Assembly (NCBI RefSeq): GCF_009650765.1
Contig: NZ_CP045740.1
Location: forward strand, 7,974,001 to 8,038,000
DNA length: 64,000 bases
Direction: 5' to 3'
DNA from: Streptomyces sp. SUK 48
GTDB taxonomy: Bacteria > Actinomycetota > Actinomycetes > Streptomycetales > Streptomycetaceae
The position numbers and the translations under genes were made by a program. This document shows positions 1-64,000 of this stretch, piece by piece; within the stretch, counting starts at the first letter, position 1; each line of letters starts with the position of its first letter. The notes under the pieces were generated by a model. It was not told where the DNA came from. It did no database searches and saw only the letters and a program-made list of their open reading frames with translations.

Positions 1-1
1 C

Positions 2-187
2 CTGGCGTTCGGCTTCGGCGCACACCAGTGCATCGGCCAGCAACTCGCCCGTATAGAGCTGCAGATCGCCTTCGAGTCGCTGTTCCGCCGCTTCCCGACC
101 CTGCGCCTGGCCAAGCCCGTCGAGGAACTCCGCTTCCGCGACGACATGGTCTTCTACGGCGTGCACGAGCTGCCCGTCACCTGGTGA
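2..187 (+). CDS. Cytochrome P450, C-terminal fragment (cut by window start)
   Basis: Sixty-one codons run in frame from base 2 to a TGA. They encode the end of a bacterial class I P450: the heme loop [15 protein letters not shown] with the cysteine ligand, the L helix, and a tail ending HELPVTW. The next gene ends with almost the same tail, so the two are close paralogues, probably both CYP105-like. Filipin-type clusters have two CYP105 hydroxylases, CYP105P1 (PteC, C26) and CYP105D6 (PteD, C1'). By position this could be the PteC-like one, but that is inference because the substrate-recognition regions lie outside the window. Electrons would come from the ferredoxin encoded downstream. Confidence 0.88.
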
Positions 188-257
188 CGCCCCCGCCCCG
201 CGTGGCCGTTCACGCACCGCCGAACCACCGCACCGCCGATCGCCCGAAAGGCACGAC

Positions 258-1472
258 ATGACCGAGACCGACATCCGCCACACCGGGTCCGAGGCCCCGG
301 CCTTCCCCCAGGACCGGACCTGCCCGTACCAGCCGCCGCAGGCGTACACGGAATGGCGGGGCGAGAGCCCGCTGACGCGGGTCACGCTGTTCGACGGCCG
401 GCCGGCGTGGCTGATCACCGGGCACGCCGAGGGCCGGGCGCTGCTCGCCGACCCCCGGCTGTCCTCCGACTGGGGCCACCCGGTCTTCCCCGTCGTCGTC
501 CAGCGCACCGAGGACCGCGGCGGCCTCGCGTTCCCGCTGATCGGCGTGGACGACCCGCTGCACGCCCGGCAGCGGCGCATGCTGATTCCCAGCTTCGGCG
601 TCAAGCGCATGAACGCCATCCGGCCCAGCTTGCAGAGCCTGGTCGAACGGCTCCTGGACGACATGCTGGCCAAGGGCCCGGTCGTGGACCTGGTGTCGGC
701 CTTCGCCCTGCCCGTGCCCTCCATGGCGATCTGCGAACTCCTCGGCGTCCCCTACGACGACCACGACTTCTTCGAGGAGTGCTCCCGCGACTTCGTGGGC
801 GCCGCCACCTCCGGGGACGCCGACGCGGCCTTCGCCAAGCTGTACCAGTACCTGCACGGCCTGGTCGCCAAGAAGCAGGCCGAGCCCGGTGACGGCCTCC
901 TGGACGAGCTGATCGCCCGCCAGCTGGAGGAGGGCGGACTCGACCACAACGAGGTGGTCATGATCGCGCTCGTGCTGCTGGTGGCCGGCCACGAGACCAC
1001 CGTCAACGCCATCGCGCTGGGCGCCCTCACCCTCATGCAGCACCCCGAGCAGATCGAGGTGCTGCTGAACGACCCCGCCGCGGTGCCGGGCGTGGTGGAG
1101 GAACTGCTGCGGTTCACCTCCGTCTCCGACTACATGGTCCGGATGGCCAAGGAGGACATCGAGGTCGGCGGCACGACCATCAGGACCGGGGAGGCCGTCC
1201 TGGTCTCCATCACGCTGATGAACCGCGACGCCAAGGCGTACGACGACCCCGACGTCTTCGACGCCCGCCGCAACGCCCGACACCACGTCGGCTTCGGCCA
1301 CGGCATCCACCAGTGCCTGGGACAGAACCTCGCCCGCGCCGAACTGGAGATCGCCCTCGGGGCGCTCTTCACCCGCATCCCCGGCCTGCGGCTGGCCGTA
1401 CCCCTGGACGAGGTGCCGCTGAAGGCCGGGCACGACGCACAGGGCCCGATCGAACTGCCCGTCACCTGGTGA
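258..1472 (+). CDS. Cytochrome P450, CYP105-like polyene hydroxylase
   Basis: A complete 404-residue class I P450. Visible landmarks are the I-helix oxygen-binding motif AGHETT (about 243-248), the K-helix ExxR in EELLR (281-285) and the heme loop FGHGIHQCLG (346-355, Cys353 as ligand). The ATG has a GAAAGG ribosome site seven bases upstream. The length and the PPQAYTEWRG N-terminal region suit CYP105. It lies 70 bp after a paralogous P450 and 44 bp before a small ferredoxin gene, all on one strand, so the three probably form an operon. In the filipin cluster the equivalent enzyme CYP105D6 hydroxylates the side chain at C1'. That exact regiochemistry is inferred from the cluster, not from the sequence. 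Confidence 0.9.
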   Translation: MTETDIRHTGSEAPAFPQDRTCPYQPPQAYTEWRGESPLTRVTLFDGRPAWLITGHAEGRALLADPRLSSDWGHPVFPVVVQRTEDRGGLAFPLIGVDDPLHARQRRMLIPSFGVKRMNAIRPSLQSLVERLLDDMLAKGPVVDLVSAFALPVPSMAICELLGVPYDDHDFFEECSRDFVGAATSGDADAAFAKLYQYLHGLVAKKQAEPGDGLLDELIARQLEEGGLDHNEVVMIALVLLVAGHETTVNAIALGALTLMQHPEQIEVLLNDPAAVPGVVEELLRFTSVSDYMVRMAKEDIEVGGTTIRTGEAVLVSITLMNRDAKAYDDPDVFDARRNARHHVGFGHGIHQCLGQNLARAELEIALGALFTRIPGLRLAVPLDEVPLKAGHDAQGPIELPVTW

Positions 1473-1516
1473 CCTCGCGGGCGCCAGGAACCGAACGAAG
1501 GGGGGCGGGCCACGCC

Positions 1517-1711
1517 TTGCGCATCACCATCGACCGCGACCGGTGCATCGGCTCCGGCCAGTGCGTCATGACCGCACCCGGCGTCTTCACCCAGGACGAC
1601 GAGGCACTGGTCGACCTGGTCCCGGGACAGGAGGACGGCGCGGGGGACCCCCGCGTGCGTGACGTCCCCATGGCCTGTCCGGTCCAGGCGGTCACGATCA
1701 CCGAGGACTGA
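1517..1711 (+). CDS. Small ferredoxin of the P450 operon ([3Fe-4S]-type)
   Basis: Sixty-four residues from a TTG start preceded by a GAAGGGGGGC ribosome site. The sequence opens MRITIDRDRCIGSGQCV and ends with a CPVQAVTI signature. The first cluster motif is C-x5-C with no third cysteine in the usual [4Fe-4S] spacing, as in the [3Fe-4S] ferredoxins that accompany actinomycete P450s (Fdx of CYP105 operons; PimF and PteE in polyene clusters). The role is to pass electrons from a ferredoxin reductase to the two upstream P450s. No reductase gene is visible, which is usual. The gene converges with the regulator at 1733-5251, with only 21 bp between stop codons. Confidence 0.88.
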   Translation: MRITIDRDRCIGSGQCVMTAPGVFTQDDEALVDLVPGQEDGAGDPRVRDVPMACPVQAVTITED

Positions 1712-1732
1712 ACGGCGGCGGCGTGCGGGGGA

Positions 1733-4700
1733 CTACGGGGCCGTCCGACCGTAGGGGCCGTGCACGTCGTCGTCACCGAGGTCCAGCAGTTCGCGCAGCA
1801 GCGGGGTCGCCGGCAGCGCCGGGTGGAGGTACACGCGCTCACGGCGCTGCTCCACGGCGGCCAGCAGCGCCCGGAAGGTGCTCCGCGCCTCCTCGGTCCG
1901 CCCGCCGTGCCGCTGCGCCTGGCCCAGCAGACCCAGGTGCAGCGGGTGGCGCAGGCAGGTCCGCGACCGGCCCAGCTCGGCCAGCGAGGAGTGCATCAGG
2001 GCCAGCCCCTCGTCCGGGTCCCCCGAGCGGGCCAGGCCCCACCCCTTGACGACGCCCAGCATCGCCTTCCAGTAGAGCAGCCCGTGCTCGCCCGCGACCC
2101 GCACGCCCTCGTCGCTCGACGCGAGCGCCGTGCGGGTGTCGCCCTCCCAGGCCGCCACCACCCCGTCCACGTAGAGCGCGAACGAGCGGTCGGACGGCCT
2201 GCTGTCGAACTCCGTGAGGCACAGCAGCTCACGCCGGCGCTCCCCGGCCGTCTCCCGGTTCCCGAGCAGCCAGTGCGTGAAGGTGTCGTACGAACGGCAG
2301 GAGACCCGCGGGTCGTGCTGGAAGGTGCGGGCCAGCGCGTGCCCCTCGTCGGCCAGCCGGTCCGCGAGGCCGACGCCGCGCTCCAGTTCGGCGAGCGCCT
2401 GCGGCAGCATGCCGCGCACATGCAGCACGATGCCCTCGCCGTACGCCGCGCCGAGCGCCGCCACGGGCTCCCGGGTCCGGCCGGAGATGTCCCGCAGCAG
2501 CCCGGACAGCTGCCGTGAGGCGTCGTAGCGGCCGGTGACCAGGCGCGACGCGCACAGCGCCCACAGCACCGACGGGTCCTCGGGCGTCTGCGTGGCCGCG
2601 CTGAGGGCGCGACCGCGGGTCAGCGCCGTCTCGGCCTCGCGGTGGCCGTAGCCGCGCGTGGTGGCGAGTATCTGGCCGAGCTGGATGTGCAGCCGCTGCT
2701 CCAGCCGTGCCGTCGCGGCGTCGTCCGGCGGCAGGAAGCCGGTCAGGTGCACCGCGCGGCGCAGCCAGATCTCCGCCTGCTCGTACGCCATGGACCGCTC
2801 GGCGTGCTCCGTGGCGAGCAGCAGCCGGGGCAGGACCTCCGCGGCGGGCAGCGCGCTCTTCGCGTGCCAGCTGTGGTGGGCCACCCGCTCGATCTCCTCG
2901 TCGCCCATCCGCCCCCGGTGCCGGGCGTGCAGCGCCTCGGCGATCCTCGCGTGCAGCCGGTGGCGGTCCGCGCGCGGGAGCTCCTCGACGAGCGCCTCCT
3001 GGACCAGGGCGTGCGCGAAGTGCAGCCGCCCCGGATGGTGCGGGTCCTCCCCGAGCAGACCGGCACGGATGGCCGACTCCAGCCCGGCGAGGACCGGTTC
3101 GCCCGGCGTAGCGGTCCGGTGCAGCAGATCCGTGTCCACCTCGGCGCCGATCACGGCGCACAGCCGCAGCACCCGCAGCACCGGCTCGGGCAGCGCCGCG
3201 AACCGCTGGCGCAGCGCCTCGCGCACCCCGGTGGGAATGTGGGCCAGCAGCACATCGACCGCGTCCGGGCGCTGGAGGTCGCGCGCGTTGCTCACGAGGG
3301 ACAGCAACTGCATCACGAAGTACGGATTGCCCTCGCTGCGCCGGTGCAGCACCTCGACCACCTCGGGGTCGACCCCGGGCCCCGCGTGCGCCTCGACCAG
3401 CGCGCCGACGGCCTGCGGGGACAGCCCGTGCAGCCGCAGCGTGTCCCGCCGGGGCCCGCGCAGCACATCGGAGACCACCCGGCGCAGCGTCGCGTCCGAC
3501 TCCGCCTCGAACTCCCGGGCCGTGAGCACGATGCCGAGCGGACGGCCCTGGCAGCGGGTGCTCAGCAGCCTGAGCAGATCGAGGGAGGCGGCGTCCGCCC
3601 ACTGGAGGTCTTCGAGGAACAGCACGAGCGGGTGGCTTGCGGCCAGGGTGAGCAGCACCTCGCACACCGCGTCATGGGCCAGGAAGCGGGCCTGGCACCA
3701 GTCGGCGGACAGGTCCGGGCCCTCGGTCCGGGACGCCGACCGCTCGGGCATCAGCGGGGCGAGCAGGGCGCCGTAGGGCCGTGTCGCCTCCTGGAAGGCG
3801 TCCGGCCGGGTCGCGGACAGCCGGCGCAGGATCTGGGTCCACAGCCAGTAGGCGGGGACGCCCTCACCGGGGAAGCAGTGACTCCAGACCACCTCCAGCC
3901 GGGAGCCCTCCTCCTGCGCGTCCATGTTCTCCAGCCGCGCGGCGAGTTCGAGCAGCAGCCGGGTCTTGCCGACGCCCGCAGGGCCGAGGACACCGGCCAC
4001 ATGACCATGCCCGACGACCGCGCTCGCGGCGCCGGTCGTCAGCCGGTCCAGTTCCTGGCAGCGACCGGTGAACGGCGACGGGGCGGTCGCCCACTCCGAC
4101 ACGAACTCAGGGAATCCGCCCGCCTCCTGGGCGGCCGCCCGCTCCTCCGCCGGCCGGGCCGCGGGCCGCCGTTCCGTCGGGTGCTGGGGCGCGGCGGCGT
4201 CCGGCGGCACCTCGCCCCGCGCCTCCGCGCGTCCGCCGCCCCCCGCCCCCTCCTTCTGTACGGCGATCACGCCCGCAGCGCCGCCGTCGGCGTGCTCGGA
4301 TCCGGATAACCCCGATAACCCCGCTAAACCCGCTAAGCCCTCGCCGTCCGGTGCCGCCGCCTCACCCGCCTCCTCCGGCACGAGGGGAACACCGGACACC
4401 GCGACGGGCGCGACCCGCTCCGGAGACGATTTTCCGGACGGGGTGCTCGCCCCCGGCTCCTGGCGCAGAATCGCGTTCCTGACCTCGCGCAGCTCGGCCG
4501 CGGTGTCCACCCCGAACTCCTCCACGAGATGGCTGCGCGTGCGCTCGTACACCTCGAGCGCCTCGGCCTGCCGCCCGAGCCGGGACAGGGCCGTCATCAG
4601 ATGGCCGACCAGCCGCTCCCGCGTGGGATGGCGGCGCGCCTCCCCGTCCAGATCCGCGGCGACCTCCTCGGCCGCGCCGAGGGCCAGCCGCGCCTCCGCG

Positions 4701-5251
4701 CAGGACTCCACCGCGGTGAGCCGGATCTGTTCGAGCCGGGCGCACTCGTCGCTGAGCGGCGGATGGCCGTCGAACTCCGCGTAGGGTGAGTCGCGCCACA
4801 GTCCGAGGGCCTCGGTGAACCGGACGTGCGCGGTACGCGGATCGTGCTGCTCCAGCAGCTTGCGTCCGTCCGTCACCAGACGCTCGAAGCGGCAGGCGTC
4901 GACGCGTTCGGGATCGAGTTCCAGGACGTAGCCGGGCGAGCGGTGGCGGAGCACCGAAAGTTGGCCCGTTCCCGCCGTGTCCAGGGTCCGGCGCAGATGG
5001 GACACATGACTCTGGAGGGTCGCGACGGCATGCCGGGGCGCTCCGTCACCCCACAGTTCCTCGACGAGCAGTTCGGTGGGCACCACCCGGCCGAGCCGGA
5101 TGAGCAGCAGGGCGAGCAGGGTGCGCCGGCGCGGCGGCCCGAGTGGGAGGTCGCGCCCGTCGAGCCGCGCCGACATGGGCCCCAGCACCCTGAGGAGGGG
5201 CTCGGCCCGGCCGCTGGTCATGGGCGACGTGTTCACGGGAGGCGTGGACAT
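1733..5251 (-). CDS. SARP-LAL hybrid pathway activator (PimR/PteR type)
   Basis: A regulator of about 1,172 residues. The N-terminal third is a SARP module, an OmpR-like winged helix (RTLLALLLIRLGRVVPTELL region) followed by a BTAD domain. A low-complexity linker (about 265-385) leads to an AAA/NB-ARC-like ATPase with Walker A GPAGVGKT (near 425) and Walker B LVLFLEDLQWAD (near 544), then a long helical repeat region. This SARP-plus-ATPase build and length match PimR and PteR, the top-level activators of pimaricin and filipin synthesis. The start at 5251 has a GGGGA ribosome site; the open frame extends to 5335. Four TTA codons at 4307-4336 imply bldA control. The divergent PAS-LuxR gene is its expected target. 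Confidence 0.88.
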   Translation of the reverse strand: MSTPPVNTSPMTSGRAEPLLRVLGPMSARLDGRDLPLGPPRRRTLLALLLIRLGRVVPTELLVEELWGDGAPRHAVATLQSHVSHLRRTLDTAGTGQLSVLRHRSPGYVLELDPERVDACRFERLVTDGRKLLEQHDPRTAHVRFTEALGLWRDSPYAEFDGHPPLSDECARLEQIRLTAVESCAEARLALGAAEEVAADLDGEARRHPTRERLVGHLMTALSRLGRQAEALEVYERTRSHLVEEFGVDTAAELREVRNAILRQEPGASTPSGKSSPERVAPVAVSGVPLVPEEAGEAAAPDGEGLAGLAGLSGLSGSEHADGGAAGVIAVQKEGAGGGGRAEARGEVPPDAAAPQHPTERRPAARPAEERAAAQEAGGFPEFVSEWATAPSPFTGRCQELDRLTTGAASAVVGHGHVAGVLGPAGVGKTRLLLELAARLENMDAQEEGSRLEVVWSHCFPGEGVPAYWLWTQILRRLSATRPDAFQEATRPYGALLAPLMPERSASRTEGPDLSADWCQARFLAHDAVCEVLLTLAASHPLVLFLEDLQWADAASLDLLRLLSTRCQGRPLGIVLTAREFEAESDATLRRVVSDVLRGPRRDTLRLHGLSPQAVGALVEAHAGPGVDPEVVEVLHRRSEGNPYFVMQLLSLVSNARDLQRPDAVDVLLAHIPTGVREALRQRFAALPEPVLRVLRLCAVIGAEVDTDLLHRTATPGEPVLAGLESAIRAGLLGEDPHHPGRLHFAHALVQEALVEELPRADRHRLHARIAEALHARHRGRMGDEEIERVAHHSWHAKSALPAAEVLPRLLLATEHAERSMAYEQAEIWLRRAVHLTGFLPPDDAATARLEQRLHIQLGQILATTRGYGHREAETALTRGRALSAATQTPEDPSVLWALCASRLVTGRYDASRQLSGLLRDISGRTREPVAALGAAYGEGIVLHVRGMLPQALAELERGVGLADRLADEGHALARTFQHDPRVSCRSYDTFTHWLLGNRETAGERRRELLCLTEFDSRPSDRSFALYVDGVVAAWEGDTRTALASSDEGVRVAGEHGLLYWKAMLGVVKGWGLARSGDPDEGLALMHSSLAELGRSRTCLRHPLHLGLLGQAQRHGGRTEEARSTFRALLAAVEQRRERVYLHPALPATPLLRELLDLGDDDVHGPYGRTAP
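4305..4340 (-). repeat. 9-bp tandem repeat carrying four TTA codons
   Basis: Four 9-bp units in the linker of the SARP-LAL gene read, on the coding strand, Gly-Leu-Ala, Gly-Leu-Ala, Gly-Leu-Ser, Gly-Leu-Ser. Every leucine is the rare TTA codon (plus-strand TAA at 4307, 4316, 4325 and 4334). In Streptomyces TTA is read by the bldA tRNA, which is abundant only late in growth. The A/T-rich triplets stand out against the GC-rich surroundings, which suggests recent slippage expansion of one unit. Confidence 0.9.
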
Positions 5252-5375
5252 GACGGTCCCCGATCTCTTACGGGTACGGCTGGTTGACGGACGGCTTCGA
5301 GCAGGGGCTGTCGCAGGGCGTCCGCTACCGATCATGACATAGCGAAAGCGCCTGCTGAGCTGGCGATCCGTCGAT

Positions 5376-5481
5376 TGGCAAGAAAGCAGAAGGTGTTGGG
5401 CAAGGATTTCGACAAGGGGTCCGGAAAGCGACGGCAGCGGGCGGCAAGGGGGCGTCAGCGACTCGACCAGGACCCCGCAAG
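5376..5481 (+). promoter_or_regulatory. Array of CGGCAAG-like heptads (putative SARP operator)
   Basis: The gap between the divergent SARP-LAL and PAS-LuxR genes (5252-5616) holds same-strand heptads. These are TGGCAAG (5376), GGGCAAG (5398), CGACAAG (5410), CGGAAAG (5422), CGGCAGC (5432), CGGCAAG (5442) and CCGCAAG (5475). The central four are 10-12 bp apart, one helical turn, as for SARP sites. From memory of the literature, PimR binds CGGCAAG direct repeats with about 4-bp spacers ahead of pimM; the exact word occurs here in the equivalent position. The rest of the 365-bp gap shows no gene. No match to the PAS-LuxR box (GGGAWWTCCC core) was seen. Confidence 0.55.
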
Positions 5482-5616
5482 GTCGGTGACGCAGGATGTC
5501 CGGGTCTGGAGATACTGCTGGTCCAGGGCCGATGACGCCCCTGCTGACGGCCTCCCCGGCCGCTCACCAGCCTCCGAATTGATTTCGCGCTCAAGTCTTC
5601 GACAGGGAGCCCATTC

Positions 5617-6231
5617 TTGCTGAGTCCAGCACCTGCTGCTCCGGGCCTGTGCGTGGCAAGCCTCGATAAAACACTGGCCATCCAGCAGGCGAACCAGGAG
5701 TTCTTCCGTCAGTTCAACTGCTCGTCCGAGGACATATGCGGCCGCGATTTTCGCGACGTGGTCCACCCCAGCGTGCAGCAGCCGCTGGTGCGCCAATTCT
5801 CCAATTTGCTGGAAGGCAAGCACCAGCGATTCGTCACCCCCGTCATCGCCGTGGGGCCCGGCGAGGAGGCCGCCTTCACGGTCCCCCTCACCGCGGTCGC
5901 GGTGCGCGGGGGAGTCCCCGACACGACCGCGATCCTGGTCATGATGCCCACCGCCGGCGACGGTGAGGGGGCACGCGTGGTGACCAGGCGCAAGAAGATC
6001 CTCTCCGCGATGGACGCCCGGATCCTGGAGGGCATCGCCGCCGGGGTCTCCACCATCCCCCTCGCGGCGAGCCTCTACCTCAGCCGGCAGGGCGTCGAGT
6101 ACCACGTGACCTGCCTGCTGCGGAAGCTCAAGGTCCCCAACCGCGCCGCACTGGTCTCCCGCGCCTACTCCATGGGCGTGCTGAAGGTCGGTGCCTGGCC
6201 CCCCGAGGTCGTCGAGGACTTCGTGAAGTGA
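5617..6231 (+). CDS. PAS-LuxR transcriptional activator (PimM/PteF family)
   Basis: A short regulator with an N-terminal PAS fold (SLDKTLAIQQANQEFFRQF opening) and a C-terminal LuxR/GerE helix-turn-helix (RILEGIAAGVSTIPLAASLY, then VEYHVTCLLRKL). These are conserved polyene-pathway activators that switch on the PKS, P450 and cholesterol-oxidase genes directly. The TTG at 5617 has a clear AGGGAG ribosome site and gives 204 residues. The GTG at 5653 gives 192, the usual family length, but has no obvious ribosome site. Its promoter region contains SARP-type heptads, so a SARP-LAL to PAS-LuxR to structural-gene cascade is likely. Confidence 0.9.
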   Translation: MLSPAPAAPGLCVASLDKTLAIQQANQEFFRQFNCSSEDICGRDFRDVVHPSVQQPLVRQFSNLLEGKHQRFVTPVIAVGPGEEAAFTVPLTAVAVRGGVPDTTAILVMMPTAGDGEGARVVTRRKKILSAMDARILEGIAAGVSTIPLAASLYLSRQGVEYHVTCLLRKLKVPNRAALVSRAYSMGVLKVGAWPPEVVEDFVK

Positions 6232-8040
<1,809 letters not shown>

Positions 8041-8150
8041 CGAGCGACGGGCGGGGCGCGGCATGCGCTCCGCCCCTTCGTCTCTTCGCCCCGTGACGCA
8101 CGCCCCGCCACGGTGGGCGGCCGAACCCCGAACCGAAAGGGAACGCTTCC

Positions 8151-8918
8151 GTGAACTCCCCGCTCACCGAGGCCAACGGCCTGTGGATCCGCAGGTTCCA
8201 TCCGCGCCCCGACGCCCGCGTCCGGCTGGTCTGCCTGCCCCACGCGGGCGGCTCCGCCAGCTTCTTCCTCCCCGTCTCCCGGTCCCTGCCCGAGGACGTG
8301 GACGTGCTCTGCGTGCAGTACCCCGGCCGCCAGGACCGCCGCGCCGAACCGCTCGTGGACTCCGTACCGGCGCTCGCCGACCAGGTCCACGAGGCGCTGC
8401 TGCCCTGGACCGACCGGCCCCTCGCCCTGTTCGGGCACAGCATGGGCGCCTCCCTCGCCTACGAGGTCGCCCGGCGCCTGGAGCGGGACCAGGACCTCGT
8501 GCCCGCCGCCCTCATCGCCTCCGGCCGCCGCGCGCCCTGCGCACACCGCGCCGAGACCGTCCACCTGCGCGACGACGACGGCCTGGTCGCCGAGATGCGC
8601 GCCCTCAGCGGCACCAACCCCCAGCTGCTGGGCGACGAGGAGATCCTGCGCATGATCCTCCCGGCCATCCGGGCGGACTACCGCGCGGCCGAGACGTACA
8701 CGTGGGAACCCGGACCGCCCCTGCGCTGCCCGGTGACCTGCCTCGTCGGCGACGACGACCCGAAGGTCACCGTGGAGGAGGCCGCCGCCTGGTCCGAACA
8801 CACCGAAGGCCCCTTCACCCTGAAGGTCTTCCCCGGCGGCCACTTCTTCCTCGCCGAACACCAGCCGGAGATCATCCGCCTCATCACCTCCCGGCTGGAG
8901 TCGCCCGTACGGCCATGA
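8151..8918 (+). CDS. Type II thioesterase of the polyketide cluster
   Basis: A 255-residue alpha/beta hydrolase of the GrsT/TEII family. The nucleophile elbow GHSMGASLAYEVA lies near 99, the acidic residue is probably in the LVGDDDPKVT stretch, and the catalytic histidine is in FPGGHFFL. TEII enzymes edit polyketide synthases by removing aberrant acyl groups from carrier proteins. The GTG start follows a GAAAGGGA ribosome site. It sits directly after the cholesterol oxidase gene on the same strand, as PteH does relative to PteG, and is probably the last clear cluster member in this direction. Confidence 0.92.
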   Translation: MNSPLTEANGLWIRRFHPRPDARVRLVCLPHAGGSASFFLPVSRSLPEDVDVLCVQYPGRQDRRAEPLVDSVPALADQVHEALLPWTDRPLALFGHSMGASLAYEVARRLERDQDLVPAALIASGRRAPCAHRAETVHLRDDDGLVAEMRALSGTNPQLLGDEEILRMILPAIRADYRAAETYTWEPGPPLRCPVTCLVGDDDPKVTVEEAAAWSEHTEGPFTLKVFPGGHFFLAEHQPEIIRLITSRLESPVRP

Positions 8919-9010
8919 GAACGGGCGCCGGTCTCCGAGGCGGGGGCCGGCCTCCGGCACGAGGACCGGCCGGAGGGTGACCCGCGTCGCATCGGAGCGG
9001 GCGGGGCTTG

Positions 9011-9030
9011 CTATGCAACGAGTTGCATAG
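9011..9030. promoter_or_regulatory. PadR-type operator palindrome
   Basis: Nine-base perfect arms, CTATGCAAC and GTTGCATAG, flank a 2-bp centre and end 13 bp before the PadR start codon. ATGCAAC-type inverted repeats are typical targets of PadR regulators, so autorepression is likely. The ribosome site (AAGGA, 9031) abuts the palindrome, so a bound dimer would block initiation of transcription or translation. Confidence 0.7.
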
Positions 9031-9043
9031 AAGGATCGAGGGC

Positions 9044-9607
9044 ATGGCGCTCGAACACGCGATCCTGGTGTCGCTCTTGGAGAAGCCGGGCTCCGGCTAT
9101 GAGCTGGCCCGGCGTTTCGAGCGCTCGATCGGCTACTTCTGGACCGCGACCCACCAGCAGATCTACCGCGTGCTCAAGCGCATGGAGCACGACGGCTGGG
9201 TCGACGCCCGGGACGTCCCGCAGCAAGGACGGCCGGACAAGAGGGAGTACAGCGTCGCCGACCTCGGCCGCGCCGCGCTGTCCTCCTGGCTGCACGATCC
9301 CATCGAGCCGGAGAGCGTCCGCCACGACCTGGCCGTCAAGATCCGGGGCGCCGCCTTCGACGACCCGGCCGCCCTGATCCGCGAGGTGGAGCGGCACCGC
9401 CAGGCGCACCGGGACCGGCTGACGCACTATCTCGCGGGCCAGGCACGGGACTTCACTCAGTCCGACGCCGGTCCGCAGGCGCCGCCCGACGCGGAGCGCG
9501 AGCTCCAGCACGCCGTACTGCGCGGCGGCATCGCGTACGAGCGGATGATGATCGGCTGGCTGGACGACGTGCTCGCCACCCTGGCCCGGTTCGGTCCGGA
9601 CCGCTGA
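9044..9607 (+). CDS. PadR family transcriptional regulator
   Basis: A 187-residue PadR/Vir repressor. The N-terminal winged helix (MALEHAILVSLLEKPGSGYE, recognition helix around THQQIYRVLKRMEHDGW) is followed by a C-terminal helical dimerisation domain (about 95-185). An upstream TTG at 9008 would add 12 residues but would run through the operator. The ATG at 9044 with AAGGA nine bases upstream is better. The acyl-CoA dehydrogenase gene starts 77 bp downstream on the same strand, so co-transcription and local control of that enzyme are likely. The effector is unknown; many PadRs answer to phenolics or antibiotics. Confidence 0.92.
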   Translation: MALEHAILVSLLEKPGSGYELARRFERSIGYFWTATHQQIYRVLKRMEHDGWVDARDVPQQGRPDKREYSVADLGRAALSSWLHDPIEPESVRHDLAVKIRGAAFDDPAALIREVERHRQAHRDRLTHYLAGQARDFTQSDAGPQAPPDAERELQHAVLRGGIAYERMMIGWLDDVLATLARFGPDR

Positions 9608-9684
9608 CCCCCGCCGGCCCGGCCCCGCCGGCCGCCGGGCCACCCGAATCCCGCCCGCCCACCAGCCGAAAGGCGCCCTCACCC

Positions 9685-11409
9685 ATGGCTGACCAGCTGC
9701 TGCTCAACCCGCGCACCTACGACCCCGCGCACTTCGACCCCGAGACGCGCCGCCTGCTGCGGGCCACCGTCGACTGGTTCGAGGAGCGCGGGAAGCGGCG
9801 GCTGATCGAGGACTACCGCAGCCGTGCGTGGCTCGGCGACTTCCTCGCCTTCGCGGCGAAGGAGAACCTGTTCGCCACCTTCCTCACCCCGTCGTCCGCC
9901 GCGGGGGAGGGCGAGCCGGACAAGCGCTGGGACACCGCCCGGATCGCGGCGCTCAACGAGATCCTCGGCTTCTACGGCCTGGACTACTGGTATGCCTGGC
10001 AGGTCACGATCCTCGGCCTCGGCCCGGTCTGGCAGAGCGACAACGCCGAAGCCCGCGCCCGCGCCGCCGAACTCCTCGACCAAGGCGAGGTGTTCGCGTT
10101 CGGCCTCTCCGAGAAGGCCCACGGCGCCGACATCTACTCCACCGACATGCTGCTCGAACCCGACGGCGACGGCGGCTTCCGGGCCACCGGCTCCAAGTAC
10201 TACATCGGCAACGGCAACGCCGCCGGACTCGTCTCCGTCTTCGGCCGCCGCACCGACGTCGAAGGTCCCGACGGCTACGTCTTCTTCGCCGCCGACAGCC
10301 GCCACCCCGCCTACCACCTGGTCAAGAACGTCGTCGACTCCTCGAAGTTCGTCAGCGAGTTCCGCCTGGAGGACTACCCGGTCACGGCCGAGGACGTCCT
10401 GCACACCGGCCGCGCCGCCTTCGACGCCGCCCTGAACACCGTCAACGTCGGCAAGTTCAACCTGTGCACCGCCTCCATCGGCATCTGCGAGCACGCGATG
10501 TACGAGGCCGTCACCCACGCCCACAACCGGGTCCTCTACGGCCGCCCCGTCACCGACTTCCCGCACGTACGGCGCGAGTTGACCGACGCGTACGTCCGGC
10601 TCGTCGGCATGAAGGCGTTCAGCGACCGCGCGGCCGACTACTTCCGCACCGCGGGCCCCGACGACCGCCGCTACCTCCTCTTCAACCCGATGACGAAGAT
10701 GAAGGTGACCACCGAGGGCGAGAAGGTCATCGACCTGATGTGGGACGTCATCGCCGCCAAGGGCTTCGAGAGGGACAACTACTTCGCCCAGGCGGCCGTG
10801 GAGATCCGCAGCCTGCCGAAGCTGGAGGGCACGGTCCACGTCAACCTGGCGCTGATCCTGAAGTTCCTGCGCAGCCACCTCCTCGACCCGGCCGAGTACC
10901 CCGCCGTACCGACCCGCCACGACGCGGCGGACGACGACTTCCTGTTCCGGCAGGGCCCCGCCCGCGGCCTGGGCGCGGTGCGCTTCCACGACTGGCGGCC
11001 CGCCTTCGACGCGTATGCGCACCTGCCCAACGTGCGCCGGTTCCGCGAACAGGCCGACGCGCTCTGCGCGTTCGTCGCCACCGCCGCTCCTGACGCGGAG
11101 CAGAGCCGCGACCTCGACCTCGTCCTCGCGGTCGGCCAGCTCTTCGCCCTCGTCGTGCACGGCCAGCTCGTCCTGGAGCAGGCCGCCCTGACCGGCCTCG
11201 ACACGGACGTGCTCGACGAACTCTTCGCCGTCCTCGTACGGGACTTCTCCGCACAGGCCGTCGAACTGCACGGCAAGGATTCGGCAACCGAGGACCAGCG
11301 GACCTGGGCCCTCGACGCGATCCGCCGCCCCGTCGCCGACCAGGACCGCACGCACCGGGTCTGGCAGCAGGTGGAGGCGCTGTCGGGGTCGTACGAGATG
11401 GCTCCGTAG
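9685..11409 (+). CDS. Acyl-CoA dehydrogenase/oxidase-like flavoprotein
   Basis: A 574-residue acyl-CoA dehydrogenase fold protein: an N-terminal helical domain, a central beta domain (FGLSEKAHGADIYSTDMLLE, then ATGSKYYIGNGNAAG), and a C-terminal helical domain (RPVTDFPHVRRELTDAYVRL). It is longer than the usual 380-400 residues, with a C-terminal extension of roughly 150 residues, as in acyl-CoA oxidase-like forms. The ATG has a GAAAGG ribosome site. It probably forms an operon with the PadR gene. Whether it feeds acyl units to the polyketide pathway or degrades fatty acids cannot be told from sequence. Confidence 0.85.
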   Translation: MADQLLLNPRTYDPAHFDPETRRLLRATVDWFEERGKRRLIEDYRSRAWLGDFLAFAAKENLFATFLTPSSAAGEGEPDKRWDTARIAALNEILGFYGLDYWYAWQVTILGLGPVWQSDNAEARARAAELLDQGEVFAFGLSEKAHGADIYSTDMLLEPDGDGGFRATGSKYYIGNGNAAGLVSVFGRRTDVEGPDGYVFFAADSRHPAYHLVKNVVDSSKFVSEFRLEDYPVTAEDVLHTGRAAFDAALNTVNVGKFNLCTASIGICEHAMYEAVTHAHNRVLYGRPVTDFPHVRRELTDAYVRLVGMKAFSDRAADYFRTAGPDDRRYLLFNPMTKMKVTTEGEKVIDLMWDVIAAKGFERDNYFAQAAVEIRSLPKLEGTVHVNLALILKFLRSHLLDPAEYPAVPTRHDAADDDFLFRQGPARGLGAVRFHDWRPAFDAYAHLPNVRRFREQADALCAFVATAAPDAEQSRDLDLVLAVGQLFALVVHGQLVLEQAALTGLDTDVLDELFAVLVRDFSAQAVELHGKDSATEDQRTWALDAIRRPVADQDRTHRVWQQVEALSGSYEMAP

Positions 11410-11429
11410 CCCCACCCCCGGAACGCCCT

Positions 11430-11463
11430 GGCGACCGCCGCTCGAACCGGAGCGGCGGTCGCC
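11430..11463. terminator. Hairpin terminator after the acyl-CoA dehydrogenase gene
   Basis: Perfect 14-bp GC-rich arms (GGCGACCGCCGCTC and its complement) with a 6-base loop, 20 bp beyond the stop codon. There is no U-run, as is usual in Streptomyces. Confidence 0.7.
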
Positions 11464-11552
11464 CCGGCGCCCGGTCCGGGTCCCGGGACGCCGATTTGCC
11501 GGACCGGCAACAAGACTGGTGCGACCGGCACGCCGTGGGTGACGGTGGGCCC

Positions 11553-12233
11553 GTGACCGAGAACATCGCAGAAGAATCGCCCGCGGCCGGCGCTCCCGCG
11601 CCCGCCGGCGGATACGTCGGAGACCCCGCGGTGCGGGCGGAGTGGGACAAGAGGTACGCCGACCGGCCGCAGCTGTGGAGCGGTCGGCCCAACGGCGCGC
11701 TCGTGGCCGAGGTCGCCGATCTCACCCCGGGGCGGGTGCTCGACGTCGGCTGCGGCGAAGGCGCGGACGCCGTCTGGCTCGCCCGTTCCGGCTGGGACGT
11801 GACCGCGCTCGAGGTCTCGGGCGTGGCGCTGGAGCGCGCGGCCGGGCACGCGCGGGACGCCGGCCTCACCATCCGCTGGGTCCACGCCGCGCTCACGGAG
11901 GCCGCGCTGCCGCCGGCCTCCTTCGACCTGGTCTCCGCGCAGTACCCCGCCCTGCACCGCACCCCCGACGCCGCCGCCGAGCGCGCCCTGCTCGCGGCCG
12001 TCGCGCCCGGCGGTGTGCTGCTGCTCGTCCACCACGCGGGAATGGACAGCCGGCAGACGCACGAGAGCGGCTTCGACCCGGCCGACTACGTCTGGCCCGC
12101 GATGGTCGCCGATCTCCTCGACGGCGACTGGCGGGTGGAGGTGGACGAGCAGCGGCCACGCGTGGCACCCGACGGCGGCGCCGGCGCACACCACACCGAC
12201 GACCTGGTGCTGCGCGTGCGACGACTGCGCTGA
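11553..12233 (+). CDS. Class I SAM-dependent methyltransferase
   Basis: A protein of 226 residues. SAM-binding motif I is VLDVGCGEGADAVWLARSG (about 64-82), motif II is near VTALEVSGVAL, and a PGGVLLLVHH stretch closes the Rossmann core. The family resembles Methyltransf_25 and thiopurine/tellurite-type enzymes, but the substrate is unknown. The GTG at 11553 has only a weak ribosome site, and the frame stays open to a CTG/ATG region at 11496. A terminator separates it from the acyl-CoA dehydrogenase, and it converges with the TetR gene at 12292. Confidence 0.85.
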   Translation: MTENIAEESPAAGAPAPAGGYVGDPAVRAEWDKRYADRPQLWSGRPNGALVAEVADLTPGRVLDVGCGEGADAVWLARSGWDVTALEVSGVALERAAGHARDAGLTIRWVHAALTEAALPPASFDLVSAQYPALHRTPDAAAERALLAAVAPGGVLLLVHHAGMDSRQTHESGFDPADYVWPAMVADLLDGDWRVEVDEQRPRVAPDGGAGAHHTDDLVLRVRRLR

Positions 12234-12291
12234 CGCCGTACGCCCCGGCGATGACCGGGACGGGCGGGCGCCGGGCGGGGCAGGGCGCCGA

Positions 12292-12897
12292 CTAGCGTCC
12301 GGACTCGTCGGCCACGTCGCCGCCCGGGCGTGCGACGGCCCACGCCGCCTCGATCATCCGGAAGATCTCGTCCGACGCGGCGTCCGGATCGGACGCCGCG
12401 CGGGCCAGCGCGTACGCGTCGATCACGAACCTCGCGATCGCCCGGTCCGCCGTCGTGCCCCGCGACAGACCGGGATCGGCGGCGATGGCCGCCGCCAGCG
12501 ACTCGGCGTGCCGCAGCCTCATCGACTCCTCGTACTCCCGCAGCGCGGGGGAGCCGTCGATCATGCGCCAGATCGGCGCCGCGCCGTCCGCCGTGCAATG
12601 CCGGACCATCGACCGGACCTCGCGGCGCAGCGCCGGGACGAGCGGCTCGTGCGGCGCCCGGTCGGTGACCGCTCGCGTGAGGCGTTGCTCGAAGTCGTCG
12701 TCCCGCTCGAACACCAGGGCCTCTTTCGAGGCGAAGTGGGAGAAGAGCGTGGTGACGGCCACATCGGCCTCGGCGGCCACCTCACGGATTCCCACCGCTT
12801 CGTACCCCCGCTCCAGAAAGAGCCGGAGAGCGGTGTCGGCGATCTTCTGACGGGTCGCGGCCTTCTTGCGTTCACGGCGTCCGAGCGGCACGGTCAT
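12292..12897 (-). CDS. TetR/AcrR family regulator
   Basis: A protein of 201 residues. The N-terminal helix-turn-helix covers about 12-58 (KKAATRQKIADTALRLFLER, then VREVAAEADVAVTTLFSHFA-like helices), followed by a variable ligand-binding domain. It is divergent from the quinone-oxidoreductase-like gene at 12984, with 86 bp between starts holding inverted repeats, so it most likely represses that gene and itself. The ligand is unknown. Confidence 0.92.
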   Translation of the reverse strand: MTVPLGRRERKKAATRQKIADTALRLFLERGYEAVGIREVAAEADVAVTTLFSHFASKEALVFERDDDFEQRLTRAVTDRAPHEPLVPALRREVRSMVRHCTADGAAPIWRMIDGSPALREYEESMRLRHAESLAAAIAADPGLSRGTTADRAIARFVIDAYALARAASDPDAASDEIFRMIEAAWAVARPGGDVADESGR

Positions 12898-12915
12898 GCC
12901 GCGACGCTATCAGAT

Positions 12916-12977
12916 ACGGGTCCGAACCCGTTGTGAAACAACACCAACTCCAAAATCCTAACCGTTAGTGCTACGGT
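12916..12977. promoter_or_regulatory. Candidate TetR operators in divergent promoter region
   Basis: Two inverted repeats lie between the TetR and oxidoreductase start codons: ACGGGT-CCGA-ACCCGT (12916-12931) and ACCGT-N7-ACGGT (12961-12977), the second ending seven bases before the oxidoreductase ATG. Either could be the TetR site. No binding evidence is available. Confidence 0.45.
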
Positions 12978-12983
12978 CGGCGC

Positions 12984-13877
12984 ATGAGAAAAGTGAGCTT
13001 CGCCGCGTTCGGCGGTCCCGATGTACTGCGCCTCATCGATGCCGAGGAGCCCCACGCGGGCCCCGGCCGGATACGCGTCGCCGTGCGGGCGGCGGGCGTG
13101 AACCCCGTCGACTGGAGGCTTCGCGAGGGCCAGAAACTGGGCGCCCATCCGGTCGAGCTGCCCTCCGGGGTCGGGCAGGACGCCGCCGGAGTGGTGGACG
13201 AGGTCGGCGAGGGCGTCGCCGGGGTCGAGGTCGGTGACCCTGTGTTCGGCGAGGGCATCAGCACCTATGCCGAGTTCGCCGTGCTGACGGCCTGGGCCCG
13301 GATGCCCGAGGGCCTGACGTTCGAGGAGGCGGCCGGATACCCCTCCGTGATGGAGACCGCGCTGCGCGTCGTCCGCGAGGTCGGTGTGCAACCCGGCCAG
13401 ACGCTGCTGGTCAGCGGCGCGTCCGGGGGAGTCGGCTCAGCGGTGCTGCAGATCGCCCGCGACCGCGGCATCACGGTGATCGGCACGGCCGGCGCCGCGA
13501 ACCAGGACTACCTGCGCGGCCTGGGCGCCCTCGCCACGACCTACGGCGAGGGCTGGGCCGAGCGGGTACGGCGGCTCGGCCGGGTCGACGCGGCCCTCGA
13601 TCTGGCCGGCTCGGGCGTGATCCGCGAACTCGTCGACCTGGTCGGCGACCCGGACAAGGTCGTCTCCATCGCGGATCTCGGCGCGCCGGATCTCGGCGTC
13701 CGGTTCTCCGGCGTGGCCGGGAGCGTGCCGGACGCGCTTGCCGCGACCGCCGATCTCATCGCGCGGGGCAGGCTCCACATCCCGGTCGAGAAGGCGTACC
13801 CGCTCGACCAGGCCGCGGCGGCCCACATCGACAGCCGGGCGGGCCACGCCCGAGGGCGCCGGGTCATCGTCGTCTGA
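12984..13877 (+). CDS. NADP-dependent quinone oxidoreductase-like (MDR family) protein
   Basis: A 297-residue medium-chain dehydrogenase/reductase of the zinc-free quinone reductase (QOR) group. The N-terminal catalytic domain carries VRAAGVNPVDWRLREGQ. The nucleotide-binding domain has LLVSGASGGVGSAVLQIARD (AxxGxxG, about 138-157), and the C-terminus is the usual AAAAHIDSRAGHARGRRVIV. It lacks the zinc-ligand cysteine and histidine pattern of alcohol dehydrogenases. It is divergently paired with the TetR gene, a common arrangement for inducible reduction of quinones or aldehydes. Confidence 0.9.
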   Translation: MRKVSFAAFGGPDVLRLIDAEEPHAGPGRIRVAVRAAGVNPVDWRLREGQKLGAHPVELPSGVGQDAAGVVDEVGEGVAGVEVGDPVFGEGISTYAEFAVLTAWARMPEGLTFEEAAGYPSVMETALRVVREVGVQPGQTLLVSGASGGVGSAVLQIARDRGITVIGTAGAANQDYLRGLGALATTYGEGWAERVRRLGRVDAALDLAGSGVIRELVDLVGDPDKVVSIADLGAPDLGVRFSGVAGSVPDALAATADLIARGRLHIPVEKAYPLDQAAAAHIDSRAGHARGRRVIVV

Positions 13878-13891
13878 CGGCGCGTCCGCCC

Positions 13892-13917
13892 GCCGGCCCC
13901 GCTGGAGCGGGGCCGGC
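13892..13917. terminator. Bidirectional hairpin terminator
   Basis: Twelve-bp perfect arms (GCCGGCCCCGCT and its complement) with a 2-base centre lie between convergent stop codons at 13877 and 13939. Confidence 0.7.
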
Positions 13918-13938
13918 ACGGCACGTCGGCCGGTGGCG

Positions 13939-14226
13939 TCAGTCGTGTTCCGCCCCGGCCGACTCCCCGGTGGCCGCGGACCGGGCGCGCCGGCGATTCA
14001 GCAGCGCGCCTCCCACGATCACCAGGCCGATGGCGACGACCCTGGCCGCCCCGTAGTAACCGCTCGCCGGCTCCTGCGGGGTGCCGGGCAGCCGCAACGA
14101 GATCCAGACCGCCCCGAGGCCGCCGAAGACGATCAGGGCGACGGCCCCCCACGTCCCGAGGCCGGCCCACCAGGGTCCCGGCCCCTGGCCCCGGCCGTCG
14201 CTGCGCTCAACGCCTCTGTCTGTCAC
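13939..14226 (-). CDS. Small two-span membrane protein of unknown function
   Basis: Ninety-five residues from a GTG with GGAG upstream. There are two hydrophobic segments (WGAVALIVFGGLGAVWISL, and VVAIGLVIVGGALL), then a basic RRRARS stretch and an acidic tail. No family was recognised. The reading frame upstream of 14226 is a shadow of other sequence. It lies 122 bp after the GH38 gene on the same strand but has no evident link to glycan use. Confidence 0.6.
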   Translation of the reverse strand: MTDRGVERSDGRGQGPGPWWAGLGTWGAVALIVFGGLGAVWISLRLPGTPQEPASGYYGAARVVAIGLVIVGGALLNRRRARSAATGESAGAEHD

Positions 14227-14348
14227 GGTGGTTCTCCGGTTCGCGGCTGCTGACGTTCTCCGGGGAAGACGGGAATCCGGCCGGTGAGGTTCACGAGGAA
14301 CGCCACCGGGCCGGGCGGCCGCCGCGGCGACCGCCCGGCCCCCTGCCG

Positions 14349-17300
14349 TCAGGACCGCCGCAACCGCAGCGTCACCAGTTCGAACGGCCGCAGGCGCACC
14401 GCGATCCGGCCGCCGTCCCGACGCGGTGCCGCCGCGCCGGGCAGGGGCCGCTCCAGCAGGTCGGTCACCTCCGCCCCGGCGACCTCGAACCCGGCGGTCA
14501 GCGTGGCCCGGGCCCGGCCGCCGTGAGCCTCGTGGAAGCGCACCACCACGTCGCCGCTGCCGTCGTCGGCCAGCTTCACCGCCGTCACCACCACCGCGTC
14601 CTCGTCCACCGACACCAGCGGCGCGACCTCCCTCGCGCCGGTCGCCCGCCGCTCGGGCACATTGATCCGCCAGCCCTCGCGCACCGCGTCGGCGATGCCC
14701 GCGCCCGGCACCAGCGCGTGCCGGAAGCGGTGCACGCCCTGGTCCGTCTCCGGGTCGGGGAAACGCGGGGCGCGCAGCAGCGACACCCGGACCGTCGTGG
14801 TGGTGCCGCGGTCGCCGTCGGCGCGGACGGCCCGGGTCACATCGTGGCCGTACGTCGAGTCGTTGACGATCGCCACGCCCCAGCCCGGCTCCTCCAGGTG
14901 GACGAAGCGGTGATTGCACGCCTCGAACCGGGCGGCCTCCCACGAGGTGTTGGTGTGGGTGGGCCGGTGGAAGTGCCCGAACTGGGTCTCGGACGCGTAC
15001 CGTTCGGCGTGCACGTCCAGCGGGAAGGCGAGTTTGAGGAACTTCTCCGTCTCGTGCCAGTCCACCTCGGTGTCCAGCACCAGCCGCCGCTCACCCGCCG
15101 CCAGCGACAGCACCTGGGTGACCCGGGAGGAACCGAAGGACCGGACGATCCGCACCGACGCGCCGTCCTCGCCGGGCGTGACCGACTCGGCGCCGGTGAG
15201 GTCGGTGACGGTGTTGCGGTAGAACTCGTCCACGTCCCAGGCATCCCACATGTTCGGGAAATCGGGGTGCAGTTGGAGGAGGTTCGCGGTCCGGCCGGGC
15301 GCGATCGTCTCCCGGTCCGCCCCGATGTCGTACGCCGAGACGACCAGGCCGCGGCCGTCGATCTCGACGCGCAGCAGGCCGTTGTCCAGGACGTACCCGC
15401 CGCCCTGGCGGGGCGTCAGGCCGGTACGTCCCTCCGTGGCCGGGGTGGCGGCGGCGCCCGCCGGGACGCCCGCGCGGGCGTGCGGGGCCGCGTTGAAGAC
15501 CAGCGGCGTGCCGCCCTCGCCCGCCAGCGCGCGCTGGGCGCCCTCGATGATCTCGTCCAGTTCCCGGGCGACGCGCCCGTAGGTCGCCCGCGCCTCGCGG
15601 TGCACCCAGGCGATGGACGAACCGGGCAGGATGTCGTGGAACTGGTGCAGCAGCACCGTCTTCCAGATCCGGTCCAGAGCCTCGTACGGATAGGGCAGCC
15701 CGGTCCGTACCGTCGCCGTCGCCGCCCACAACTCGGCCTCGCGCAGCAGGTGTTCACTGCGCCGGTTGCCCTGCTTGGTCGCCGCCTGGCTGGTGAGGGT
15801 GGCCCGGTGCAGCTCCAGGTAGAGCTCGCCGACCCAGACGGGCGGCTCGGGGTACTCGGCCTCGGCCCGGTCGAAGAAGGCCCGCGGGGTCTCCCACACC
15901 ACCCGCGCCGAGCCCTCCAGATCACGCAGCCGGGCCGCCTTGGCGACCATCTCGCGGGTGGTGCCGCCGCCCCCGTCGCCCCAGCCGGTGGGCGCGAGCG
16001 AGTGCCGGGCGACGCCCTTGTCCTTGAAATTGCGGGCGGCGTGCGCGATCTCGCTGCCCTTCATCGAGCAGTTGTAGGTGTCGACGGGCGGGAAGTGCGT
16101 GAAGACGCGCGTGCCGTCGATGCCCTCCCACTGGAAGGTGTGGTGCGGGAACGTGTTCGTCTGCGACCAGGAGATCTTCTGCGTCAGCAGCCGGGTGGCG
16201 CCCGCCGCCTTGATGATCTGCGGCAGTCCGGCGGCGAAGCCGAAGGTGTCGGGCAGCCACGCCTCGTCGTTCTCGATGCCGAACTCGTCGAGGAAGAACC
16301 GCTTTCCGTGCACGAACTGCCGGGCCATCGCCTCCGAGCCGGGCATGTTGGTGTCGGACTCCACCCACATGCCGCCGGCCGGCACGAACCGCCCGTCCGC
16401 CACCGCCTTCCTCACCCGCGCCCACACCTCGGGCCGGTGCTCCTTGACCCACGCCCACTGCTGCGCCTGTGACATGGCGAACACGAAGTCCGGTTCGTCC
16501 TCCAGCAGGGCGGTCATGTTGGCCGTGGTCCTGGCCACCTTGCGCACCGTCTCGCGCAGCGGCCACAGCCAGGCGGAGTCGATGTGCGCGTGCCCGACCG
16601 CGCTGACGCGGTGCGCGGACGGCACGGCGGGCGCGGACAGGACAACGGTGAGCCGTTCGCGGGCGCGGGCCGCCGTGCCGTTCACGTCCTGGAGGTCGAG
16701 GGCGTCGAGCGCCCTGTCCACGGCGCGCAGGATCTCGTAGCGGCGCTGCGAGTCCTCCGGCAGCTCGGCCATCAGCTCGCCGAGCACCTCCAGATCGATC
16801 ACCAGCTGCCACACGGTCTCGTCGAAGACGGCGAGATCCATGCGGGTCAGGGTGTACTGCGGCGCGCTGCCCGCGGTCTCCTTGTCGCCCAACCGCGTGG
16901 GCAGGAAGGGGTGGTAGTCGAGGATGACGGGGTTGGAGGCGGCCTCGACGTGCAGCCGCACCTCCTCGCCGCCCGCGACCGGCGCGCCGACGCGCACCCA
17001 CTGGTTGCGCGGATTGAGGCCCTTCACCGGGGTGCCGTCGGGCCGGTAGACGAGGCCCTCGCACTGGAAGCCGGGCATGTTCTCGTCGAAGCCGAGGTCG
17101 AGGAGCGCCTCCACGGTGCGCCCGGCCCACTCGTCGGGCACGGTGCCGGTCACCCGGAACCAGCTGGTGCCCCACGGAGCACCCCAGCGGGCGCCCACCC
17201 GGACCGGCTCCGGCTCGGCGGCCAGCCCCTCGGCCACCGGCACCGGCTCGCCGGGCGCGTGCCACACCGCGACCTCCAGCGGGACGGACTCGGGGTACAC

Positions 17301-17369
17301 GGCGGGGCGGACGCGCTCGTCGAGGACGCGCTTGAGGCGGGCTTCGACCAGACTGCGGTCGTCATGCAT
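14349..17369 (-). CDS. GH38 alpha-mannosidase, cytoplasmic
   Basis: A full-length 1,006-residue GH38 enzyme. The zinc site begins with HAHIDSAW (near 260), the probable nucleophile aspartate is in LPDTFGF (near 374), and another zinc histidine is in LYLELHRATLTSQAA. The C-terminal half is the Glyco_hydro_38C beta domain. There is no signal peptide, so it acts on imported oligosaccharides. GH38 enzymes trim alpha-linked mannose from high-mannose glycans. The neighbours (GH85, GH5, sugar ABC importer, LacI) make it the trimming step of an N-glycan pathway. The ATG has GGAG eight bases upstream. A heptanucleotide tandem repeat fills the leader region. Confidence 0.93.
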   Translation of the reverse strand: MHDDRSLVEARLKRVLDERVRPAVYPESVPLEVAVWHAPGEPVPVAEGLAAEPEPVRVGARWGAPWGTSWFRVTGTVPDEWAGRTVEALLDLGFDENMPGFQCEGLVYRPDGTPVKGLNPRNQWVRVGAPVAGGEEVRLHVEAASNPVILDYHPFLPTRLGDKETAGSAPQYTLTRMDLAVFDETVWQLVIDLEVLGELMAELPEDSQRRYEILRAVDRALDALDLQDVNGTAARARERLTVVLSAPAVPSAHRVSAVGHAHIDSAWLWPLRETVRKVARTTANMTALLEDEPDFVFAMSQAQQWAWVKEHRPEVWARVRKAVADGRFVPAGGMWVESDTNMPGSEAMARQFVHGKRFFLDEFGIENDEAWLPDTFGFAAGLPQIIKAAGATRLLTQKISWSQTNTFPHHTFQWEGIDGTRVFTHFPPVDTYNCSMKGSEIAHAARNFKDKGVARHSLAPTGWGDGGGGTTREMVAKAARLRDLEGSARVVWETPRAFFDRAEAEYPEPPVWVGELYLELHRATLTSQAATKQGNRRSEHLLREAELWAATATVRTGLPYPYEALDRIWKTVLLHQFHDILPGSSIAWVHREARATYGRVARELDEIIEGAQRALAGEGGTPLVFNAAPHARAGVPAGAAATPATEGRTGLTPRQGGGYVLDNGLLRVEIDGRGLVVSAYDIGADRETIAPGRTANLLQLHPDFPNMWDAWDVDEFYRNTVTDLTGAESVTPGEDGASVRIVRSFGSSRVTQVLSLAAGERRLVLDTEVDWHETEKFLKLAFPLDVHAERYASETQFGHFHRPTHTNTSWEAARFEACNHRFVHLEEPGWGVAIVNDSTYGHDVTRAVRADGDRGTTTTVRVSLLRAPRFPDPETDQGVHRFRHALVPGAGIADAVREGWRINVPERRATGAREVAPLVSVDEDAVVVTAVKLADDGSGDVVVRFHEAHGGRARATLTAGFEVAGAEVTDLLERPLPGAAAPRRDGGRIAVRLRPFELVTLRLRRS

Positions 17370-17381
17370 GCGGGATGCTCC

Positions 17382-17430
17382 GTAGGTCGTAGGTCGTAGG
17401 TCGTGGGTCGTGGGTCGTGGGTCGTGGGTC
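17382..17430 (-). repeat. Seven-copy heptanucleotide tandem repeat
   Basis: Seven tandem units in the 90-bp gap between the GH85 and GH38 genes: three GTAGGTC then four GTGGGTC (plus strand), followed by a degenerate unit. It lies immediately upstream of the GH38 ribosome site. Copy number could vary by slippage and alter leader length, mRNA structure or spacing. Confidence 0.9.
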
Positions 17431-17459
17431 GGCGGGTCAGCGGGTGGATCGGCGGGCGC

Positions 17460-19487
17460 TCACCAGGTACGGGTGACGGTCGCGGGTGCGGACGAGGTGT
17501 ACGACTCCCCGACGGCCCGTACCTCGAACCGTCCGGCGGTCTCGCCCGGCACGGGCGTCTGGCCGCCGGTGAAGTACGCCCGCTGGCCGGTGCCGCCCAG
17601 GAAGCGGCGGGTGCCGTCGGGCAGCACCCGGTGCAGGACGTACTGGCGTACCGTGCCGGGGGCCGGGTGGTCCCAGGCGAGGCGCAGATCGCCGCCGGAG
17701 GCGGCGGTGATCCGCAGACCGCCGGGGGCGGCCGGGGTGTCGGCGCGGTCGTGGACGGCGAGAGCGCCGAGCCGCCAGCTCACCGGGCCGCCGCCGGTGG
17801 CGGTGAGCCGGACGCCGAGGGCGTGCACGGTCCCGGACAGGCCGGAGAGCCGGACGACCGAGGTGTGCCAGCCGTCGCCCGGCACGGCCGGCACGGGCAG
17901 GTAGGTGTACGGCGGCGCGCCCCCGGCGGCATCCGGCTCGGCGGTCGCCACGGCCAGCTCGACGCGGACGGCCCCCGCGTTTGCGCGATGCGTCAGCTCG
18001 ACGACCGTGTCGGGGGAGAGCGGCAGCCGGGTCGCGTACAGGTCCAGCTCGGCCGGACGGTCGAGCGCGCCGGCCACGAGGACGCTGCTGCCGCCGCGCC
18101 AGGCGTCCGCGAAGTCGAAGGCGACGGCGGGCCGCTGCCCGTCGGTGCGCACCACCCAGCGTCGGGAGGGCAGCCGGTCCTGGAGGCCGAGATGGTTCCA
18201 GGGACTGTCGGAGGCGACCTGCCCGTCCTCGTACCAGCGCAGTCCGTGGCCGGTGTTGAAGACGCTCGCGAACGGCAGCGAGGCGACGGTCGACCGGTCG
18301 GCGACGGACACGGCGGGGGCACGCCAGCCGTCGGCGGGGTCGGGACGGGACGGGTCGAGGGAACGGCCGGTCCAGAACCGGTCGTCGGCGCCGTGGAAGT
18401 CCTCCGGGGTGTGGCCGGCGGGCAGCTGGTTGCGGGTCCACTCGGGCCGGTACAGGCCGAGCGAGGTGACGTGCGCGTGGTCGGCGGGCACGATCGCGTC
18501 CCAGTCCACGGAGGTGTTCCAGCCGCCCGACTCCACATCGACACCGGCCCACAACGCGTAGCGGCCGCGGCCCAGCCGTACGGCCTTCTGCCCGGAGGAG
18601 GCGAGCGAGGACGGGCTCCAGCGGAAGTCCACGAACATGTCGTCGGCGGCCTGGAAGAAAGCCTGGTTCTGCCCGTTCAGCGCGCCCTGCCAGCTCACCG
18701 AGCCGTTCACGGTCATCGCGTCGTACCAGGTGATCCGCTGCCCCGCGGCCGTGGCGAGCCGCTTCAGCTCCTTGACGAAGCCGAGCATGTCGGCGCCCAG
18801 GGCGCTGTCGCCGCCGTCCGTCTCGGCGTTGACGAACCAGCCGTCGAAGCCGTGGGCCGACGCGACCGCCACGAGCTGGGCGGCCAGCGGGTAGTGCCCG
18901 GCGGCGTCCTTCCGCACCAGGTCGCGGGTCCACCGGAGCTGTCCGCCGTAGGCGGCGGGCGGCAGGAAGACATTGCCGAGGACGGGCACGCCGTGTCGGT
19001 GGGCGGCGTCCACGACGGGCGCGTTCGGGGCGAGGATCAGGCCCTCCCCGGACGAGCCGCCCCAGAACACCAGCTCGTCCATGTACGCCCAGTGGGTGAG
19101 GGCGTAGTAGTCGGCGGTGGCCGAGCCCTGCGAGGGGTTCGCGGAGGTGGGCCCGAACGACACCAGGGACTGGATCCGGGCCTGTCCGGCGCGGGCGGTG
19201 GTGTTCGCCGGGGTCGGCGTGAAGCGCGGCGCGAGCGGCACGGAGGCGGCGTTGAAGGGCAGATCGGCGTCGGTGGCGGCCCGCCAGCTCTTCAGGCTGC
19301 GCCAGGTGATGCCGGGCCCGGGGCTGCCGGAGGGCAGGGAGTCCGGGTACCAGTAGGAGGCGTACGGCTGGAGCGAGGCCGTCGCCTTCGGGGCGGCCTC
19401 GGCGGTACCGGAGAGCGGCGCGGGCAGTGCGGGCAGGAGCGCGGCGGCGGCGCCTGCGAGCAGGACGGTGCGTCTGGTCGGGTTCAC
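17460..19487 (-). CDS. Secreted GH85 endo-beta-N-acetylglucosaminidase
   Basis: A protein of 675 residues. A Tat-like leader (TRRTVLLAGAAAALLPALPA, processing near AEA at about 32) precedes a GH85 barrel: ASYWYPDSLP start, LVSFGPTSANPSQG, and the catalytic segment HGFDGWFVNAETDGG (about 212-226), where the Asn and Glu of NAE are the substrate-assisted pair. C-terminal beta domains follow (about 400-675), including an Fn3-like region. The family cuts the GlcNAc-GlcNAc core of N-glycans on glycoproteins, releasing the oligosaccharide outside the cell. The GTG start overlaps the GH5 stop by 4 bp (translational coupling). It is the only exported hydrolase in the locus. Confidence 0.92.
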   Translation of the reverse strand: MNPTRRTVLLAGAAAALLPALPAPLSGTAEAAPKATASLQPYASYWYPDSLPSGSPGPGITWRSLKSWRAATDADLPFNAASVPLAPRFTPTPANTTARAGQARIQSLVSFGPTSANPSQGSATADYYALTHWAYMDELVFWGGSSGEGLILAPNAPVVDAAHRHGVPVLGNVFLPPAAYGGQLRWTRDLVRKDAAGHYPLAAQLVAVASAHGFDGWFVNAETDGGDSALGADMLGFVKELKRLATAAGQRITWYDAMTVNGSVSWQGALNGQNQAFFQAADDMFVDFRWSPSSLASSGQKAVRLGRGRYALWAGVDVESGGWNTSVDWDAIVPADHAHVTSLGLYRPEWTRNQLPAGHTPEDFHGADDRFWTGRSLDPSRPDPADGWRAPAVSVADRSTVASLPFASVFNTGHGLRWYEDGQVASDSPWNHLGLQDRLPSRRWVVRTDGQRPAVAFDFADAWRGGSSVLVAGALDRPAELDLYATRLPLSPDTVVELTHRANAGAVRVELAVATAEPDAAGGAPPYTYLPVPAVPGDGWHTSVVRLSGLSGTVHALGVRLTATGGGPVSWRLGALAVHDRADTPAAPGGLRITAASGGDLRLAWDHPAPGTVRQYVLHRVLPDGTRRFLGGTGQRAYFTGGQTPVPGETAGRFEVRAVGESYTSSAPATVTRTW

Positions 19488-20740
19488 GAGCGGATGCCTC
19501 CTCGGGGTGTGCGCAGTACCTGGTCGGGCGTGACGACCTCGGTGAGGGCCCGGGCGGACAGGTGGTCCCGGTCGGCTGCCCGGGTCTCGAGGACGGTGGT
19601 CGGGCGGGCGCCGTCGGCGGTCAGCCGGAAGAACGCCTCGAAGACGTCACCGCCGGGGGCGCACCGGGAGCGGGCGGCCGGGTCGGCGGGGACGGTGAGG
19701 GCGAGGGTGCGCGGGGCCGGCGCGTCGCCATGGCCGCGGGCCGCGCGGGACAGGGCGCGGGCGAGGTCCTTGGGCCGGCGGTCGTTGGTCAGCAGGCCCA
19801 GGCCGTATTCGAGTTCGGGGAAATCGGCGAGGTCGCGGGAGACGTCGTGGGAACACCACCAGGTGATGCCCCACAGATCGGGGCAGTCCAGCGCGCCCGC
19901 GACGGTGGCCTCGGCGAAGGCGGCGGCGTGCTCGGCGGGCACGAGGGGGGCCGGGGCGCCGACCTCCTGGAGCCAGACGGGCCGGTGCGGGTCCTCGGCC
20001 CAGGCTTTGCTCAGCTCGATCAGGTACGCGGCATGGTGCTCGGCGGCCACGGAGGTACGGCCGTGCAGCTGGGCGGTGCCGTTGAAGACCCAGGAGTGGA
20101 CGGCGGTGAGCGCGCCGCGCCGGGCGGCCTGCGCCGGGGTGAAGGGCATGTCGTCCTGGTACCAGGTGGCGTCGTACTCGGCGTGCAGGTGCAGCTTGCC
20201 GGGGGCGCCCTTCTCGCAGGCGGCGAGCATCCGCTCCAGCCAGGCGTCGATCTGGCCGGCGGTGGCCCGGTCGGGATCGGGGTGGGGGCCGGCGGAGAAC
20301 TGGTTGACCTCGTTGCCGAGGGTCATGCCGAGGAAGTTCGGCCGGTCGGCGAGGGCGGCGGCGAGGGTGTGCAGATAGGCGGCCTGCCCTTCGAGCACCT
20401 CGGGATCGGTGAAGAGGTTGCGCCGGTGCCAGGTGCGGGTCCACGCGGGCAGGAAGTCGAAGCTGGACAGATGCCCTTGCAGACCGTCCACGTTGACGTC
20501 GAGCCCCCGTTCGGCCGCGGCGTCGACCAGCCGCACCAGCTGCTCCACGGCACGGGGGCGGATCAGCGCGCGGTCGGGCTGGAAGTACGGCCACAGCGGG
20601 AAGACCCGGATGTGGTCCAGGCCGAGCGCGGCGACGGAGTCCAGATCGGCGCGTACGGAGTCGAGGTCGAAGTCGAGCCAGTGATGGAACCACCCCTGAC
20701 TGGGGGTGTAGTTGACGCCGAAGCGCACGGCAGCAGGCAT
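19484..20740 (-). CDS. GH5 family glycosidase, probable GH5_18 beta-mannosidase
   Basis: A protein of 418 residues. The TIM barrel opens VRFGVNYTPSQGWFHHW. The acid/base glutamate is in LGNEVNQF (near 143) and the nucleophile is in PVWLQEVG (near 257). A C-terminal beta domain of about 80 residues follows. Size, motifs and context resemble the GH5_18 beta-mannosidases that split Man-beta-1,4-GlcNAc from N-glycan cores (the bifidobacterial BlMan5B type). The subfamily call is from memory of that family and needs alignment. There is no signal peptide, so it is cytoplasmic. The ATG at 20740 has AAGGA eight bases upstream; an ATG at 20782 overlaps the upstream stop. Confidence 0.8.
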   Translation of the reverse strand: MPAAVRFGVNYTPSQGWFHHWLDFDLDSVRADLDSVAALGLDHIRVFPLWPYFQPDRALIRPRAVEQLVRLVDAAAERGLDVNVDGLQGHLSSFDFLPAWTRTWHRRNLFTDPEVLEGQAAYLHTLAAALADRPNFLGMTLGNEVNQFSAGPHPDPDRATAGQIDAWLERMLAACEKGAPGKLHLHAEYDATWYQDDMPFTPAQAARRGALTAVHSWVFNGTAQLHGRTSVAAEHHAAYLIELSKAWAEDPHRPVWLQEVGAPAPLVPAEHAAAFAEATVAGALDCPDLWGITWWCSHDVSRDLADFPELEYGLGLLTNDRRPKDLARALSRAARGHGDAPAPRTLALTVPADPAARSRCAPGGDVFEAFFRLTADGARPTTVLETRAADRDHLSARALTEVVTPDQVLRTPRGGIRS

Positions 20741-20781
20741 ACGGGGTCCTTGCGGAAGCGGAGTGGGGGAGGGGCCCGGCA

Positions 20782-21686
<905 letters not shown>

Positions 21687-21690
<4 letters not shown>

Positions 21691-22631
21691 GTCTCCTCCC
21701 TCCGGTCGGCGCGCAGGACGAGCAGCATCAGGGCGACGGTGACGGCGAAGACGACCAGGGAGATCGCGGAGGCGTAGCCGACCCGGCCGGTCAGACCGGT
21801 GCCGGTGCGCTGGACGAGCATCACCAGGGTGGTGTCCTCGCCCGCCGGGCCGCCGCTCGGCGAGGCCAGCAGGTACACCTCGGAGAACACCTTGAAGGCG
21901 GAGACCGAGGAGAGCGCGGCCACCAGGACCATGGTGGAGCGGATGGCCGGCACGGTGACGGTGCGAAAACGGCGGACCGGTCCCGCACCGTCCACGGCGG
22001 CGGCCTCGTGCAGCTCGCGCGGCACGTTCGCCAGCGCCGCCAGATAGATGATCATGTAGTAGCCGAGGCCCTTCCAGACCGTGACGGCCATCGCGCTCAG
22101 CAGGAGCAGCCACTGGTCGCTGAGGAAGCCGACCTTGCCCACCCCGATCGTCTCCAGGAGCGAGTTCACCAGGCCGCGCTCGTCCAGCAGCCACACCCAG
22201 ATCAGACCCACCACGACGATCGAGGCGACGACCGGGGTGTAGAAGGCGGACCGGAAGAAGGTGATGCCGGGGATGTTCTTCTGCACCAGCAGAGCGAGCA
22301 GCAGCGGCAGGAGCACCAGCGCCGGGACGACGCCGAGGACGTACAGCGCGCTGTTGCGCAGGCCGATCCAGAACATGTCGTCGTGCAGCAGCTCGCGGAA
22401 GTTGGCGAGGCCGACGAACTGCCCCGGGATCAGGGTGCGGCGGTCGGTGAAGGCGTTGAGCACCGTGGAGACGAACGGGTAGAGGATGAACGCGCCGGTG
22501 ATCAGCAGGCCCGGGGCGGCGAACAGCCACGGACTGGCGGGCAGTTGGCGCCGTATCCGGATCGCCGGGCGCCGCTGCGGGCGCCGCGCCGGACGCGAGG
22601 GGCGGGTCCGGGAGACGGTCGAGGTGGCCAT
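21687..22631 (-). CDS. Sugar ABC transporter permease (MalF type)
   Basis: A 314-residue permease. A basic N-terminus (RPARRPQRRPAIRIRRQ) is followed by about six membrane helices, with the EAA loop LHEAAAVDGAGPVRRFRTVT. The ATG lies five bp beyond the stop of the binding-protein gene, and the 3' end overlaps the MalG-type permease. It is the second channel subunit of the importer in the glycan locus. Confidence 0.93.
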
Positions 22632-22636
22632 GAGGG

Positions 22637-23926
22637 CTATCCCTGCTGCTTCAGAAGCCGGTCGCAGGCCGTGACAGCGTTGTCGAGAGCGGCCTTGGGG
22701 CTCTGCTTGCCCTGGAGGGCCTTGCCGACCTCGTTGCGCAACGAGGTCTTCATCTGGTCGCTGAACAGCACCGGCGTGTAGTTGACCGCGTTCTTCAGCG
22801 ACTTGGCGGCGGCGACACGCACCCGGGTCTCGTCGGTGCCGTCCTCCTTGGTGAAGTACGGGTCGTCGAGGGAGCCGGCGGTGGAGGGGAAGATGGCGAC
22901 CTTCTTGGCGAAGGACATCTGGTGCTCGGCGTCGGTCACGTAGTGGGCGAAGGCGACGGCCGCGGGCGTGTGCTTCGTCCGGGAGTTCACCATCACGCCC
23001 ATCACGTACATGTTGACGTGGCCGGTGTTGGTGATCTGGTCGGTGATGCCGATGTTCTTGTACAGGCTCGGCGCCTGCTTCCTGAAGTTGTCCAGGTCCA
23101 GGGCGCTGCCGGGGTTCATGGCGACGGCCTGGGTCAGGAACTCCTTCCCGGCCGACTCCGGGGTGGCGTTCAGCGCCTGCGGGTCCAGGCCCTTGGCGTC
23201 GTACAACTCCTTGTACTTGGTGAGGAGTTCGATCCCCTTGGCGTCGTTGAAGGTGAAGCCGGTGCCGTCCTTGTTCATCAGGGAGGCGCCGTAGCGGCCG
23301 AAGTCCTCGATGGTGGGGATGTTGGCGAGGGTGGCCACCTTGCCGCCCGAACTCCGTGCCATCCGCACCGCGTCGGTGAACAGCTCGTCGTACGTCTTCG
23401 GCGGCTTCGCCGGATCCAGTCCGGCCTTCTTGAACAGGGCCTTGTTGTAGAACATCGGGCCGGTGTTCAGATACCAGGGGAAGGCGTACGTGCCGGTCAT
23501 GCCCGGGACCTGGTGGCCGGCCCAGGCGCCCGGCAGGTACTCGCCCTTGTACTTCGCGGCGGCCTTGCCGAGATCCATGGCCAGGCCCGCCCGGGCGAGC
23601 GGCGCGACCAGGTCGGGGGAGACGTTGACGACGTCCGGCAGGGTGCCGCCGGCCGCGTCGGCGCTGATCTTGTCGGCGTAGCCCTCGGCGGGCTGGTCGA
23701 CCCACTTCACGTGGGTGCCCGGGTACTTCTTCTCGAAGTCGCCGATCAGGCCCTCGAAGTAGTCCTTGAAGTTGGCGCGCAGGTTCCAGGTCTGGAAGGT
23801 GATGTCCCCCTCGACCTTGCCGGAGGCGTCCGTCGAGCCACCGCCACCGCCGCCGGAGCCGCAGGCACTCAGCGGCAGGACGAGGGCGGCGGTGGCGGCG
23901 GCGAGTGCTCTGCGGGATATGGGCAC
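22637..23926 (-). CDS. Extracellular sugar-binding lipoprotein of the ABC importer
   Basis: A protein of 429 residues from a GTG with GGAG ten bases upstream. The leader SRRALAAATAALVLPLSAC ends in a lipobox (cysteine near 23) followed by a glycine linker, then a SBP_bac_1 (family 1) periplasmic-binding fold, with VKWVDQPAEGYADKI, TYAFPWYLNTGP and related family segments. It would capture the oligosaccharides released by the GH85 enzyme. It is first in the minus-strand operon, directly beneath the LacI operators. The frame extends to 24013, but that stretch covers the promoter and is not the leader. Confidence 0.92.
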   Translation of the reverse strand: MPISRRALAAATAALVLPLSACGSGGGGGGSTDASGKVEGDITFQTWNLRANFKDYFEGLIGDFEKKYPGTHVKWVDQPAEGYADKISADAAGGTLPDVVNVSPDLVAPLARAGLAMDLGKAAAKYKGEYLPGAWAGHQVPGMTGTYAFPWYLNTGPMFYNKALFKKAGLDPAKPPKTYDELFTDAVRMARSSGGKVATLANIPTIEDFGRYGASLMNKDGTGFTFNDAKGIELLTKYKELYDAKGLDPQALNATPESAGKEFLTQAVAMNPGSALDLDNFRKQAPSLYKNIGITDQITNTGHVNMYVMGVMVNSRTKHTPAAVAFAHYVTDAEHQMSFAKKVAIFPSTAGSLDDPYFTKEDGTDETRVRVAAAKSLKNAVNYTPVLFSDQMKTSLRNEVGKALQGKQSPKAALDNAVTACDRLLKQQG

Positions 23927-24080
23927 GGTGACACGGCTCCCTTGCGGCGTCTGCGGCTGGTGTCGGAAAGGACCATGCACGCCGTCTTCGGGGAAAGTCA
24001 ATGGATTCGTCATCGCTAAAGTCGAGAACGCGACATTAGTGCAGCTCAGGGCGGTGTCAAGAGAGGCTTGTCAGCCATAC

Positions 24081-24116
24081 TAAAGCGCTTTATGCTACGT
24101 CCACTCAAGCGCTTTA
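24081..24116. promoter_or_regulatory. Twin LacI-family operators
   Basis: A 12-bp perfect palindrome TAAAGCGCTTTA (24081-24092) and a second site with core AAGCGCTT (24107-24114, extended on the right to TTTA) lie 24 bp apart centre to centre. They sit between the divergent binding-protein and LacI genes. A central CG flanked by A/T-rich arms is the classic LacI/GalR site form. A third partial site, CGCTAAAG, is at about 24014. Binding would repress both directions until glycan is present. Confidence 0.8.
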
Positions 24117-24144
24117 GCGATTACTGTCGAGAAAAGAGGCGAAC

Positions 24145-25191
24145 ATGCCGGCCAAGCGGTCACCGGCGCGTCGGCCGACGATGAAGGACATCGCGCGCCG
24201 CGCCGGTGTCTCGGAGAGCGCGGTCTCCTTCGCGCTCAACGGCAGGCCGGGCGTCTCCGACGTCACCCGCGAGCGGGTGCGCCGGGTCGCCGAGCAACTG
24301 GGCTGGCGGCCCAGTACGGCGGCCCGCGCGCTGTCGGGCGAGGGTGCGGCCACGGTCGGCCTGGTGCTGGCCCGGCCCGCGGACACCCTCGGCGTCGACT
24401 CCTTCTTCCTCCAGCTCGTCTCCGGCATCCAGGAAGTGCTGGCGGAGCGCCACCTCGGCCTGCTGTTCCAGGTGGTGGAGGGCGTACCGGACGAATGCGC
24501 GGTCTACCGCAGATGGTGGGCCGAACACCGGGTGGACGGCGTCCTGGTGGTGGACCCGCGCACCGACGACCCGCGCCCCGGCCTGCTCGACGAACTCGGC
24601 CTGCCCGCCGTGGTGATCGGCGGCGCGCCGGACGAGCGGCACCCCGGGCTGTCCACGGTGTGGGCCGACGACGCCGGCGCGATGGCGTCGGTGGTGGACG
24701 GTCTGTACGCCCTCGGTCACCGGCGGATCGTGCACATCGCCGGACTCTCCGGCCTCGCCCACACCGAGCGGCGCATCCGTACGCTGCGGGCCGAGGCCGG
24801 GCGGCGCGGGCTGACCGGCGTCGAGTCGATCACCACCGACTATTCGGATGCGGAGGGCGCCGCCGTCACCCGTCGCGTCCTCGGCTCGGCCGCGCCTGCG
24901 ACCGCCCTGATCTACGACAACGACGTCATGGCCCTCGCGGGCGTCGCCACCGCCACCGAACTCGGCTTCTCCGTGCCGGCCGACGTCTCCGTGGTGGCCT
25001 GGGAGGACTCGGCCCTGTGCCGCATGGTCAGGCCGTGGCTGTCGGCCCTGTCCCGCGACAGCGTGGAGTTCGGCCGCACGGCGGCCCGCGAGCTGACCGC
25101 GCTGCTCGACGGCGGCCCGGCCGGGACGGTCAGGGTGCCGGTGCCCCGGCTGATCGAACGGGAGAGCACAGGGCCGGCGCGCGGGGCGTGA
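24145..25191 (+). CDS. LacI family repressor of the glycan locus
   Basis: A protein of 348 residues. The N-terminal LacI headpiece (TMKDIARRAGVSESAVSFAL, hinge helix AARALSGEG) is followed by a periplasmic-binding-like effector domain (about 70-345). The LacI hinge leucine that wedges the minor groove is present (ARALSG). It is divergent from the transporter and glycosidase operon with two palindromic operators between. The ligand is inferred to be a mannose-containing oligosaccharide or a degradation product. Confidence 0.93.
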   Translation: MPAKRSPARRPTMKDIARRAGVSESAVSFALNGRPGVSDVTRERVRRVAEQLGWRPSTAARALSGEGAATVGLVLARPADTLGVDSFFLQLVSGIQEVLAERHLGLLFQVVEGVPDECAVYRRWWAEHRVDGVLVVDPRTDDPRPGLLDELGLPAVVIGGAPDERHPGLSTVWADDAGAMASVVDGLYALGHRRIVHIAGLSGLAHTERRIRTLRAEAGRRGLTGVESITTDYSDAEGAAVTRRVLGSAAPATALIYDNDVMALAGVATATELGFSVPADVSVVAWEDSALCRMVRPWLSALSRDSVEFGRTAARELTALLDGGPAGTVRVPVPRLIERESTGPARGA

Positions 25192-25376
25192 CCGATGACC
25201 TGATGATCCGTCACGCGCCGCCTTTATTGGCTCCGTTGGGCGGCGCGGTTCGGCGCGCGTCGCTCCTGGACCCCGCCTGACCTGGGATAACTGGGCAAAC
25301 GGGTCATATCGTGGAATCTCTGACATGGGTGCGGGTAGCGGGAGGTGAAAGCCACTCCAACTGGGAGGCGCATCGC

Positions 25377-25874
25377 ATGACACCGACTCGGGATGTCGTC
25401 GAGATGATCCTCGAGGATCACCGGACGCTGGAGGACCTGCTCCGCCTCATGCGCAGCACGGAGGCCGACCGCCAGACCGCGCTCCATGACTTCGCGCACC
25501 TGATGATCGCCCACGGCGAGGCGGAGAAAGCCTCGGTGCACCCCGTTCTCGTCTCCTTCGAGGACGCGGACACCGTCGAGCACATCGAGAACGCGCACCT
25601 GGAAGCCGTCAAGGTCCTCTACGCGCTGCTGCGGGTGCGGGAGATCGGCTCGGTCGAATGGGACTGGCGCCTCCAGCAGCTGGCCTCCGCCACCTCCCGC
25701 CACACCGACGAGGAGGAGCGCACGCTCGTCAACAAGGTGCGGGAAAGCCTGAGCCAACACTGCCGGGAGGAACTCGGCGCCGGTTTCGCCCGGACGGAGG
25801 CCGATCTGCTGACGGCCCGCTGCGGCAGCGTCGCCAACGTGCACCGCATGGTGCGGACCGCCGCCCCCGTGTGA
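25377..25874 (+). CDS. Hemerythrin HHE-domain protein
   Basis: A 165-residue four-helix-bundle protein with spaced metal ligands: DHRTLEDLL, AHGEAEKASVHP, HIENAHLEAV and RHTDEEERTL. These match a non-haem di-iron centre used in oxygen, nitric oxide or redox sensing. The ATG has GGGAGG upstream. It is a clear paralogue of the minus-strand protein at 28683, sharing even the tail REELGAxF...CGSVxNVxRxVR. The DUF2267 gene follows 65 bp downstream. Confidence 0.88.
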   Translation: MTPTRDVVEMILEDHRTLEDLLRLMRSTEADRQTALHDFAHLMIAHGEAEKASVHPVLVSFEDADTVEHIENAHLEAVKVLYALLRVREIGSVEWDWRLQQLASATSRHTDEEERTLVNKVRESLSQHCREELGAGFARTEADLLTARCGSVANVHRMVRTAAPV

Positions 25875-25939
25875 CGCCGACGCGCACCGGCCGCACGATC
25901 CGGACCGCAGCGGGGGACAGACCTACGACAGGAGCCGCC

Positions 25940-26332
25940 ATGGAATGGAACCTGGACACCTTCATCACCCAGGTCACCGAACGCGCACACTACGACAGGC
26001 CGCAGCAGGGAGCCAGGGCCGTACGCAATGTGCTGGAGGTCCTCGGCGCCCACCTGGTGGGCGACGACCGCACGGACCTGGCCGCCCTGCTCCCCGAGGG
26101 GTGCGGGCCGCTGCTGACCGCGGCCGAGCCGGCCAGCGAACCGCTGTCACCCGCGTCGTTCGTCCGGGCCGTGGCCGACCACAGCAACGAGGACCTGGCC
26201 GAGGCCAGGCGCGAGATCGACGCCGTACTGCCCACCCTCGCCGACGCCGCGGACCACGCGCTGCTGCGCCGGCTGCTGACCCAACTCCCGCCGGGGCACG
26301 CCGGTCTGTTCGGCTGCACCGACCCCGGATGA
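25940..26332 (+). CDS. DUF2267 protein
   Basis: A 130-residue helical protein opening MEWNLDTFITQVTERAHYDR and containing RAVRNVLEVLGAHLVGDDRTDLAALLPE, the typical DUF2267 core. These proteins often carry repeats of this unit; only one is present. The ATG has GGAGCC upstream. It probably shares a transcript with the hemerythrin gene. The function is unknown. Confidence 0.8.
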   Translation: MEWNLDTFITQVTERAHYDRPQQGARAVRNVLEVLGAHLVGDDRTDLAALLPEGCGPLLTAAEPASEPLSPASFVRAVADHSNEDLAEARREIDAVLPTLADAADHALLRRLLTQLPPGHAGLFGCTDPG

Positions 26333-26356
26333 CCGGCGGGAGAGAGGGGAGGCGGT

Positions 26357-26381
26357 CCGGGCGCCCTCGGCGGGCGCCCGG
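26357..26381. terminator. Bidirectional hairpin terminator
   Basis: Ten-bp arms CCGGGCGCCC and GGGCGCCCGG flank a 5-base loop between convergent stop codons at 26332 and 26383. Confidence 0.7.
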
Positions 26382-26382
26382 G

Positions 26383-26808
26383 TCACTCGCCGACGGCCTG
26401 GACGATGTCCTGCGGGTCCAGTCCGGTGAGCTGGGCGATGCGCGGCTCGGGAATGCCGGCGGTCAGGGCGCGGTGCACCAGTGACTGCCAGTCCTGGGTG
26501 GTGTCCCGGAAGCTGAGCAGCTCGGACTCCATGTCCGTCAGGGAGGCCGGCGCGCACGCGTGCTCGACCCGCAGCGTCTCCTCCTCGCCGAGCGGGACCG
26601 GCAGCCGCTCCGCCTCCTCGGGGATGAGCACCTCGGAGCCCGCCGGGACGATCCTGACGCGCTCGGAGGAAGCGGGTGTCCCATGCGCGTGGAGCCACCC
26701 CAGCACGGCGGGACTCTCGGCGCACTCCAGGTCGCCGACCGCCGACAGGGCCGCCCCCAGACGCGGGTGACGCTCGGGGAGAAGGAACAACAAGGCATCG
26801 TCGGCCAT
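26383..26808 (-). CDS. Hypothetical protein with a C-terminal HTH-like segment
   Basis: A 141-residue acidic protein from an ATG with a GAAAGGGG ribosome site. The last 40 residues (HRALTAGIPEPRIAQLTGLD, then a short helix) resemble the helix-turn-helix of resolvase-like or antitoxin-like proteins, but no family is recognised. The central part is rich in glutamate and proline. The frame extends to 26853, adding a cysteine-rich stretch that is unlikely to be translated. Confidence 0.65.
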   Translation of the reverse strand: MADDALLFLLPERHPRLGAALSAVGDLECAESPAVLGWLHAHGTPASSERVRIVPAGSEVLIPEEAERLPVPLGEEETLRVEHACAPASLTDMESELLSFRDTTQDWQSLVHRALTAGIPEPRIAQLTGLDPQDIVQAVGE

Positions 26809-26979
26809 GGCCGTGACACCCCTTTCGCAGAAGCAGCAGGGCAGGGACGTCATTCACTATCCCCTCAGAATGCGCTCTGCCCGCGCATGCCCCGCCCACT
26901 CGCCCGGATCACTCGTCCGGGTCCGACTCCTCGCGCACCGGGTCCCGCCGGGTGCCGGGAACCGAGCCCACCCGGAGGA

Positions 26980-27036
26980 CCGAGTACACGAAAGAGGCGG
27001 CCCCCCACCGGGTGGCCGCCTCTTTCGTGTACTCGG
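26980..27036. terminator. Very long perfect hairpin terminator
   Basis: Perfectly complementary 23-bp arms (26980-27002 and 27014-27036) enclose an 11-base loop and end immediately before the stop codon of the GlsB-like gene. It is far longer than the other terminators in this window. It should stop transcription leaving that gene and insulate the gene at 26383. Confidence 0.8.
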
Positions 27037-27300
27037 TCAGCGCGAGCGCCCTGTCACCACTCGGTAGAGGACCAGCACGATCACGGAGCCCACGATCGCG
27101 GCGATCCAGGTGGAGAGGCTGAAGAAGCCGTTGATCGAGTGCACGCCGAAGATCACCTTGCCCAGCCAGCCGCCCAGCAGGCCGCCCACGATGCCGATCA
27201 GCATCGTCACCAGGCAGCCGCCCGGGTCCTTGCCGGGGGTCAGTGCCTTCGCGATGGCGCCCGCGATGAGGCCGATCAGGATCCAGGCGATGATGCCCAC
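27037..27300 (-). CDS. GlsB/YeaQ/YmgE family membrane protein
   Basis: An 87-residue, glycine-rich, very hydrophobic protein with three membrane segments: GIIAWILIGLIAGAIAKAL, CLVTMLIGIVGGLLGGWLG and WIAAIVGSVIVLVLYRVV. This is the transglycosylase-associated (GlsB) family, linked to envelope or general stress. The GTG start has GGAAGGA eight bases upstream. It stands alone. Confidence 0.92.
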   Translation of the reverse strand: MGIIAWILIGLIAGAIAKALTPGKDPGGCLVTMLIGIVGGLLGGWLGKVIFGVHSINGFFSLSTWIAAIVGSVIVLVLYRVVTGRSR

Positions 27301-27605
27301 GAGGATGTTCCTTCCGTTCCGCTGTGCGACCCCGGGGCGGGGCTCTCACGTGCTTCCGGATATCCCCGATGAGGCGGCGTATGCGGGACCGATGGTCCCT
27401 ACTTTCGTATGCCCACGGCGAACGGCGCACGGGAGCCGCCGCACATCCGTTTCGGGGCCGGGCGGAGGGAGACTCCTCACACTGCACCCCCCTGCGCGGC
27501 CCCCCGTGCGCGCGATGCGGACGACCGAGGAGTGGTTCCCATGCAGCCGCTATCCGGATCCAGGCGGATACCTCCGTCGGAACACCTCAGGACCGGCGCG
27601 CGGCC
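27301..27605. other. Intergenic region between divergent membrane-protein genes
   Basis: No gene is supported here. It must hold the promoters of the GlsB-like (minus) and YihY-like (plus) genes. The only structure seen is an inverted repeat GGGACC-GAT-GGTCCC at 27385-27399, which could be a regulator site. Confidence 0.5.
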
Positions 27606-28619
27606 ATGAGATTCCTCGAACGCGTCGACGGCTTCCAGCGGCGCCACCGCTGGGTGGGCCTGCCGCTCGCCGTCGCGTACAAGTTCTTCGACGACCAGGC
27701 CGTGTACCTGGCGGCCCTGCTCGCCTACTACGGCTTCCTCTCGCTCTTCCCGCTGCTCCTGATCCTCGTCGCCGTCCTGAGCACCTTCCTGAGCGGCGAT
27801 CCGGCCGTGCGACAACGTGTGATGGACTCGGCACTGAGCGAGTTCCCGGTCATCGGCGACCAGCTCGGGCACAACATCCACTCCTTCCACGGCAGCGGGG
27901 TCGTCCTCGCCGCGGGCATCGTGGGCAGCGTCTACGGTTCGCTCGGTGTCGCCCAGGCCGCGCAGTACGCCCTCAACAAGATCTGGGCGGTCCCGCGCCA
28001 CGCCCGCCCGGATCCGCTCCGCTCGCGGCTGAAGGGGCTGGTGTTCCTGCTGCTCCTCGCGGTCGGGCTGTGCGCGTCCACGCTGCTGTCGGTGGTGGCC
28101 GCGCAGAGTTACCTGTTCGGCGTGCGGCTGCGGGGCGGCAGCTGGATCGCCGCGAGCGCGGGCTCCGTGTGCCTGAACGCCTTTCTGCTGCTGCTCAGCT
28201 ACCGGCTGCTGACCCAGCGGACCCTGCCCCTGCGCCGGCTCGCCGGAGTGGCGCTGGGAGGCGCCCTCGCGTGGCAGGCGCTGCAATGGGTGGGCTCCTA
28301 CTACGTCAGCCACGTGCTGCGCGGCGCCACCGCCACCTACGGCATGTTCGGCATCGTCCTGGGCCTGCTCGCCTGGCTCTACGTCGGGGCCCTGATCTTC
28401 GTCGCGGTGGCCGAGACGGGCGCCGTACGGGTCATGCGCCTGTGGCCCCGCAGCCTGCTGACGCCGTTCACGGACCGGGTGCGCCTCAGCGCGGCGGACC
28501 GCCGCGCCTACCGGTCGTACGCCGCGACCGAGGCGTTCAAGGGCTTCCAGAAGGTCAGCGTGCGCTTCGAGCCGCCGCCCGAGCCCCGCCGGGAGGAACC
28601 ACCGGACGGTACGCCCTGA
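27606..28619 (+). CDS. YihY/BrkB family membrane protein
   Basis: A 337-residue protein with about six transmembrane helices: LLAYYGFLSLFPLLLILVAV, SGVVLAAGIVGSVYGSLGVA, GLVFLLLLAVGLCASTLLSV, and three more up to residue 285. The YGFLSLFPLLL segment is the family signature. The family was once called ribonuclease BN by error; its real role is unknown, possibly envelope transport. The charged C-terminal tail is cytoplasmic by the positive-inside rule. The ATG follows a purine-poor site at the end of a long open frame, so a slightly different start is possible. Confidence 0.9.
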   Translation: MRFLERVDGFQRRHRWVGLPLAVAYKFFDDQAVYLAALLAYYGFLSLFPLLLILVAVLSTFLSGDPAVRQRVMDSALSEFPVIGDQLGHNIHSFHGSGVVLAAGIVGSVYGSLGVAQAAQYALNKIWAVPRHARPDPLRSRLKGLVFLLLLAVGLCASTLLSVVAAQSYLFGVRLRGGSWIAASAGSVCLNAFLLLLSYRLLTQRTLPLRRLAGVALGGALAWQALQWVGSYYVSHVLRGATATYGMFGIVLGLLAWLYVGALIFVAVAETGAVRVMRLWPRSLLTPFTDRVRLSAADRRAYRSYAATEAFKGFQKVSVRFEPPPEPRREEPPDGTP

Positions 28620-28651
28620 CGGCGGGCCCGCCACCCTGGGGCGGGCCCGGC

Positions 28652-28675
28652 CCGGTGCGGGACGTCCCGCACCGG
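28652..28675. terminator. Bidirectional hairpin terminator
   Basis: A 24-bp perfect palindrome (arms CCGGTGCGGG and complement around ACGT) between convergent stop codons at 28619 and 28683. Confidence 0.7.
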
Positions 28676-28682
28676 GGCGTGG

Positions 28683-29174
28683 TCAGGAGCGAACGACGCG
28701 GCGTACGTTCTCCACCGAGCCGCAGTCGGCCTTCAGCCGGCGCCCGCGTTCCTCCCAGAACGCCGCTCCCAGTTCCTCGCGCCGCTCCATCGCCACGTTC
28801 TCGCGCGCACCGTTGAGGATGGTGCGCTCCTCCTCGTCCGTGTGGTGGGCGATGGCTTCCGCCAGCGCCTCCAGCTTGGCGTCCCACTCCTCGGAGCCGA
28901 CGTCCGCCACCTCCATGAGGTCCAGCAGGGCCTCGTTCCCCTCGTCGTGCTCGTGCTCGCCGTGCTCGACCTCTTCGTCGTCGATGTTCTTGTAACGCTT
29001 CAGCGCGGGATAGACCTCGGCCTCCTCGGCCTGCGCGTGCGCGATCAGCAGCCCCGCGAACTCCTGGAGCGCGGCTGCCCGGTCGGCCTCGACGCTGCGC
29101 ATCAGGTGGAACAGGTCCTCCATGCGCCGGTGGTCCTGGAGGATGAGCTCGACGACGTCCTGGGTCTCGGCCAT
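28683..29174 (-). CDS. Hemerythrin HHE-domain protein (paralogue)
   Basis: A 163-residue di-iron four-helix protein: DHRRMEDLFHLMRSVEADR, AHAQAEEAEVYPALKRY, a histidine/glutamate-rich loop HGEHEHDEGNE, and AHHTDEEERTI. Start MAETQDVVE; the frame is open upstream to 29249, but the extra residues match nothing. It is paralogous to the protein at 25377, about 3 kb away on the opposite strand, with the same tail. The additional H/E loop may alter metal binding. Confidence 0.88.
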   Translation of the reverse strand: MAETQDVVELILQDHRRMEDLFHLMRSVEADRAAALQEFAGLLIAHAQAEEAEVYPALKRYKNIDDEEVEHGEHEHDEGNEALLDLMEVADVGSEEWDAKLEALAEAIAHHTDEEERTILNGARENVAMERREELGAAFWEERGRRLKADCGSVENVRRVVRS

Positions 29175-29282
29175 GGCAGTGGCACCACTTTCGTACGAAC
29201 GAATCGGGATCCTGTCGTCTACCCCCACCGGCCGCGTTGATGACCTCACCCGCGGCAGGAGAGTGACCCGTGACGTGCGCGG

Positions 29283-30458
29283 CTACGGTTTCCGGATCTC
29301 CCCCTCCGCCGAGACGCGGGCGGCGTGCGCGCCGAAGTCCTCCTCCGACACGCCGGAGACGAGGTCGATCGCCTCGCCGCCCGGCTCCGGGGTGCCCGGT
29401 TCCACGATCCGGGTCGGACGCAGACGCCCGGACACATAGGTGCCGTCGGCGCGCAGGGCGACCTGGAGCACGCCGCTGGTCGAGAGGTTGCCGCCGAGGC
29501 CGAGCACCTTGTAGCCGGTGAAGTTGCCCAGGCTGTAGGCGATCAGCCGGCCCTTGTAGAACTCCATTCCGCGCATCACGTGCGGGCCGCTGCCCACGAC
29601 GAGATCGGCCCCGGCGTCGATCACCGCATGACTGAAGCGGTAGCCGTCGCCCCGGTCCTCGCCGAGGAAGTACTCGGTGCCGGGTTCGACGTGGGTGCGG
29701 TCCGAACCCTCCGCGCCCGCGTGCATCGTGACGATCACGACATCCGCGGACTTCGCGGCGCGGGCGGTGAGTTCCTTCGCGGCGGGGATGTCCGTCAGGT
29801 CGTTCGCCCCTCGGTCGGGGGCGAACCCGATCAGCGCGACCCGGATGCCGTGCACCCGCTGGACGGTGATCTGGCCCAGCCGCCCGGTGAACCGCACGTC
29901 CGCGGCGCGCAGCGCGTCGAAGGTGTCGCGCCGCCCCTGTGCCCCGAAGTCGTCGATGTGATTGTTCGCCGTGTTCATGACCGTGAACCCGGCCTTCCCG
30001 AGCAGGCGGCCGTAGGACGGCGGGGCGCGGAACGCGAAGCAGTTCGGGCCGTCGAGGTACGCGCACTTGCTGGTGCCGCCGGTCGTGAGCGTGCCCTCCA
30101 GGTTCCCGAGCACCACATCCCCGGTGAGCAGGTCGTCGACGGGGGCGAAGAACGAGGCGCCGTCGTCCGGGGGCAGGCTGTCCGGCAGCGTGCCCAGGAC
30201 GACGTCCCCCACGGCGGCGATCGTCACGTCGCCCCGGGGGAGCGGCGCCGCAGGCGCACCGGACGCCGTGGCCCCGGCCCTTCCCCCGGGGGCCCGGACG
30301 GAGCCGGTGGGGGCCGGACTCCCGGAGCCGCCGCGGAACGCGCACGCCGCGACGACCACCGCACCGGCCACGAGCAGACAGAGGACGAGCAAGCGGCGCC
30401 CCACCGGCCTTCGCCGTGCGCGCCGCCGCCGAGGACACGGTCCACCGGACGTGATCAC
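29283..30458 (-). CDS. CapA-family metallophosphatase-like lipoprotein
   Basis: A protein of 391 residues. A basic N-terminus and hydrophobic segment (RLLVLCLLVAGAVVVAAC) give a lipoprotein or membrane anchor. The CapA/PgsA fold follows: VTIAAVGDVVLGT, GNLEGTLT, NTANNHIDDFG, VIVTMHAGAE, VVGSGPHVMRGMEFYKGR and IAYSLGNF. In bacilli CapA acts in poly-gamma-glutamate capsule synthesis. No other pgs genes are present, so the specific role is unknown. It probably works at the outer face of the membrane. Confidence 0.9.
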   Translation of the reverse strand: MITSGGPCPRRRRARRRPVGRRLLVLCLLVAGAVVVAACAFRGGSGSPAPTGSVRAPGGRAGATASGAPAAPLPRGDVTIAAVGDVVLGTLPDSLPPDDGASFFAPVDDLLTGDVVLGNLEGTLTTGGTSKCAYLDGPNCFAFRAPPSYGRLLGKAGFTVMNTANNHIDDFGAQGRRDTFDALRAADVRFTGRLGQITVQRVHGIRVALIGFAPDRGANDLTDIPAAKELTARAAKSADVVIVTMHAGAEGSDRTHVEPGTEYFLGEDRGDGYRFSHAVIDAGADLVVGSGPHVMRGMEFYKGRLIAYSLGNFTGYKVLGLGGNLSTSGVLQVALRADGTYVSGRLRPTRIVEPGTPEPGGEAIDLVSGVSEEDFGAHAARVSAEGEIRKP

Positions 30459-30910
30459 CGGATCATGCTACGAAGCGTCCTACCCTCCTTCACGCAGGGT
30501 CACCGGCGTGTCCGCCGCGACCCGGCGGCCCACCATCGGCCGACGACCAGCCCCGCGGGGCGGGGGAGGGCGGAGCGGGTGGTCCGGCGCCGGGCACCGG
30601 CGGCGTGGCGGCCAACTCGGCGAGATCGGTCCGGTGTTCGGCCGGCGCGTCGTGCGGCCCGCGCCAACGGCCCGCGTCCGGAGCGAGATGACGCCCCGTC
30701 GACGTGCCGAGAAAAGCGGCCGCCCCTTCATCGACCGCACCCGCGGCGGCGACCTCGGCCGCCACCGAACACACGGGCCGCGCCCGCTCCGTCGCCCGCA
30801 GCGCGACACCACTGACCGCGCCCATGCTCCAGGTGCCCAACCAATGACTCCGTTGCGGAACGCCGAGCGGTTTGGTCCGAGATCTTTTTTCACTCGATCA
30901 GGTTCCTGAC
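30459..30910. other. Intergenic region, no gene supported
   Basis: About 450 bp between the CapA-like gene and the SigK-type promoter. Open frames here are GC-driven and match nothing. Local A/T-richness appears only at 30880-30900. The CapA promoter should lie at its left end. Confidence 0.5.
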
Positions 30911-30938
30911 CAATCCGCCAGGGCGACCAGAACCGAAT
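30911..30938 (+). promoter_or_regulatory. SigK-type promoter, probably giving a leaderless transcript
   Basis: CAATCC (30911-30916), 16 bp, then CCGAAT (30933-30938). The mycobacterial SigK consensus is CCATCC-N16/17-CCGAAT, so 11 of 12 bases match with correct spacing. The GTG start of the molybdoprotein gene is at 30946, seven bases past the -10, so the mRNA would start at or next to the start codon. Confidence 0.75.
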
Positions 30939-30945
30939 TCCCTGC

Positions 30946-32594
30946 GTGAGGGACGAAGAGAAGGATCAAAGGGGCCGACCGGGTCTGCCACGCCTGGCGC
31001 TGGGCGCGCTGAGCGGGGCGCTGGCCGGCTTCGCCGCGCTGGCCTCGGCCGAACTGGTCGCGGCGGCGGTGCGTCCGCAGTCCAGTCCGGTCGTCGTGGT
31101 GGGCGGCGCGTCCATCGACGCGACGCCCGCGCCGGTCAAGGACTGGGCGATCCGCCACTTCGGCACCGACGACAAGCTCGTGCTCCAGCTCGGCATCCTG
31201 GCCGTACTGGCGGTATCGGCTCTGGCGTTGGGTGTGCTGGCGGTGCGGTTCCGGCGGGTCGGAGCCGCCGGGATCCTTCTCTTCGGGGCCGTCGGAACGG
31301 CGGCCGCCCTCAACCGCCCCGACTCCATCGGCATCGCCGACGCCCTGCCCTCCGTCGCGGGGGCCGTCGCCGGGGCCCTGCTCCTGTACGGCCTGGTGGG
31401 GCGCCTCACGGCCCCCGCCCGGCCGACGGCGCCCGCTCGGCCGACGACGCCGGAGTCCGGCTCCGTCAGCGAGGAAGCGGCAGACGGTTCGCCCGCGCCC
31501 GAGGCATGGGACCGGCGGGGATTCGTCCTCGCGGCCGCTTCCGCGGCAGCGGCTTCCGCCGTGGTGGGTACGGTCGGCCGGTCGCTGAACGGCACCAGCG
31601 GTCGGGACGCGGTCGCCTCGCGCGACAAGGTCGTTCTCCCGCTGCCCGGCTCACCGGCGCGGCCGGTGCCGAAGCGGGCCGGGCTGCGGGTCGCCGGGAT
31701 CAGTCCCTTCGTCACCCCGAACCAGGACTTCTACCGGGTGGACACCGCGCTGGTGGTGCCCAAGGTGGACGCGACCAGCTGGCGGATGCGCGTCCACGGC
31801 AAGGGCGTACGCCGGCCGGCCACCTACTCCGTCGACGACCTGCTGCGCCGGGAGCTGATCGAGCGGGACATCACCCTGACATGCGTGTCGAACGAAGTGG
31901 GCGGCCCGTACGTGGGCAACGCCCGCTGGATCGGCGTCCGGCTGGCCGACCTGCTCGCCGAGTGCGGGGTGAAGCCCCCTCCCGGGGCGGCCGGGCGGAC
32001 CAGCTGGTGGCCCGCTCGGTGGACGGCATGACGATCGGCAGCCCGGTCGAGGACCTGATGGACGGCCGGGACGCGATGCTCGCCCTCGGCATGAACGGCG
32101 AGCCGCTGCCCTTCGAGCACGGCTTCCCGGTCCGGATGGTCGTCCCCGGTCTGTACGGCTTCGTGTCCGCCTGCAAATGGATCGAGGACATCGAGCTCAC
32201 CACCTTCGATTCCTACGACCCCTACTGGGTCAAGCGCGGCTGGGCCCGCAGGGCGCCGATCAAGACCGAGTCCCGTATCGACACCCCCAAGCCGTTCGCC
32301 CGGCCCAAGGCCGGCCCGGTGATGGTCGCCGGGGTCGCCTGGTCCCAGCACCGGGGTGTCGACAGGGTCGAGGTCCGTGTGGACGACGGCCCCTGGCAGG
32401 AAGCCCACCTGGCTGCCGAGTACACCCGTGACACATGGCGCCAGTGGTCGTTTCCCTGGCAGGCGACCAGCGGCGGTCACACCCTCACCGTCCGTGCCAC
32501 CGACCGCACTGGCGCCGTGCAGACCGAGGAACGGACCCGCACGATCCCCGACGGCGCCAGTGGATGGCACTCCGTCGTCGTGACCGTCGACTGA
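30946..32594 (+). pseudogene. Membrane sulfite-oxidase-like molybdopterin protein, frameshifted
   Basis: After correction this is about a 549-residue protein. The N-terminal part has about four membrane helices (ALSGALAGFAALASAELVAA, then ILAVLAVSALALGVLAV and others), a second Tat-like stretch (WDRRGFVLAAASAAAASAVV), and an oxidoreductase molybdopterin domain (VTPNQDFYRVDTALVVP, TLTCVSNEVGGPYVGNARW with the Mo-ligand cysteine). The C-terminal domain is the Mo-co dimerisation type. The first frame stops at 32031. The remainder continues in the next frame (QLVARSVDGMTIG) to 32594. One C appears missing from the run at 31975-31979. It is usually the membrane catalytic subunit of SigK-linked redox loci. 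Confidence 0.85.
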
Positions 32595-32690
32595 CCACCC
32601 GTTCCATGACCAGGGCCTCCGGCCCACCCCGAACCACCTTCCCGTAACACCCCCGACGCAGCAGAGCGCTGCACCGTTCAACAGGAGAAG

Positions 32691-33347
32691 ATGATGAACA
32701 CCCGTATCCGCCGTACCACCGGTCTCCTCGCTGCCGCCGCCGTGCTGCCCCTGGTCCTGACCGCCTGTTCCGGCAGCGGCAGCGACTCGGGCAAGTCCGA
32801 CTCCTCCGACAAGGCGTCGGCGTCGGCCTCGGCCTCGGCGAGCACGGGCGGCGGCGAGATGAGCAGCATGGACCAGCCGTTCGGCCCGGCCTGTTCGTCC
32901 GTGCCGAAGAACGGCGCCGGCTCCTTCAACGGCATGGCCAAGGACCCGGTGGCCACCGCCGCCTCCAACAACCCGGCCCTGTCCACGCTGGTGACCGCGG
33001 TGAAGAAGGCCGGTCTGGTCGACACCCTCAACAACGCCCAGAACATCACCGTGTTCGCGCCCACCAACGACGCCTTCGCCAAGATCCCGAAGGCCACCCT
33101 GGACAAGGTCCTCAACGACAAGGCCCAGCTGACGAAGATCCTCACCTACCACGTCGTCGGCCAGAAGCTCATGCCGAAGGACCTGGAGAACGGCTCCTTC
33201 GCCACGCTGGAGAAGTCGAAGCTGATGACCTCCGGCTCCGGCGAGTCCTACACCGTCAACGACTCCGCCAAGGTCGTCTGCGGCAACGTCAAGACCGCCA
33301 ACGCCAATGTCTACATCATCGACACCGTCCTGATGCCCAAGAGCTGA
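32691..33347 (+). CDS. Fasciclin (FAS1) domain lipoprotein, MPT83/MPT70-like
   Basis: A protein of 218 residues. The leader TTGLLAAAAVLPLVLTAC ends in a lipobox, followed by a Ser/Gly/Ala-rich linker (about 27-55) and one FAS1 domain: NNPALSTLVTAVKKAGLVD, ITVFAPTNDAFAKI, LTYHVVGQKL, then a C-terminal VYIIDTVLMPK. It is surface-anchored. In M. tuberculosis the FAS1 proteins MPT70 and MPT83 are the main SigK targets, and this gene lies in a block with sigK-rskA homologues. The start is a tandem ATG ATG with AGGAG upstream. Confidence 0.93.
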   Translation: MMNTRIRRTTGLLAAAAVLPLVLTACSGSGSDSGKSDSSDKASASASASASTGGGEMSSMDQPFGPACSSVPKNGAGSFNGMAKDPVATAASNNPALSTLVTAVKKAGLVDTLNNAQNITVFAPTNDAFAKIPKATLDKVLNDKAQLTKILTYHVVGQKLMPKDLENGSFATLEKSKLMTSGSGESYTVNDSAKVVCGNVKTANANVYIIDTVLMPKS

Positions 33348-33362
33348 CACCACCGCGGGCCG

Positions 33363-33417
33363 AGGACGCGCGCCCGCCAGGTCGCCTCGACGGGAGCGAC
33401 CTGCCGCCGCGCGTCCT
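33363..33417. terminator. Nested hairpin terminator after the fasciclin gene
   Basis: Outer 10-bp arms AGGACGCGCG and CGCGCGTCCT, and an inner 8-bp stem CAGGTCGC/GCGACCTG, 16 bp beyond the stop codon. Confidence 0.75.
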
Positions 33418-33551
33418 TGCACCAGGGCACCCGCCGGCCGCCCGACCGGCAGGGCGCGGCCGGTGCCCTGCTCCCGGGCCGGTGCGCGAGCGGCGACGCC
33501 CGCGCACCGGCCCCGAGGAGTTCCTCATCCGTACGGGAGGCAGACGACACC

Positions 33552-34865
33552 ATGGAACGACCGTCCCACGCGACGCCGCGCGAACCGTCAGCCGGCGCCG
33601 TAAGCCCGCGCCGTACGGCCGTCATCGGCAGCGGGGTCGCGGGGCTGACCGCCGCGCACATCCTGGCCCGCGCCCATCACGTCACCCTCTACGAGGCCGA
33701 CGGCCGACTGGGCGGCCACGCCCACACACACGACCTGACCGCGCCGGACGGGCGCACGCACCGTGTCGACTCCGGTTTCATCGTGCACAACCAGCGCACC
33801 TACCCGAACCTGCTCCGCCTCTTCTCCGAACTCGGTGTCGTCACACAGGAGTCGGAGATGAGCATGTCGGTGCGGTGCGAGGGCTGCGGACTGGAGTACG
33901 CCGGCGCCCGCGGCCCCCGCGGACTGCTCGCCCAGCCGCGCAACGCCCTGCGCCTGCCGTACCTGCGGATGCTGGCCGAGGTGCCGCGCTTCCACCGGGC
34001 CGCCCGCGCCCTGCTGGCGCGGGACGCCGCCGACGACACGCTCACCCTGGGCGAGTTCCTCGACGCGGCGGGCTTCTCGCCGTACTTCCGGGCCCACTTC
34101 ATGACGCCGGTGGTGTCCGCCGTGTGGTCCTGCGACGCGGAGACCGCCCTGCGCTACCCGGCGGCCTACCTGTTCCGGTTCCTCGCCCACCACGGCATGC
34201 TCTCGGTGAGCGGGTCACCGGTGTGGCGGACCGTCACGGGCGGCTCCGGAAGGTACGTCGAACGGATCGCCGCCGCCCTGCACGAGGTCCGCGCCGGCAC
34301 CCCCGTACGGTCCGTGCTCCGGCACGCCGACGGCGTGGACGTGACCGCGGCGGACGGGACCACCGCCGCCTACGACCACCTCGTCGTCGCCACCCACCCC
34401 GAGCAGGCGCTACGGCTGCTCGGGGACGCGACTCCGGCCGAGAAGGACGTCCTCGGCGCCTTCCGCTACTCCCGCAACACCACCCTGCTGCACACCGACA
34501 CCTCCCTGCTCCCGCGGTCGAGCGGGGCCCGCGCCTCCTGGAACTACCTGATGCCCGGCTGCCGGGCCGGCGCCGACCGGGTGCGGGTGAGCTACGACAT
34601 GAACCGGCTCCAGCGACTCGACGCCTCGCGGACGTATGTCGTCACCCTCGGCGGCCAGGACCGGGTCGACCCCGCCCGGGTGCTGGCCCGGATGACCTAC
34701 GAACACCCGGTGTACACCCCCGAGTCGGTCGCCGCCCAGCACCGGCTGCCCGAACTGAACACGGCCGTCACGGCGTTCGCGGGCGCCTACCACGGCTGGG
34801 GATTCCACGAGGACGGCTGCCGTTCGGGCGTCGAGGCCGCCGCCGCCCTGGGGGTGAGGTGGTGA
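33552..34865 (+). CDS. FAD-dependent oxidoreductase (amine-oxidase-like; Rv0449c type)
   Basis: A protein of 437 residues. The FAD Rossmann motif is TAVIGSGVAGLTAAHILARA (about 21-40) with the acidic end YEADGRLGGHAHTHD; a C-terminal FAYHGWGFHEDGCRSG-like stretch completes FAD binding. This is the NAD(P)-binding amine-oxidase family that sits beside DUF1365 and cyclopropane synthase genes in many bacteria and corresponds to Rv0449c in the mycobacterial sigK locus. It is first of five tightly coupled genes. The open frame runs back to 33417, but the ATG at 33552 starts the conserved part. Confidence 0.9.
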   Translation: MERPSHATPREPSAGAVSPRRTAVIGSGVAGLTAAHILARAHHVTLYEADGRLGGHAHTHDLTAPDGRTHRVDSGFIVHNQRTYPNLLRLFSELGVVTQESEMSMSVRCEGCGLEYAGARGPRGLLAQPRNALRLPYLRMLAEVPRFHRAARALLARDAADDTLTLGEFLDAAGFSPYFRAHFMTPVVSAVWSCDAETALRYPAAYLFRFLAHHGMLSVSGSPVWRTVTGGSGRYVERIAAALHEVRAGTPVRSVLRHADGVDVTAADGTTAAYDHLVVATHPEQALRLLGDATPAEKDVLGAFRYSRNTTLLHTDTSLLPRSSGARASWNYLMPGCRAGADRVRVSYDMNRLQRLDASRTYVVTLGGQDRVDPARVLARMTYEHPVYTPESVAAQHRLPELNTAVTAFAGAYHGWGFHEDGCRSGVEAAAALGVRW

Positions 34866-35608
34866 CGGCTCCGTCCGCCGGGCCACCGGCCGTCCTGTAC
34901 CCGTGCGTGATCACCCACCGACGCCGCGCACCCCAGCGCTACGCCCTGCGGCACCGCACGTACCTGTGGCTGGTCGACCCGGACCGCCTGCCCGAACTGC
35001 CGCGCCCACTGAGGCCGTTGGCCCACTTCAGCGCCCGTGACCACTTCACGGGACGGGCTCCGTCGATCAGGGCCGCGCTCGACGGCTTCCTGGACGAGCA
35101 CGGCATCGACCTGGAGGGCGGCCGGGTGCTGATGCTCGCGCACGCCCGGATCCTCGGCCATGTCTTCAACCCGCTCACCCTGTACTGGTGTTACGGCCCC
35201 CAGGGCACCGTGCGCTGCGTGGTGGCCGAGGTCCACAACACCTACGGCGGGCGCCACGCCTACCTGCTGCACCCCGATGCGACCGGAACCGCCACCGTCG
35301 CCAAGGACTTCTACGTGTCGCCCTTCCACCCGGTCGACGGCCACTACGAGATGCGGGTCCCGCCGCCCGGCGAGCTCCTGCGCCTGTCGATACGGCTGCA
35401 CCGGCCCGGCGGCCCGCCCTTCACGGCCGCGGTCCGCGGCACCCGCCGCACGGCCACGGTCCCGGAACTGCTCCGCCTGTCCCTGCGCCACCCCTGGTCG
35501 ACGCTCGCGGTGTCGGCCGCCATCCGCTTCCACGGTATCCGCCTGTTCCTGCGCGGCCTGCCGGTGCAGCCGCGCCCGGGCCGCCGTACCCCGGAGAACG
35601 CGTCATGA
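34862..35608 (+). CDS. DUF1365 protein (Rv0448c type)
   Basis: A 248-residue protein: YPCVITHRRRAPQRYALRHR, RDHFTGRAPSIRAALDGFL, the signature ILGHVFNPLTLYWCYG, and KDFYVSPFHPVDGHYEMR. DUF1365 proteins are always found with the FAD oxidoreductase and the cyclopropane-type methyltransferase and are thought to act in making unusual membrane fatty acids. The reaction is not known. The GTG at 34862 overlaps the previous stop by 4 bp; GTG 34859 is equally possible. Confidence 0.9.
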   Translation: MTAPSAGPPAVLYPCVITHRRRAPQRYALRHRTYLWLVDPDRLPELPRPLRPLAHFSARDHFTGRAPSIRAALDGFLDEHGIDLEGGRVLMLAHARILGHVFNPLTLYWCYGPQGTVRCVVAEVHNTYGGRHAYLLHPDATGTATVAKDFYVSPFHPVDGHYEMRVPPPGELLRLSIRLHRPGGPPFTAAVRGTRRTATVPELLRLSLRHPWSTLAVSAAIRFHGIRLFLRGLPVQPRPGRRTPENAS

Positions 35609-36891
35609 CCACGGTCGAAGACCGCCCCGCCGCCCGCCACCGAGCGAACGGCCCCCGAACCGCCCCCGTCGACGCCGACCGCTGGCCCGACGTGGCCGCC
35701 GTACCGCGGGCGTCCTGGCCGGTGCGCGCCGTCACCGCGGCCGTACTGGAACGCGCCCTGCGGCGACTGCCCCTGCGCGTACGGTTCGCCGACGGCACCA
35801 CCCTCGGCCTGGGCGGACCACTGATAGCGGTGCACGACCACCGGGCGTTCCACTCCCGCGTCGGCACCAGCGGGCTCATCGGCTTCGGCGAGTCCTACAT
35901 GGCGGGGGAGTGGGACGCCCCGGACCTGGTCGGCGCGCTCACCGTCCTCGCCGCCCACGCGGCCGACCTGATCCCGCCCGGACTACAGCGGCTGCGGGGC
36001 CTGTGGACGCAGCGCCAGCCGCACACGCAGCGCAACACCCCGGACGGGTCGCGGACCAACATCAGCCGTCACTACGACCTCTCCAACGACCTGTTCGCGC
36101 TGTTCCTGGACGAGACGCTCAGCTATTCCTCCGCCGTCTTCCGCGGCTTCCCCGCCGACCGCTCGCTGCTGGCCGCCGCCCAGCAGCGCAAGGTCGACCG
36201 GCTGCTGGACCTGGCCGAGGTGCGCGAGGGCACCCGGCTGCTGGAGATCGGCACCGGCTGGGGCGAACTGGCGCTGCGCGCCGCCGCCCGGGGCGCGCAC
36301 GTCACCTCGCTCACCCTGTCGACGGAACAGCGGGAGCTGGCGCTGGCACGGGTACGCGAGGCCGGGTACGAGGACCGCGTCTCGATCGAACTGTGCGACT
36401 ACCGCGAGGCACACGGCACCTACGACGCGGTCGTCAGCGTGGAGATGATCGAGGCCGTCGGCGCGGAGTTCTGGCCCGTCTACTTCCAAACCCTCGACGA
36501 GCGCCTGGCGCCCGGCGGCCGGCTGGCCCTCCAGGCGATCACCATGCCGCACGAGCGGATGCTGGCCAGCCGCGGCACCCACACCTGGATCCAGAAGTAC
36601 GTCTTCCCCGGCGGCCTCATCCCCTCGACGACGGCCGTGGAGGAGGCGGTTCGCGACCACACCGGTCTCGCGCCGACCGCCAGGGACGGTTTCGGCGCGC
36701 ACTACGCCGAGACCCTGCGCCTGTGGCGGGAGCGGTTCACGGACCGCGCCGACGATGTCGAAGCGCTCGGCTTCGACGAGACCTTCCGCCGCTTGTGGAC
36801 CTTCTACCTGGCCTATTCCGAGGCGGGTTTCCGCTCCGGATACCTCGATGTCCAGCAGTACCTGTTCACGAAGGAGGACCCGGCCCGATGA
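35605..36891 (+). CDS. Cyclopropane-fatty-acyl-phospholipid synthase family methyltransferase 1
   Basis: A protein of 428 residues. The N-terminal lipid-binding part (about 1-140) is followed by a SAM domain: ISRHYDLSNDLFALFLDETL, LLEIGTGWGELALRAAARGA, SLTLSTEQRELALARVREAG, and VVSVEMIEAVGAEFWP in place of the usual GEHVG loop. The late segment YLAYSEAGFRSGYLDVQQ is typical of the family. It matches the CFA-synthase-like gene ufaA1 (Rv0447c) of the sigK block. It modifies the double bond of membrane acyl chains using SAM. ATGA overlaps couple it to both neighbours. Confidence 0.9.
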   Translation: MTTVEDRPAARHRANGPRTAPVDADRWPDVAAVPRASWPVRAVTAAVLERALRRLPLRVRFADGTTLGLGGPLIAVHDHRAFHSRVGTSGLIGFGESYMAGEWDAPDLVGALTVLAAHAADLIPPGLQRLRGLWTQRQPHTQRNTPDGSRTNISRHYDLSNDLFALFLDETLSYSSAVFRGFPADRSLLAAAQQRKVDRLLDLAEVREGTRLLEIGTGWGELALRAAARGAHVTSLTLSTEQRELALARVREAGYEDRVSIELCDYREAHGTYDAVVSVEMIEAVGAEFWPVYFQTLDERLAPGGRLALQAITMPHERMLASRGTHTWIQKYVFPGGLIPSTTAVEEAVRDHTGLAPTARDGFGAHYAETLRLWRERFTDRADDVEALGFDETFRRLWTFYLAYSEAGFRSGYLDVQQYLFTKEDPAR

Positions 36892-38204
36892 CCACCACGC
36901 GTACCCCGGTCCGCACCGGGGCCGCGCAGCGGCTCGCCGCTCTCGCCGAGGACGCGCTCGGCGGCCCGCTGCCCGTACGGCTGCGCACCTGGGACGGCAG
37001 CGAGACCGGCCCGGTGGACGCCCCCGTGGTCGTCGTGCGCTCTCGGCGCGCGCTGCGCCGCCTGCTGTGGCAGCCCGGTGAACTCGGCCTCGCCCAGGCG
37101 TACGTCACCGGCGAACTCGACGTGGAGGGCGACCTGGCCCAGGGCCTTCGCGCCCTGTGGACCGCCGCACGGGAGCGGGGCCTGCACCCGCCGAGGCTCT
37201 CGCCGGCCGACCGGGCCCGCATCATCGGCAAGGGCCTGCGCCTCGGCGCCCTCGGCCCGCGCCCGCCCGCCCCCGCCACCCAGGCACGGCTGCGCGGCGG
37301 CCTGCACAGCAAGGCGCGGGACCGGGCGGCGATCAGCCACCACTACGACCTGTCCAACGACTTCTACCGCCTGCTGCTCGACGACACCATGGCCTACTCC
37401 TGCGGCTACTGGCCCGAAGCGGAGTCCGGGGCAGACCCGGCCGGCGCACAGCGCGCCAAGCTGGAGCTGGTCTGCCGCAAGCTCGGCCTCGTGCCCGGCG
37501 GCCGCCTGCTCGACATCGGCTGCGGCTGGGGCTCGCTGTCCCTGTACGCGGCCGAAGTGCACAAGGCACAGGTCACCGCCGTCACCCTGGCCCGGGAACA
37601 AGCCGCGTACGTGCGCGAACAGGTGCGGGAGCGACGGCTCGGGCACCGGGTCGAGGTGGTGTGCCAGGACTACCGGGACATCACCGGCTCCGCCTACGAC
37701 GCCGTCGCCACCATCGAGATGGGCGAGCACGTCGGCGACGACGAATACCCCGCCTTCGCCGCCACCCTGCACCGGCTGGTCCGCCCGCGCGGGCGCGTAC
37801 TGGTCCAGCAGATGTCCCGGGGCACGCGCGCACCCGGCGGCGGCGCGTTCATCGAGGCGTACATCGCCCCCGACATGCACATGCGGCCGATCGGCGAGAC
37901 CGTCGGGCTCCTGGAGACGGCCGGGCTGGAAGTGCGGTCGGTGGAGTCGCTGCGCGAGCACTACGTGCGCACCATCGACGCCTGGCACCGCACGCTGGAA
38001 GAGCGCCGGCCCGACGTCGTACGCCTGGTCGGCGAGGAGACGGCCCGCGTGTGGCGGCTGTACCTGGTCGGCGGGTCCCTGGCCTTCCGGGAGCGCCGCA
38101 TGGGCGTGGACCAGATCCTGTGCGTCCGGCCCACCATCGACGGCGACAGCGGTCTGACGGCCGCCGAGACGGCCGACTGGTACCGGAACCTGGGGTCGGC
38201 ATGA
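36888..38204 (+). CDS. Cyclopropane-fatty-acyl-phospholipid synthase family methyltransferase 2
   Basis: A protein of 438 residues: AISHHYDLSNDFYRLLLDDT, YSCGYW, LLDIGCGWGSLSLYAAEVHK, TLAREQAAYVREQVRERRL, IEMGEHVGDDEYPAFAATLH, and the C-terminal YLVGGSLAFRERRMGVDQIL. It keeps the canonical GEHVG bicarbonate-site loop, whereas the upstream paralogue has EAVGA there, so the two probably do different steps. The pair may act in succession, as in tuberculostearate-type methylation, but this is inference. The ATG overlaps the stop of the previous gene. Confidence 0.92.
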   Translation: MTTTRTPVRTGAAQRLAALAEDALGGPLPVRLRTWDGSETGPVDAPVVVVRSRRALRRLLWQPGELGLAQAYVTGELDVEGDLAQGLRALWTAARERGLHPPRLSPADRARIIGKGLRLGALGPRPPAPATQARLRGGLHSKARDRAAISHHYDLSNDFYRLLLDDTMAYSCGYWPEAESGADPAGAQRAKLELVCRKLGLVPGGRLLDIGCGWGSLSLYAAEVHKAQVTAVTLAREQAAYVREQVRERRLGHRVEVVCQDYRDITGSAYDAVATIEMGEHVGDDEYPAFAATLHRLVRPRGRVLVQQMSRGTRAPGGGAFIEAYIAPDMHMRPIGETVGLLETAGLEVRSVESLREHYVRTIDAWHRTLEERRPDVVRLVGEETARVWRLYLVGGSLAFRERRMGVDQILCVRPTIDGDSGLTAAETADWYRNLGSA

Positions 38205-39010
38205 GCGCGTTTCCATGGGGCGCCTTCGCGGTGAATCTCGGCTGGGCGGCGGCCTGCGCCCTGGCGGTCCTGCTCGCCACCTTCCTGCTCGCCCTGCGCA
38301 AGGGCGTGCACCGGATCGTCGACAGCGCCTGGGGAGCCGCCTTCGCCGCGGTCGCCCTGCTGACCTACGGCCTGTCGGCGGGCACCGGCGACGGGGCCCG
38401 GCGCGCGCTCGTCGTGCTGCTGACGGTCGTCTGGGGGCTGCGGCTGGCGGTGCACATCGCGTACCGCGGCCGCGGCCACGGCGAGGACCCCCGTTACGAG
38501 GACCTGCTGTCACGCGCACCGGGCAGCCGCGCCCTGTACGCCCTGCGGACGATCTACCTGCTCCAGGCCGGGCTGGTCTGGCTGGTCTCGCTGCCGGTGC
38601 AGGCGGCGGCGTACGCGCCCGGACCGCTGTCCGGCCCGGCCTGGGCCGGTACGGCGCTCTGGGCGCTCGGGATGTTCTTCGAGACCGTCGGGGACGCGCA
38701 GTTGGCCCGGTTCAAGGCCGACCCGGCGAACCGGGGCCGGATCATGGACCAGGGGCTGTGGCGGCTGACCCGGCACCCGAACTATTTCGGGGACTTCTGC
38801 GTCTGGTGGGGGCTGTTCCTGGTCGCCTGCGACGGCGGAGCCGCCCCCGCCGCCGTGTCCGTCGTCTCGCCCCTGGTCATGAGCCTGCTGCTGATCAAGG
38901 GCAGCGGAAAGCGGCTGCTGGAGCGGCGCATGGAGGGCAGGCCGGGCTGGACCGAGTACGCCGCGCGCACCAGCGGCTTCTTCCCCCTGCCGCCCCGCCG
39001 GCGCCCTTGA
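38201..39010 (+). CDS. DUF1295 membrane protein (steroid-5-alpha-reductase-like; Rv0446c type)
   Basis: A 269-residue protein with about six membrane helices. The C-terminal signature is GLWRLTRHPNYFGDFCVWWG followed by LLIKGSGKRLLERRMEGRPGW and YAARTSGFFPLPPR. DUF1295 proteins resemble the NADPH-dependent steroid 5-alpha-reductase and isoprenylcysteine methyltransferase fold. It is the last gene of the coupled operon. Its likely role is reduction or modification of the lipid made by the upstream enzymes. Confidence 0.92.
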   Translation: MSAFPWGAFAVNLGWAAACALAVLLATFLLALRKGVHRIVDSAWGAAFAAVALLTYGLSAGTGDGARRALVVLLTVVWGLRLAVHIAYRGRGHGEDPRYEDLLSRAPGSRALYALRTIYLLQAGLVWLVSLPVQAAAYAPGPLSGPAWAGTALWALGMFFETVGDAQLARFKADPANRGRIMDQGLWRLTRHPNYFGDFCVWWGLFLVACDGGAAPAAVSVVSPLVMSLLLIKGSGKRLLERRMEGRPGWTEYAARTSGFFPLPPRRRP

Positions 39011-39022
39011 GCGAGCCAGGAC

Positions 39023-39060
39023 GCGGCCCCCGGCATCGGCGAACAGGTGCCGGGGGCCGC
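39023..39060. terminator. Bidirectional hairpin terminator
   Basis: Thirteen-bp perfect arms (GCGGCCCCCGGCA and complement) around a 12-base loop, followed by TTTCC, between convergent genes ending at 39010 and 39109. Confidence 0.75.
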
Positions 39061-39108
39061 TTTCCTGACCCCCGGCACCGCGCGCCGGCCGACGTACGCG
39101 TCGCCGGT

Positions 39109-39858
39109 TCAGGAGGGGAGCGCCAGCAGGCCGATGGGCGTACTGGTCGGCCGCGGCGAGCCACCGGCCGGTTCCACGGTGATTCCGACGCCCGAGGCCC
39201 CGTCCACCCCGCCCCGCATCAGCACGGTCTGACTGGCGCGGTCGGGGCTCATGAGCCCGGCCGGACGCATCGACCCGCCGACGGCGAACCACAGCTGGTA
39301 GACCTTGCCCCGGGGCGGCTCGGCCATGTCCGAGGTCACGAACACGGCCCGGTCACGCCGGGCCGAGACCACCACGGTGCCCGTACCGCCCGCCACCCGC
39401 GCCGAACGTGTCTTCGCGTCCGGTGCGGCCAGCACCCCCGCGATCTCCTCCGCGTGCCGTTCGGCCGCGGCCGCCTGATGCCGGGCGTCCTGGGCACGCT
39501 CGTACTGCCATACGGCGGTCCCGCCGAACGCGGCCGCGACGGCCACGCTGGCGGCCAGCGCCCAGCGGGTGAGCCGCCGTCCACGCTGTACGCCGCGGCG
39601 TACCCGCTCCGCGGGCGCGGCGCCGGGCGGCACCTGCCGCACGGTGGTGATGCGGGTGAGGACCTGCTGCCGCATCACCGGGCGCGGGCGCACCGTGGCG
39701 GCCAGGGCCAGGCGTCCGGCGGTGGCCGTGAACTCCGCGACCTCCTGCGCGCAGGCGGCGCACGCGGCCAGATGATGCTCGAAGGCGGTACGTTCCTCAC
39801 CTTCCAGCGCGTGTACCGCGTAGGCGCCGGTCAGGGCATGCGGATCGGTCGTGGTCAT
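39109..39858 (-). CDS. rskA: Anti-sigma-K factor, RskA-like
   Basis: A 249-residue membrane protein. The N-terminal cytoplasmic anti-sigma domain carries the zinc motif HHLAACAACAQE (H-x3-C-x2-C, near 28-39). One transmembrane helix (LTRWALAASVAVAAAFGGTA) lies near 95-115. The extracytoplasmic RskA domain includes VYQLWFAVGGSMRPAGLMSP and VGITVEPAGGSPRPTSTPIG, the family signature. It holds SigK at the membrane until proteolysis releases it. The ATG overlaps the sigK stop by 4 bp, ensuring equal expression. Confidence 0.93.
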   Translation of the reverse strand: MTTTDPHALTGAYAVHALEGEERTAFEHHLAACAACAQEVAEFTATAGRLALAATVRPRPVMRQQVLTRITTVRQVPPGAAPAERVRRGVQRGRRLTRWALAASVAVAAAFGGTAVWQYERAQDARHQAAAAERHAEEIAGVLAAPDAKTRSARVAGGTGTVVVSARRDRAVFVTSDMAEPPRGKVYQLWFAVGGSMRPAGLMSPDRASQTVLMRGGVDGASGVGITVEPAGGSPRPTSTPIGLLALPS

Positions 39859-40439
39859 GCGGTCACCCCCAGGCAGTCGCGGAGCCGGATGAGTCCGTCG
39901 CGCAGGCGGGTCTTCACCGTGCCGAGCGGCAACGCGAGTGCTTCGGCGACCTCACGGTAGGTCAGGCCGCGGTAGTACGCCAGAGTGACCGACTGGCGCT
40001 GGAGCTCGGTCAGGGTGCGCAGGCAGCGCCGCACCTGCTCCTGCTCCAGCCGGCTCTCGACCTGTTCGGTCACCTCGTCGTAGGCGGGCTGGTGTTCGAG
40101 GAGAGCGACCTTGGTGTCACGGGCCGCGGCCGCTTCCACCGACCGGACCCGGTCCACGGCCCGCCGGTGGGCGAGGGTGAGGATCCAGTTGATGGCACTG
40201 CCGCGCTCGGGCTGGTAGCGCGGGGCCGTGCGCCACACCTCCACCAGCACGTCCTGCGCCACCTCCTCCGACTGCGCCTGATCGCGCAGGACCGCCCGGG
40301 CGACCCCGAGGACGGAGCCGGCGACGATGTCGTAGACCGCCGCGAAAGCCTCATGGTCCCCCAGCGCCACCTCGTGCAGCAGGCGTTGCAGATCGGGTTT
40401 CCCTGAGGGGTTGGTGCTGATATGTACTGGTTCTTTCAC
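39855..40439 (-). CDS. sigK: ECF RNA polymerase sigma factor SigK
   Basis: A protein of 194 residues. Region 2 is AFAAVYDIVAGSVLGVARAV through QSEEVAQDVLVEVWRTAPRY and INWILTLAHRRAVDRVR. Region 4 is CLRTLTELQRQSVTLAYYRG and LTYREVAEALALPLGTVKTR. The downstream RskA-type anti-sigma and the linked lipid, FAS1 and molybdoprotein genes identify it as SigK (ECF19-type) rather than another ECF. The GTG start is at 40439. A SigK-like promoter lies 46 bp upstream, so autoregulation is likely. Confidence 0.92.
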   Translation of the reverse strand: MKEPVHISTNPSGKPDLQRLLHEVALGDHEAFAAVYDIVAGSVLGVARAVLRDQAQSEEVAQDVLVEVWRTAPRYQPERGSAINWILTLAHRRAVDRVRSVEAAAARDTKVALLEHQPAYDEVTEQVESRLEQEQVRRCLRTLTELQRQSVTLAYYRGLTYREVAEALALPLGTVKTRLRDGLIRLRDCLGVTA

Positions 40440-40484
40440 CGTGGCTCTCTCTCGTGGCCGTCGCAGAACGGAACGTCACGTGTA

Positions 40485-40511
40485 ATCCGGGGCCACGCGA
40501 GCTGCGGATTG
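40485..40511 (-). promoter_or_regulatory. Candidate autoregulated SigK promoter
   Basis: Read on the minus strand: CAATCC (40511-40506), 15 bp, CCGGAT (40490-40485). The -35 is the same hexamer as at 30911. The -10 matches CCGAAT at four of six positions, and the spacer is one base short of optimal, so confidence is lower than for the promoter at 30911. Confidence 0.5.
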
Positions 40512-40902
40512 CTCCCGTGCGAAAGTGTGGACGACAGAGACCCTCTCATGATCCGCATGACATCGGGACCGGCTTCCGGAACGCTCCCCCTGGTCGCCAT
40601 CGTGGCGCGATACCCGGGGTCGTGGCGTGGGAGGGGATCGCCTCCCGGTTGCCGCACACATCCTCACCGAGGCCGAGCGCCCGGGCTGCACACCGTGCGC
40701 TCGGCGGCACGACCCAGCGCACGGAGACCTCGGCGCCCACCCGCCGCCGACGCCGAGACGGCAGAGGGCCCCGCTGCGCGGCCGCGGCCACCACGCTATC
40801 CGGCCAGGTCCGATGCCTTTGTGCCATTCGCCGGCAACCCGCCCCCACGTCGTCGGGGCGCCGCTACACAAGAACCCTGCGACGGCGTTGTGGAGCGGGG
40901 GA
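40512..40902. other. Intergenic region, no gene supported
   Basis: About 390 bp upstream of both sigK and the divergent nuclease-like gene. Overlapping open frames look like GC-driven shadows. No inverted repeat or tRNA-like structure was noticed. Confidence 0.45.
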
Positions 40903-40905
40903 GTG

Positions 40906-41595
40906 ATGGCGGCACGTCGGCGGCGCCGGCGCTTGCGGAAGCGGACGCGCGATCGGCTGTGGGCTTGGGGTGCGGTGGCGGTGGTGGCCGCCGGGGTGTG
41001 GGTGGCCGGGCACTGGTCGCTGGTGTGGCCCGTCCTGGTGGCCGTGCTCGCCGCGGCCCTGGCGGGCGGCGTCGGCTGGATGCTGCTGCGCTCGCACCGG
41101 CTCGCGGTAGGCCGGGACCGCGTGTGGCGGGCGCAGGAGGAGGCCAGGGCGCGGGAGTTGTCGATGGCGGAGGTCGACGCGCTGTCGTGGCAGGAGTTCG
41201 AGCGGTACGTCGCCGATCTGTGCCGGCGGGACGGCTGCACCAAGGTCGTCGTCAGCGGCCGGAGCGGCGACCTGGGCGCGGACGTCGTCGGCTATTTGGC
41301 CGACGGCCGCAAGCTCGTCGTCCAGTGCAAGAAGTACGCGCCGGGGCGGAGCGTGTCCTCGCAGGACATGCAGAAGTTCGTCGGCACCGCCCGTCCCGAG
41401 CACGGCGCGGACGTCGCGTTGTTCGTCACCACCTGCCGGTCGTTCACGAAGGCCGCGCTGGGCCTGGCGGTGCGCCAGGACATCGTGGCCCTGCACCGCG
41501 ACCTGCTGGGTTCCTGGGTCAGAGGCGCTCATCTGGAGACCCTGGTACCGCTGAACGGCAGCGGCGGCGGCACCAGGAGACCCCCCTCCGGCTAG
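40906..41595 (+). CDS. Membrane-anchored Mrr-like restriction endonuclease-fold protein
   Basis: A protein of 229 residues. A basic N-terminus (ARRRRRRLRKRTRDR) is followed by two hydrophobic helices (WGAVAVVAAGVWVAGHW, then WPVLVAVLAAALAGGVGWML), and a Mrr_cat domain from about 90. That domain shows FERYVADLCRRDG, GRSGDLGADVVGYLADGRK and VVQCKKY, giving the D...QxK active-site pattern of Mrr, then DMQKFVGTARPEHGADVALFVT. Such proteins may restrict modified foreign DNA or act in DNA turnover at the membrane. No methylase or other defence gene is adjacent. A GTG at 40903 is an alternative start. Confidence 0.88.
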   Translation: MAARRRRRRLRKRTRDRLWAWGAVAVVAAGVWVAGHWSLVWPVLVAVLAAALAGGVGWMLLRSHRLAVGRDRVWRAQEEARARELSMAEVDALSWQEFERYVADLCRRDGCTKVVVSGRSGDLGADVVGYLADGRKLVVQCKKYAPGRSVSSQDMQKFVGTARPEHGADVALFVTTCRSFTKAALGLAVRQDIVALHRDLLGSWVRGAHLETLVPLNGSGGGTRRPPSG

Positions 41596-41671
41596 ACCCG
41601 GACGACGAGCGGTCCGTTTACGGAGCCGGGGAGCCTGGCCTTCGTCTCCCGCGACCTCGCCGTGCCCGGGC

Positions 41672-42361
41672 TCAGGCGCGGGCCTCCTCTCGCACCGGGC
41701 GCAGCCCCGGCCGCGTGCCGCGGGGACCGGCATCCGTGTACGACGCCGTGAAGGAGCCCTCGTAGCCGAAGAGCGGCCCGAAGCGGCGGTTCACCACCCG
41801 CACCCGGATCCGGAAGCGTCCGGTGGTGTCGTCGAAGGACTCGCGCACCTCGGCCGTGGCGCCGAAGAGTTCCGGTATGCGCACATCCACCGGGCCCTCC
41901 CGGAAACGGTGCTCGCCGGAGCGGATGAGCAGCGAGCCGTCCGGCTCGGCCGCGAAGTGCAGTTCGCTGGCGAGGTGCTGGTGGGTGCCGAGGTAGTCGA
42001 GGATCCGGTCGCCCTTGGGGCTGAGCACCATCTGGGCGTCGAACCGGCGGGGGCGGCCGGGCAGGTCGAAGGTGCGCACGAAGCTCACCGTCTCACGGCC
42101 GAAGGTGTCGGTGTACGGGACATTCTCGATCACGAAGGGGATGTCACGGCCGGCCCGCGGCACGAGGATGTTGCGGGTCGCGCCGAGGGCGAGGAACGGC
42201 TTCACGTACGCCGGGCCGTGCCAGATCCGGTCCATGACGCCCCGCCCGGTGCAGCTCTCGCCGCTCGCCAGCCCTACCGAGAAGCGGCGCCGCAGTTCGG
42301 GGTGGAGGCGGTCGAAGCCGTCGCCGAGCACGGTGCGGAACATCGAGGCGGGCGCGGTCAT
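41672..42361 (-). CDS. DUF4166 domain protein
   Basis: A protein of 229 residues: FRTVLGDGFDRLHPELRRRF opening, then CTGRGVMDRIWHGPAYVKPF and IPFVIENVPYTDTFGRETVS, ending in a beta-rich region (FGPLFGYEGSFTASY). This matches DUF4166, a lipid-related domain of unknown function often found fused to or next to SDR or SRPBCC proteins. Its ATG overlaps the stop of the upstream SRPBCC-like gene. The pair is presumably controlled by the TetR-type operators at 43136-43195. Confidence 0.82.
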   Translation of the reverse strand: MTAPASMFRTVLGDGFDRLHPELRRRFSVGLASGESCTGRGVMDRIWHGPAYVKPFLALGATRNILVPRAGRDIPFVIENVPYTDTFGRETVSFVRTFDLPGRPRRFDAQMVLSPKGDRILDYLGTHQHLASELHFAAEPDGSLLIRSGEHRFREGPVDVRIPELFGATAEVRESFDDTTGRFRIRVRVVNRRFGPLFGYEGSFTASYTDAGPRGTRPGLRPVREEARA

Positions 42362-43110
42362 CCGAGCTTCTCCAGGGTGCGCAGGACGCGAGGGGTCCGG
42401 GCCCGCTCCGCCGGGGCGCGCAGGCACCGGCGGGCGGCGGGGGTGCGGGCGAGGGGGGCCTTGAAGAGGGCGAGCGACATCACGACCACCGGCGCGAGCA
42501 CGCAGAGGGAGGTCACGCCGGCCCCGAACCGGCCGAAGAGACCGAGGGCGGACTCCAGCCCCAGGCCGGTCAGGCATCCGGCGAGCAGCAGCGCCCGGAC
42601 CGCCAGTTCGGCCAGCCAGTTGGCCCGGGCCCGCTCGGGGCTGATGCCCCGCTCCAGCCACAGCCGCAGCCGGTCGAAGGACCAGGCGGTCGCCCAGCCC
42701 ATCAGGGGGCGGAACACCAGCCGGTCGGCGACCGCGCCGACGGCACCCCAGCGGGGCAGGTAGTCGTAACCGGTGAGGAAGCGTACGCCGTCCGCGTCGG
42801 GCACATAGCGCCAGTAGCCGCTGCCGCGGGCGAGCGGGGAGAGCGGGTGCGGGGAGGCGAAGCGCAGGGCGGAGGTGCGGGTGCCGTCGGGGCGCTCCCG
42901 CTCGCCGGCGGAGATCCCGGTGCCGGAGACCGTGAACAGGGCCGGGACGCGCACGGAATAACGGAAGCGCTGGGGCTCGCCTTCCGCGCGCGGGAGGTAG
43001 TCGATCTCCGAGAACCGCAGGTCCCAGCGCTGGTGCTGGGCGGGGTCCTGGGTGCGCGACCAGAGCTCGTCCAGGTCGGCGCGTATATGTGCTTCTACGT
43101 AGAGACCCAT
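42358..43110 (-). CDS. SRPBCC-like protein with C-terminal membrane helices
   Basis: A protein of 250 residues. The N-terminal START/SRPBCC-like part (about 1-145) contains YVEAHIRADLDELWSRTQDP, QRWDLRFSEIDYLPRAEGEP and GYWRYVPDADGVRFLTGYDY. The C-terminal part (about 155-235) has two or three hydrophobic helices (AVRALLLAGCLTGLGLESAL and VTSLCVLAPVVVMSLALFKA). The ATG at 43110 has a GGGGG run six bases upstream. It probably binds a hydrophobic ligand at the membrane. The function is unknown. Confidence 0.78.
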   Translation of the reverse strand: MGLYVEAHIRADLDELWSRTQDPAQHQRWDLRFSEIDYLPRAEGEPQRFRYSVRVPALFTVSGTGISAGERERPDGTRTSALRFASPHPLSPLARGSGYWRYVPDADGVRFLTGYDYLPRWGAVGAVADRLVFRPLMGWATAWSFDRLRLWLERGISPERARANWLAELAVRALLLAGCLTGLGLESALGLFGRFGAGVTSLCVLAPVVVMSLALFKAPLARTPAARRCLRAPAERARTPRVLRTLEKLG

Positions 43111-43135
43111 GGTGTCCCCCCATGCTCCATCGGTG

Positions 43136-43195
43136 TTTGAGCGATCGCTCAAACCCTCTGGCAGGGAAAGTACACCTCTTTGAGCGATCGCTCAA
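43136..43195. promoter_or_regulatory. Two identical TetR-type operators without an adjacent TetR gene
   Basis: Perfect palindromes with core TTGAGCGATCGCTCAA occur at 43137-43152 and 43180-43195. The first extends one base further on each side (43136-43153). Their centres are 43 bp apart, about four helical turns. They lie just upstream of the SRPBCC/DUF4166 pair. Sites of this form are known targets of TetR-family repressors, but no such gene lies within 3 kb. Confidence 0.8.
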
Positions 43196-43316
43196 TGCAG
43201 GGACCCGGAATGAGCGAGCGTCAGGCCGCGGGAGCACTCCGCCGTCGGCCGACTCCGGGCAGCACTGTGGCCCCGTACCGACACACGGTCCGGGGCCACG
43301 GTGGCGCGGGTTGCCG

Positions 43317-44843
43317 TCAACGCCGGGTGAGCACCAGTTCGGTCATGCTGGAGGGAGCGAGACGGACGGAGCGCGCTGAGCCGAGCGATCTGGTCGGTGC
43401 CGTAGTGCCGGCACCGTAGGTAGAGGCCGTGCCGACGGGAGCGGGACGGTAGCCGGTGTAGTCGAGGCGGACCGCGTGACTCGCCTGCGGATCCTCGTTC
43501 TCGATGAGGACGACGAGCCTTCCGTCCCGCCGTACGGCGGCGTGCGTCACGATCATCGGGCCGGCTCCTGTGGTCCCCACCAGCCGTGCGCCCGGCGCGG
43601 CGAGGCGACTGGCCATTCCGTAGCCGTAATAGCTGGGGTAGGGGGTGTTGAGCGGGGGCTCGCAGACCCGCCGGCCCTGGGTGTTCGTCTGGCAGGACCC
43701 GGGGCCGTCCGAGAGCATGCCCCAGGTGCCGTAGCCCAGCCCGTCCGGGTCGTCGGGTGAACCCGCCTGGTCCTGCTGTGCTCTGTGGCGGGTGTCGAAC
43801 CAGGAGACGTCGGAGGCGCCCTGCTCCAGCCAGGTGGTGATGTCGTCGGCGGCGTACAGCGCCGACGGGACGGTCGTGCTCTGCACGCCGGGGTCGGCCG
43901 GGGTGGTGTCGGTCTCGCCGATGATGGTGCGCACCTGGCTCGCGTGCGCCCCGAGGTTCGCGGTGATCTGCTGATGGACGGCGGCCATGGTCGGAGCGAT
44001 CCGGCCGGTGCTGGCGAACAGCGCGGCGTCGGTGTTCGCCGCCGCGCCGCGGCCGTAGTTGTACCAGTGCACGTCGGCGAAGTCGACCGAGTCGCCGGCG
44101 GCGGCGAGCACCGGGTCGTTCCAGTCCTTGTCGCCGATGGACGCGAACGGCGCCAGTTCGACGCCGATTTCGATCGACGGATCGACCGCCTTCATGGCCT
44201 TGGCGAACTTCACGAGGTTCTGGCCGTACTCGGTGGGCGTCTTCAGCGGGTGGTGATCCGGCTCGGTCGCACCCGCGTACATGGAGCCGTTGCCCCACAC
44301 CTCCTCGCCGATCGCCCAGTACTTGATGTGGTCGTGGTCGACGATGTTGGCCTGCCGCACCCACGCCGCGGCCTCCTGCGGACCGATGTCCGTGCCCCCG
44401 GGCCCGTCATCGGCGGTGCTGCCGTAGTTGACATGCACCATCATCTGCGCGCCGGTCTTCTTCACGCTCGCGGCCCAGGACTGCCACGGCTGTGCCGCGG
44501 GCGAGGAATCGCCGGTGATCGGATCAGGGTCGAAGGAGTTGGTCCGCCACCGGTAGGTGTCGTCCCAGGGGCCGGTGTTCAGCTCCCGCAGCCGGACCCC
44601 GTCCGCGCGCAGCAGACGGCCGGTGCCGGGGGCACCCGCTTCGGGGTCGGTCTGCCAGTCGTCGCTACCCAGCGCGTCCTGCCCGACGGTCGCCAGCGTC
44701 CGGTCGGCGTGCACGGTGACCGGAGTGGGGGCCGGACCCGGGGCCGTACCGGTGGCGCCGGCCACCGGCGCGGTGCTCCACGCGGCGCCGACGGTGGCCA
44801 TGGTCGCGGCGAGAAGGGCCGCGGTTCTCGTCAATCTGTTCAC
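43317..44843 (-). CDS. Secreted clan GH-A glycosidase (alpha-L-arabinofuranosidase-like)
   Basis: A protein of 508 residues. A Sec-type signal (TRTAALLAATMATVGAAWST, cleavage near AGA) precedes a TIM-barrel: LRELNTGPWDDTYRWRTNSF, MVHVNYGST, KYWAIGEEVWGNGSM with the likely acid/base glutamate (near 182), and RTIIGETDTTP with the likely nucleophile (near 309). A C-terminal beta-sandwich follows (about 400-508). The pattern resembles GH51/GH39-type arabinofuranosidases, but the usual GNE is GEE here, so the family assignment is tentative. It stands alone, with no lectin domain. Confidence 0.7.
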   Translation of the reverse strand: MNRLTRTAALLAATMATVGAAWSTAPVAGATGTAPGPAPTPVTVHADRTLATVGQDALGSDDWQTDPEAGAPGTGRLLRADGVRLRELNTGPWDDTYRWRTNSFDPDPITGDSSPAAQPWQSWAASVKKTGAQMMVHVNYGSTADDGPGGTDIGPQEAAAWVRQANIVDHDHIKYWAIGEEVWGNGSMYAGATEPDHHPLKTPTEYGQNLVKFAKAMKAVDPSIEIGVELAPFASIGDKDWNDPVLAAAGDSVDFADVHWYNYGRGAAANTDAALFASTGRIAPTMAAVHQQITANLGAHASQVRTIIGETDTTPADPGVQSTTVPSALYAADDITTWLEQGASDVSWFDTRHRAQQDQAGSPDDPDGLGYGTWGMLSDGPGSCQTNTQGRRVCEPPLNTPYPSYYGYGMASRLAAPGARLVGTTGAGPMIVTHAAVRRDGRLVVLIENEDPQASHAVRLDYTGYRPAPVGTASTYGAGTTAPTRSLGSARSVRLAPSSMTELVLTRR

Positions 44844-44954
44844 ACAGGGAACGTATGGTCGCGGTGACGATCCCAGGCCGTCTTTACCTGATGATCAGGC
44901 AGTTGTGGCGCGTCCGCGGGAAGGGGAGGGCGGAGCCGCGTCCACGGTCCGCGG

Positions 44955-45854
<900 letters not shown>

Positions 45855-46640
45855 TCAGAAGTGGGTGCCGCCGTCCACACGGACCTCGGTGCCGGTGATG
45901 AACCTGCCGTCCTCGGAACCGAGCATCGCGACCACCGAGGCCACCGTCTCCGGTCCCGCGAAGCCCTGGCCGAGCGCGGGGGAGAGCTTCGCGAACAGGC
46001 CCATGTCGGCGTCCTCGGGCAGCCCCGGGCCCATGCTCTGCCCGCTGGCACCGCTGCCGTCGGTCATGCCGGAGGAGATGGAGCCGGGCTGCACGGCGGT
46101 GAAGCGGATGCCCTGCCTGGCGTACTCGCTCGCGAGCGCGTGCGTCATGGACTGGATGCCGCCCTTGCTCGCCGCGTACGCCGCCATGTAGGGGTGGGCG
46201 AACGCCGCCGAGGTCGAGCTGAAGTTGACGACCGCCGCGTCCCGGCCCTCGAGCAGCGCCGGAATGGACTCGCGGATCACCAGGAAGGTGCCGACGAGAT
46301 TGACCTGGACGACGCGGGTGAAGGCGTCGAGGCTCGTCTCGTGGGTGTGCGAGGAGCGCAGGATGCCGGCCGCGTTGACCAGCACGTCCAGGCCGCCGAG
46401 GGTGGCGGTCGCGGCGGCGACACCGTCGCGGACCGACGACTCGTCGGCGATGTCGACGACGCGGGTGGACAGCCGCTCGGCGTCGGCGCCGGCCTTCCCG
46501 ACGGTGTCCCGCAGGCCCTGCTCGCTGATGTCCGCGGCCACGACCGTGCCGCCCTCGGCGAGGATGCGCAGCGCGGTGGCCTGGCCGATGCCCGAGCCGC
46601 CGCCCGTGATCAGTGCGCGACGGCCTTCATAGCGGTTCAT
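45855..46640 (-). CDS. Short-chain dehydrogenase/reductase
   Basis: A 261-residue classical SDR: ALITGGGSGIGQATALRILA (TGGGSGIG), the acidic residue in VVAADISEQG suggesting NAD(H), NAAG in LVNAAGILRS, a catalytic Ser in NFSSTSAAF, and YAASKGG. It is paralogous to the SDR at 44955. It is divergent from the TetR gene at 46804, with inverted repeats between, so it is probably TetR-controlled, and the downstream SDR may be part of the same transcript. Confidence 0.93.
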   Translation of the reverse strand: MNRYEGRRALITGGGSGIGQATALRILAEGGTVVAADISEQGLRDTVGKAGADAERLSTRVVDIADESSVRDGVAAATATLGGLDVLVNAAGILRSSHTHETSLDAFTRVVQVNLVGTFLVIRESIPALLEGRDAAVVNFSSTSAAFAHPYMAAYAASKGGIQSMTHALASEYARQGIRFTAVQPGSISSGMTDGSGASGQSMGPGLPEDADMGLFAKLSPALGQGFAGPETVASVVAMLGSEDGRFITGTEVRVDGGTHF

Positions 46641-46740
46641 GTCTTCTTCTCCAACCCGGCCGGTCGGTGTCCGGCGCGGCCCTGTGGCGCCGGCCCTCTT
46701 GCCGCGCCGGCGCTGTCGATGCGTTCACGTTACGCCTGGG

Positions 46741-46772
46741 TGGCACGTTTTGCCATCTCGTCACGGCATGCC
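46741..46772. promoter_or_regulatory. Candidate TetR operator between SDR and TetR genes
   Basis: An inverted repeat TGGCA-CGTTT-TGCCA (46741-46755) is followed by the palindrome GGCATGCC (46765-46772). Together they form an extended imperfect dyad with outer CGTTT/AAACG. It lies 32 bp upstream of the TetR start. Confidence 0.45.
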
Positions 46773-46803
46773 AAACGTCGAGCGCGGGGCGTAGGCTTCC
46801 GAG

Positions 46804-47436
46804 GTGAGCAGCAACCCGTCCACCTCCCTGACCGAGCGCCGCAAGGCCGCCACCCAGCTCGACATCGCGCACGCGGCGGCGGAGCTCTTCGCCATCGACG
46901 GCCCCCATGGAACGACCGCGGAGGACATCGCCCGGCGGGCGGGTGTCGCGCTGCGGACCTTCTACCGGTACTTCCGCTCCAAGCAGGACGCGGTGACTCC
47001 GCTGCTCGCCGCGGGTGCCGACCGCTGGCGGGCGCTGCTGGAGGCGACGGAGCCCGGCACGGCGCTGCCCCGGGCGCTGGAGGCCGCGGTCGAGCAGGCG
47101 CTGTCCGTGCCGGACGAGGAGTCCGTCCAGGCACTGTTGCGTACGCGCGGGCTGCTGCGGGCGGCGGTGGACGACCCCGCGCTGCGGGCGGTCTGGTACC
47201 GGGTGAACCAGGAGTCGGAGGAGCGCCTGGTCCCGGTCATCGCCCGGCTCGCGGGCCGGCCCGCCGGGCAGCTGGAGGTGCGGCTCGCGGCGGCGGCCGC
47301 CACCGACGCCATCCGGATCGCGCTGGAGACGTGGGCCGACACGGAGGCCGGCGCCGAGGGTCCGGGCTCACCCGCCGAGCTGGCGACGCGCTGCCTGCGC
47401 CAACTCGTCGGCGGAATGCCCCCGTTGGGGGAGTGA
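46804..47436 (+). CDS. TetR/AcrR family regulator
   Basis: A protein of 210 residues from a GTG start. The HTH (about 12-58) contains ATQLDIAHAAAELFAIDGPH and RRAGVALRTFYRYFRSKQDA, followed by a helical ligand domain (about 70-200). It is divergent from the SDR pair and is their likely repressor. It converges with the NTF2-like gene, with nine bp between stops and no room for a terminator. Confidence 0.92.
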   Translation: MSSNPSTSLTERRKAATQLDIAHAAAELFAIDGPHGTTAEDIARRAGVALRTFYRYFRSKQDAVTPLLAAGADRWRALLEATEPGTALPRALEAAVEQALSVPDEESVQALLRTRGLLRAAVDDPALRAVWYRVNQESEERLVPVIARLAGRPAGQLEVRLAAAAATDAIRIALETWADTEAGAEGPGSPAELATRCLRQLVGGMPPLGE

Positions 47437-47445
47437 GGCGGCTCG

Positions 47446-47832
47446 TCAGACGAAGAAGGCGTTCATGCCGGGAACGTCGGACAGGTAGGTCTCGATGCCT
47501 GTGATCCTGCCGTCGCGCAGGCGGCAGACGGTGGTCAGGTACTCGTCGAGGATCGCGTCCGGGCGCCGGGCGGTGTTGTGCAGCGACAGCGCCATGTTCT
47601 CGCGGCTGACCAGGATGTGCAGCAGCTCGAAGGACAGTCCGTAGGACGCGATCTTCCGGGCGCGCTCGACCACGGCGTCCGCGCCGACGACGGTGCCGCT
47701 GACGGTGTTGTCGCCCGGCAGGGTCCAGGTGGCGTCGTCGTGGAGCATGAGCCGGATGGCCGGCCAGTCGCCGGAGGTGAGCGCGGCGTGGAAGTGCCGG
47801 CCGAGGTCGTGGGCGGTGGTGGTCGTGGTCAT
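47446..47832 (-). CDS. NTF2-like (SnoaL-type) small protein
   Basis: A 128-residue cone-shaped alpha+beta fold: LGRHFHAALTSGDWPAIRLM, LHDDATWTLPGDNTVSGTV, then VCRLRDGRITGIETYLSDVP. SnoaL-like proteins are isomerases, hydroxylases or ligand binders; specific catalytic residues cannot be assigned. It is divergent from the TetR gene at 47960, whose operators overlap its promoter, so it is probably that regulator's target. Confidence 0.88.
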   Translation of the reverse strand: MTTTTTAHDLGRHFHAALTSGDWPAIRLMLHDDATWTLPGDNTVSGTVVGADAVVERARKIASYGLSFELLHILVSRENMALSLHNTARRPDAILDEYLTTVCRLRDGRITGIETYLSDVPGMNAFFV

Positions 47833-47878
47833 GGCGGTCCCCTTCGGGGTGCGAGCGACGGTGCGAGTGACGGCACGG

Positions 47879-47951
47879 CTAAAGCAGATCGCTTTGCTTT
47901 AGGGAGGCTAACGCCCCCCGTCCGCTAAAAGCAATCCGATCTGCGTTAGCC
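47879..47951. promoter_or_regulatory. Nested inverted repeats in divergent NTF2/TetR promoter region
   Basis: CTAAAGCA-N8-TGCTTTAG (47879-47902) is one dyad. A wider dyad has 9-bp arms, GGCTAACGC near 47906-47914 and GCGTTAGCC at 47943-47951. A further pair GCTAA/TTAGC spans 47924-47950. All share a CTAA/TTAG half-site, consistent with two or more TetR dimers covering both promoters. Confidence 0.55.
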
Positions 47952-47959
47952 TGGGGAGT

Positions 47960-48550
47960 GTGAATGCCGAACCCCTCGCCAAGCGCCCCGGCGGCCGCAG
48001 CGCCCGCGTCCAGGCGGCCGTCCACCAGGCACTCACCGACCTGGCCGGTGAGTGCGACGTGACCCAGCTGACGATTCCCGCGGTGGCCGAGCGCGCCGGG
48101 GTCAACCCCACCACCATCTACCGGCGCTGGGGCACGTTGCAGGCCCTGCTCGCCGAGGTCGCGGCCCTGCGGGGGGCCGACGCCCCGCCGTCCTCCAGCG
48201 GCGACCTCCGCACGGACCTGGAGGCGTACGCGGTCCGGACACTGGCCGATCTGACCCGGCCCGGCGGTATCGCGTTCTTCCAGGCGGAGGTCTCACCCGA
48301 CATCGACGAGCGCCGCAGCGGCCTGCGGGAATGCCTGCGACGCGCCACGGTGGGCCTGGACATGGTCCTAGCGGCCTCCCGCGAGCGGGGCGAGACGCCG
48401 CCGCCGACGGAGCGGCTGCTCGACCGGATCGTCGCCCCGCTCTACTTCCGCGTCGTCTTCTCCGTGCCGGACACCGACGAGACCTACGCCCGCGCCCTGG
48501 TGGCCGACCTGTTCAGCGGGACCTGGCACACGCCCGTCGAACTCCGCTGA
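47960..48550 (+). CDS. TetR/AcrR family regulator
   Basis: A protein of 196 residues from GTG (GGGGAG immediately upstream). The HTH includes VQAAVHQALTDLAGECDVTQ and VAERAGVNPTTIYRRWGTLQ, and the C-terminal half is a TetR_C_16-like helical domain. It is divergent from the NTF2-like gene, with nested dyads between. The effector is unknown. Confidence 0.92.
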   Translation: MNAEPLAKRPGGRSARVQAAVHQALTDLAGECDVTQLTIPAVAERAGVNPTTIYRRWGTLQALLAEVAALRGADAPPSSSGDLRTDLEAYAVRTLADLTRPGGIAFFQAEVSPDIDERRSGLRECLRRATVGLDMVLAASRERGETPPPTERLLDRIVAPLYFRVVFSVPDTDETYARALVADLFSGTWHTPVELR

Positions 48551-48709
48551 GAATCGCGGTACTTCGCCGGGACGGGTCACCGGCAGGCCGCCATGTTCCG
48601 GCGGAACCCGCGCACCGGCGGCCCATCCTCGAACCTGCCGTCCGGCGGGAGCGAAGGGCGCCGGGAGGCGGTGGAGCGGCGCGCCCACGGCACGCCGCCC
48701 CGGCACCGT

Positions 48710-49192
48710 TCAGCGGCTGGTGAGCAGGAGCCGGCTCGACCCGTCGGGCAGCCCGGCGATGCCGACCTGGTCCCCCGCGAAGGTTCCGGCGCCCCGGAGC
48801 CCGCCGACCGCCCGGAAGGGCGTCCACTCCCCGTCCCGGCCCCGGACGGCGTGGTACACGTTCCCGTCCAGTCCGACGGCGACCAGCTGACCGTCCCCGT
48901 CGGGCATGCCGGCGACGGCGACCGCCGAGGCCCCCATCGGACCGCCCGCCGGCCCGGACGGACTGTCCCAGCCCGACCAACCGCCGTCCGCCCGCCGCAC
49001 GGTGTGCCATACGTGCCCGTCGAGGCCGATGGCGGCGATCTGGCTGTCACCGTCCGGCAGGGCGGCGATGGACAGGGCAGGCCCGGCGAAGTCCGGCGCG
49101 CCGACCCCGGGGACCAGCGACCAGCCGCTCCAGCCGCCGCCGGCGGCACGGGTGTCCACCCGCATCCGGCCGTCCGCGCCGTAGACCAGCAC
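48710..49192 (-). pseudogene. Detached C-terminal beta-propeller part of the PLC-like protein
   Basis: Continues the frame of the gene at 49193-50923 after a TAG stop. It encodes about 160 residues of the same propeller repeat: GWSGWSLVPGVGAP, ALPDGDSQIAAIGLDGHVWH, GMPDGDGQLVAVGLDGNVYH and GLPDGSSRLLLTSR at the true end. The TAG stands where the repeats have glutamine (GDSQ or GDGQ), so a CAG to TAG change explains it. It is unlikely to be translated alone, although GTG and CTG codons follow the stop. Confidence 0.8.
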
Positions 49193-50923
49193 CTACGAGG
49201 AGCCGTTCGGCATACCGGCGATCGCGACCCTGGTGGCCTTCCCCCGGCCCGAGTCGTCGCCCGCCATGGCCGCCCAGCCCTGCCAGGAACCGTCGGCGTG
49301 ACGGATGTTGTGGTAGGTGTATCCGTCCGTGCCGATCGCCGTGATCTGGGAGTCGCCGTTCGGCATGCCCGTGATCGCGACGTCCTTGGCCGCGAACCCG
49401 GTCTTCTTGTTGTCCGCCGCCGTCAGGGCGCGCCAGCCCTGCCAACCACCGTCCGCTCCGCGTACGTTGTGCCAGACATTGCCGTCGAGCCCGATGCCCA
49501 GAACCTGGACGCTGCCGTCGGGCAGCGCGGCGACGGCCTCCCGGCTCCCCGCGAACCGGAACGCGTCGCCCGCGCCCGCCAGGGGGCTCGGCGCGGTCCA
49601 CGTACCGTCCGCCGCGCGGGCCGTGTCGTAGAACGTGTGCGAGGTGACCGGCTGCGGGAGGTTCTTGGAGATGATCTCCCGCTCCAGGTCGCCGGACCCC
49701 ACCCCGTTGCGGTTCTGGTTCACATCGTCGTGCATGACGATGTTCATGTTGTCCGTGACGTTGGTGCTGTTCCAGGAGGTCCGGAGCTTGGCGAGCAGCT
49801 GCCGGTTCAGCTCGTCCTCCAGACTGAGCAGGAAGTTGTCCGCCTTCCAGGCGGAGGTGAGCTTGAGCGCCGCCAGGATCTGCGTGATCGCGGCGTCGGG
49901 TATGGAGTCGGTGGGGTCGATGATGCCCTGCTGCACGAAGAACTTGTCCGCCGCCGTGCCCGGTGCCCGTCCCAGTACCTCGTCACCCCGCTGGAGCACC
50001 GCGTCGAAGGTCTTCTGCGACAGCTTCGGGTCGAGGGCCGCCTTCAGGATGTCCTGCCACGCGGTGCTGGCCCCGACGTAACTGCCGCGGTAGTCCTGCA
50101 CGTCCGGCTGGTGCCAGGCCCAGGGGTACGCCGTGCTGTCCGTGTCGTCGACGATGACGACATGCCTGCCCGCCGCCATGAACTGGTCGTACGTCGACGT
50201 CGGGCGCAACGAGTCGTCGGCGATGGCCGGATGGCCCGCGCCGCCGCCCACCAGATCGCCCAGCTCGGTGATGGCCTCGCGCCGGTCCTGCTGGAGGGTG
50301 GCCGCGGGACCGGTGGCCGTCACCCGCAGGATCACGATCTCCCTGGGATGCGCGGTGATCCAGTCGGCGATCTCCCGCGCCTGGCCCGGGATCACCCCGC
50401 CCTTGCCGTCCGGGGCGTCGAAGAAGAGCCGCCCCAGCGGTCCGCCGTGATAGCTGAACCACTTCCCGTCCTGTTTGCACAGGCGCAGGTCGAGATAGCG
50501 CGAGCCGCCGTCCAGCTGCTGGACCAGGGAACCGCTCTGGGTGCGTGACATGCTCGCCGCCAGCGCCGGCCACGTGCGGGCGGTGCCGACCGTGTCGCCG
50601 GCGTCGCACATGCCGCTGTCCTTCGTGATGCCGGCGGTGCCCGCGTCATGACTGCCGGGGATCACGACCTGGTTCATCGGACGATCGCCGATCGTGCCGC
50701 GCAGCTGGTCCATCCATGAACCCAGCGCGATGTCCGCGGGCGCCGGAGCGGCCGGGCCAAAGACCGCTTCGACGGCCGGCGCGGCCCCGGTCCCCGCCGT
50801 ACCGGCGGCCGCCCTCGCCGTCGCCGTGCTCGCCACCGCCGGCACCGCTGTCACGGCCCCCGCCGCCAACACCAGCGTGGTGACGGTCAGTCTTCGCCTC
50901 ACTGCCCTGCCGCGCGTGCCCAT
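49193..50923 (-). CDS. Secreted PI-PLC-like protein with beta-propeller repeats, truncated by amber codon
   Basis: A protein of 576 residues from an ATG with GAAGGG upstream. A signal peptide (RRRLTVTTLVLAAGAVTAVP, processing near ATA) precedes a phosphatidylinositol-specific phospholipase C X-like domain: PMNQVVIPGSHDAGT with the first catalytic histidine, QLDGGSRYLDLRLCKQDGKW, FSYHGG with the second histidine, and REIVILRVTATG. Two propeller repeats (near 460-576) follow: FAGSREAVAALPDGSVQVLG and ITGMPNGDSQITAIG. Translation stops at TAG (49193-49195); the remaining repeats lie in the same frame downstream. The domain order suggests a surface-targeted lipase with a carbohydrate-binding propeller. 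Truncation may prevent folding. Confidence 0.85.
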   Translation of the reverse strand: MGTRGRAVRRRLTVTTLVLAAGAVTAVPAVASTATARAAAGTAGTGAAPAVEAVFGPAAPAPADIALGSWMDQLRGTIGDRPMNQVVIPGSHDAGTAGITKDSGMCDAGDTVGTARTWPALAASMSRTQSGSLVQQLDGGSRYLDLRLCKQDGKWFSYHGGPLGRLFFDAPDGKGGVIPGQAREIADWITAHPREIVILRVTATGPAATLQQDRREAITELGDLVGGGAGHPAIADDSLRPTSTYDQFMAAGRHVVIVDDTDSTAYPWAWHQPDVQDYRGSYVGASTAWQDILKAALDPKLSQKTFDAVLQRGDEVLGRAPGTAADKFFVQQGIIDPTDSIPDAAITQILAALKLTSAWKADNFLLSLEDELNRQLLAKLRTSWNSTNVTDNMNIVMHDDVNQNRNGVGSGDLEREIISKNLPQPVTSHTFYDTARAADGTWTAPSPLAGAGDAFRFAGSREAVAALPDGSVQVLGIGLDGNVWHNVRGADGGWQGWRALTAADNKKTGFAAKDVAITGMPNGDSQITAIGTDGYTYHNIRHADGSWQGWAAMAGDDSGRGKATRVAIAGMPNGSS

Positions 50924-51675
50924 GCGCATGTCCCTTCGGTCTCGGATGTGCGGCACCGTTCTACGGGGATCTCGCGCTCGTCTCACCCCTGCGGATGGCG
51001 AGCCGCGGCGCGTCTTGTGACGACGGCGGGGAGCTGATAGAAGCGCCCGGCCACCCGGTCCCGGCCGCTTCGGGCGGGCGGTGACGGGCGGGTCACGCCG
51101 ATCCGGTGGGCGAAGCCCCGGGCGCGGGCCACGATTCACCGCCCGAACTGCTCAGCAGGAGTGAGCACTTCGCTCCGTACGACCCGGGAAGGGCGTCCGG
51201 CGCGGCCGAGCGCAGGAGTGATCGCGGGGTGTGAGCGATTGGCCCGGACGGCTCCCGCACGGCACCGCGATGTACCTAGGCTGCCGAGGACGCGGGAGGA
51301 ACCACCTGCCGCACGGCCGGGAAGCGGAGCCGCACCGGCCGCGGCGCGGGCCGGGGTGTCCACGCGGATCAGCCGACGCCCCTCGAACCCTAGGAACTTT
51401 CCCTGATCCGCTCGCCACCCGCTTCGGAGAAGCTGACGGTCGGCGACGGGACACCGGTGGACGCCGTCATCGACAGCACCGCTCCGCGACCGGGACACGA
51501 AGCCATGCGCACGGGGCGGATCATGAGTGGAGTTTCGAAGTTTGCATTCCTTGACACATGCGACGGCCGCGTCGGGAAGGCCGCCGTATGCACGGACCGA
51601 TGAGACGCGCGCGGCGGGGGAGCGGTGCCGCCGCGCGGACCTCCACCTGGCCCGCACCGCGGGACGGAGACGCGG
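50924..51675. other. Long intergenic region, no gene supported
   Basis: About 750 bp between the divergent PLC-like and DeoR genes. Open frames are GC-driven. A perfect TTGACA (51551-51556) lies 120 bp before the DeoR start, without a convincing -10. Two CCTAGG/CCTAGGA motifs (51275, 51389) contain the rare CTAG tetranucleotide. Confidence 0.5.
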
Positions 51676-52488
51676 ATGAACGAGGGGACGCGCGACACCC
51701 GCATCTCGACCGTCCTGACCCTCTTGTCGCAGCGCGGAGAGCTCCCGGTCCGTCTGCTGCCCTCGGTTCTGGGCGTCTCCGGGCCCACCGTGCGCCGGGA
51801 CCTCGCCGTCATGGAGGAGAGGGGGCTGATCCGGCGGTCGTACGGGAGGATCGCCGCCGCCCGGCGCAGCGCCGAACTGCCGGTGAGCCTGCGGCGGTCG
51901 CAGAACACCGAGGCGAAGCGCCGGATCGGCGCGCTCGCCTCCTCCCTCATCCCGAGCCGCCCGCTCACCCTGGCGCTCAGCGGAGGCAGCACGGCGGGCT
52001 TCGTGGCGAGGAGCCTGGCCGGCAGGTCGGACCTGACGGTGGTCACCAACGGGCTCGACACCGCCACCATCCTGACGGAGCGTCAGGCAGCCAGGGTGGT
52101 GGTCACCGGCGGCACGGCACGGCCGTTGTCCAACGACCTGGTCGGCAGACCGGCCGAGCGGACACTGCGTTCCTACCGCTTCGACTACGCGATCGTGGGG
52201 GCCGACGGCATCAGCCCGGCGGCTGGGTTCACCCAGTACAGCTGCGACGGAGCGGAGATCGACCGGGTCATGCTGGAGCAGGCGACGCGGCGGATCGTCG
52301 TGGCCGACAGCTCGAAACTGGGGCAGGTGCACCAGGCCAAGATCGCCGGCATCGACGCGGTCCACACCGTGGTCACGGACTCGCACGCGAACACGGACAT
52401 GGTCGCCAGACTGCGCGGGACCGGCCTGAACATGGTGCTCGTGGTCATCCCCCCGTCCGTACGGCCCCACCGCCGCCGGCCCTCCTGA
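51676..52488 (+). CDS. DeoR family regulator
   Basis: A protein of 270 residues. The N-terminal winged helix-turn-helix is TRISTVLTLLSQRGELPVRL, VLGVSGPTVRRDLAVMEERG. The DeoR C-terminal sugar-phosphate sensor domain contains LALSGGSTAGFVARSLAG, VVTNGLDTATIL, GADGIS and the late VVADSSKLGQV. Such regulators respond to phosphorylated sugars or nucleosides. The neighbouring genes do not include a sugar kinase, so the target is unknown. The ATG has GGAGACGCGG upstream. It converges with the LAL gene. Confidence 0.92.
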   Translation: MNEGTRDTRISTVLTLLSQRGELPVRLLPSVLGVSGPTVRRDLAVMEERGLIRRSYGRIAAARRSAELPVSLRRSQNTEAKRRIGALASSLIPSRPLTLALSGGSTAGFVARSLAGRSDLTVVTNGLDTATILTERQAARVVVTGGTARPLSNDLVGRPAERTLRSYRFDYAIVGADGISPAAGFTQYSCDGAEIDRVMLEQATRRIVVADSSKLGQVHQAKIAGIDAVHTVVTDSHANTDMVARLRGTGLNMVLVVIPPSVRPHRRRPS

Positions 52489-52525
52489 CACGCGGGGCCG
52501 CCCCGGCCCGGGGCGTGCTTCCGGC

Positions 52526-55447
52526 TCACCGGCGACCGTCCGCGCCGCCCGCCTCCTGGACCCGCCGGCGCAGTTCGCCACGGCTGCGCAGGCCCAGCTT
52601 CACGAACACGCCGCGCAGGTGGTACTCGATCGTCTTCACGCTGAGCGTCAGCTCGTCGGCGATCTCCCGGTTGGTGCAGCCGAGCCCCACCAGGCGGGCC
52701 ACCTCGCGCTCGCGTCCGGTGAGCAGTCGGTCCAGAGCCGATGTGTCCGGGCGTTCGGGCACGCGGGCCCGGCGCTCGGCCCGGCACTCCTCCAGGAACG
52801 GCCGCGCGCCCAGCCGGGTGAACACGTCTTCGGCGCTGTCGAAGTACGCGCGCGCCGCTCCCGCCGCGCCGAGTGCCGCCGACACCCGCCCGCGGGAGAT
52901 CTCCAGCAGCCCGCGCACCAGCGGGATGTCCCGGCCGGGCCCGAGCAGTCCGACCGCCTCGGTGTACCGGCCGAGCGCGGCCTCGTGCGCGCCCGCCGCC
53001 TCCGCCGTACGACCCCGCAGCCAGGCGTCGGCGACCCGCAGGTGCCAGTTGGCCGCGGCGCCCGTGGCCGTCAGCTCCGCCACGGCCGCCCGCGCGAGAT
53101 CGGCCAGACCGCACTCGACGAGCGACTCGGCGAAAAAGGGCAGCCAGCTCGTGGAGACGATCCGCACACGCTCGGAGTGCGCGGAACGCTCGGCCAGCAT
53201 CTGGAGGGCGTCCACCACCCCGCGGTGGTCGCCCCGCGCCCGCGCCCCCATCGCCCGGGCCATGGCCGTGTGGTACTGCGGCCCCCCGAAGTCCAGCGGC
53301 TGGGCCAGTCCTCGGGCCCGGCGCAGACCCGCCTCGGCCGCTCCGGCGTCGCCCCGGAACGCGTCGAGGACCGAGCGCAGGGACCACAGGGCGGGCGGGT
53401 CGAAACAGCGCCCCTGCTCGTCGTCGAGCGCCGTCTCCACTTCCCGTACCGCCCGGTTCCAGTCGCCGCCCAGCAGATGACACATGGCGAGGTGGACCGA
53501 GGCGCTCGTCCCGAGGAGCCGTGCGGCGCCGGGGCGGCGGCGGGCCGTCACCATGGTCAGATCGGTCGTCCCGGACGAGAGTTGCGCGTCCGCGAGCCGG
53601 AGTATGCCCCGGACGGTCAGGGCCGGGAGGTCCTCCTCACCGATCCGGTCCGCGTCCTCGGGCAGGCCGGCCAGGAGATCCAGACCGGCCCGGGGGCCGT
53701 CCCGCAGCGCCGTACCGTAGGCGGCCAGAGCCCGTGCCGCCTGCCGGACACCCGGGGGTACGACGACGCAGGGACCCTGCGCGCAGACCTCCAGGAGGCC
53801 ACCGGACGGCGGGCCGGCGTCGGCGGCTTCATCCGGCGCGGGCCGGTCCATGGCCGGACCGGTTCCCCGGTGGCGTCCGGCGGGACCGTACGGGCATGCC
53901 TCGCCCTCCGGGGGAGCCGGGCTGAGGGCCTGGTCGGCGTGGAGCCGGGTGGCTTCCCCCTGGCCCAGGATGGCGTGCACCAGGGCCAGTTCGGTGCGCA
54001 CGACCGCCCGTTGGCCGGGATGAGCCCCCCGCAGGGACTGCCCCGCCTGGTCCAGCAGCCGCCGTGCCGAGGTGAGACGGCCGGCGGCGAACTCGGTCAG
54101 GCCCAGCGCCTCGTCCCGCCACGGGCACGGCCGGCGGGCGGCCACCGCCTCCCCGTGCCGGGTCAGCTCCCCGTCGGCGCCGGCCCAGAAGAGGAGCCGC
54201 ACCGCGCCGTAGAACAGATGGTCGGTCCGGTGGTCGTCGGCGTGCGAGAGGGACGCCGCCGACAGCAGCGTCCGTGCCGCGTGCAGGAGCCCGCCCTCGG
54301 CGAGTTCGTGGGCCGCGGTCTCCAGGAGGTCGGCGGACAGGCGGAGGTCGACGGTCTCGGCGGCCGCCACCTTGTGCGCCAGACCCCGCCGCTCGTCGAC
54401 CGCGCCGGCCGCGGCGACGTGCAGCGCGCGCCGCCGCGCGGCCGGCAGCGTGTCGTACAGCGCGTCGCGGAACACGCCGTGCCGGATCGCGACGGTGGGC
54501 ACGTGGACATCCGTCCGCGTGATGAACTCCTCGTGGACCAGCGGGTCCAGCGCCGAGGCGCAGTCGGGGGCGCCCAGGACGGTACTCAGGGTCGGCACGG
54601 TCGCGGAACCGCCGAGCACGGCCAGCGCCTCCAGGGCCGCCACACCTTCGGCGGGCACGCCCTTCAGCTGACGCCGTACCACGGAGGCGGGCAGAGCGGG
54701 CCAGGGCGGGCCGCCGGGCCGCGCGGTGGTGTGGCCGTCGAGCAGGCTCCTGAGATACAGCGGGTGGCCGCCGGACCGCAGCACCAGGCGCCGGGTGAGC
54801 ACGTCGTCGGCGAGATCGCCGAGCGCGGTGGCCACCAGGGCCCCCGCCTCCGCTTCCCCCAGTCCGGCCAGGTCGACGTGGGTCAGCGGGGCCACCGTGT
54901 GCAGGGCCCGCAGGACCTCCTCGTCCCAGCCGCGCGTGTGCCGCGCGGCCAGCACGAGGCACAGGGGACCGCCCTCGCGCGCGGCCTCGAACAACACCTT
55001 CAGCGAAGCGCCGTCGGCCCATTGGGCGTCGTCCACGAACAGGGCCCAGGGGGCCGCCGCCGGCATGTCAAGGAACTCCCGCAGCGCACGCGGCCCCGGG
55101 GCGGCGGCGGGCTTCTTCCGCGCCGGTGCGCTCGGCTCTCCGGCCGGGGAGCGGCCCGGCACCCGCACCGCGGCCTGACGCAGCAGGCGGGACAGGCAGT
55201 CGCCGTCGGAAGGCGCCAAAGACGGTGTCGCCGCGCTCTCCAGCACGGAGAAGCCGCTCAGGCCGGCCAGGAACCGGCGCACGAGGGCCGTCTTTCCGAC
55301 GCCGGGCGGCCCCTGCACGAGCACGACCGTGGCCGTACCCGCGCGGGCGGAGTCGGCGGCGGCGCGCAGCGCCCGCGACTCGCTCAGGCGGCCGGTGAAC
55401 ATCCCCACCCTTTCCGCCGGGGCCGGGCGTCTGGGTATCCAGGCCAT
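52526..55447 (-). CDS. LAL-type (large ATP-binding LuxR) transcriptional regulator
   Basis: A protein of 973 residues. The N-terminal AAA-like ATPase has Walker A VQGPPGVGKTALVRRFLAG (near 44-62) and Walker B WALFVDDAQWADGAS (near 133-147). A long helical, TPR-like middle follows. The C-terminal GerE HTH is LTGREREVARLVGLGCTNRE, then IADELTLSVKTIEYHLRGVF, near 905-950. LALs activate antibiotic or sugar-use genes. It is divergent from the block of secreted proteins starting at 56076, which it might control, though 630 bp separate them. The start at 55447 has GGAG eight bases upstream. Confidence 0.92.
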   Translation of the reverse strand: MAWIPRRPAPAERVGMFTGRLSESRALRAAADSARAGTATVVLVQGPPGVGKTALVRRFLAGLSGFSVLESAATPSLAPSDGDCLSRLLRQAAVRVPGRSPAGEPSAPARKKPAAAPGPRALREFLDMPAAAPWALFVDDAQWADGASLKVLFEAAREGGPLCLVLAARHTRGWDEEVLRALHTVAPLTHVDLAGLGEAEAGALVATALGDLADDVLTRRLVLRSGGHPLYLRSLLDGHTTARPGGPPWPALPASVVRRQLKGVPAEGVAALEALAVLGGSATVPTLSTVLGAPDCASALDPLVHEEFITRTDVHVPTVAIRHGVFRDALYDTLPAARRRALHVAAAGAVDERRGLAHKVAAAETVDLRLSADLLETAAHELAEGGLLHAARTLLSAASLSHADDHRTDHLFYGAVRLLFWAGADGELTRHGEAVAARRPCPWRDEALGLTEFAAGRLTSARRLLDQAGQSLRGAHPGQRAVVRTELALVHAILGQGEATRLHADQALSPAPPEGEACPYGPAGRHRGTGPAMDRPAPDEAADAGPPSGGLLEVCAQGPCVVVPPGVRQAARALAAYGTALRDGPRAGLDLLAGLPEDADRIGEEDLPALTVRGILRLADAQLSSGTTDLTMVTARRRPGAARLLGTSASVHLAMCHLLGGDWNRAVREVETALDDEQGRCFDPPALWSLRSVLDAFRGDAGAAEAGLRRARGLAQPLDFGGPQYHTAMARAMGARARGDHRGVVDALQMLAERSAHSERVRIVSTSWLPFFAESLVECGLADLARAAVAELTATGAAANWHLRVADAWLRGRTAEAAGAHEAALGRYTEAVGLLGPGRDIPLVRGLLEISRGRVSAALGAAGAARAYFDSAEDVFTRLGARPFLEECRAERRARVPERPDTSALDRLLTGREREVARLVGLGCTNREIADELTLSVKTIEYHLRGVFVKLGLRSRGELRRRVQEAGGADGRR

Positions 55448-56075
55448 GACCTCGGCTCCGCACTGTGGAACGGCAGCCTATGCCACCGACGCCGTATCCC
55501 TCGACGGCGGACAGGCACCCGCCACGACCGCGGCGCACCCCCGATCGGACGGACCGATCCCCGCGCCACCCGTCGAAATCGGAATATCGGTGCCGAGCCG
55601 CCGGAACGGAATGAAACCCGGCTAGGACATCCGGAAAGTGTCCGGGCGGACCGTGCGTAAACGGTGAGCGTTTTCGGTCCGTCGTCATCGGCTCCGGTCA
55701 TCCCGGTCCGCCGAGGGGGAACGGCGACCCGGGGCACGCCGGCGCGTGGCCGCCCGGGACCGTTGCCGAGGTATCACCGCAGGTAGCTCAGCCAGGGAAC
55801 GCCATCAGAGTGCGCGGAGAGCCGCGTCGCACGTGCGGGCGGCGGTTCCGGGCCGGGCCCGGGGAGGCGGTCTCGGGGTTCCGGTTCCCCAAGGCACCTG
55901 CGAATTCCGCGCCTTGACGAGTATCAATACCGAGGACTAAAACGCATCGCGGAGCCGGCCGCAGCAGTCACCTTCCCCCACGAATTCCCGCGTACCCCAG
56001 GCCGCTCTCCCCGCTCACGAACAGACCCTCTCCTCGTGAAGGCCGAGTGATTCGGCAGTCCGCCGGAGGAAAGCA
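55448..56075. other. Intergenic region with one possible promoter
   Basis: About 630 bp between the divergent LAL and spherulin-4-like genes. No coding sequence is supported. A hairpin ATCCGGAAAGTGTCCGG-type dyad lies near 55628, and a possible housekeeping promoter TTGACG-N18-TAAAAC is at 55914-55943. Confidence 0.4.
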
Positions 56076-57011
56076 ATGTGGAGGCATGCCGCAATGAGAA
56101 GCAGGACTCATCTGGACCGCGGGCCGGGCGCCGCCGGAAGGAGGCGCCGCCTGTGCGCGGCGGCCGTGAGCGCGGGCCTGGCCACCGGCGCCCTGATCTC
56201 CCTCCCGGCCGGCCACGCGTCCGCCGCCGTCCGGCAGACGGTGGCCGTACCCGCGTACTTCAACCCGGCCGACGGCGATCTGTGGGCGCGGCTGTCCAGT
56301 CCGGCCCCCGGCGCGGGCCTGGCCGTCGCCAATCCGCAGTCCGGCCCCGGCGACGGCAAGGACGGCGGCTACGCGAGCGCCATCAAGAACGCGCACGACG
56401 CCGGCACGAAGGTGATCGGATACGTCGACTCCGGATACCTCGGCACCAAGGGCTGGACCGCGCCCGACGGCGGCACGTCCATCGACGACTGGGTCGACGG
56501 CGCGGAGCGGAACGTCGACAAGTGGTACAGCTACTACGGCGCTTCCGGCCTGGACGGGATCTTCTTCGACGACGGCCTCACCGCCTGCGGCACCCCGTCC
56601 GACGCCACCGCCTACGTCGACGCCTACAACAGGCTCCGGTCCTATGTGAAGGGCAAGGACGCCGGCGCCAAGGTCGTCATCAACCCGGGTGCCTCGCCCG
56701 AGGAGTGCTACACACAGGCCGCCGACACACTGGTCACCTTCGAGGGCACCTACGACGACTATGTGAACCACTACGGCGACGACCGCGCGTCCTGGGAGGC
56801 ATCGGCCGACCCGTCCAAGATCTGGCACCTGATCCACACCACGGGAAGCCAGGCGCGGATGCAGAACGCCATCGCCCTCTCGAAGCAGCGCGGCGCGGGC
56901 TACGTCTACGTCACCGACGACGACAACTCCCACCCCCCGGGCCAGGACTGGGGCAACCCGTGGGACACCCTCCCGTCGTACTGGTCCGCCGAGGTGAACA
57001 CCGTCGGCTGA
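56076..57011 (+). CDS. Secreted spherulin-4-like glycosidase (GH135-type)
   Basis: A protein of 311 residues (305 from the second ATG at 56094). An arginine-rich leader plus hydrophobic core (LCAAAVSAGLATGALISLPA), cleaved near ASA, precedes one Spherulin4 domain: VPAYFNPADGDLWARLSS, VANPQSGPGDGKDGGYASAI, GTKVIGYVDSGYLGTKGW, and GLDGIFFDDGL with the conserved acidic pair. In fungi this family (Sph3, GH135) hydrolyses galactosamine-containing polysaccharide; its bacterial role is not known. The GGAGG site fits either ATG. It starts a run of secreted genes. Confidence 0.85.
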   Translation: MWRHAAMRSRTHLDRGPGAAGRRRRLCAAAVSAGLATGALISLPAGHASAAVRQTVAVPAYFNPADGDLWARLSSPAPGAGLAVANPQSGPGDGKDGGYASAIKNAHDAGTKVIGYVDSGYLGTKGWTAPDGGTSIDDWVDGAERNVDKWYSYYGASGLDGIFFDDGLTACGTPSDATAYVDAYNRLRSYVKGKDAGAKVVINPGASPEECYTQAADTLVTFEGTYDDYVNHYGDDRASWEASADPSKIWHLIHTTGSQARMQNAIALSKQRGAGYVYVTDDDNSHPPGQDWGNPWDTLPSYWSAEVNTVG

Positions 57012-57065
57012 CCGCGGCCGGTCCTGGTCGCCGCCCGTCCCCTCTCACCCCTCTCGGAGCGTCAT

Positions 57066-58439
57066 ATGAGGGCCCTACCCGCCCCACCCCGCAGGATCGC
57101 CCTGCTGGCACTGCCCGCCCTGCTCCTCCTCATACCGGTGCTGTGGCCGCGGCTGACGCAGCCCGCGTCGGCCGACACCGGCTCCTTCTCGCTGCTGTAC
57201 GACCCCGGCCCCTCGCACGACTGCTACGGAATGGTCGTGGAGGACCCGCCGGACAAGAACACGACACCCGATCCCGGGCGTACCAGCAGCGCCGGCTGCG
57301 GTGCCTTCGCCGGGACCAAGGAGTTCACCCGGAAGAGCCCCGAGCGTCCCACCTGGGACATCGGCACCTACGGGTGGAACACCTCCGACTGGGGGACCTC
57401 ACCCGGCTACTCCTTCACCACCCAGACCGCCGACAAGACGGTGACCATGCAGAACGACGCCTCCGGGGTCTGCGGACTGCACGAGACCAACGTCAGCTAC
57501 ACCTACCCCGACTCCCAGCTCGAACCGGGGCCCGACCGCGGGTACCGCACCGCGGCGGACGGCCGGATCGACGTCTCCTACCGGGCGAAGATCCAGCAGA
57601 CCAAGCCCTTCACCTGCGGCGAGAAGCGCGCGCTCCTGACCACGGACCTCATCTTCGAGGACTCCGAGCACGGCTCGGCGCACCCCGACGTGATCTCCGT
57701 CGTCCACTACGATCCCGGCACGTTCAAGGCCCCCGACGGCAACGGAGTCGTCTGGTACACGAGGGACGACAAGACCATGACCTGCCCCGACGGCTGCCGG
57801 GTCATGGTGCGCAGCCCCGACCTGATGAAGGACGCCACCTGGGCGTCGATCGACGACGACTTCAGCCAGTTGTTCGACCGCTACGTCGACTACGTCAACC
57901 CCGGGCACCTCCCGAAGTCCGACTTCGTCCTGCGGGGCGTGCAGATCGTCAGCAGCAACACGGGCAGCTCCACCACGGCCTCGGTCAGCGACGTCGATGC
58001 GCGCATGACACCGAGCGCACCCGTCCACGCACCCCTGACGTACGGCCTCAAGGGCAGCGACGGGCAGTCCCTGTGCCTGGACGACTACGACAACGCCACG
58101 CGGCCGCCCGCCGTCGCCGACATCTGGGACTGCAACGGCGGCGACGCCCAGGACTGGACCATGGGCCAGGACGACACCCTCCAGGTGCACGGCCTGTGCC
58201 TGGGCACATCCGGAGACGGCACGGCCGACCACACGCCCGTCGGTCTCGACGCGTGCGACGGGGGACAGCACCAGAAGTGGGTCCTGGGCCGCTACGGCCA
58301 GGTCTACAACCCCGTGTCCGGCCGCTGCCTGGAGGTCGCGAACGCCTCCAGCACCAGGGGCGACAAGAACCTCGAACTCTTCGACTGCTGGGGCGGCACC
58401 CAGCAGAAGTGGTGGGCTCCGGCCGGCGACTACCGCTGA
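57066..58439 (+). CDS. Secreted protein with C-terminal ricin-B lectin domain
   Basis: A protein of 457 residues. The signal peptide (RIALLALPALLLLIPVLWP, cleavage near ASA) precedes an unrecognised beta-rich domain (about 40-315) with six or more cysteines and repeated tryptophans (WDIGTYGWNTSDWG). A ricin-type beta-trefoil follows (about 318-457) with QSLCLDDYDN, IWDCNGGDAQDW, CLGTSGDG, HQKWVLGRYG and CLEVAN. The QxW motifs are conserved at least twice. It probably binds extracellular polysaccharide; the catalytic identity of the N-terminal part is unknown. It starts 54 bp after the spherulin-4-like gene. Confidence 0.78.
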   Translation: MRALPAPPRRIALLALPALLLLIPVLWPRLTQPASADTGSFSLLYDPGPSHDCYGMVVEDPPDKNTTPDPGRTSSAGCGAFAGTKEFTRKSPERPTWDIGTYGWNTSDWGTSPGYSFTTQTADKTVTMQNDASGVCGLHETNVSYTYPDSQLEPGPDRGYRTAADGRIDVSYRAKIQQTKPFTCGEKRALLTTDLIFEDSEHGSAHPDVISVVHYDPGTFKAPDGNGVVWYTRDDKTMTCPDGCRVMVRSPDLMKDATWASIDDDFSQLFDRYVDYVNPGHLPKSDFVLRGVQIVSSNTGSSTTASVSDVDARMTPSAPVHAPLTYGLKGSDGQSLCLDDYDNATRPPAVADIWDCNGGDAQDWTMGQDDTLQVHGLCLGTSGDGTADHTPVGLDACDGGQHQKWVLGRYGQVYNPVSGRCLEVANASSTRGDKNLELFDCWGGTQQKWWAPAGDYR

Positions 58440-58751
58440 GGCGACCCCGCCACCCCCTACCGGCGGCAACGGGCCCTGTCAACACGTCGCCGGGAACGGC
58501 TCACCCGCCCCGCACGGTCCGCCCCCGGCGGTGGCACCAGGGAGACCCGGTGCCGTAGCGTCCCAACTCGCGCGCCCCAGAAGGAACGTGAGGCGAACGG
58601 TGTCTCCACCGCCTCCAGTTCCCCCCAGCCGCGTACATCCCCCCACACCCCCCACCCGTCCGGGCGGGCGACATCAGGCACATGCGGAACCCCCACTCCC
58701 ATGCCCGGCCGTCGCCCGCCCCGGACGGAACGATCTCGATCGGAGCCCGAA
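58440..58751. other. Intergenic region, nothing identified
   Basis: About 310 bp between two secreted-protein genes. No terminator hairpin of good quality, promoter or ORF was recognised. Confidence 0.4.
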
Positions 58752-59507
58752 TTGCCCCGTCGTACCACTCGCGCCCTGACCGTGGCAGCCACCACGGTGG
58801 CCCTCACCACGCTCGGCACGGCGCTCGCGTTCGCCGAGACACCCCAGTACTGCGACCACGAGGTGTGCCTGAAGGACGGGACCCGCTTCGGCGCACCGGC
58901 CGACGCGTTCCCCGCCCAGTCGCAGCATGGGGCGGTCAGCGCCACCCAACTCGTCAACGACTGCGCACAGGCCCAGATGAACACCCTCTCCGACGTCAGC
59001 TGCGGCTTCTACCCCTACCAGGACCCGCAGACCGTCGGATACGGCCAGTGGACCGCGCTGACCTCGGACTACGCCAACTGTTCCGGCGGCAACGACGCGA
59101 ACAACGTCAACTGGGCCTCGTCGACGACCTATACGACCACCAACAGCGTGCAGGTCTCGGCGAGCCTCAAGGTGGGCATCGACAAGCTGATCGAGACCAC
59201 CATCTCGACCAGCTACTCCTACACCTGGGGTACGGCACAGGGCACCACGCAGCAGTTCTCCGCGTTCGTCCCGCAGGGCTACAAGGCCCACCTCCAGCAC
59301 CGGTACCAGCAGCAGCAGGTGGCCGGCGTGATGTGGATCAACTACGGCAAGACCGGCGACAAGCCGGGCCAGGGCTACGGCCACCACTACTACGCCATCA
59401 CGGACTTCACCTCCACCTCGCCCGTGAAGAAGGACGACGGCCTGGTCGACGACGAGGTCTCCCTCTCCCCGCTGACGGCCGTCACCCCGGACGAGTGCTC
59501 GGCCTGA
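58752..59507 (+). CDS. Secreted protein with an aerolysin/MTX2-like beta core (tentative)
   Basis: A protein of 251 residues from a TTG with GGAG six bases upstream; an ATG at 58701 lacks a ribosome site. A twin-arginine signal (RRTTRALTVAATTVALTTL, cleavage near AFA) is present. The mature part has four cysteines (CDHEVC, CAQAQ, CGF), then Ser/Thr-rich alternating strands (TTYTTTNSVQVSASLKVGI, TTISTSYSYTWGTAQGTTQQ) and VPQGYKAHLQHRYQQQQ. That alternation, followed by a VPxGYK strand, is what aerolysin-type beta-barrel pore formers (ETX/MTX2) show. No family is certain. It lies beside lectin-bearing secreted genes. Confidence 0.6.
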   Translation: MPRRTTRALTVAATTVALTTLGTALAFAETPQYCDHEVCLKDGTRFGAPADAFPAQSQHGAVSATQLVNDCAQAQMNTLSDVSCGFYPYQDPQTVGYGQWTALTSDYANCSGGNDANNVNWASSTTYTTTNSVQVSASLKVGIDKLIETTISTSYSYTWGTAQGTTQQFSAFVPQGYKAHLQHRYQQQQVAGVMWINYGKTGDKPGQGYGHHYYAITDFTSTSPVKKDDGLVDDEVSLSPLTAVTPDECSA

Positions 59508-59534
59508 CCGGGAGCCGCCGCCGCGCGCGACACA

Positions 59535-59570
59535 CCGCAGGGCCGCACCTGTCGAGGTGCGGCCCTGCGG
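59535..59570. terminator. Bidirectional hairpin terminator
   Basis: Sixteen-bp perfect arms with a GTCG tetraloop, between convergent stop codons at 59507 and 59606. Confidence 0.8.
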
Positions 59571-59605
59571 CCACCCCGCCTCGGTCCGGACAGGGGTGTC
59601 GTCGC

Positions 59606-60360
59606 TCAGGCGAGCGAGAACTTCTGGGCGGCCGAGCCGTTGCAGTCCCAGATCTGGAGGCGGGTGCCGTTCGCGGTGGCGCCCGAGGGCGAGTCGATGC
59701 AGCGGCCGGTGGTCGGATTGGACATCGAGCCGTCGGCGTTCGCCACCCAGTTCTGGTAGCCGCCGCCGTTGCAGTTGGCCAGCTGGAGCTTCGTGCCGGC
59801 CGCGTTCACCCCGCCCGCGATGTCCAGGCACTTGCCCAGCGTCCGCAGGGTCTGGCCGTTCCAGGTCCACTTCTGGTCGAGCGACGTGGCTTGCTGGCAG
59901 TCCCAGAGCTGGACCGCGGTGCCGTCGCCGCCGGTGTCGTCACCGGCCACGTCCACGCACTTGCCGCCCGGTCCGTAGACCGGGGTGCCGATGGCGAACT
60001 GCTGCGCGCCGGAGCCGTTGCAGTCCCAGATCTGGAGGCGGGTGCCGTTCGCGGTGGCACCCGAGGGGGAGTCGACGCACCGGCCGCTGGTCGGGTTCCG
60101 CAGTGAGCCGTCGGGCTGCCGCACCCACGACTGGTAGCCGCCGCTGTTGCAGGTGGCGAGCTGCAGTTTCGTACCGGCCGCGCTGTTGCCGCCGGCGATG
60201 TCCAGGCACTTGCCGAGGGTCTGGAGGGTCTGGCCGTTCCAGGTCCAGTGCTGGTCCTTGGCGCCCGACTGGCAGTCCCACAGCTGGACCGCGGTGCCGT
60301 CGCCGCCGGTGTCGTCACCGGCCACGTCCACGCACTTGCCGCCGGGTCCGGTGATCGTCT
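59606..60360 (-). repeat. Tandem duplication of the lectin domain (about 375-bp unit)
   Basis: The two lectin units of the GH16 protein are offset by 375 bp. A run of about 62 bases is identical between 59907-59968 and 60282-60343, with other long near-identical blocks. This implies recent duplication or gene conversion within the gene. Confidence 0.85.
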
Positions 60361-61333
60361 GACCGCTCACCGAACCGCCGCCGCCCCCGGAGCCGGGCCC
60401 CTTGTTGTAGACGGACACCGAGTCGATGACCAGCTTGCCGCCGGAGACCGTGGACGCGTTCGGGCCCCCGCCGAAGGCGTCCGGGAAGCCGCCGCCCATC
60501 GCCAGGTCGTAGATGATGAAGAACGGGTGGTCGACCGCGTCGGACCAGGTCGTGGCGTCCACCTGGTTGGCGTTGATCGTGTAGAAGTTGTTCCCGTCGA
60601 GGTAGAACCTGATCTGCTCCGGCGACACCGAGCGGTCGATCTCCGCCGCGTAGTCGTGGAAGCCGGTCTGGCAGCCCGGACAGGCGCGCTCACCCGAGCC
60701 GATGCCGGTCGACTCGTTGCACGGACCGCCCGGGTTCACCCCGCAGTGCAGGGTGCTGAAGACGGAGCTGCGGCCGTTGATGTCCTCCATGATGTCGACC
60801 TCGCCGGACTTCGGCCAGGTCACCCCGGAGCGCAGCGGCGCGCCGAGCATCCAGAACGCCGGCCAGTAGCCCGCGCCGTTGGCGGTGGTGACATCGGGCT
60901 GCTGGAGGACGGACTCGATGCGTACGACACCGCCCGCCGGGGCGCCGAAGCCCGCCGACTGGGTCTCCACGCGCCCCGAGGTCCATCCGCCGCGCGGGTC
61001 GCTGCCCGAGTGCAGGGCCTGGAGCACCAGATGGCCCTGACCGTCGTAGTAGACGTTCGAGGTGCTGTTGGTCATCGTCTCGATCTCACCGGTGCCGAAG
61101 CTGCTGCCCGGCCCGGTGTCGTACTTCCACAGGCTCTGATCGATGCCGGTGCCGGACGCACCGTTGAAGTCGTCGCTCCAGGTGAGCGTGAAGCCGGACG
61201 GTGCCGGGGGCACCGCCGCCTGGACGTTCGGTGCCGCGGTGACGGTGGCCGCCACCGTCGCCACGACGACGGGCAGGAGAGAGAGCGCTCTCTTCCATCC
61301 GCCGCGGCGTGCCCTTGCGAGGGGTAGTTGCAT
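59606..61333 (-). CDS. Secreted GH16 beta-glucanase with two tandem ricin-B lectin domains
   Basis: A protein of 575 residues from an ATG with GGAGG eight bases upstream. The Sec signal RALSLLPVVVATVAATVTAA precedes the GH16 jelly roll: LTWSDDFNGASGTGIDQSLW, YWPAFWMLG, and catalytic GEVDIMEDIN (ExDxxE, near 185-194). A glycine linker (GPGSGGGGGSVSG) then leads to two near-identical lectin units (about 325-450 and 451-575), each with GKCVDVAGDD, LWDCQ and QxW motifs. The substrate is probably laminarin-like or mixed-linkage glucan. A LacI-type palindrome sits inside the signal-peptide coding region. Confidence 0.95.
   Translation of the reverse strand: MQLPLARARRGGWKRALSLLPVVVATVAATVTAAPNVQAAVPPAPSGFTLTWSDDFNGASGTGIDQSLWKYDTGPGSSFGTGEIETMTNSTSNVYYDGQGHLVLQALHSGSDPRGGWTSGRVETQSAGFGAPAGGVVRIESVLQQPDVTTANGAGYWPAFWMLGAPLRSGVTWPKSGEVDIMEDINGRSSVFSTLHCGVNPGGPCNESTGIGSGERACPGCQTGFHDYAAEIDRSVSPEQIRFYLDGNNFYTINANQVDATTWSDAVDHPFFIIYDLAMGGGFPDAFGGGPNASTVSGGKLVIDSVSVYNKGPGSGGGGGSVSGQTITGPGGKCVDVAGDDTGGDGTAVQLWDCQSGAKDQHWTWNGQTLQTLGKCLDIAGGNSAAGTKLQLATCNSGGYQSWVRQPDGSLRNPTSGRCVDSPSGATANGTRLQIWDCNGSGAQQFAIGTPVYGPGGKCVDVAGDDTGGDGTAVQLWDCQQATSLDQKWTWNGQTLRTLGKCLDIAGGVNAAGTKLQLANCNGGGYQNWVANADGSMSNPTTGRCIDSPSGATANGTRLQIWDCNGSAAQKFSLA
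61280..61293. promoter_or_regulatory. Intragenic LacI-type palindrome in the GH16 gene
   Basis: The 14-bp perfect palindrome AGAGAGCGCTCTCT is 40-54 bases inside the coding sequence. Its GAGCGCTC core equals that of the Streptomyces CebR cellobiose-repressor box (TGGGAGCGCTCCCA). A downstream roadblock operator for a glucan-sensing LacI repressor is likely but unproven. Confidence 0.55.
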
Positions 61334-61577
61334 AGGTCTGGCCTCCGAGGAAGGACATGATCGCGTCTGTTCGCTACGCCGCCTGTGACGGTCTCCCGGG
61401 CTCTCGCCCCCGGGCGGCGGATGCGTCGTCAACTCTGATGGAGGTGCGCGGTGTTGAAGCATGTGGAGTTCTGTGCGAGGCAGACGGTATTGGCCCATAC
61501 CATTACCGTCAAGGCTGCGCAGCAGACCTGACGGCGTCGGGGAACCGGTCCGTCGCACCGCCGTCGGGTGTGCGCGG

Positions 61578-61970
61578 TCAGGGCGCCAGGTCCGCGGTGT
61601 CGAGGAGTACGCACCGGTCGAAGTTCATGCAGCCGCACTCCAGGCAGTCGGCAACCGCCTGGCGCAGGGCCTGGGTCTGCGCGATGTGCCGGTCGAGCTC
61701 GGGCAGCTTGCGCGTGGCCATGTCCCGCCACTGGCGGGTGGCGGCCGCGGTGGTCTCCTCGCTCAGCAGCCGCGTGATCTCCGCGAGGGTGAACCCCGCC
61801 CGCTGAGCCATCTTGATCAGGGCGACCCGCCGGAGCGTGGTGGCGGGCCACACCCGGCGGCCGCCCTCGCGGCGCGCGCCGGGCAGCAGACCGCGCTCCT
61901 CCCAGTAGCGCAGCGCCGAAGCCCGCACGTGCGCCTTGTCCGCGAGTTCCCCGATGGGCAGATAGCGCAT
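61578..61970 (-). CDS. SoxR-like MerR family redox regulator
   Basis: A 130-residue MerR protein: MRYLPIGELADKAHVRASAL, RYWEERGLLPGARREGGRRV, a dimerisation helix, then the cluster motif CLECGCMNFDRC (C-x2-C-x-C-x5-C). That spacing is identical to the [2Fe-2S] site of SoxR (CxxCGCxxxxxC), so it probably senses superoxide or redox-active compounds. It is shorter than E. coli SoxR (154). Start ATG with GGAGGAGGG upstream. The divergent MFS gene shares an intervening SoxR-like box. Confidence 0.88.
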   Translation of the reverse strand: MRYLPIGELADKAHVRASALRYWEERGLLPGARREGGRRVWPATTLRRVALIKMAQRAGFTLAEITRLLSEETTAAATRQWRDMATRKLPELDRHIAQTQALRQAVADCLECGCMNFDRCVLLDTADLAP

Positions 61971-62004
61971 GCCCTCCTCCTCGATGCCGGGTCAGGCCCC
62001 TTGA

Positions 62005-62022
62005 CTTCAAGCGCGCTTGAAG
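62005..62022. promoter_or_regulatory. SoxR-box-like palindrome
   Basis: An 18-bp perfect palindrome CTTCAAGCGCGCTTGAAG lies between the divergent MerR and MFS genes. It matches the SoxR box CCTCAAGTTAACTTGAGG at 12 of the 14 arm positions; only the central four bases differ as a block. A TTGACT at 62001 and GACTGT at 62025, 18 bp apart, could be the MFS promoter, with the box between them as for MerR activators. Confidence 0.75.
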
Positions 62023-62029
62023 GACGACT

Positions 62030-63301
62030 GTGACCCGCATGTTCTCAGCAGCACGGGCGCGTCCGGCGCCCGGCCCCTGTCGCTCCCTGTTCGCCGACCG
62101 CGCCTTTCGGCGGCTGATGCCCGTCTTCGCGCTGTCCGACCTGGGCGACGGCATGAGCGTCGTCGCGGTCGCGTGGCTGGCGCTCGCACTGGGCCCCGGC
62201 GGCGGCCGAGGTGCGCTGGCCGGTATCGCCGTCGCCTCCTACGTCCTGCCCGGCGCGCTGGGCGCCCTGCTCCTGGGCAGGTGGACGCGGCGGCTCCCCG
62301 CCCGGCGACTGCTGGTCACCGACGCCGCGACACGGGCCGTCCTGCTGGGAGCGGTGCCGCTCGCCCACCTGGCGGGGGTGCTCACCCCGGCCGTCTACGT
62401 CGGGCTCCTGGGCGCTTCCTCGTTGTTCCACGCCTGGGGCAAGGCCGGCAAGCACGCCCTCTTCGCCCCTGTGCTCTCCGAGGGCCGGCGCCGGGCGGCC
62501 AACAGCGTGCTGAGCACCAGTCTGTGGAGCGCGACCATAGCGGGCCCCGCACTCGCGGGCTTTCTCGTGAGAGCGGTGTCCCCGGCCTGGATCATCGGCC
62601 TGGACGCCGCCACGTTCGCCGCGCTCGCCGTCCGGACCGCCCGCACCCCCCTGCCCCGGTCGTCCGAGCCCCCGGTGACCGGCGGGGCACCGCGCGGGCC
62701 GGGGATTCTGCGCCGCCGACCGGAACTCCTCGGACTGCTCCTCGTGACCTGGGTGTTCAATCTCGCCTTCGGCCCCGTCGAAGTCGCCCTCCCCCTGTTC
62801 GTCTCCGGCGATCTCGACGCCGGGGCGGGGCTGCTCGGCGGCTACTGGGCCGCCTTCGGCATCGGAGCCGTCATCGGCGCTCTCGCGCTGGGCGCGGCCG
62901 GACGGCTCCCGCTGTGGCCGGCCGTGCTCGGGATCATCGCGGGCCACGGCGTCGGCATGCTCCCCTTCGCCCTCACGGACTCCGCGGTCCCCTCCCTGAT
63001 CGGGTTCGCGTTCGCCGGACTCGTCTACGGCCCCTACTCCGCGCTGTCCCTCACCCTGATCCAGGACCGCGCGCCCGCCGGCGCGCTCACCACGGTTCTG
63101 GCCGCGCGCGGCGCCGTGCTCCTGACGGCCTCCCCTGTAGGGGCCGCGCTCGGCGGCTTCCTCCTCGACCGGACCAGTGCCCCCGCCGTGCTCGTCGGCA
63201 GCGGCGTGCTGATGATCCTCACCGTTCCCGCCGGCATCGTCGTGCTGAAAATCCACGGAGCCCGGACGGCCAGGGCCGTCCGGGCTCCGCGCGGCGCCTG
63301 A
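62030..63301 (+). CDS. MFS transporter (putative drug exporter)
   Basis: A 423-residue membrane protein with about 12 transmembrane helices (DLGDGMSVVAVAWLALALGP, AGIAVASYVLPGALGALLLG, and so on). It belongs to the MFS_1/MFS_3 exporter group. The GTG start has GAAGGA six bases upstream; ATG 62039 is an alternative and would suit a leaderless transcript. With the divergent SoxR-like gene it forms an inducible efflux unit, probably for redox-cycling compounds. A hairpin overlaps its last codons. Confidence 0.92.
   Translation: MTRMFSAARARPAPGPCRSLFADRAFRRLMPVFALSDLGDGMSVVAVAWLALALGPGGGRGALAGIAVASYVLPGALGALLLGRWTRRLPARRLLVTDAATRAVLLGAVPLAHLAGVLTPAVYVGLLGASSLFHAWGKAGKHALFAPVLSEGRRRAANSVLSTSLWSATIAGPALAGFLVRAVSPAWIIGLDAATFAALAVRTARTPLPRSSEPPVTGGAPRGPGILRRRPELLGLLLVTWVFNLAFGPVEVALPLFVSGDLDAGAGLLGGYWAAFGIGAVIGALALGAAGRLPLWPAVLGIIAGHGVGMLPFALTDSAVPSLIGFAFAGLVYGPYSALSLTLIQDRAPAGALTTVLAARGAVLLTASPVGAALGGFLLDRTSAPAVLVGSGVLMILTVPAGIVVLKIHGARTARAVRAPRGA
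63256..63289. terminator. Hairpin inside the 3' end of the MFS coding sequence
   Basis: Sixteen-bp perfect arms around a 2-base centre lie wholly within the last 15 codons of the MFS gene (the ARTARAVRAP stretch). This is probably a bidirectional terminator for the convergent gene pair, absorbed into the coding region. Confidence 0.65.
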
Positions 63302-63320
63302 GCGCCGACCGGGGGGCGGG

Positions 63321-63677
63321 TCAGTGCCCCGAACCGCCGGCTCCGTAGTGGCCACTGATCTGGTCCCGGTAGGCGGGGTCGCCCAGGTGCTTGTCCTTGT
63401 CGAACTCCGGTGCGTTCTTGATCTCTTCCTTGGAGCGGGCGACGCTGATGGTCCTCGCCTCGTGGTCGATGAGGGTGATCGTCGCGGCCGGGAGCAGGAC
63501 CTCCTTGCCGAAGATCCACACACCGGTGTCGACGACGATGTACTGCGATCCGACGTCGTGGGAGTGCTTGTCGACCTTGCCGATGTGCCCGTCCCTCGCC
63601 TCCACCGTGTAGCCGGTCAGATCGGCGTCGGGGGTGTGGCCGGCGGTCGGGGCGTAGTTCCACATGTTCTCGGTCAA
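63321..63677 (-). CDS. PRC-barrel domain protein
   Basis: A 118-residue protein from TTG with GGAGGACC upstream. The PRC-barrel is LTGYTVEARDGHIGKVDKHS, YIVVDTGVWIFGKEVLLPA, ITLIDHEARTISVARSKEEI, followed by a charged tail (APEFDKDKHLGDPAYRDQIS). PRC-barrel proteins of this kind are small, abundant stress-linked proteins of unknown role. An ATG four codons downstream (63665) is an alternative. Confidence 0.88.
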   Translation of the reverse strand: MTENMWNYAPTAGHTPDADLTGYTVEARDGHIGKVDKHSHDVGSQYIVVDTGVWIFGKEVLLPAATITLIDHEARTISVARSKEEIKNAPEFDKDKHLGDPAYRDQISGHYGAGGSGH

Positions 63678-63863
63678 CTTGGTCCTCCGCTGGTGTCGTG
63701 GGCGGGATGCCGGAGCAACCCGTATTCCGTTTCGAGAGCCTTCGTCTGTCCGCACGGCGCACCGGTAAACGCCTGAATGCCGATATCCCGGACAGGCCCG
63801 TGCCAGGAGCGCGGCCGGGCGCGACGCCGGGCACGGGCCACTTCGCTGAACGCTTCGCGGCAC

Positions 63864-64000
63864 TCAGTGGTCGCTGGTGTCCCCGTGGCTCCGTACGACC
63901 TCCTTCACCTTGGCCACCGCGAACCCCCAGCCCTGTTCGACGGTCGGCTGGGCCGGTACGGCGATCTCGTCGGGGTTGGTGAGCACGTCGAGCAGGACCG
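63864..64000 (-). CDS. Thiamine-diphosphate enzyme C-terminus (PoxB-like), cut by window end
   Basis: The last 45 codons of a minus-strand gene, reading VLLDVLTNPDEIAVPAQPT, VEQGWGFAVAKVKEV and ending HGDTSDH. The DVxTNPxEIxxP pattern is the C-terminal signature of pyruvate dehydrogenase (quinone)/pyruvate oxidase, PoxB, which decarboxylates pyruvate to acetate at the membrane. The catalytic domains lie outside the window, so other TPP family members remain possible. Confidence 0.75.
   Translation of the reverse strand, partial: VLLDVLTNPDEIAVPAQPTVEQGWGFAVAKVKEVVRSHGDTSDH

Follow-up and report, generated by a model that had tools for sequence, protein, structure and literature searches.

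Four TTA codons in a 9-bp tandem repeat within a PimR/PteR-type activator gene of Streptomyces sp. SUK 48

In Streptomyces, an activator whose mRNA contains UUA is finished only with the UUA-reading tRNA (bldA control), and one TTA codon is thought to be sufficient. One activator gene of Streptomyces sp. SUK 48 contains four such codons within 30 bp, which raises the question of how they came to stand together and whether their number matters. An earlier note on this DNA had read the arrangement as fitting selection on timing. We consider it probable that this PimR/PteR-type activator has an ordinary gate of the bldA type, combined with a TTA array that is unusual and was amplified by slippage. 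"The window" designates the whole stretch analyzed, 64,000 nucleotides of contig NZ_CP045740.1 (positions 7,974,001 to 8,038,000). Papers designated by PMC number were available as partial texts, and statements taken from them refer to those texts.

The activator gene and its TTA array

The activator gene and its neighbors in the window are as follows.

258-1472, plus strand: cytochrome P450 (Pfam), presumably of the polyene cluster, judging from its position
1733-5335, minus strand: PimR/PteR/PemR-type SARP-LAL pathway activator (Pfam domains and homologues)
5376-5404, plus strand: putative PimR-type operator-like site, TGGCAAG aaag CAGAAGG tgtt GGGCAAG (three heptamers, 4-nt spacers)
5432-5448, plus strand: second pair of heptamers, CGGCAGC ggg CGGCAAG (3-nt spacer), resembling the weak secondary PimR site in the available text
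5617-6231, plus strand: PimM/PteF-type PAS-LuxR regulator (PAS_4 and GerE), divergent from the activator
6541-8040, plus strand: GMC oxidoreductase (Pfam), which we take to be PimE/cholesterol oxidase-like
8151-8918, plus strand: thioesterase (Pfam), presumably of the polyene cluster, again from its position

The activator contains Trans_reg_C (residues 68-138), BTAD (145-290) and AAA_16 (421-600) domains in the same order as PimR, and its homologues include genes of S. natalensis and S. filipinensis and ScnRI of S. chattanoogensis. The ORF as listed encodes 1200 aa. The true start is probably Met29, which is conserved among homologues and gives the 1172 aa of the protein version P0001. The sequence traits of a PimR/PteR-type SARP-LAL locus were found: Trans_reg_C and BTAD followed by an AAA half, a divergent PAS-LuxR gene (which contains no TTA codons) and a heptamer operator-like sequence between the two genes. 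The operator-like site at 5376-5404 is close to the S. natalensis PimR footprint TGGCAAGaaagCGGCAGGtgttCGGCAAG, with identical spacers (PMC3367932). PimR of S. natalensis (pimaricin) is like the window gene, as far as the partial text describes it, in domain order, divergent PAS-LuxR gene, three-heptamer operator and spacers. We predict that this PimR/PteR-type gene encodes the activator for a polyene cluster of the filipin/pentamycin type. Very long ORFs to the left of the window (C1:7902772-7926366 and C1:7961509-7971627) are taken to be the cluster polyketide synthases on the basis of their length and N-termini. TTA codons occur in both (codons 4483 and 7787 of one, codon 374 of the other), which agrees with the report, in the text available, of pem genes with TTA codons in S. 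rochei. Another candidate regulator in the window, a large LAL-type LuxR protein (AAA_16 and GerE), is encoded at 52526-55447 on the minus strand.

The array itself comprises three nested features.

4079-4462, minus strand: interdomain linker, approximately residues 292-419, predicted to be disordered (AlphaFold2)
4305-4340, minus strand: 9-bp tandem repeat, four units (TRF: period 9, 4.0 copies, 88% matches)
4334-4336, 4325-4327, 4316-4318 and 4307-4309, minus strand: four TTA codons within a 30-bp span

The codons are in frame as residues 334, 337, 340 and 343 of the activator, one per repeat unit, and the array reads GGC TTA GCG GGT TTA GCG GGG TTA TCG GGG TTA TCC GGA (G L A G L A G L S G L S G). 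Sequence, translation and TRF all confirm the earlier description of four TTA codons in 30 bp, one per 9-bp unit, in a SARP-LAL activator. The units are imperfect, with GCG, TCG or TCC after TTA and GGT, GGG or GGA as Gly codons, and the 1200-codon ORF contains no further TTA outside the array. Positions 4068-4784 are also open on the plus strand; this reading was rejected because homology, Pfam domains and codon usage favor the minus strand.

TTA is rare in the window, as had been supposed. A simple rule (G+C by codon position) called 52 genes, and 5 of their 17,325 codons are TTA, a window-level figure; four of the five are the array. The fifth is codon 2 of an ORF with an uncertain start, listed at 35188-36891 on the plus strand and encoding a cyclopropane-synthase-like protein (CMAS). 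The expected bldA-type tRNA was also located, in that the genome contains one match to the bldA query, a tRNA-Leu(UAA) gene at C1:4923420-4923506 with 91% identity. The pattern TTA-N6-TTA-N6-TTA occurs in the 8.34-Mb chromosome only at the array, as two overlapping matches, whereas the reversed control pattern gave 4 matches. Treated as independent codons, the array is far beyond chance. Because the array is a tandem repeat, one TTA plus duplications, and not four independent events, accounts for it. The 9-bp unit is a multiple of 3, so slippage can alter codon number and not the frame, which sets the array apart from phase-variable on/off repeat loci.

The array lies between BTAD (to residue 290) and AAA_16 (from 421), outside the Pfam domains found. 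For AlphaFold2, P0001 was folded with an alignment of 52 sequences (mean pLDDT 75.5, pTM 0.50). Residues 265-348 and 350-390 (293-376 and 378-418 of the listed ORF) had pLDDT below 50 and no secondary structure, and the array occupies residues 306-315 in P0001 numbering. The model therefore bears out, at the level of prediction, the claim that an array in the linker between BTAD and the ATPase domain disturbs no domain.

Effects at the level of nucleic acid were weighed as well. A G-quadruplex motif, GGGCTTAGCGGGTTTAGCGGGGTTATCGGGG, whose four G-runs are separated by TTA-bearing loops, is present on the coding strand and mRNA at 4310-4340 and might stall ribosomes or polymerase. We regard this explanation as exceedingly improbable, as the corresponding 72-bp stretch of S. 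murinus and S. griseofuscus contains no match, 27 such motifs occur in the window, and the ordinary RNA fold (a model without quadruplexes) was no stronger than the folds of shuffled sequences (z = +1.0). An RNA hairpin at the array was rejected on the same value. A SARP-binding site within the array was rejected because the array has a period of 9 bp, whereas SARP operators have one of 11 bp; the sequence that resembles an operator stands at 5376-5404.

Two near-perfect short arrays are present between called genes of the window, at 45733-45771 (GGTGC x 7.8) and 17381-17431 (CGTGGGT x 7.3), and a Ricin-type lectin-domain protein encoded at 59606-61558 (minus strand) contains a 378-bp tandem duplication (82% matches).

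Unit number in relatives and origin of the repeat

The nearest relatives among those with DNA compared, S. murinus NRRL B-2286 (L001) and S. griseofuscus DSM 40191 (L011), form one clade with the window (support 100/100). Each contains three TTA units, and, unlike the window, both share another TTA at aligned residue 328. At the protein level, the closest protein, from Streptomyces sp. HF10 (P0002, 91%), has three Leu units and one S. murinus representative (P0003) has a single unit. Unit number therefore ranges from one to four (4, 3 and 3 by DNA; 3 and 1 by protein), in agreement with the suggestion that copy number varies and as would be expected of a variable-number repeat. The total number of TTA codons per gene is four in the window, five in L001 and four in L011, at differing positions.

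At the aligned sites, gaps aside, sister lineages mostly have TCC, TCG or TTC (Ser/Phe). Some of their linkers contain 9-bp repeats that lack TTA, encoding (GSD)n in L002, L003, L006 and L031 and (FEG)n in P0006 and P0007. The earlier note had conceded that a regulatory meaning would be unlikely if most homologues carried the same repeat with non-TTA leucine codons; among the other homologues compared, neither the TTA repeat nor the same repeat with other Leu codons was seen. In the S. griseofuscus genome (L011), the sole match to TTA-N6-TTA-N6-TTA was its own copy of the activator gene. One match each was found in S. hygroscopicus (L010) and S. sclerotialus (L002), away from the activator gene, and none in the genomes of S. 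natalensis (L012) and S. filipinensis (L017). From this pattern, the array looks like a slippage product in a hypervariable linker. In the simplest account, one linker unit gained TTA, perhaps from TTC, and would then have been copied.

Activators of the same cluster kind are PemR (S. rochei 7434AN4, pentamycin) and PteR (S. avermitilis, filipin). Both pemR and pteR are reported with a TTA codon, and bldA control of pentamycin has been proposed (PMC6662830). For pemR the available text gives "a TTA codon" with no mention of a tandem array, in contrast to the window gene. A close relationship is reported between S. rochei 7434AN4 and S. griseofuscus DSM 40191 (PMC8443760); the homologue of the latter has three TTA units plus one TTA, one unit fewer than the window gene. 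In the S. natalensis homologue (L012), unlike in the window gene, the Leu repeat is absent and the two TTA codons lie elsewhere. A plasmid search for homologues returned only distant SARP matches among the 20 listed of 87.

TTA codons in the activator family

TTA codons were counted in 35 homologues after aligned residue 45 (L031 is split in two ORFs, and only the first, 898 aa, was counted). The control set comprised the neighboring genes at these loci, 239 in all, delimited by a simple rule and not taken from annotation. The counts, uncorrected for kinship, were 45 of 39,498 codons in the homologues and 16 of 77,960 in the neighbors, an excess of 5.6-fold per codon and 3.9-fold per Leu codon. 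When L001 and L011 were removed, the excess was still approximately 4.7-fold per codon (36/37,155). The corresponding ratios per codon were 2.0 for CTA, 1.2 for CTT, 0.9 for TTG and 1.24 for all A-ending codons; because CTA is itself enriched approximately 2-fold, base composition may account for part of the TTA excess.

After aligned residue 45, TTA was present in 22 of the 35 homologues and two or more were present in 12, including L001 and L011. With N-terminal TTA codons included, 25 of 36 sequences (counting the window) contain TTA, as do 13 of 13 in the filipin/pimaricin clade. TTA is absent from the other 11 of 36, and bldA control is thus not universal in the family. The sites vary by lineage: aligned residue 1128 is TTA in L004, L005, L010 and L012 and CTG in the window, L001 and L011. 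In L007, L008, L012, L017, L089, L091, L092 and L093, TTA stands within about 20 codons after the probable start, at differing positions.

A linker TTA occurs at aligned residue 392 in L002, L003, L006 and L031 (all four subclade members compared) and in a similar place in L093, and the distant homologue L117 has one lone linker TTA. These last loci belong to a set of 30 further loci, of which 7 gave no linker (L096, L101, L106, L107, L108, L110 and L111) and two (L109 and L112) look misread. In the 35 homologues, 12 of 3,980 linker codons were TTA versus 33 of 35,518 codons elsewhere (P 0.0013). A linker-specific enrichment was rejected: 8 of the 12 came from L001 and L011 and 4 from one subclade, equivalent to about three events, and we make no claim of enrichment.

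Retention was assessed in close pairs after aligned residue 45, with TTA codons set apart from the other A/T-ending codons. Values were summed over four of six pairs; window-L001 (3/3 versus 44/71) and window-L010 (0/0 versus 34/66) were excluded so that the window entered the sum only once. In the four pairs, TTA was kept at 12 of 14 sites and other A/T-ending codons at 310 of 420, with no clear difference; counted with over-extended ORF 5' ends and TTA among the A/T-ending codons, the values were 12/14 and 373/489. The window-L011 pair alone gave 3/3 versus 44/71. From these sequence comparisons, TTA in the gene as a whole looks non-neutral, being over-represented and shifting in position. 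Taken together, the gene-level excess and the lack of clear codon-level retention indicate that the gene tends to carry TTA, with no sign that the array is selectively held. They also suggest a way for a TTA gate to shift its place inside a gene: the family retains its TTA content as sites turn over.

The view of the earlier note is that the number of TTA codons is itself selected. Four UUA codons in series would give a sharper or less leaky gate: each codon waits for the rare tRNA, or is misread without it, so leak-through multiplies down the series, translation runs to the end only when tRNA supply is high, and slippage tunes the threshold. The over-representation of TTA in the family fits this view, as does the Leu codon of the repeat unit, which is TTA in 10 of 10 cases (four in the window, three in L001, three in L011) even though third bases of the neighboring Gly and Ser codons differ, and totals of 4, 5 and 4 are found in the three genes despite differing positions. 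However, the units may be too recent for TTA to have been lost, an S. murinus relative is down to one unit (at the protein level), and TTA was not clearly better kept in either the window-L011 pair or the four summed pairs. The claim of selection on timing for the array was not borne out by these retention values, nor by a hypervariable linker in which sister lineages grow 9-bp repeats without TTA, and genes with several TTA codons are common in the family (12 of 35). We consider selected number unlikely, though less so than the other alternatives.

At the other extreme, the array could be a chance by-product of slippage in a gene for which UUA supply is not limiting. The linker is disordered and hypervariable, TRF found other 9-bp tandem arrays in the window, and TTA shows no clear excess retention. 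This neutral explanation is nonetheless improbable, since it is opposed by a family over-representation of TTA beyond composition and by the established bldA biology of TTA-bearing activators.

Translation through the array and similar motifs in other genomes

In the bldA-type gate that we favor, and that most of the family would share, translation of the activator mRNA would reach its end only in the presence of the UUA-reading tRNA. The completed activator would then switch on the divergent PimM-type gene. Slippage of 9 bp in the disordered, hypervariable linker may have copied a TTA-bearing Gly-Leu-Ala/Ser unit to three and then four. The first TTA would do most of the gating, and the extra copies would contribute little or tighten it modestly. 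The four codons may have a dose effect, as a series of four could reduce leak-through or prolong the stall. In work by Trepanier from 2002, mistranslation of ccaR was reported for a bldA mutant, so it is conceivable that extra TTA codons guard against leakage.

The regulators AdpA, ActII-ORF4, RedZ and CcaR depend on bldA tRNA through UUA, and for their genes the available texts mention no tandem array, unlike the window gene (PMC11836424, PMC2635970). Three TTA codons each are described in peuR (codons 13, 52 and 74; PMC10786969) and epn/tmcA (PMC8988807), both read as control by UUA supply; those of peuR are far apart and not in a repeat, in contrast to the 9-bp repeat of the window. In the open-access literature, with subscription journals mostly outside this search, we found no report of a tandem TTA array in Streptomyces and no study on the effect of UUA number or spacing beyond one. 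The array is an unusual arrangement of a well-known device, as TTA is common in the family and tandem stacking is unusual. For adpA, TTA and TTG alleles reportedly gave the same AdpA timing, and lucensomycin output fell when TTA was changed to CTC (PMC7875965); recoding thus need not follow the prediction of a plain gate.

The position of the array suggests a further explanation. Scarcity of the UUA tRNA might halt ribosomes at the border between the SARP and ATPase halves. The resulting SARP-only fragment would sit on the operator or receive a tmRNA tag, and full-length activator would be made only later. The array does lie in the disordered stretch between BTAD and AAA_16, other homologues have a linker TTA at or near aligned residue 392, in PimR the SARP domain can bind the target region by itself (PMC3367932), and competition between tmRNA and bldA tRNA at UUA has been proposed (PMC2635970). 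Against this, 33 of the 45 family TTA codons are outside the linker, the window gene shows no sign of a shortened product, and any fragment would probably be degraded. The text available from the same source (PMC2635970) describes few tagging changes without bldA and no evidence of tagged proteins from UUA-containing mRNAs. A domain-border pause is, in our estimation, very improbable.

A wider form of these ideas, in which the unit number of the UUA array is tunable by slippage and sets the need for bldA tRNA, possibly along with the amount of SARP-only fragment, before the polyene is switched on, is rather doubtful. The relatives with one to four units are a ready-made natural series for testing UUA number. 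This series lies in a filipin/pentamycin-type antifungal cluster, close to S. griseofuscus DSM 40191, which has already been engineered (PMC8443760).

The array motif GGNTTANCNGGNTTANCNGG was found in 35 of 392 sampled Streptomyces genomes. The coding frame was judged for 31 of the 35, taking the first match at each locus; G066, G177, G280 and G408, along with some other places, were left out. Codon usage favored a frame on the opposite strand in 26 of 31 (G310 being a near tie and G064 weak). In 3, no frame was clear or another one was favored; the TTA frame was best in two, the window and, weakly, G084. Among 61 relatives, G047 (another genus) likewise scored highest in the TTA frame, where the motif stands at the edge of an open frame. 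The opposite strand of most such motifs, including that of G084, encodes Gly-Asn-Pro or Gly-Lys-Pro repeats, and antisense repeats of the Gly-Asn-Pro type are consequently a trap for TTA-array searches. Tandem GGGTTACCN (L048, L067, L068, L084, L085 and others) is likewise mostly antisense to Gly-Asn-Pro-type, collagen-like repeats.
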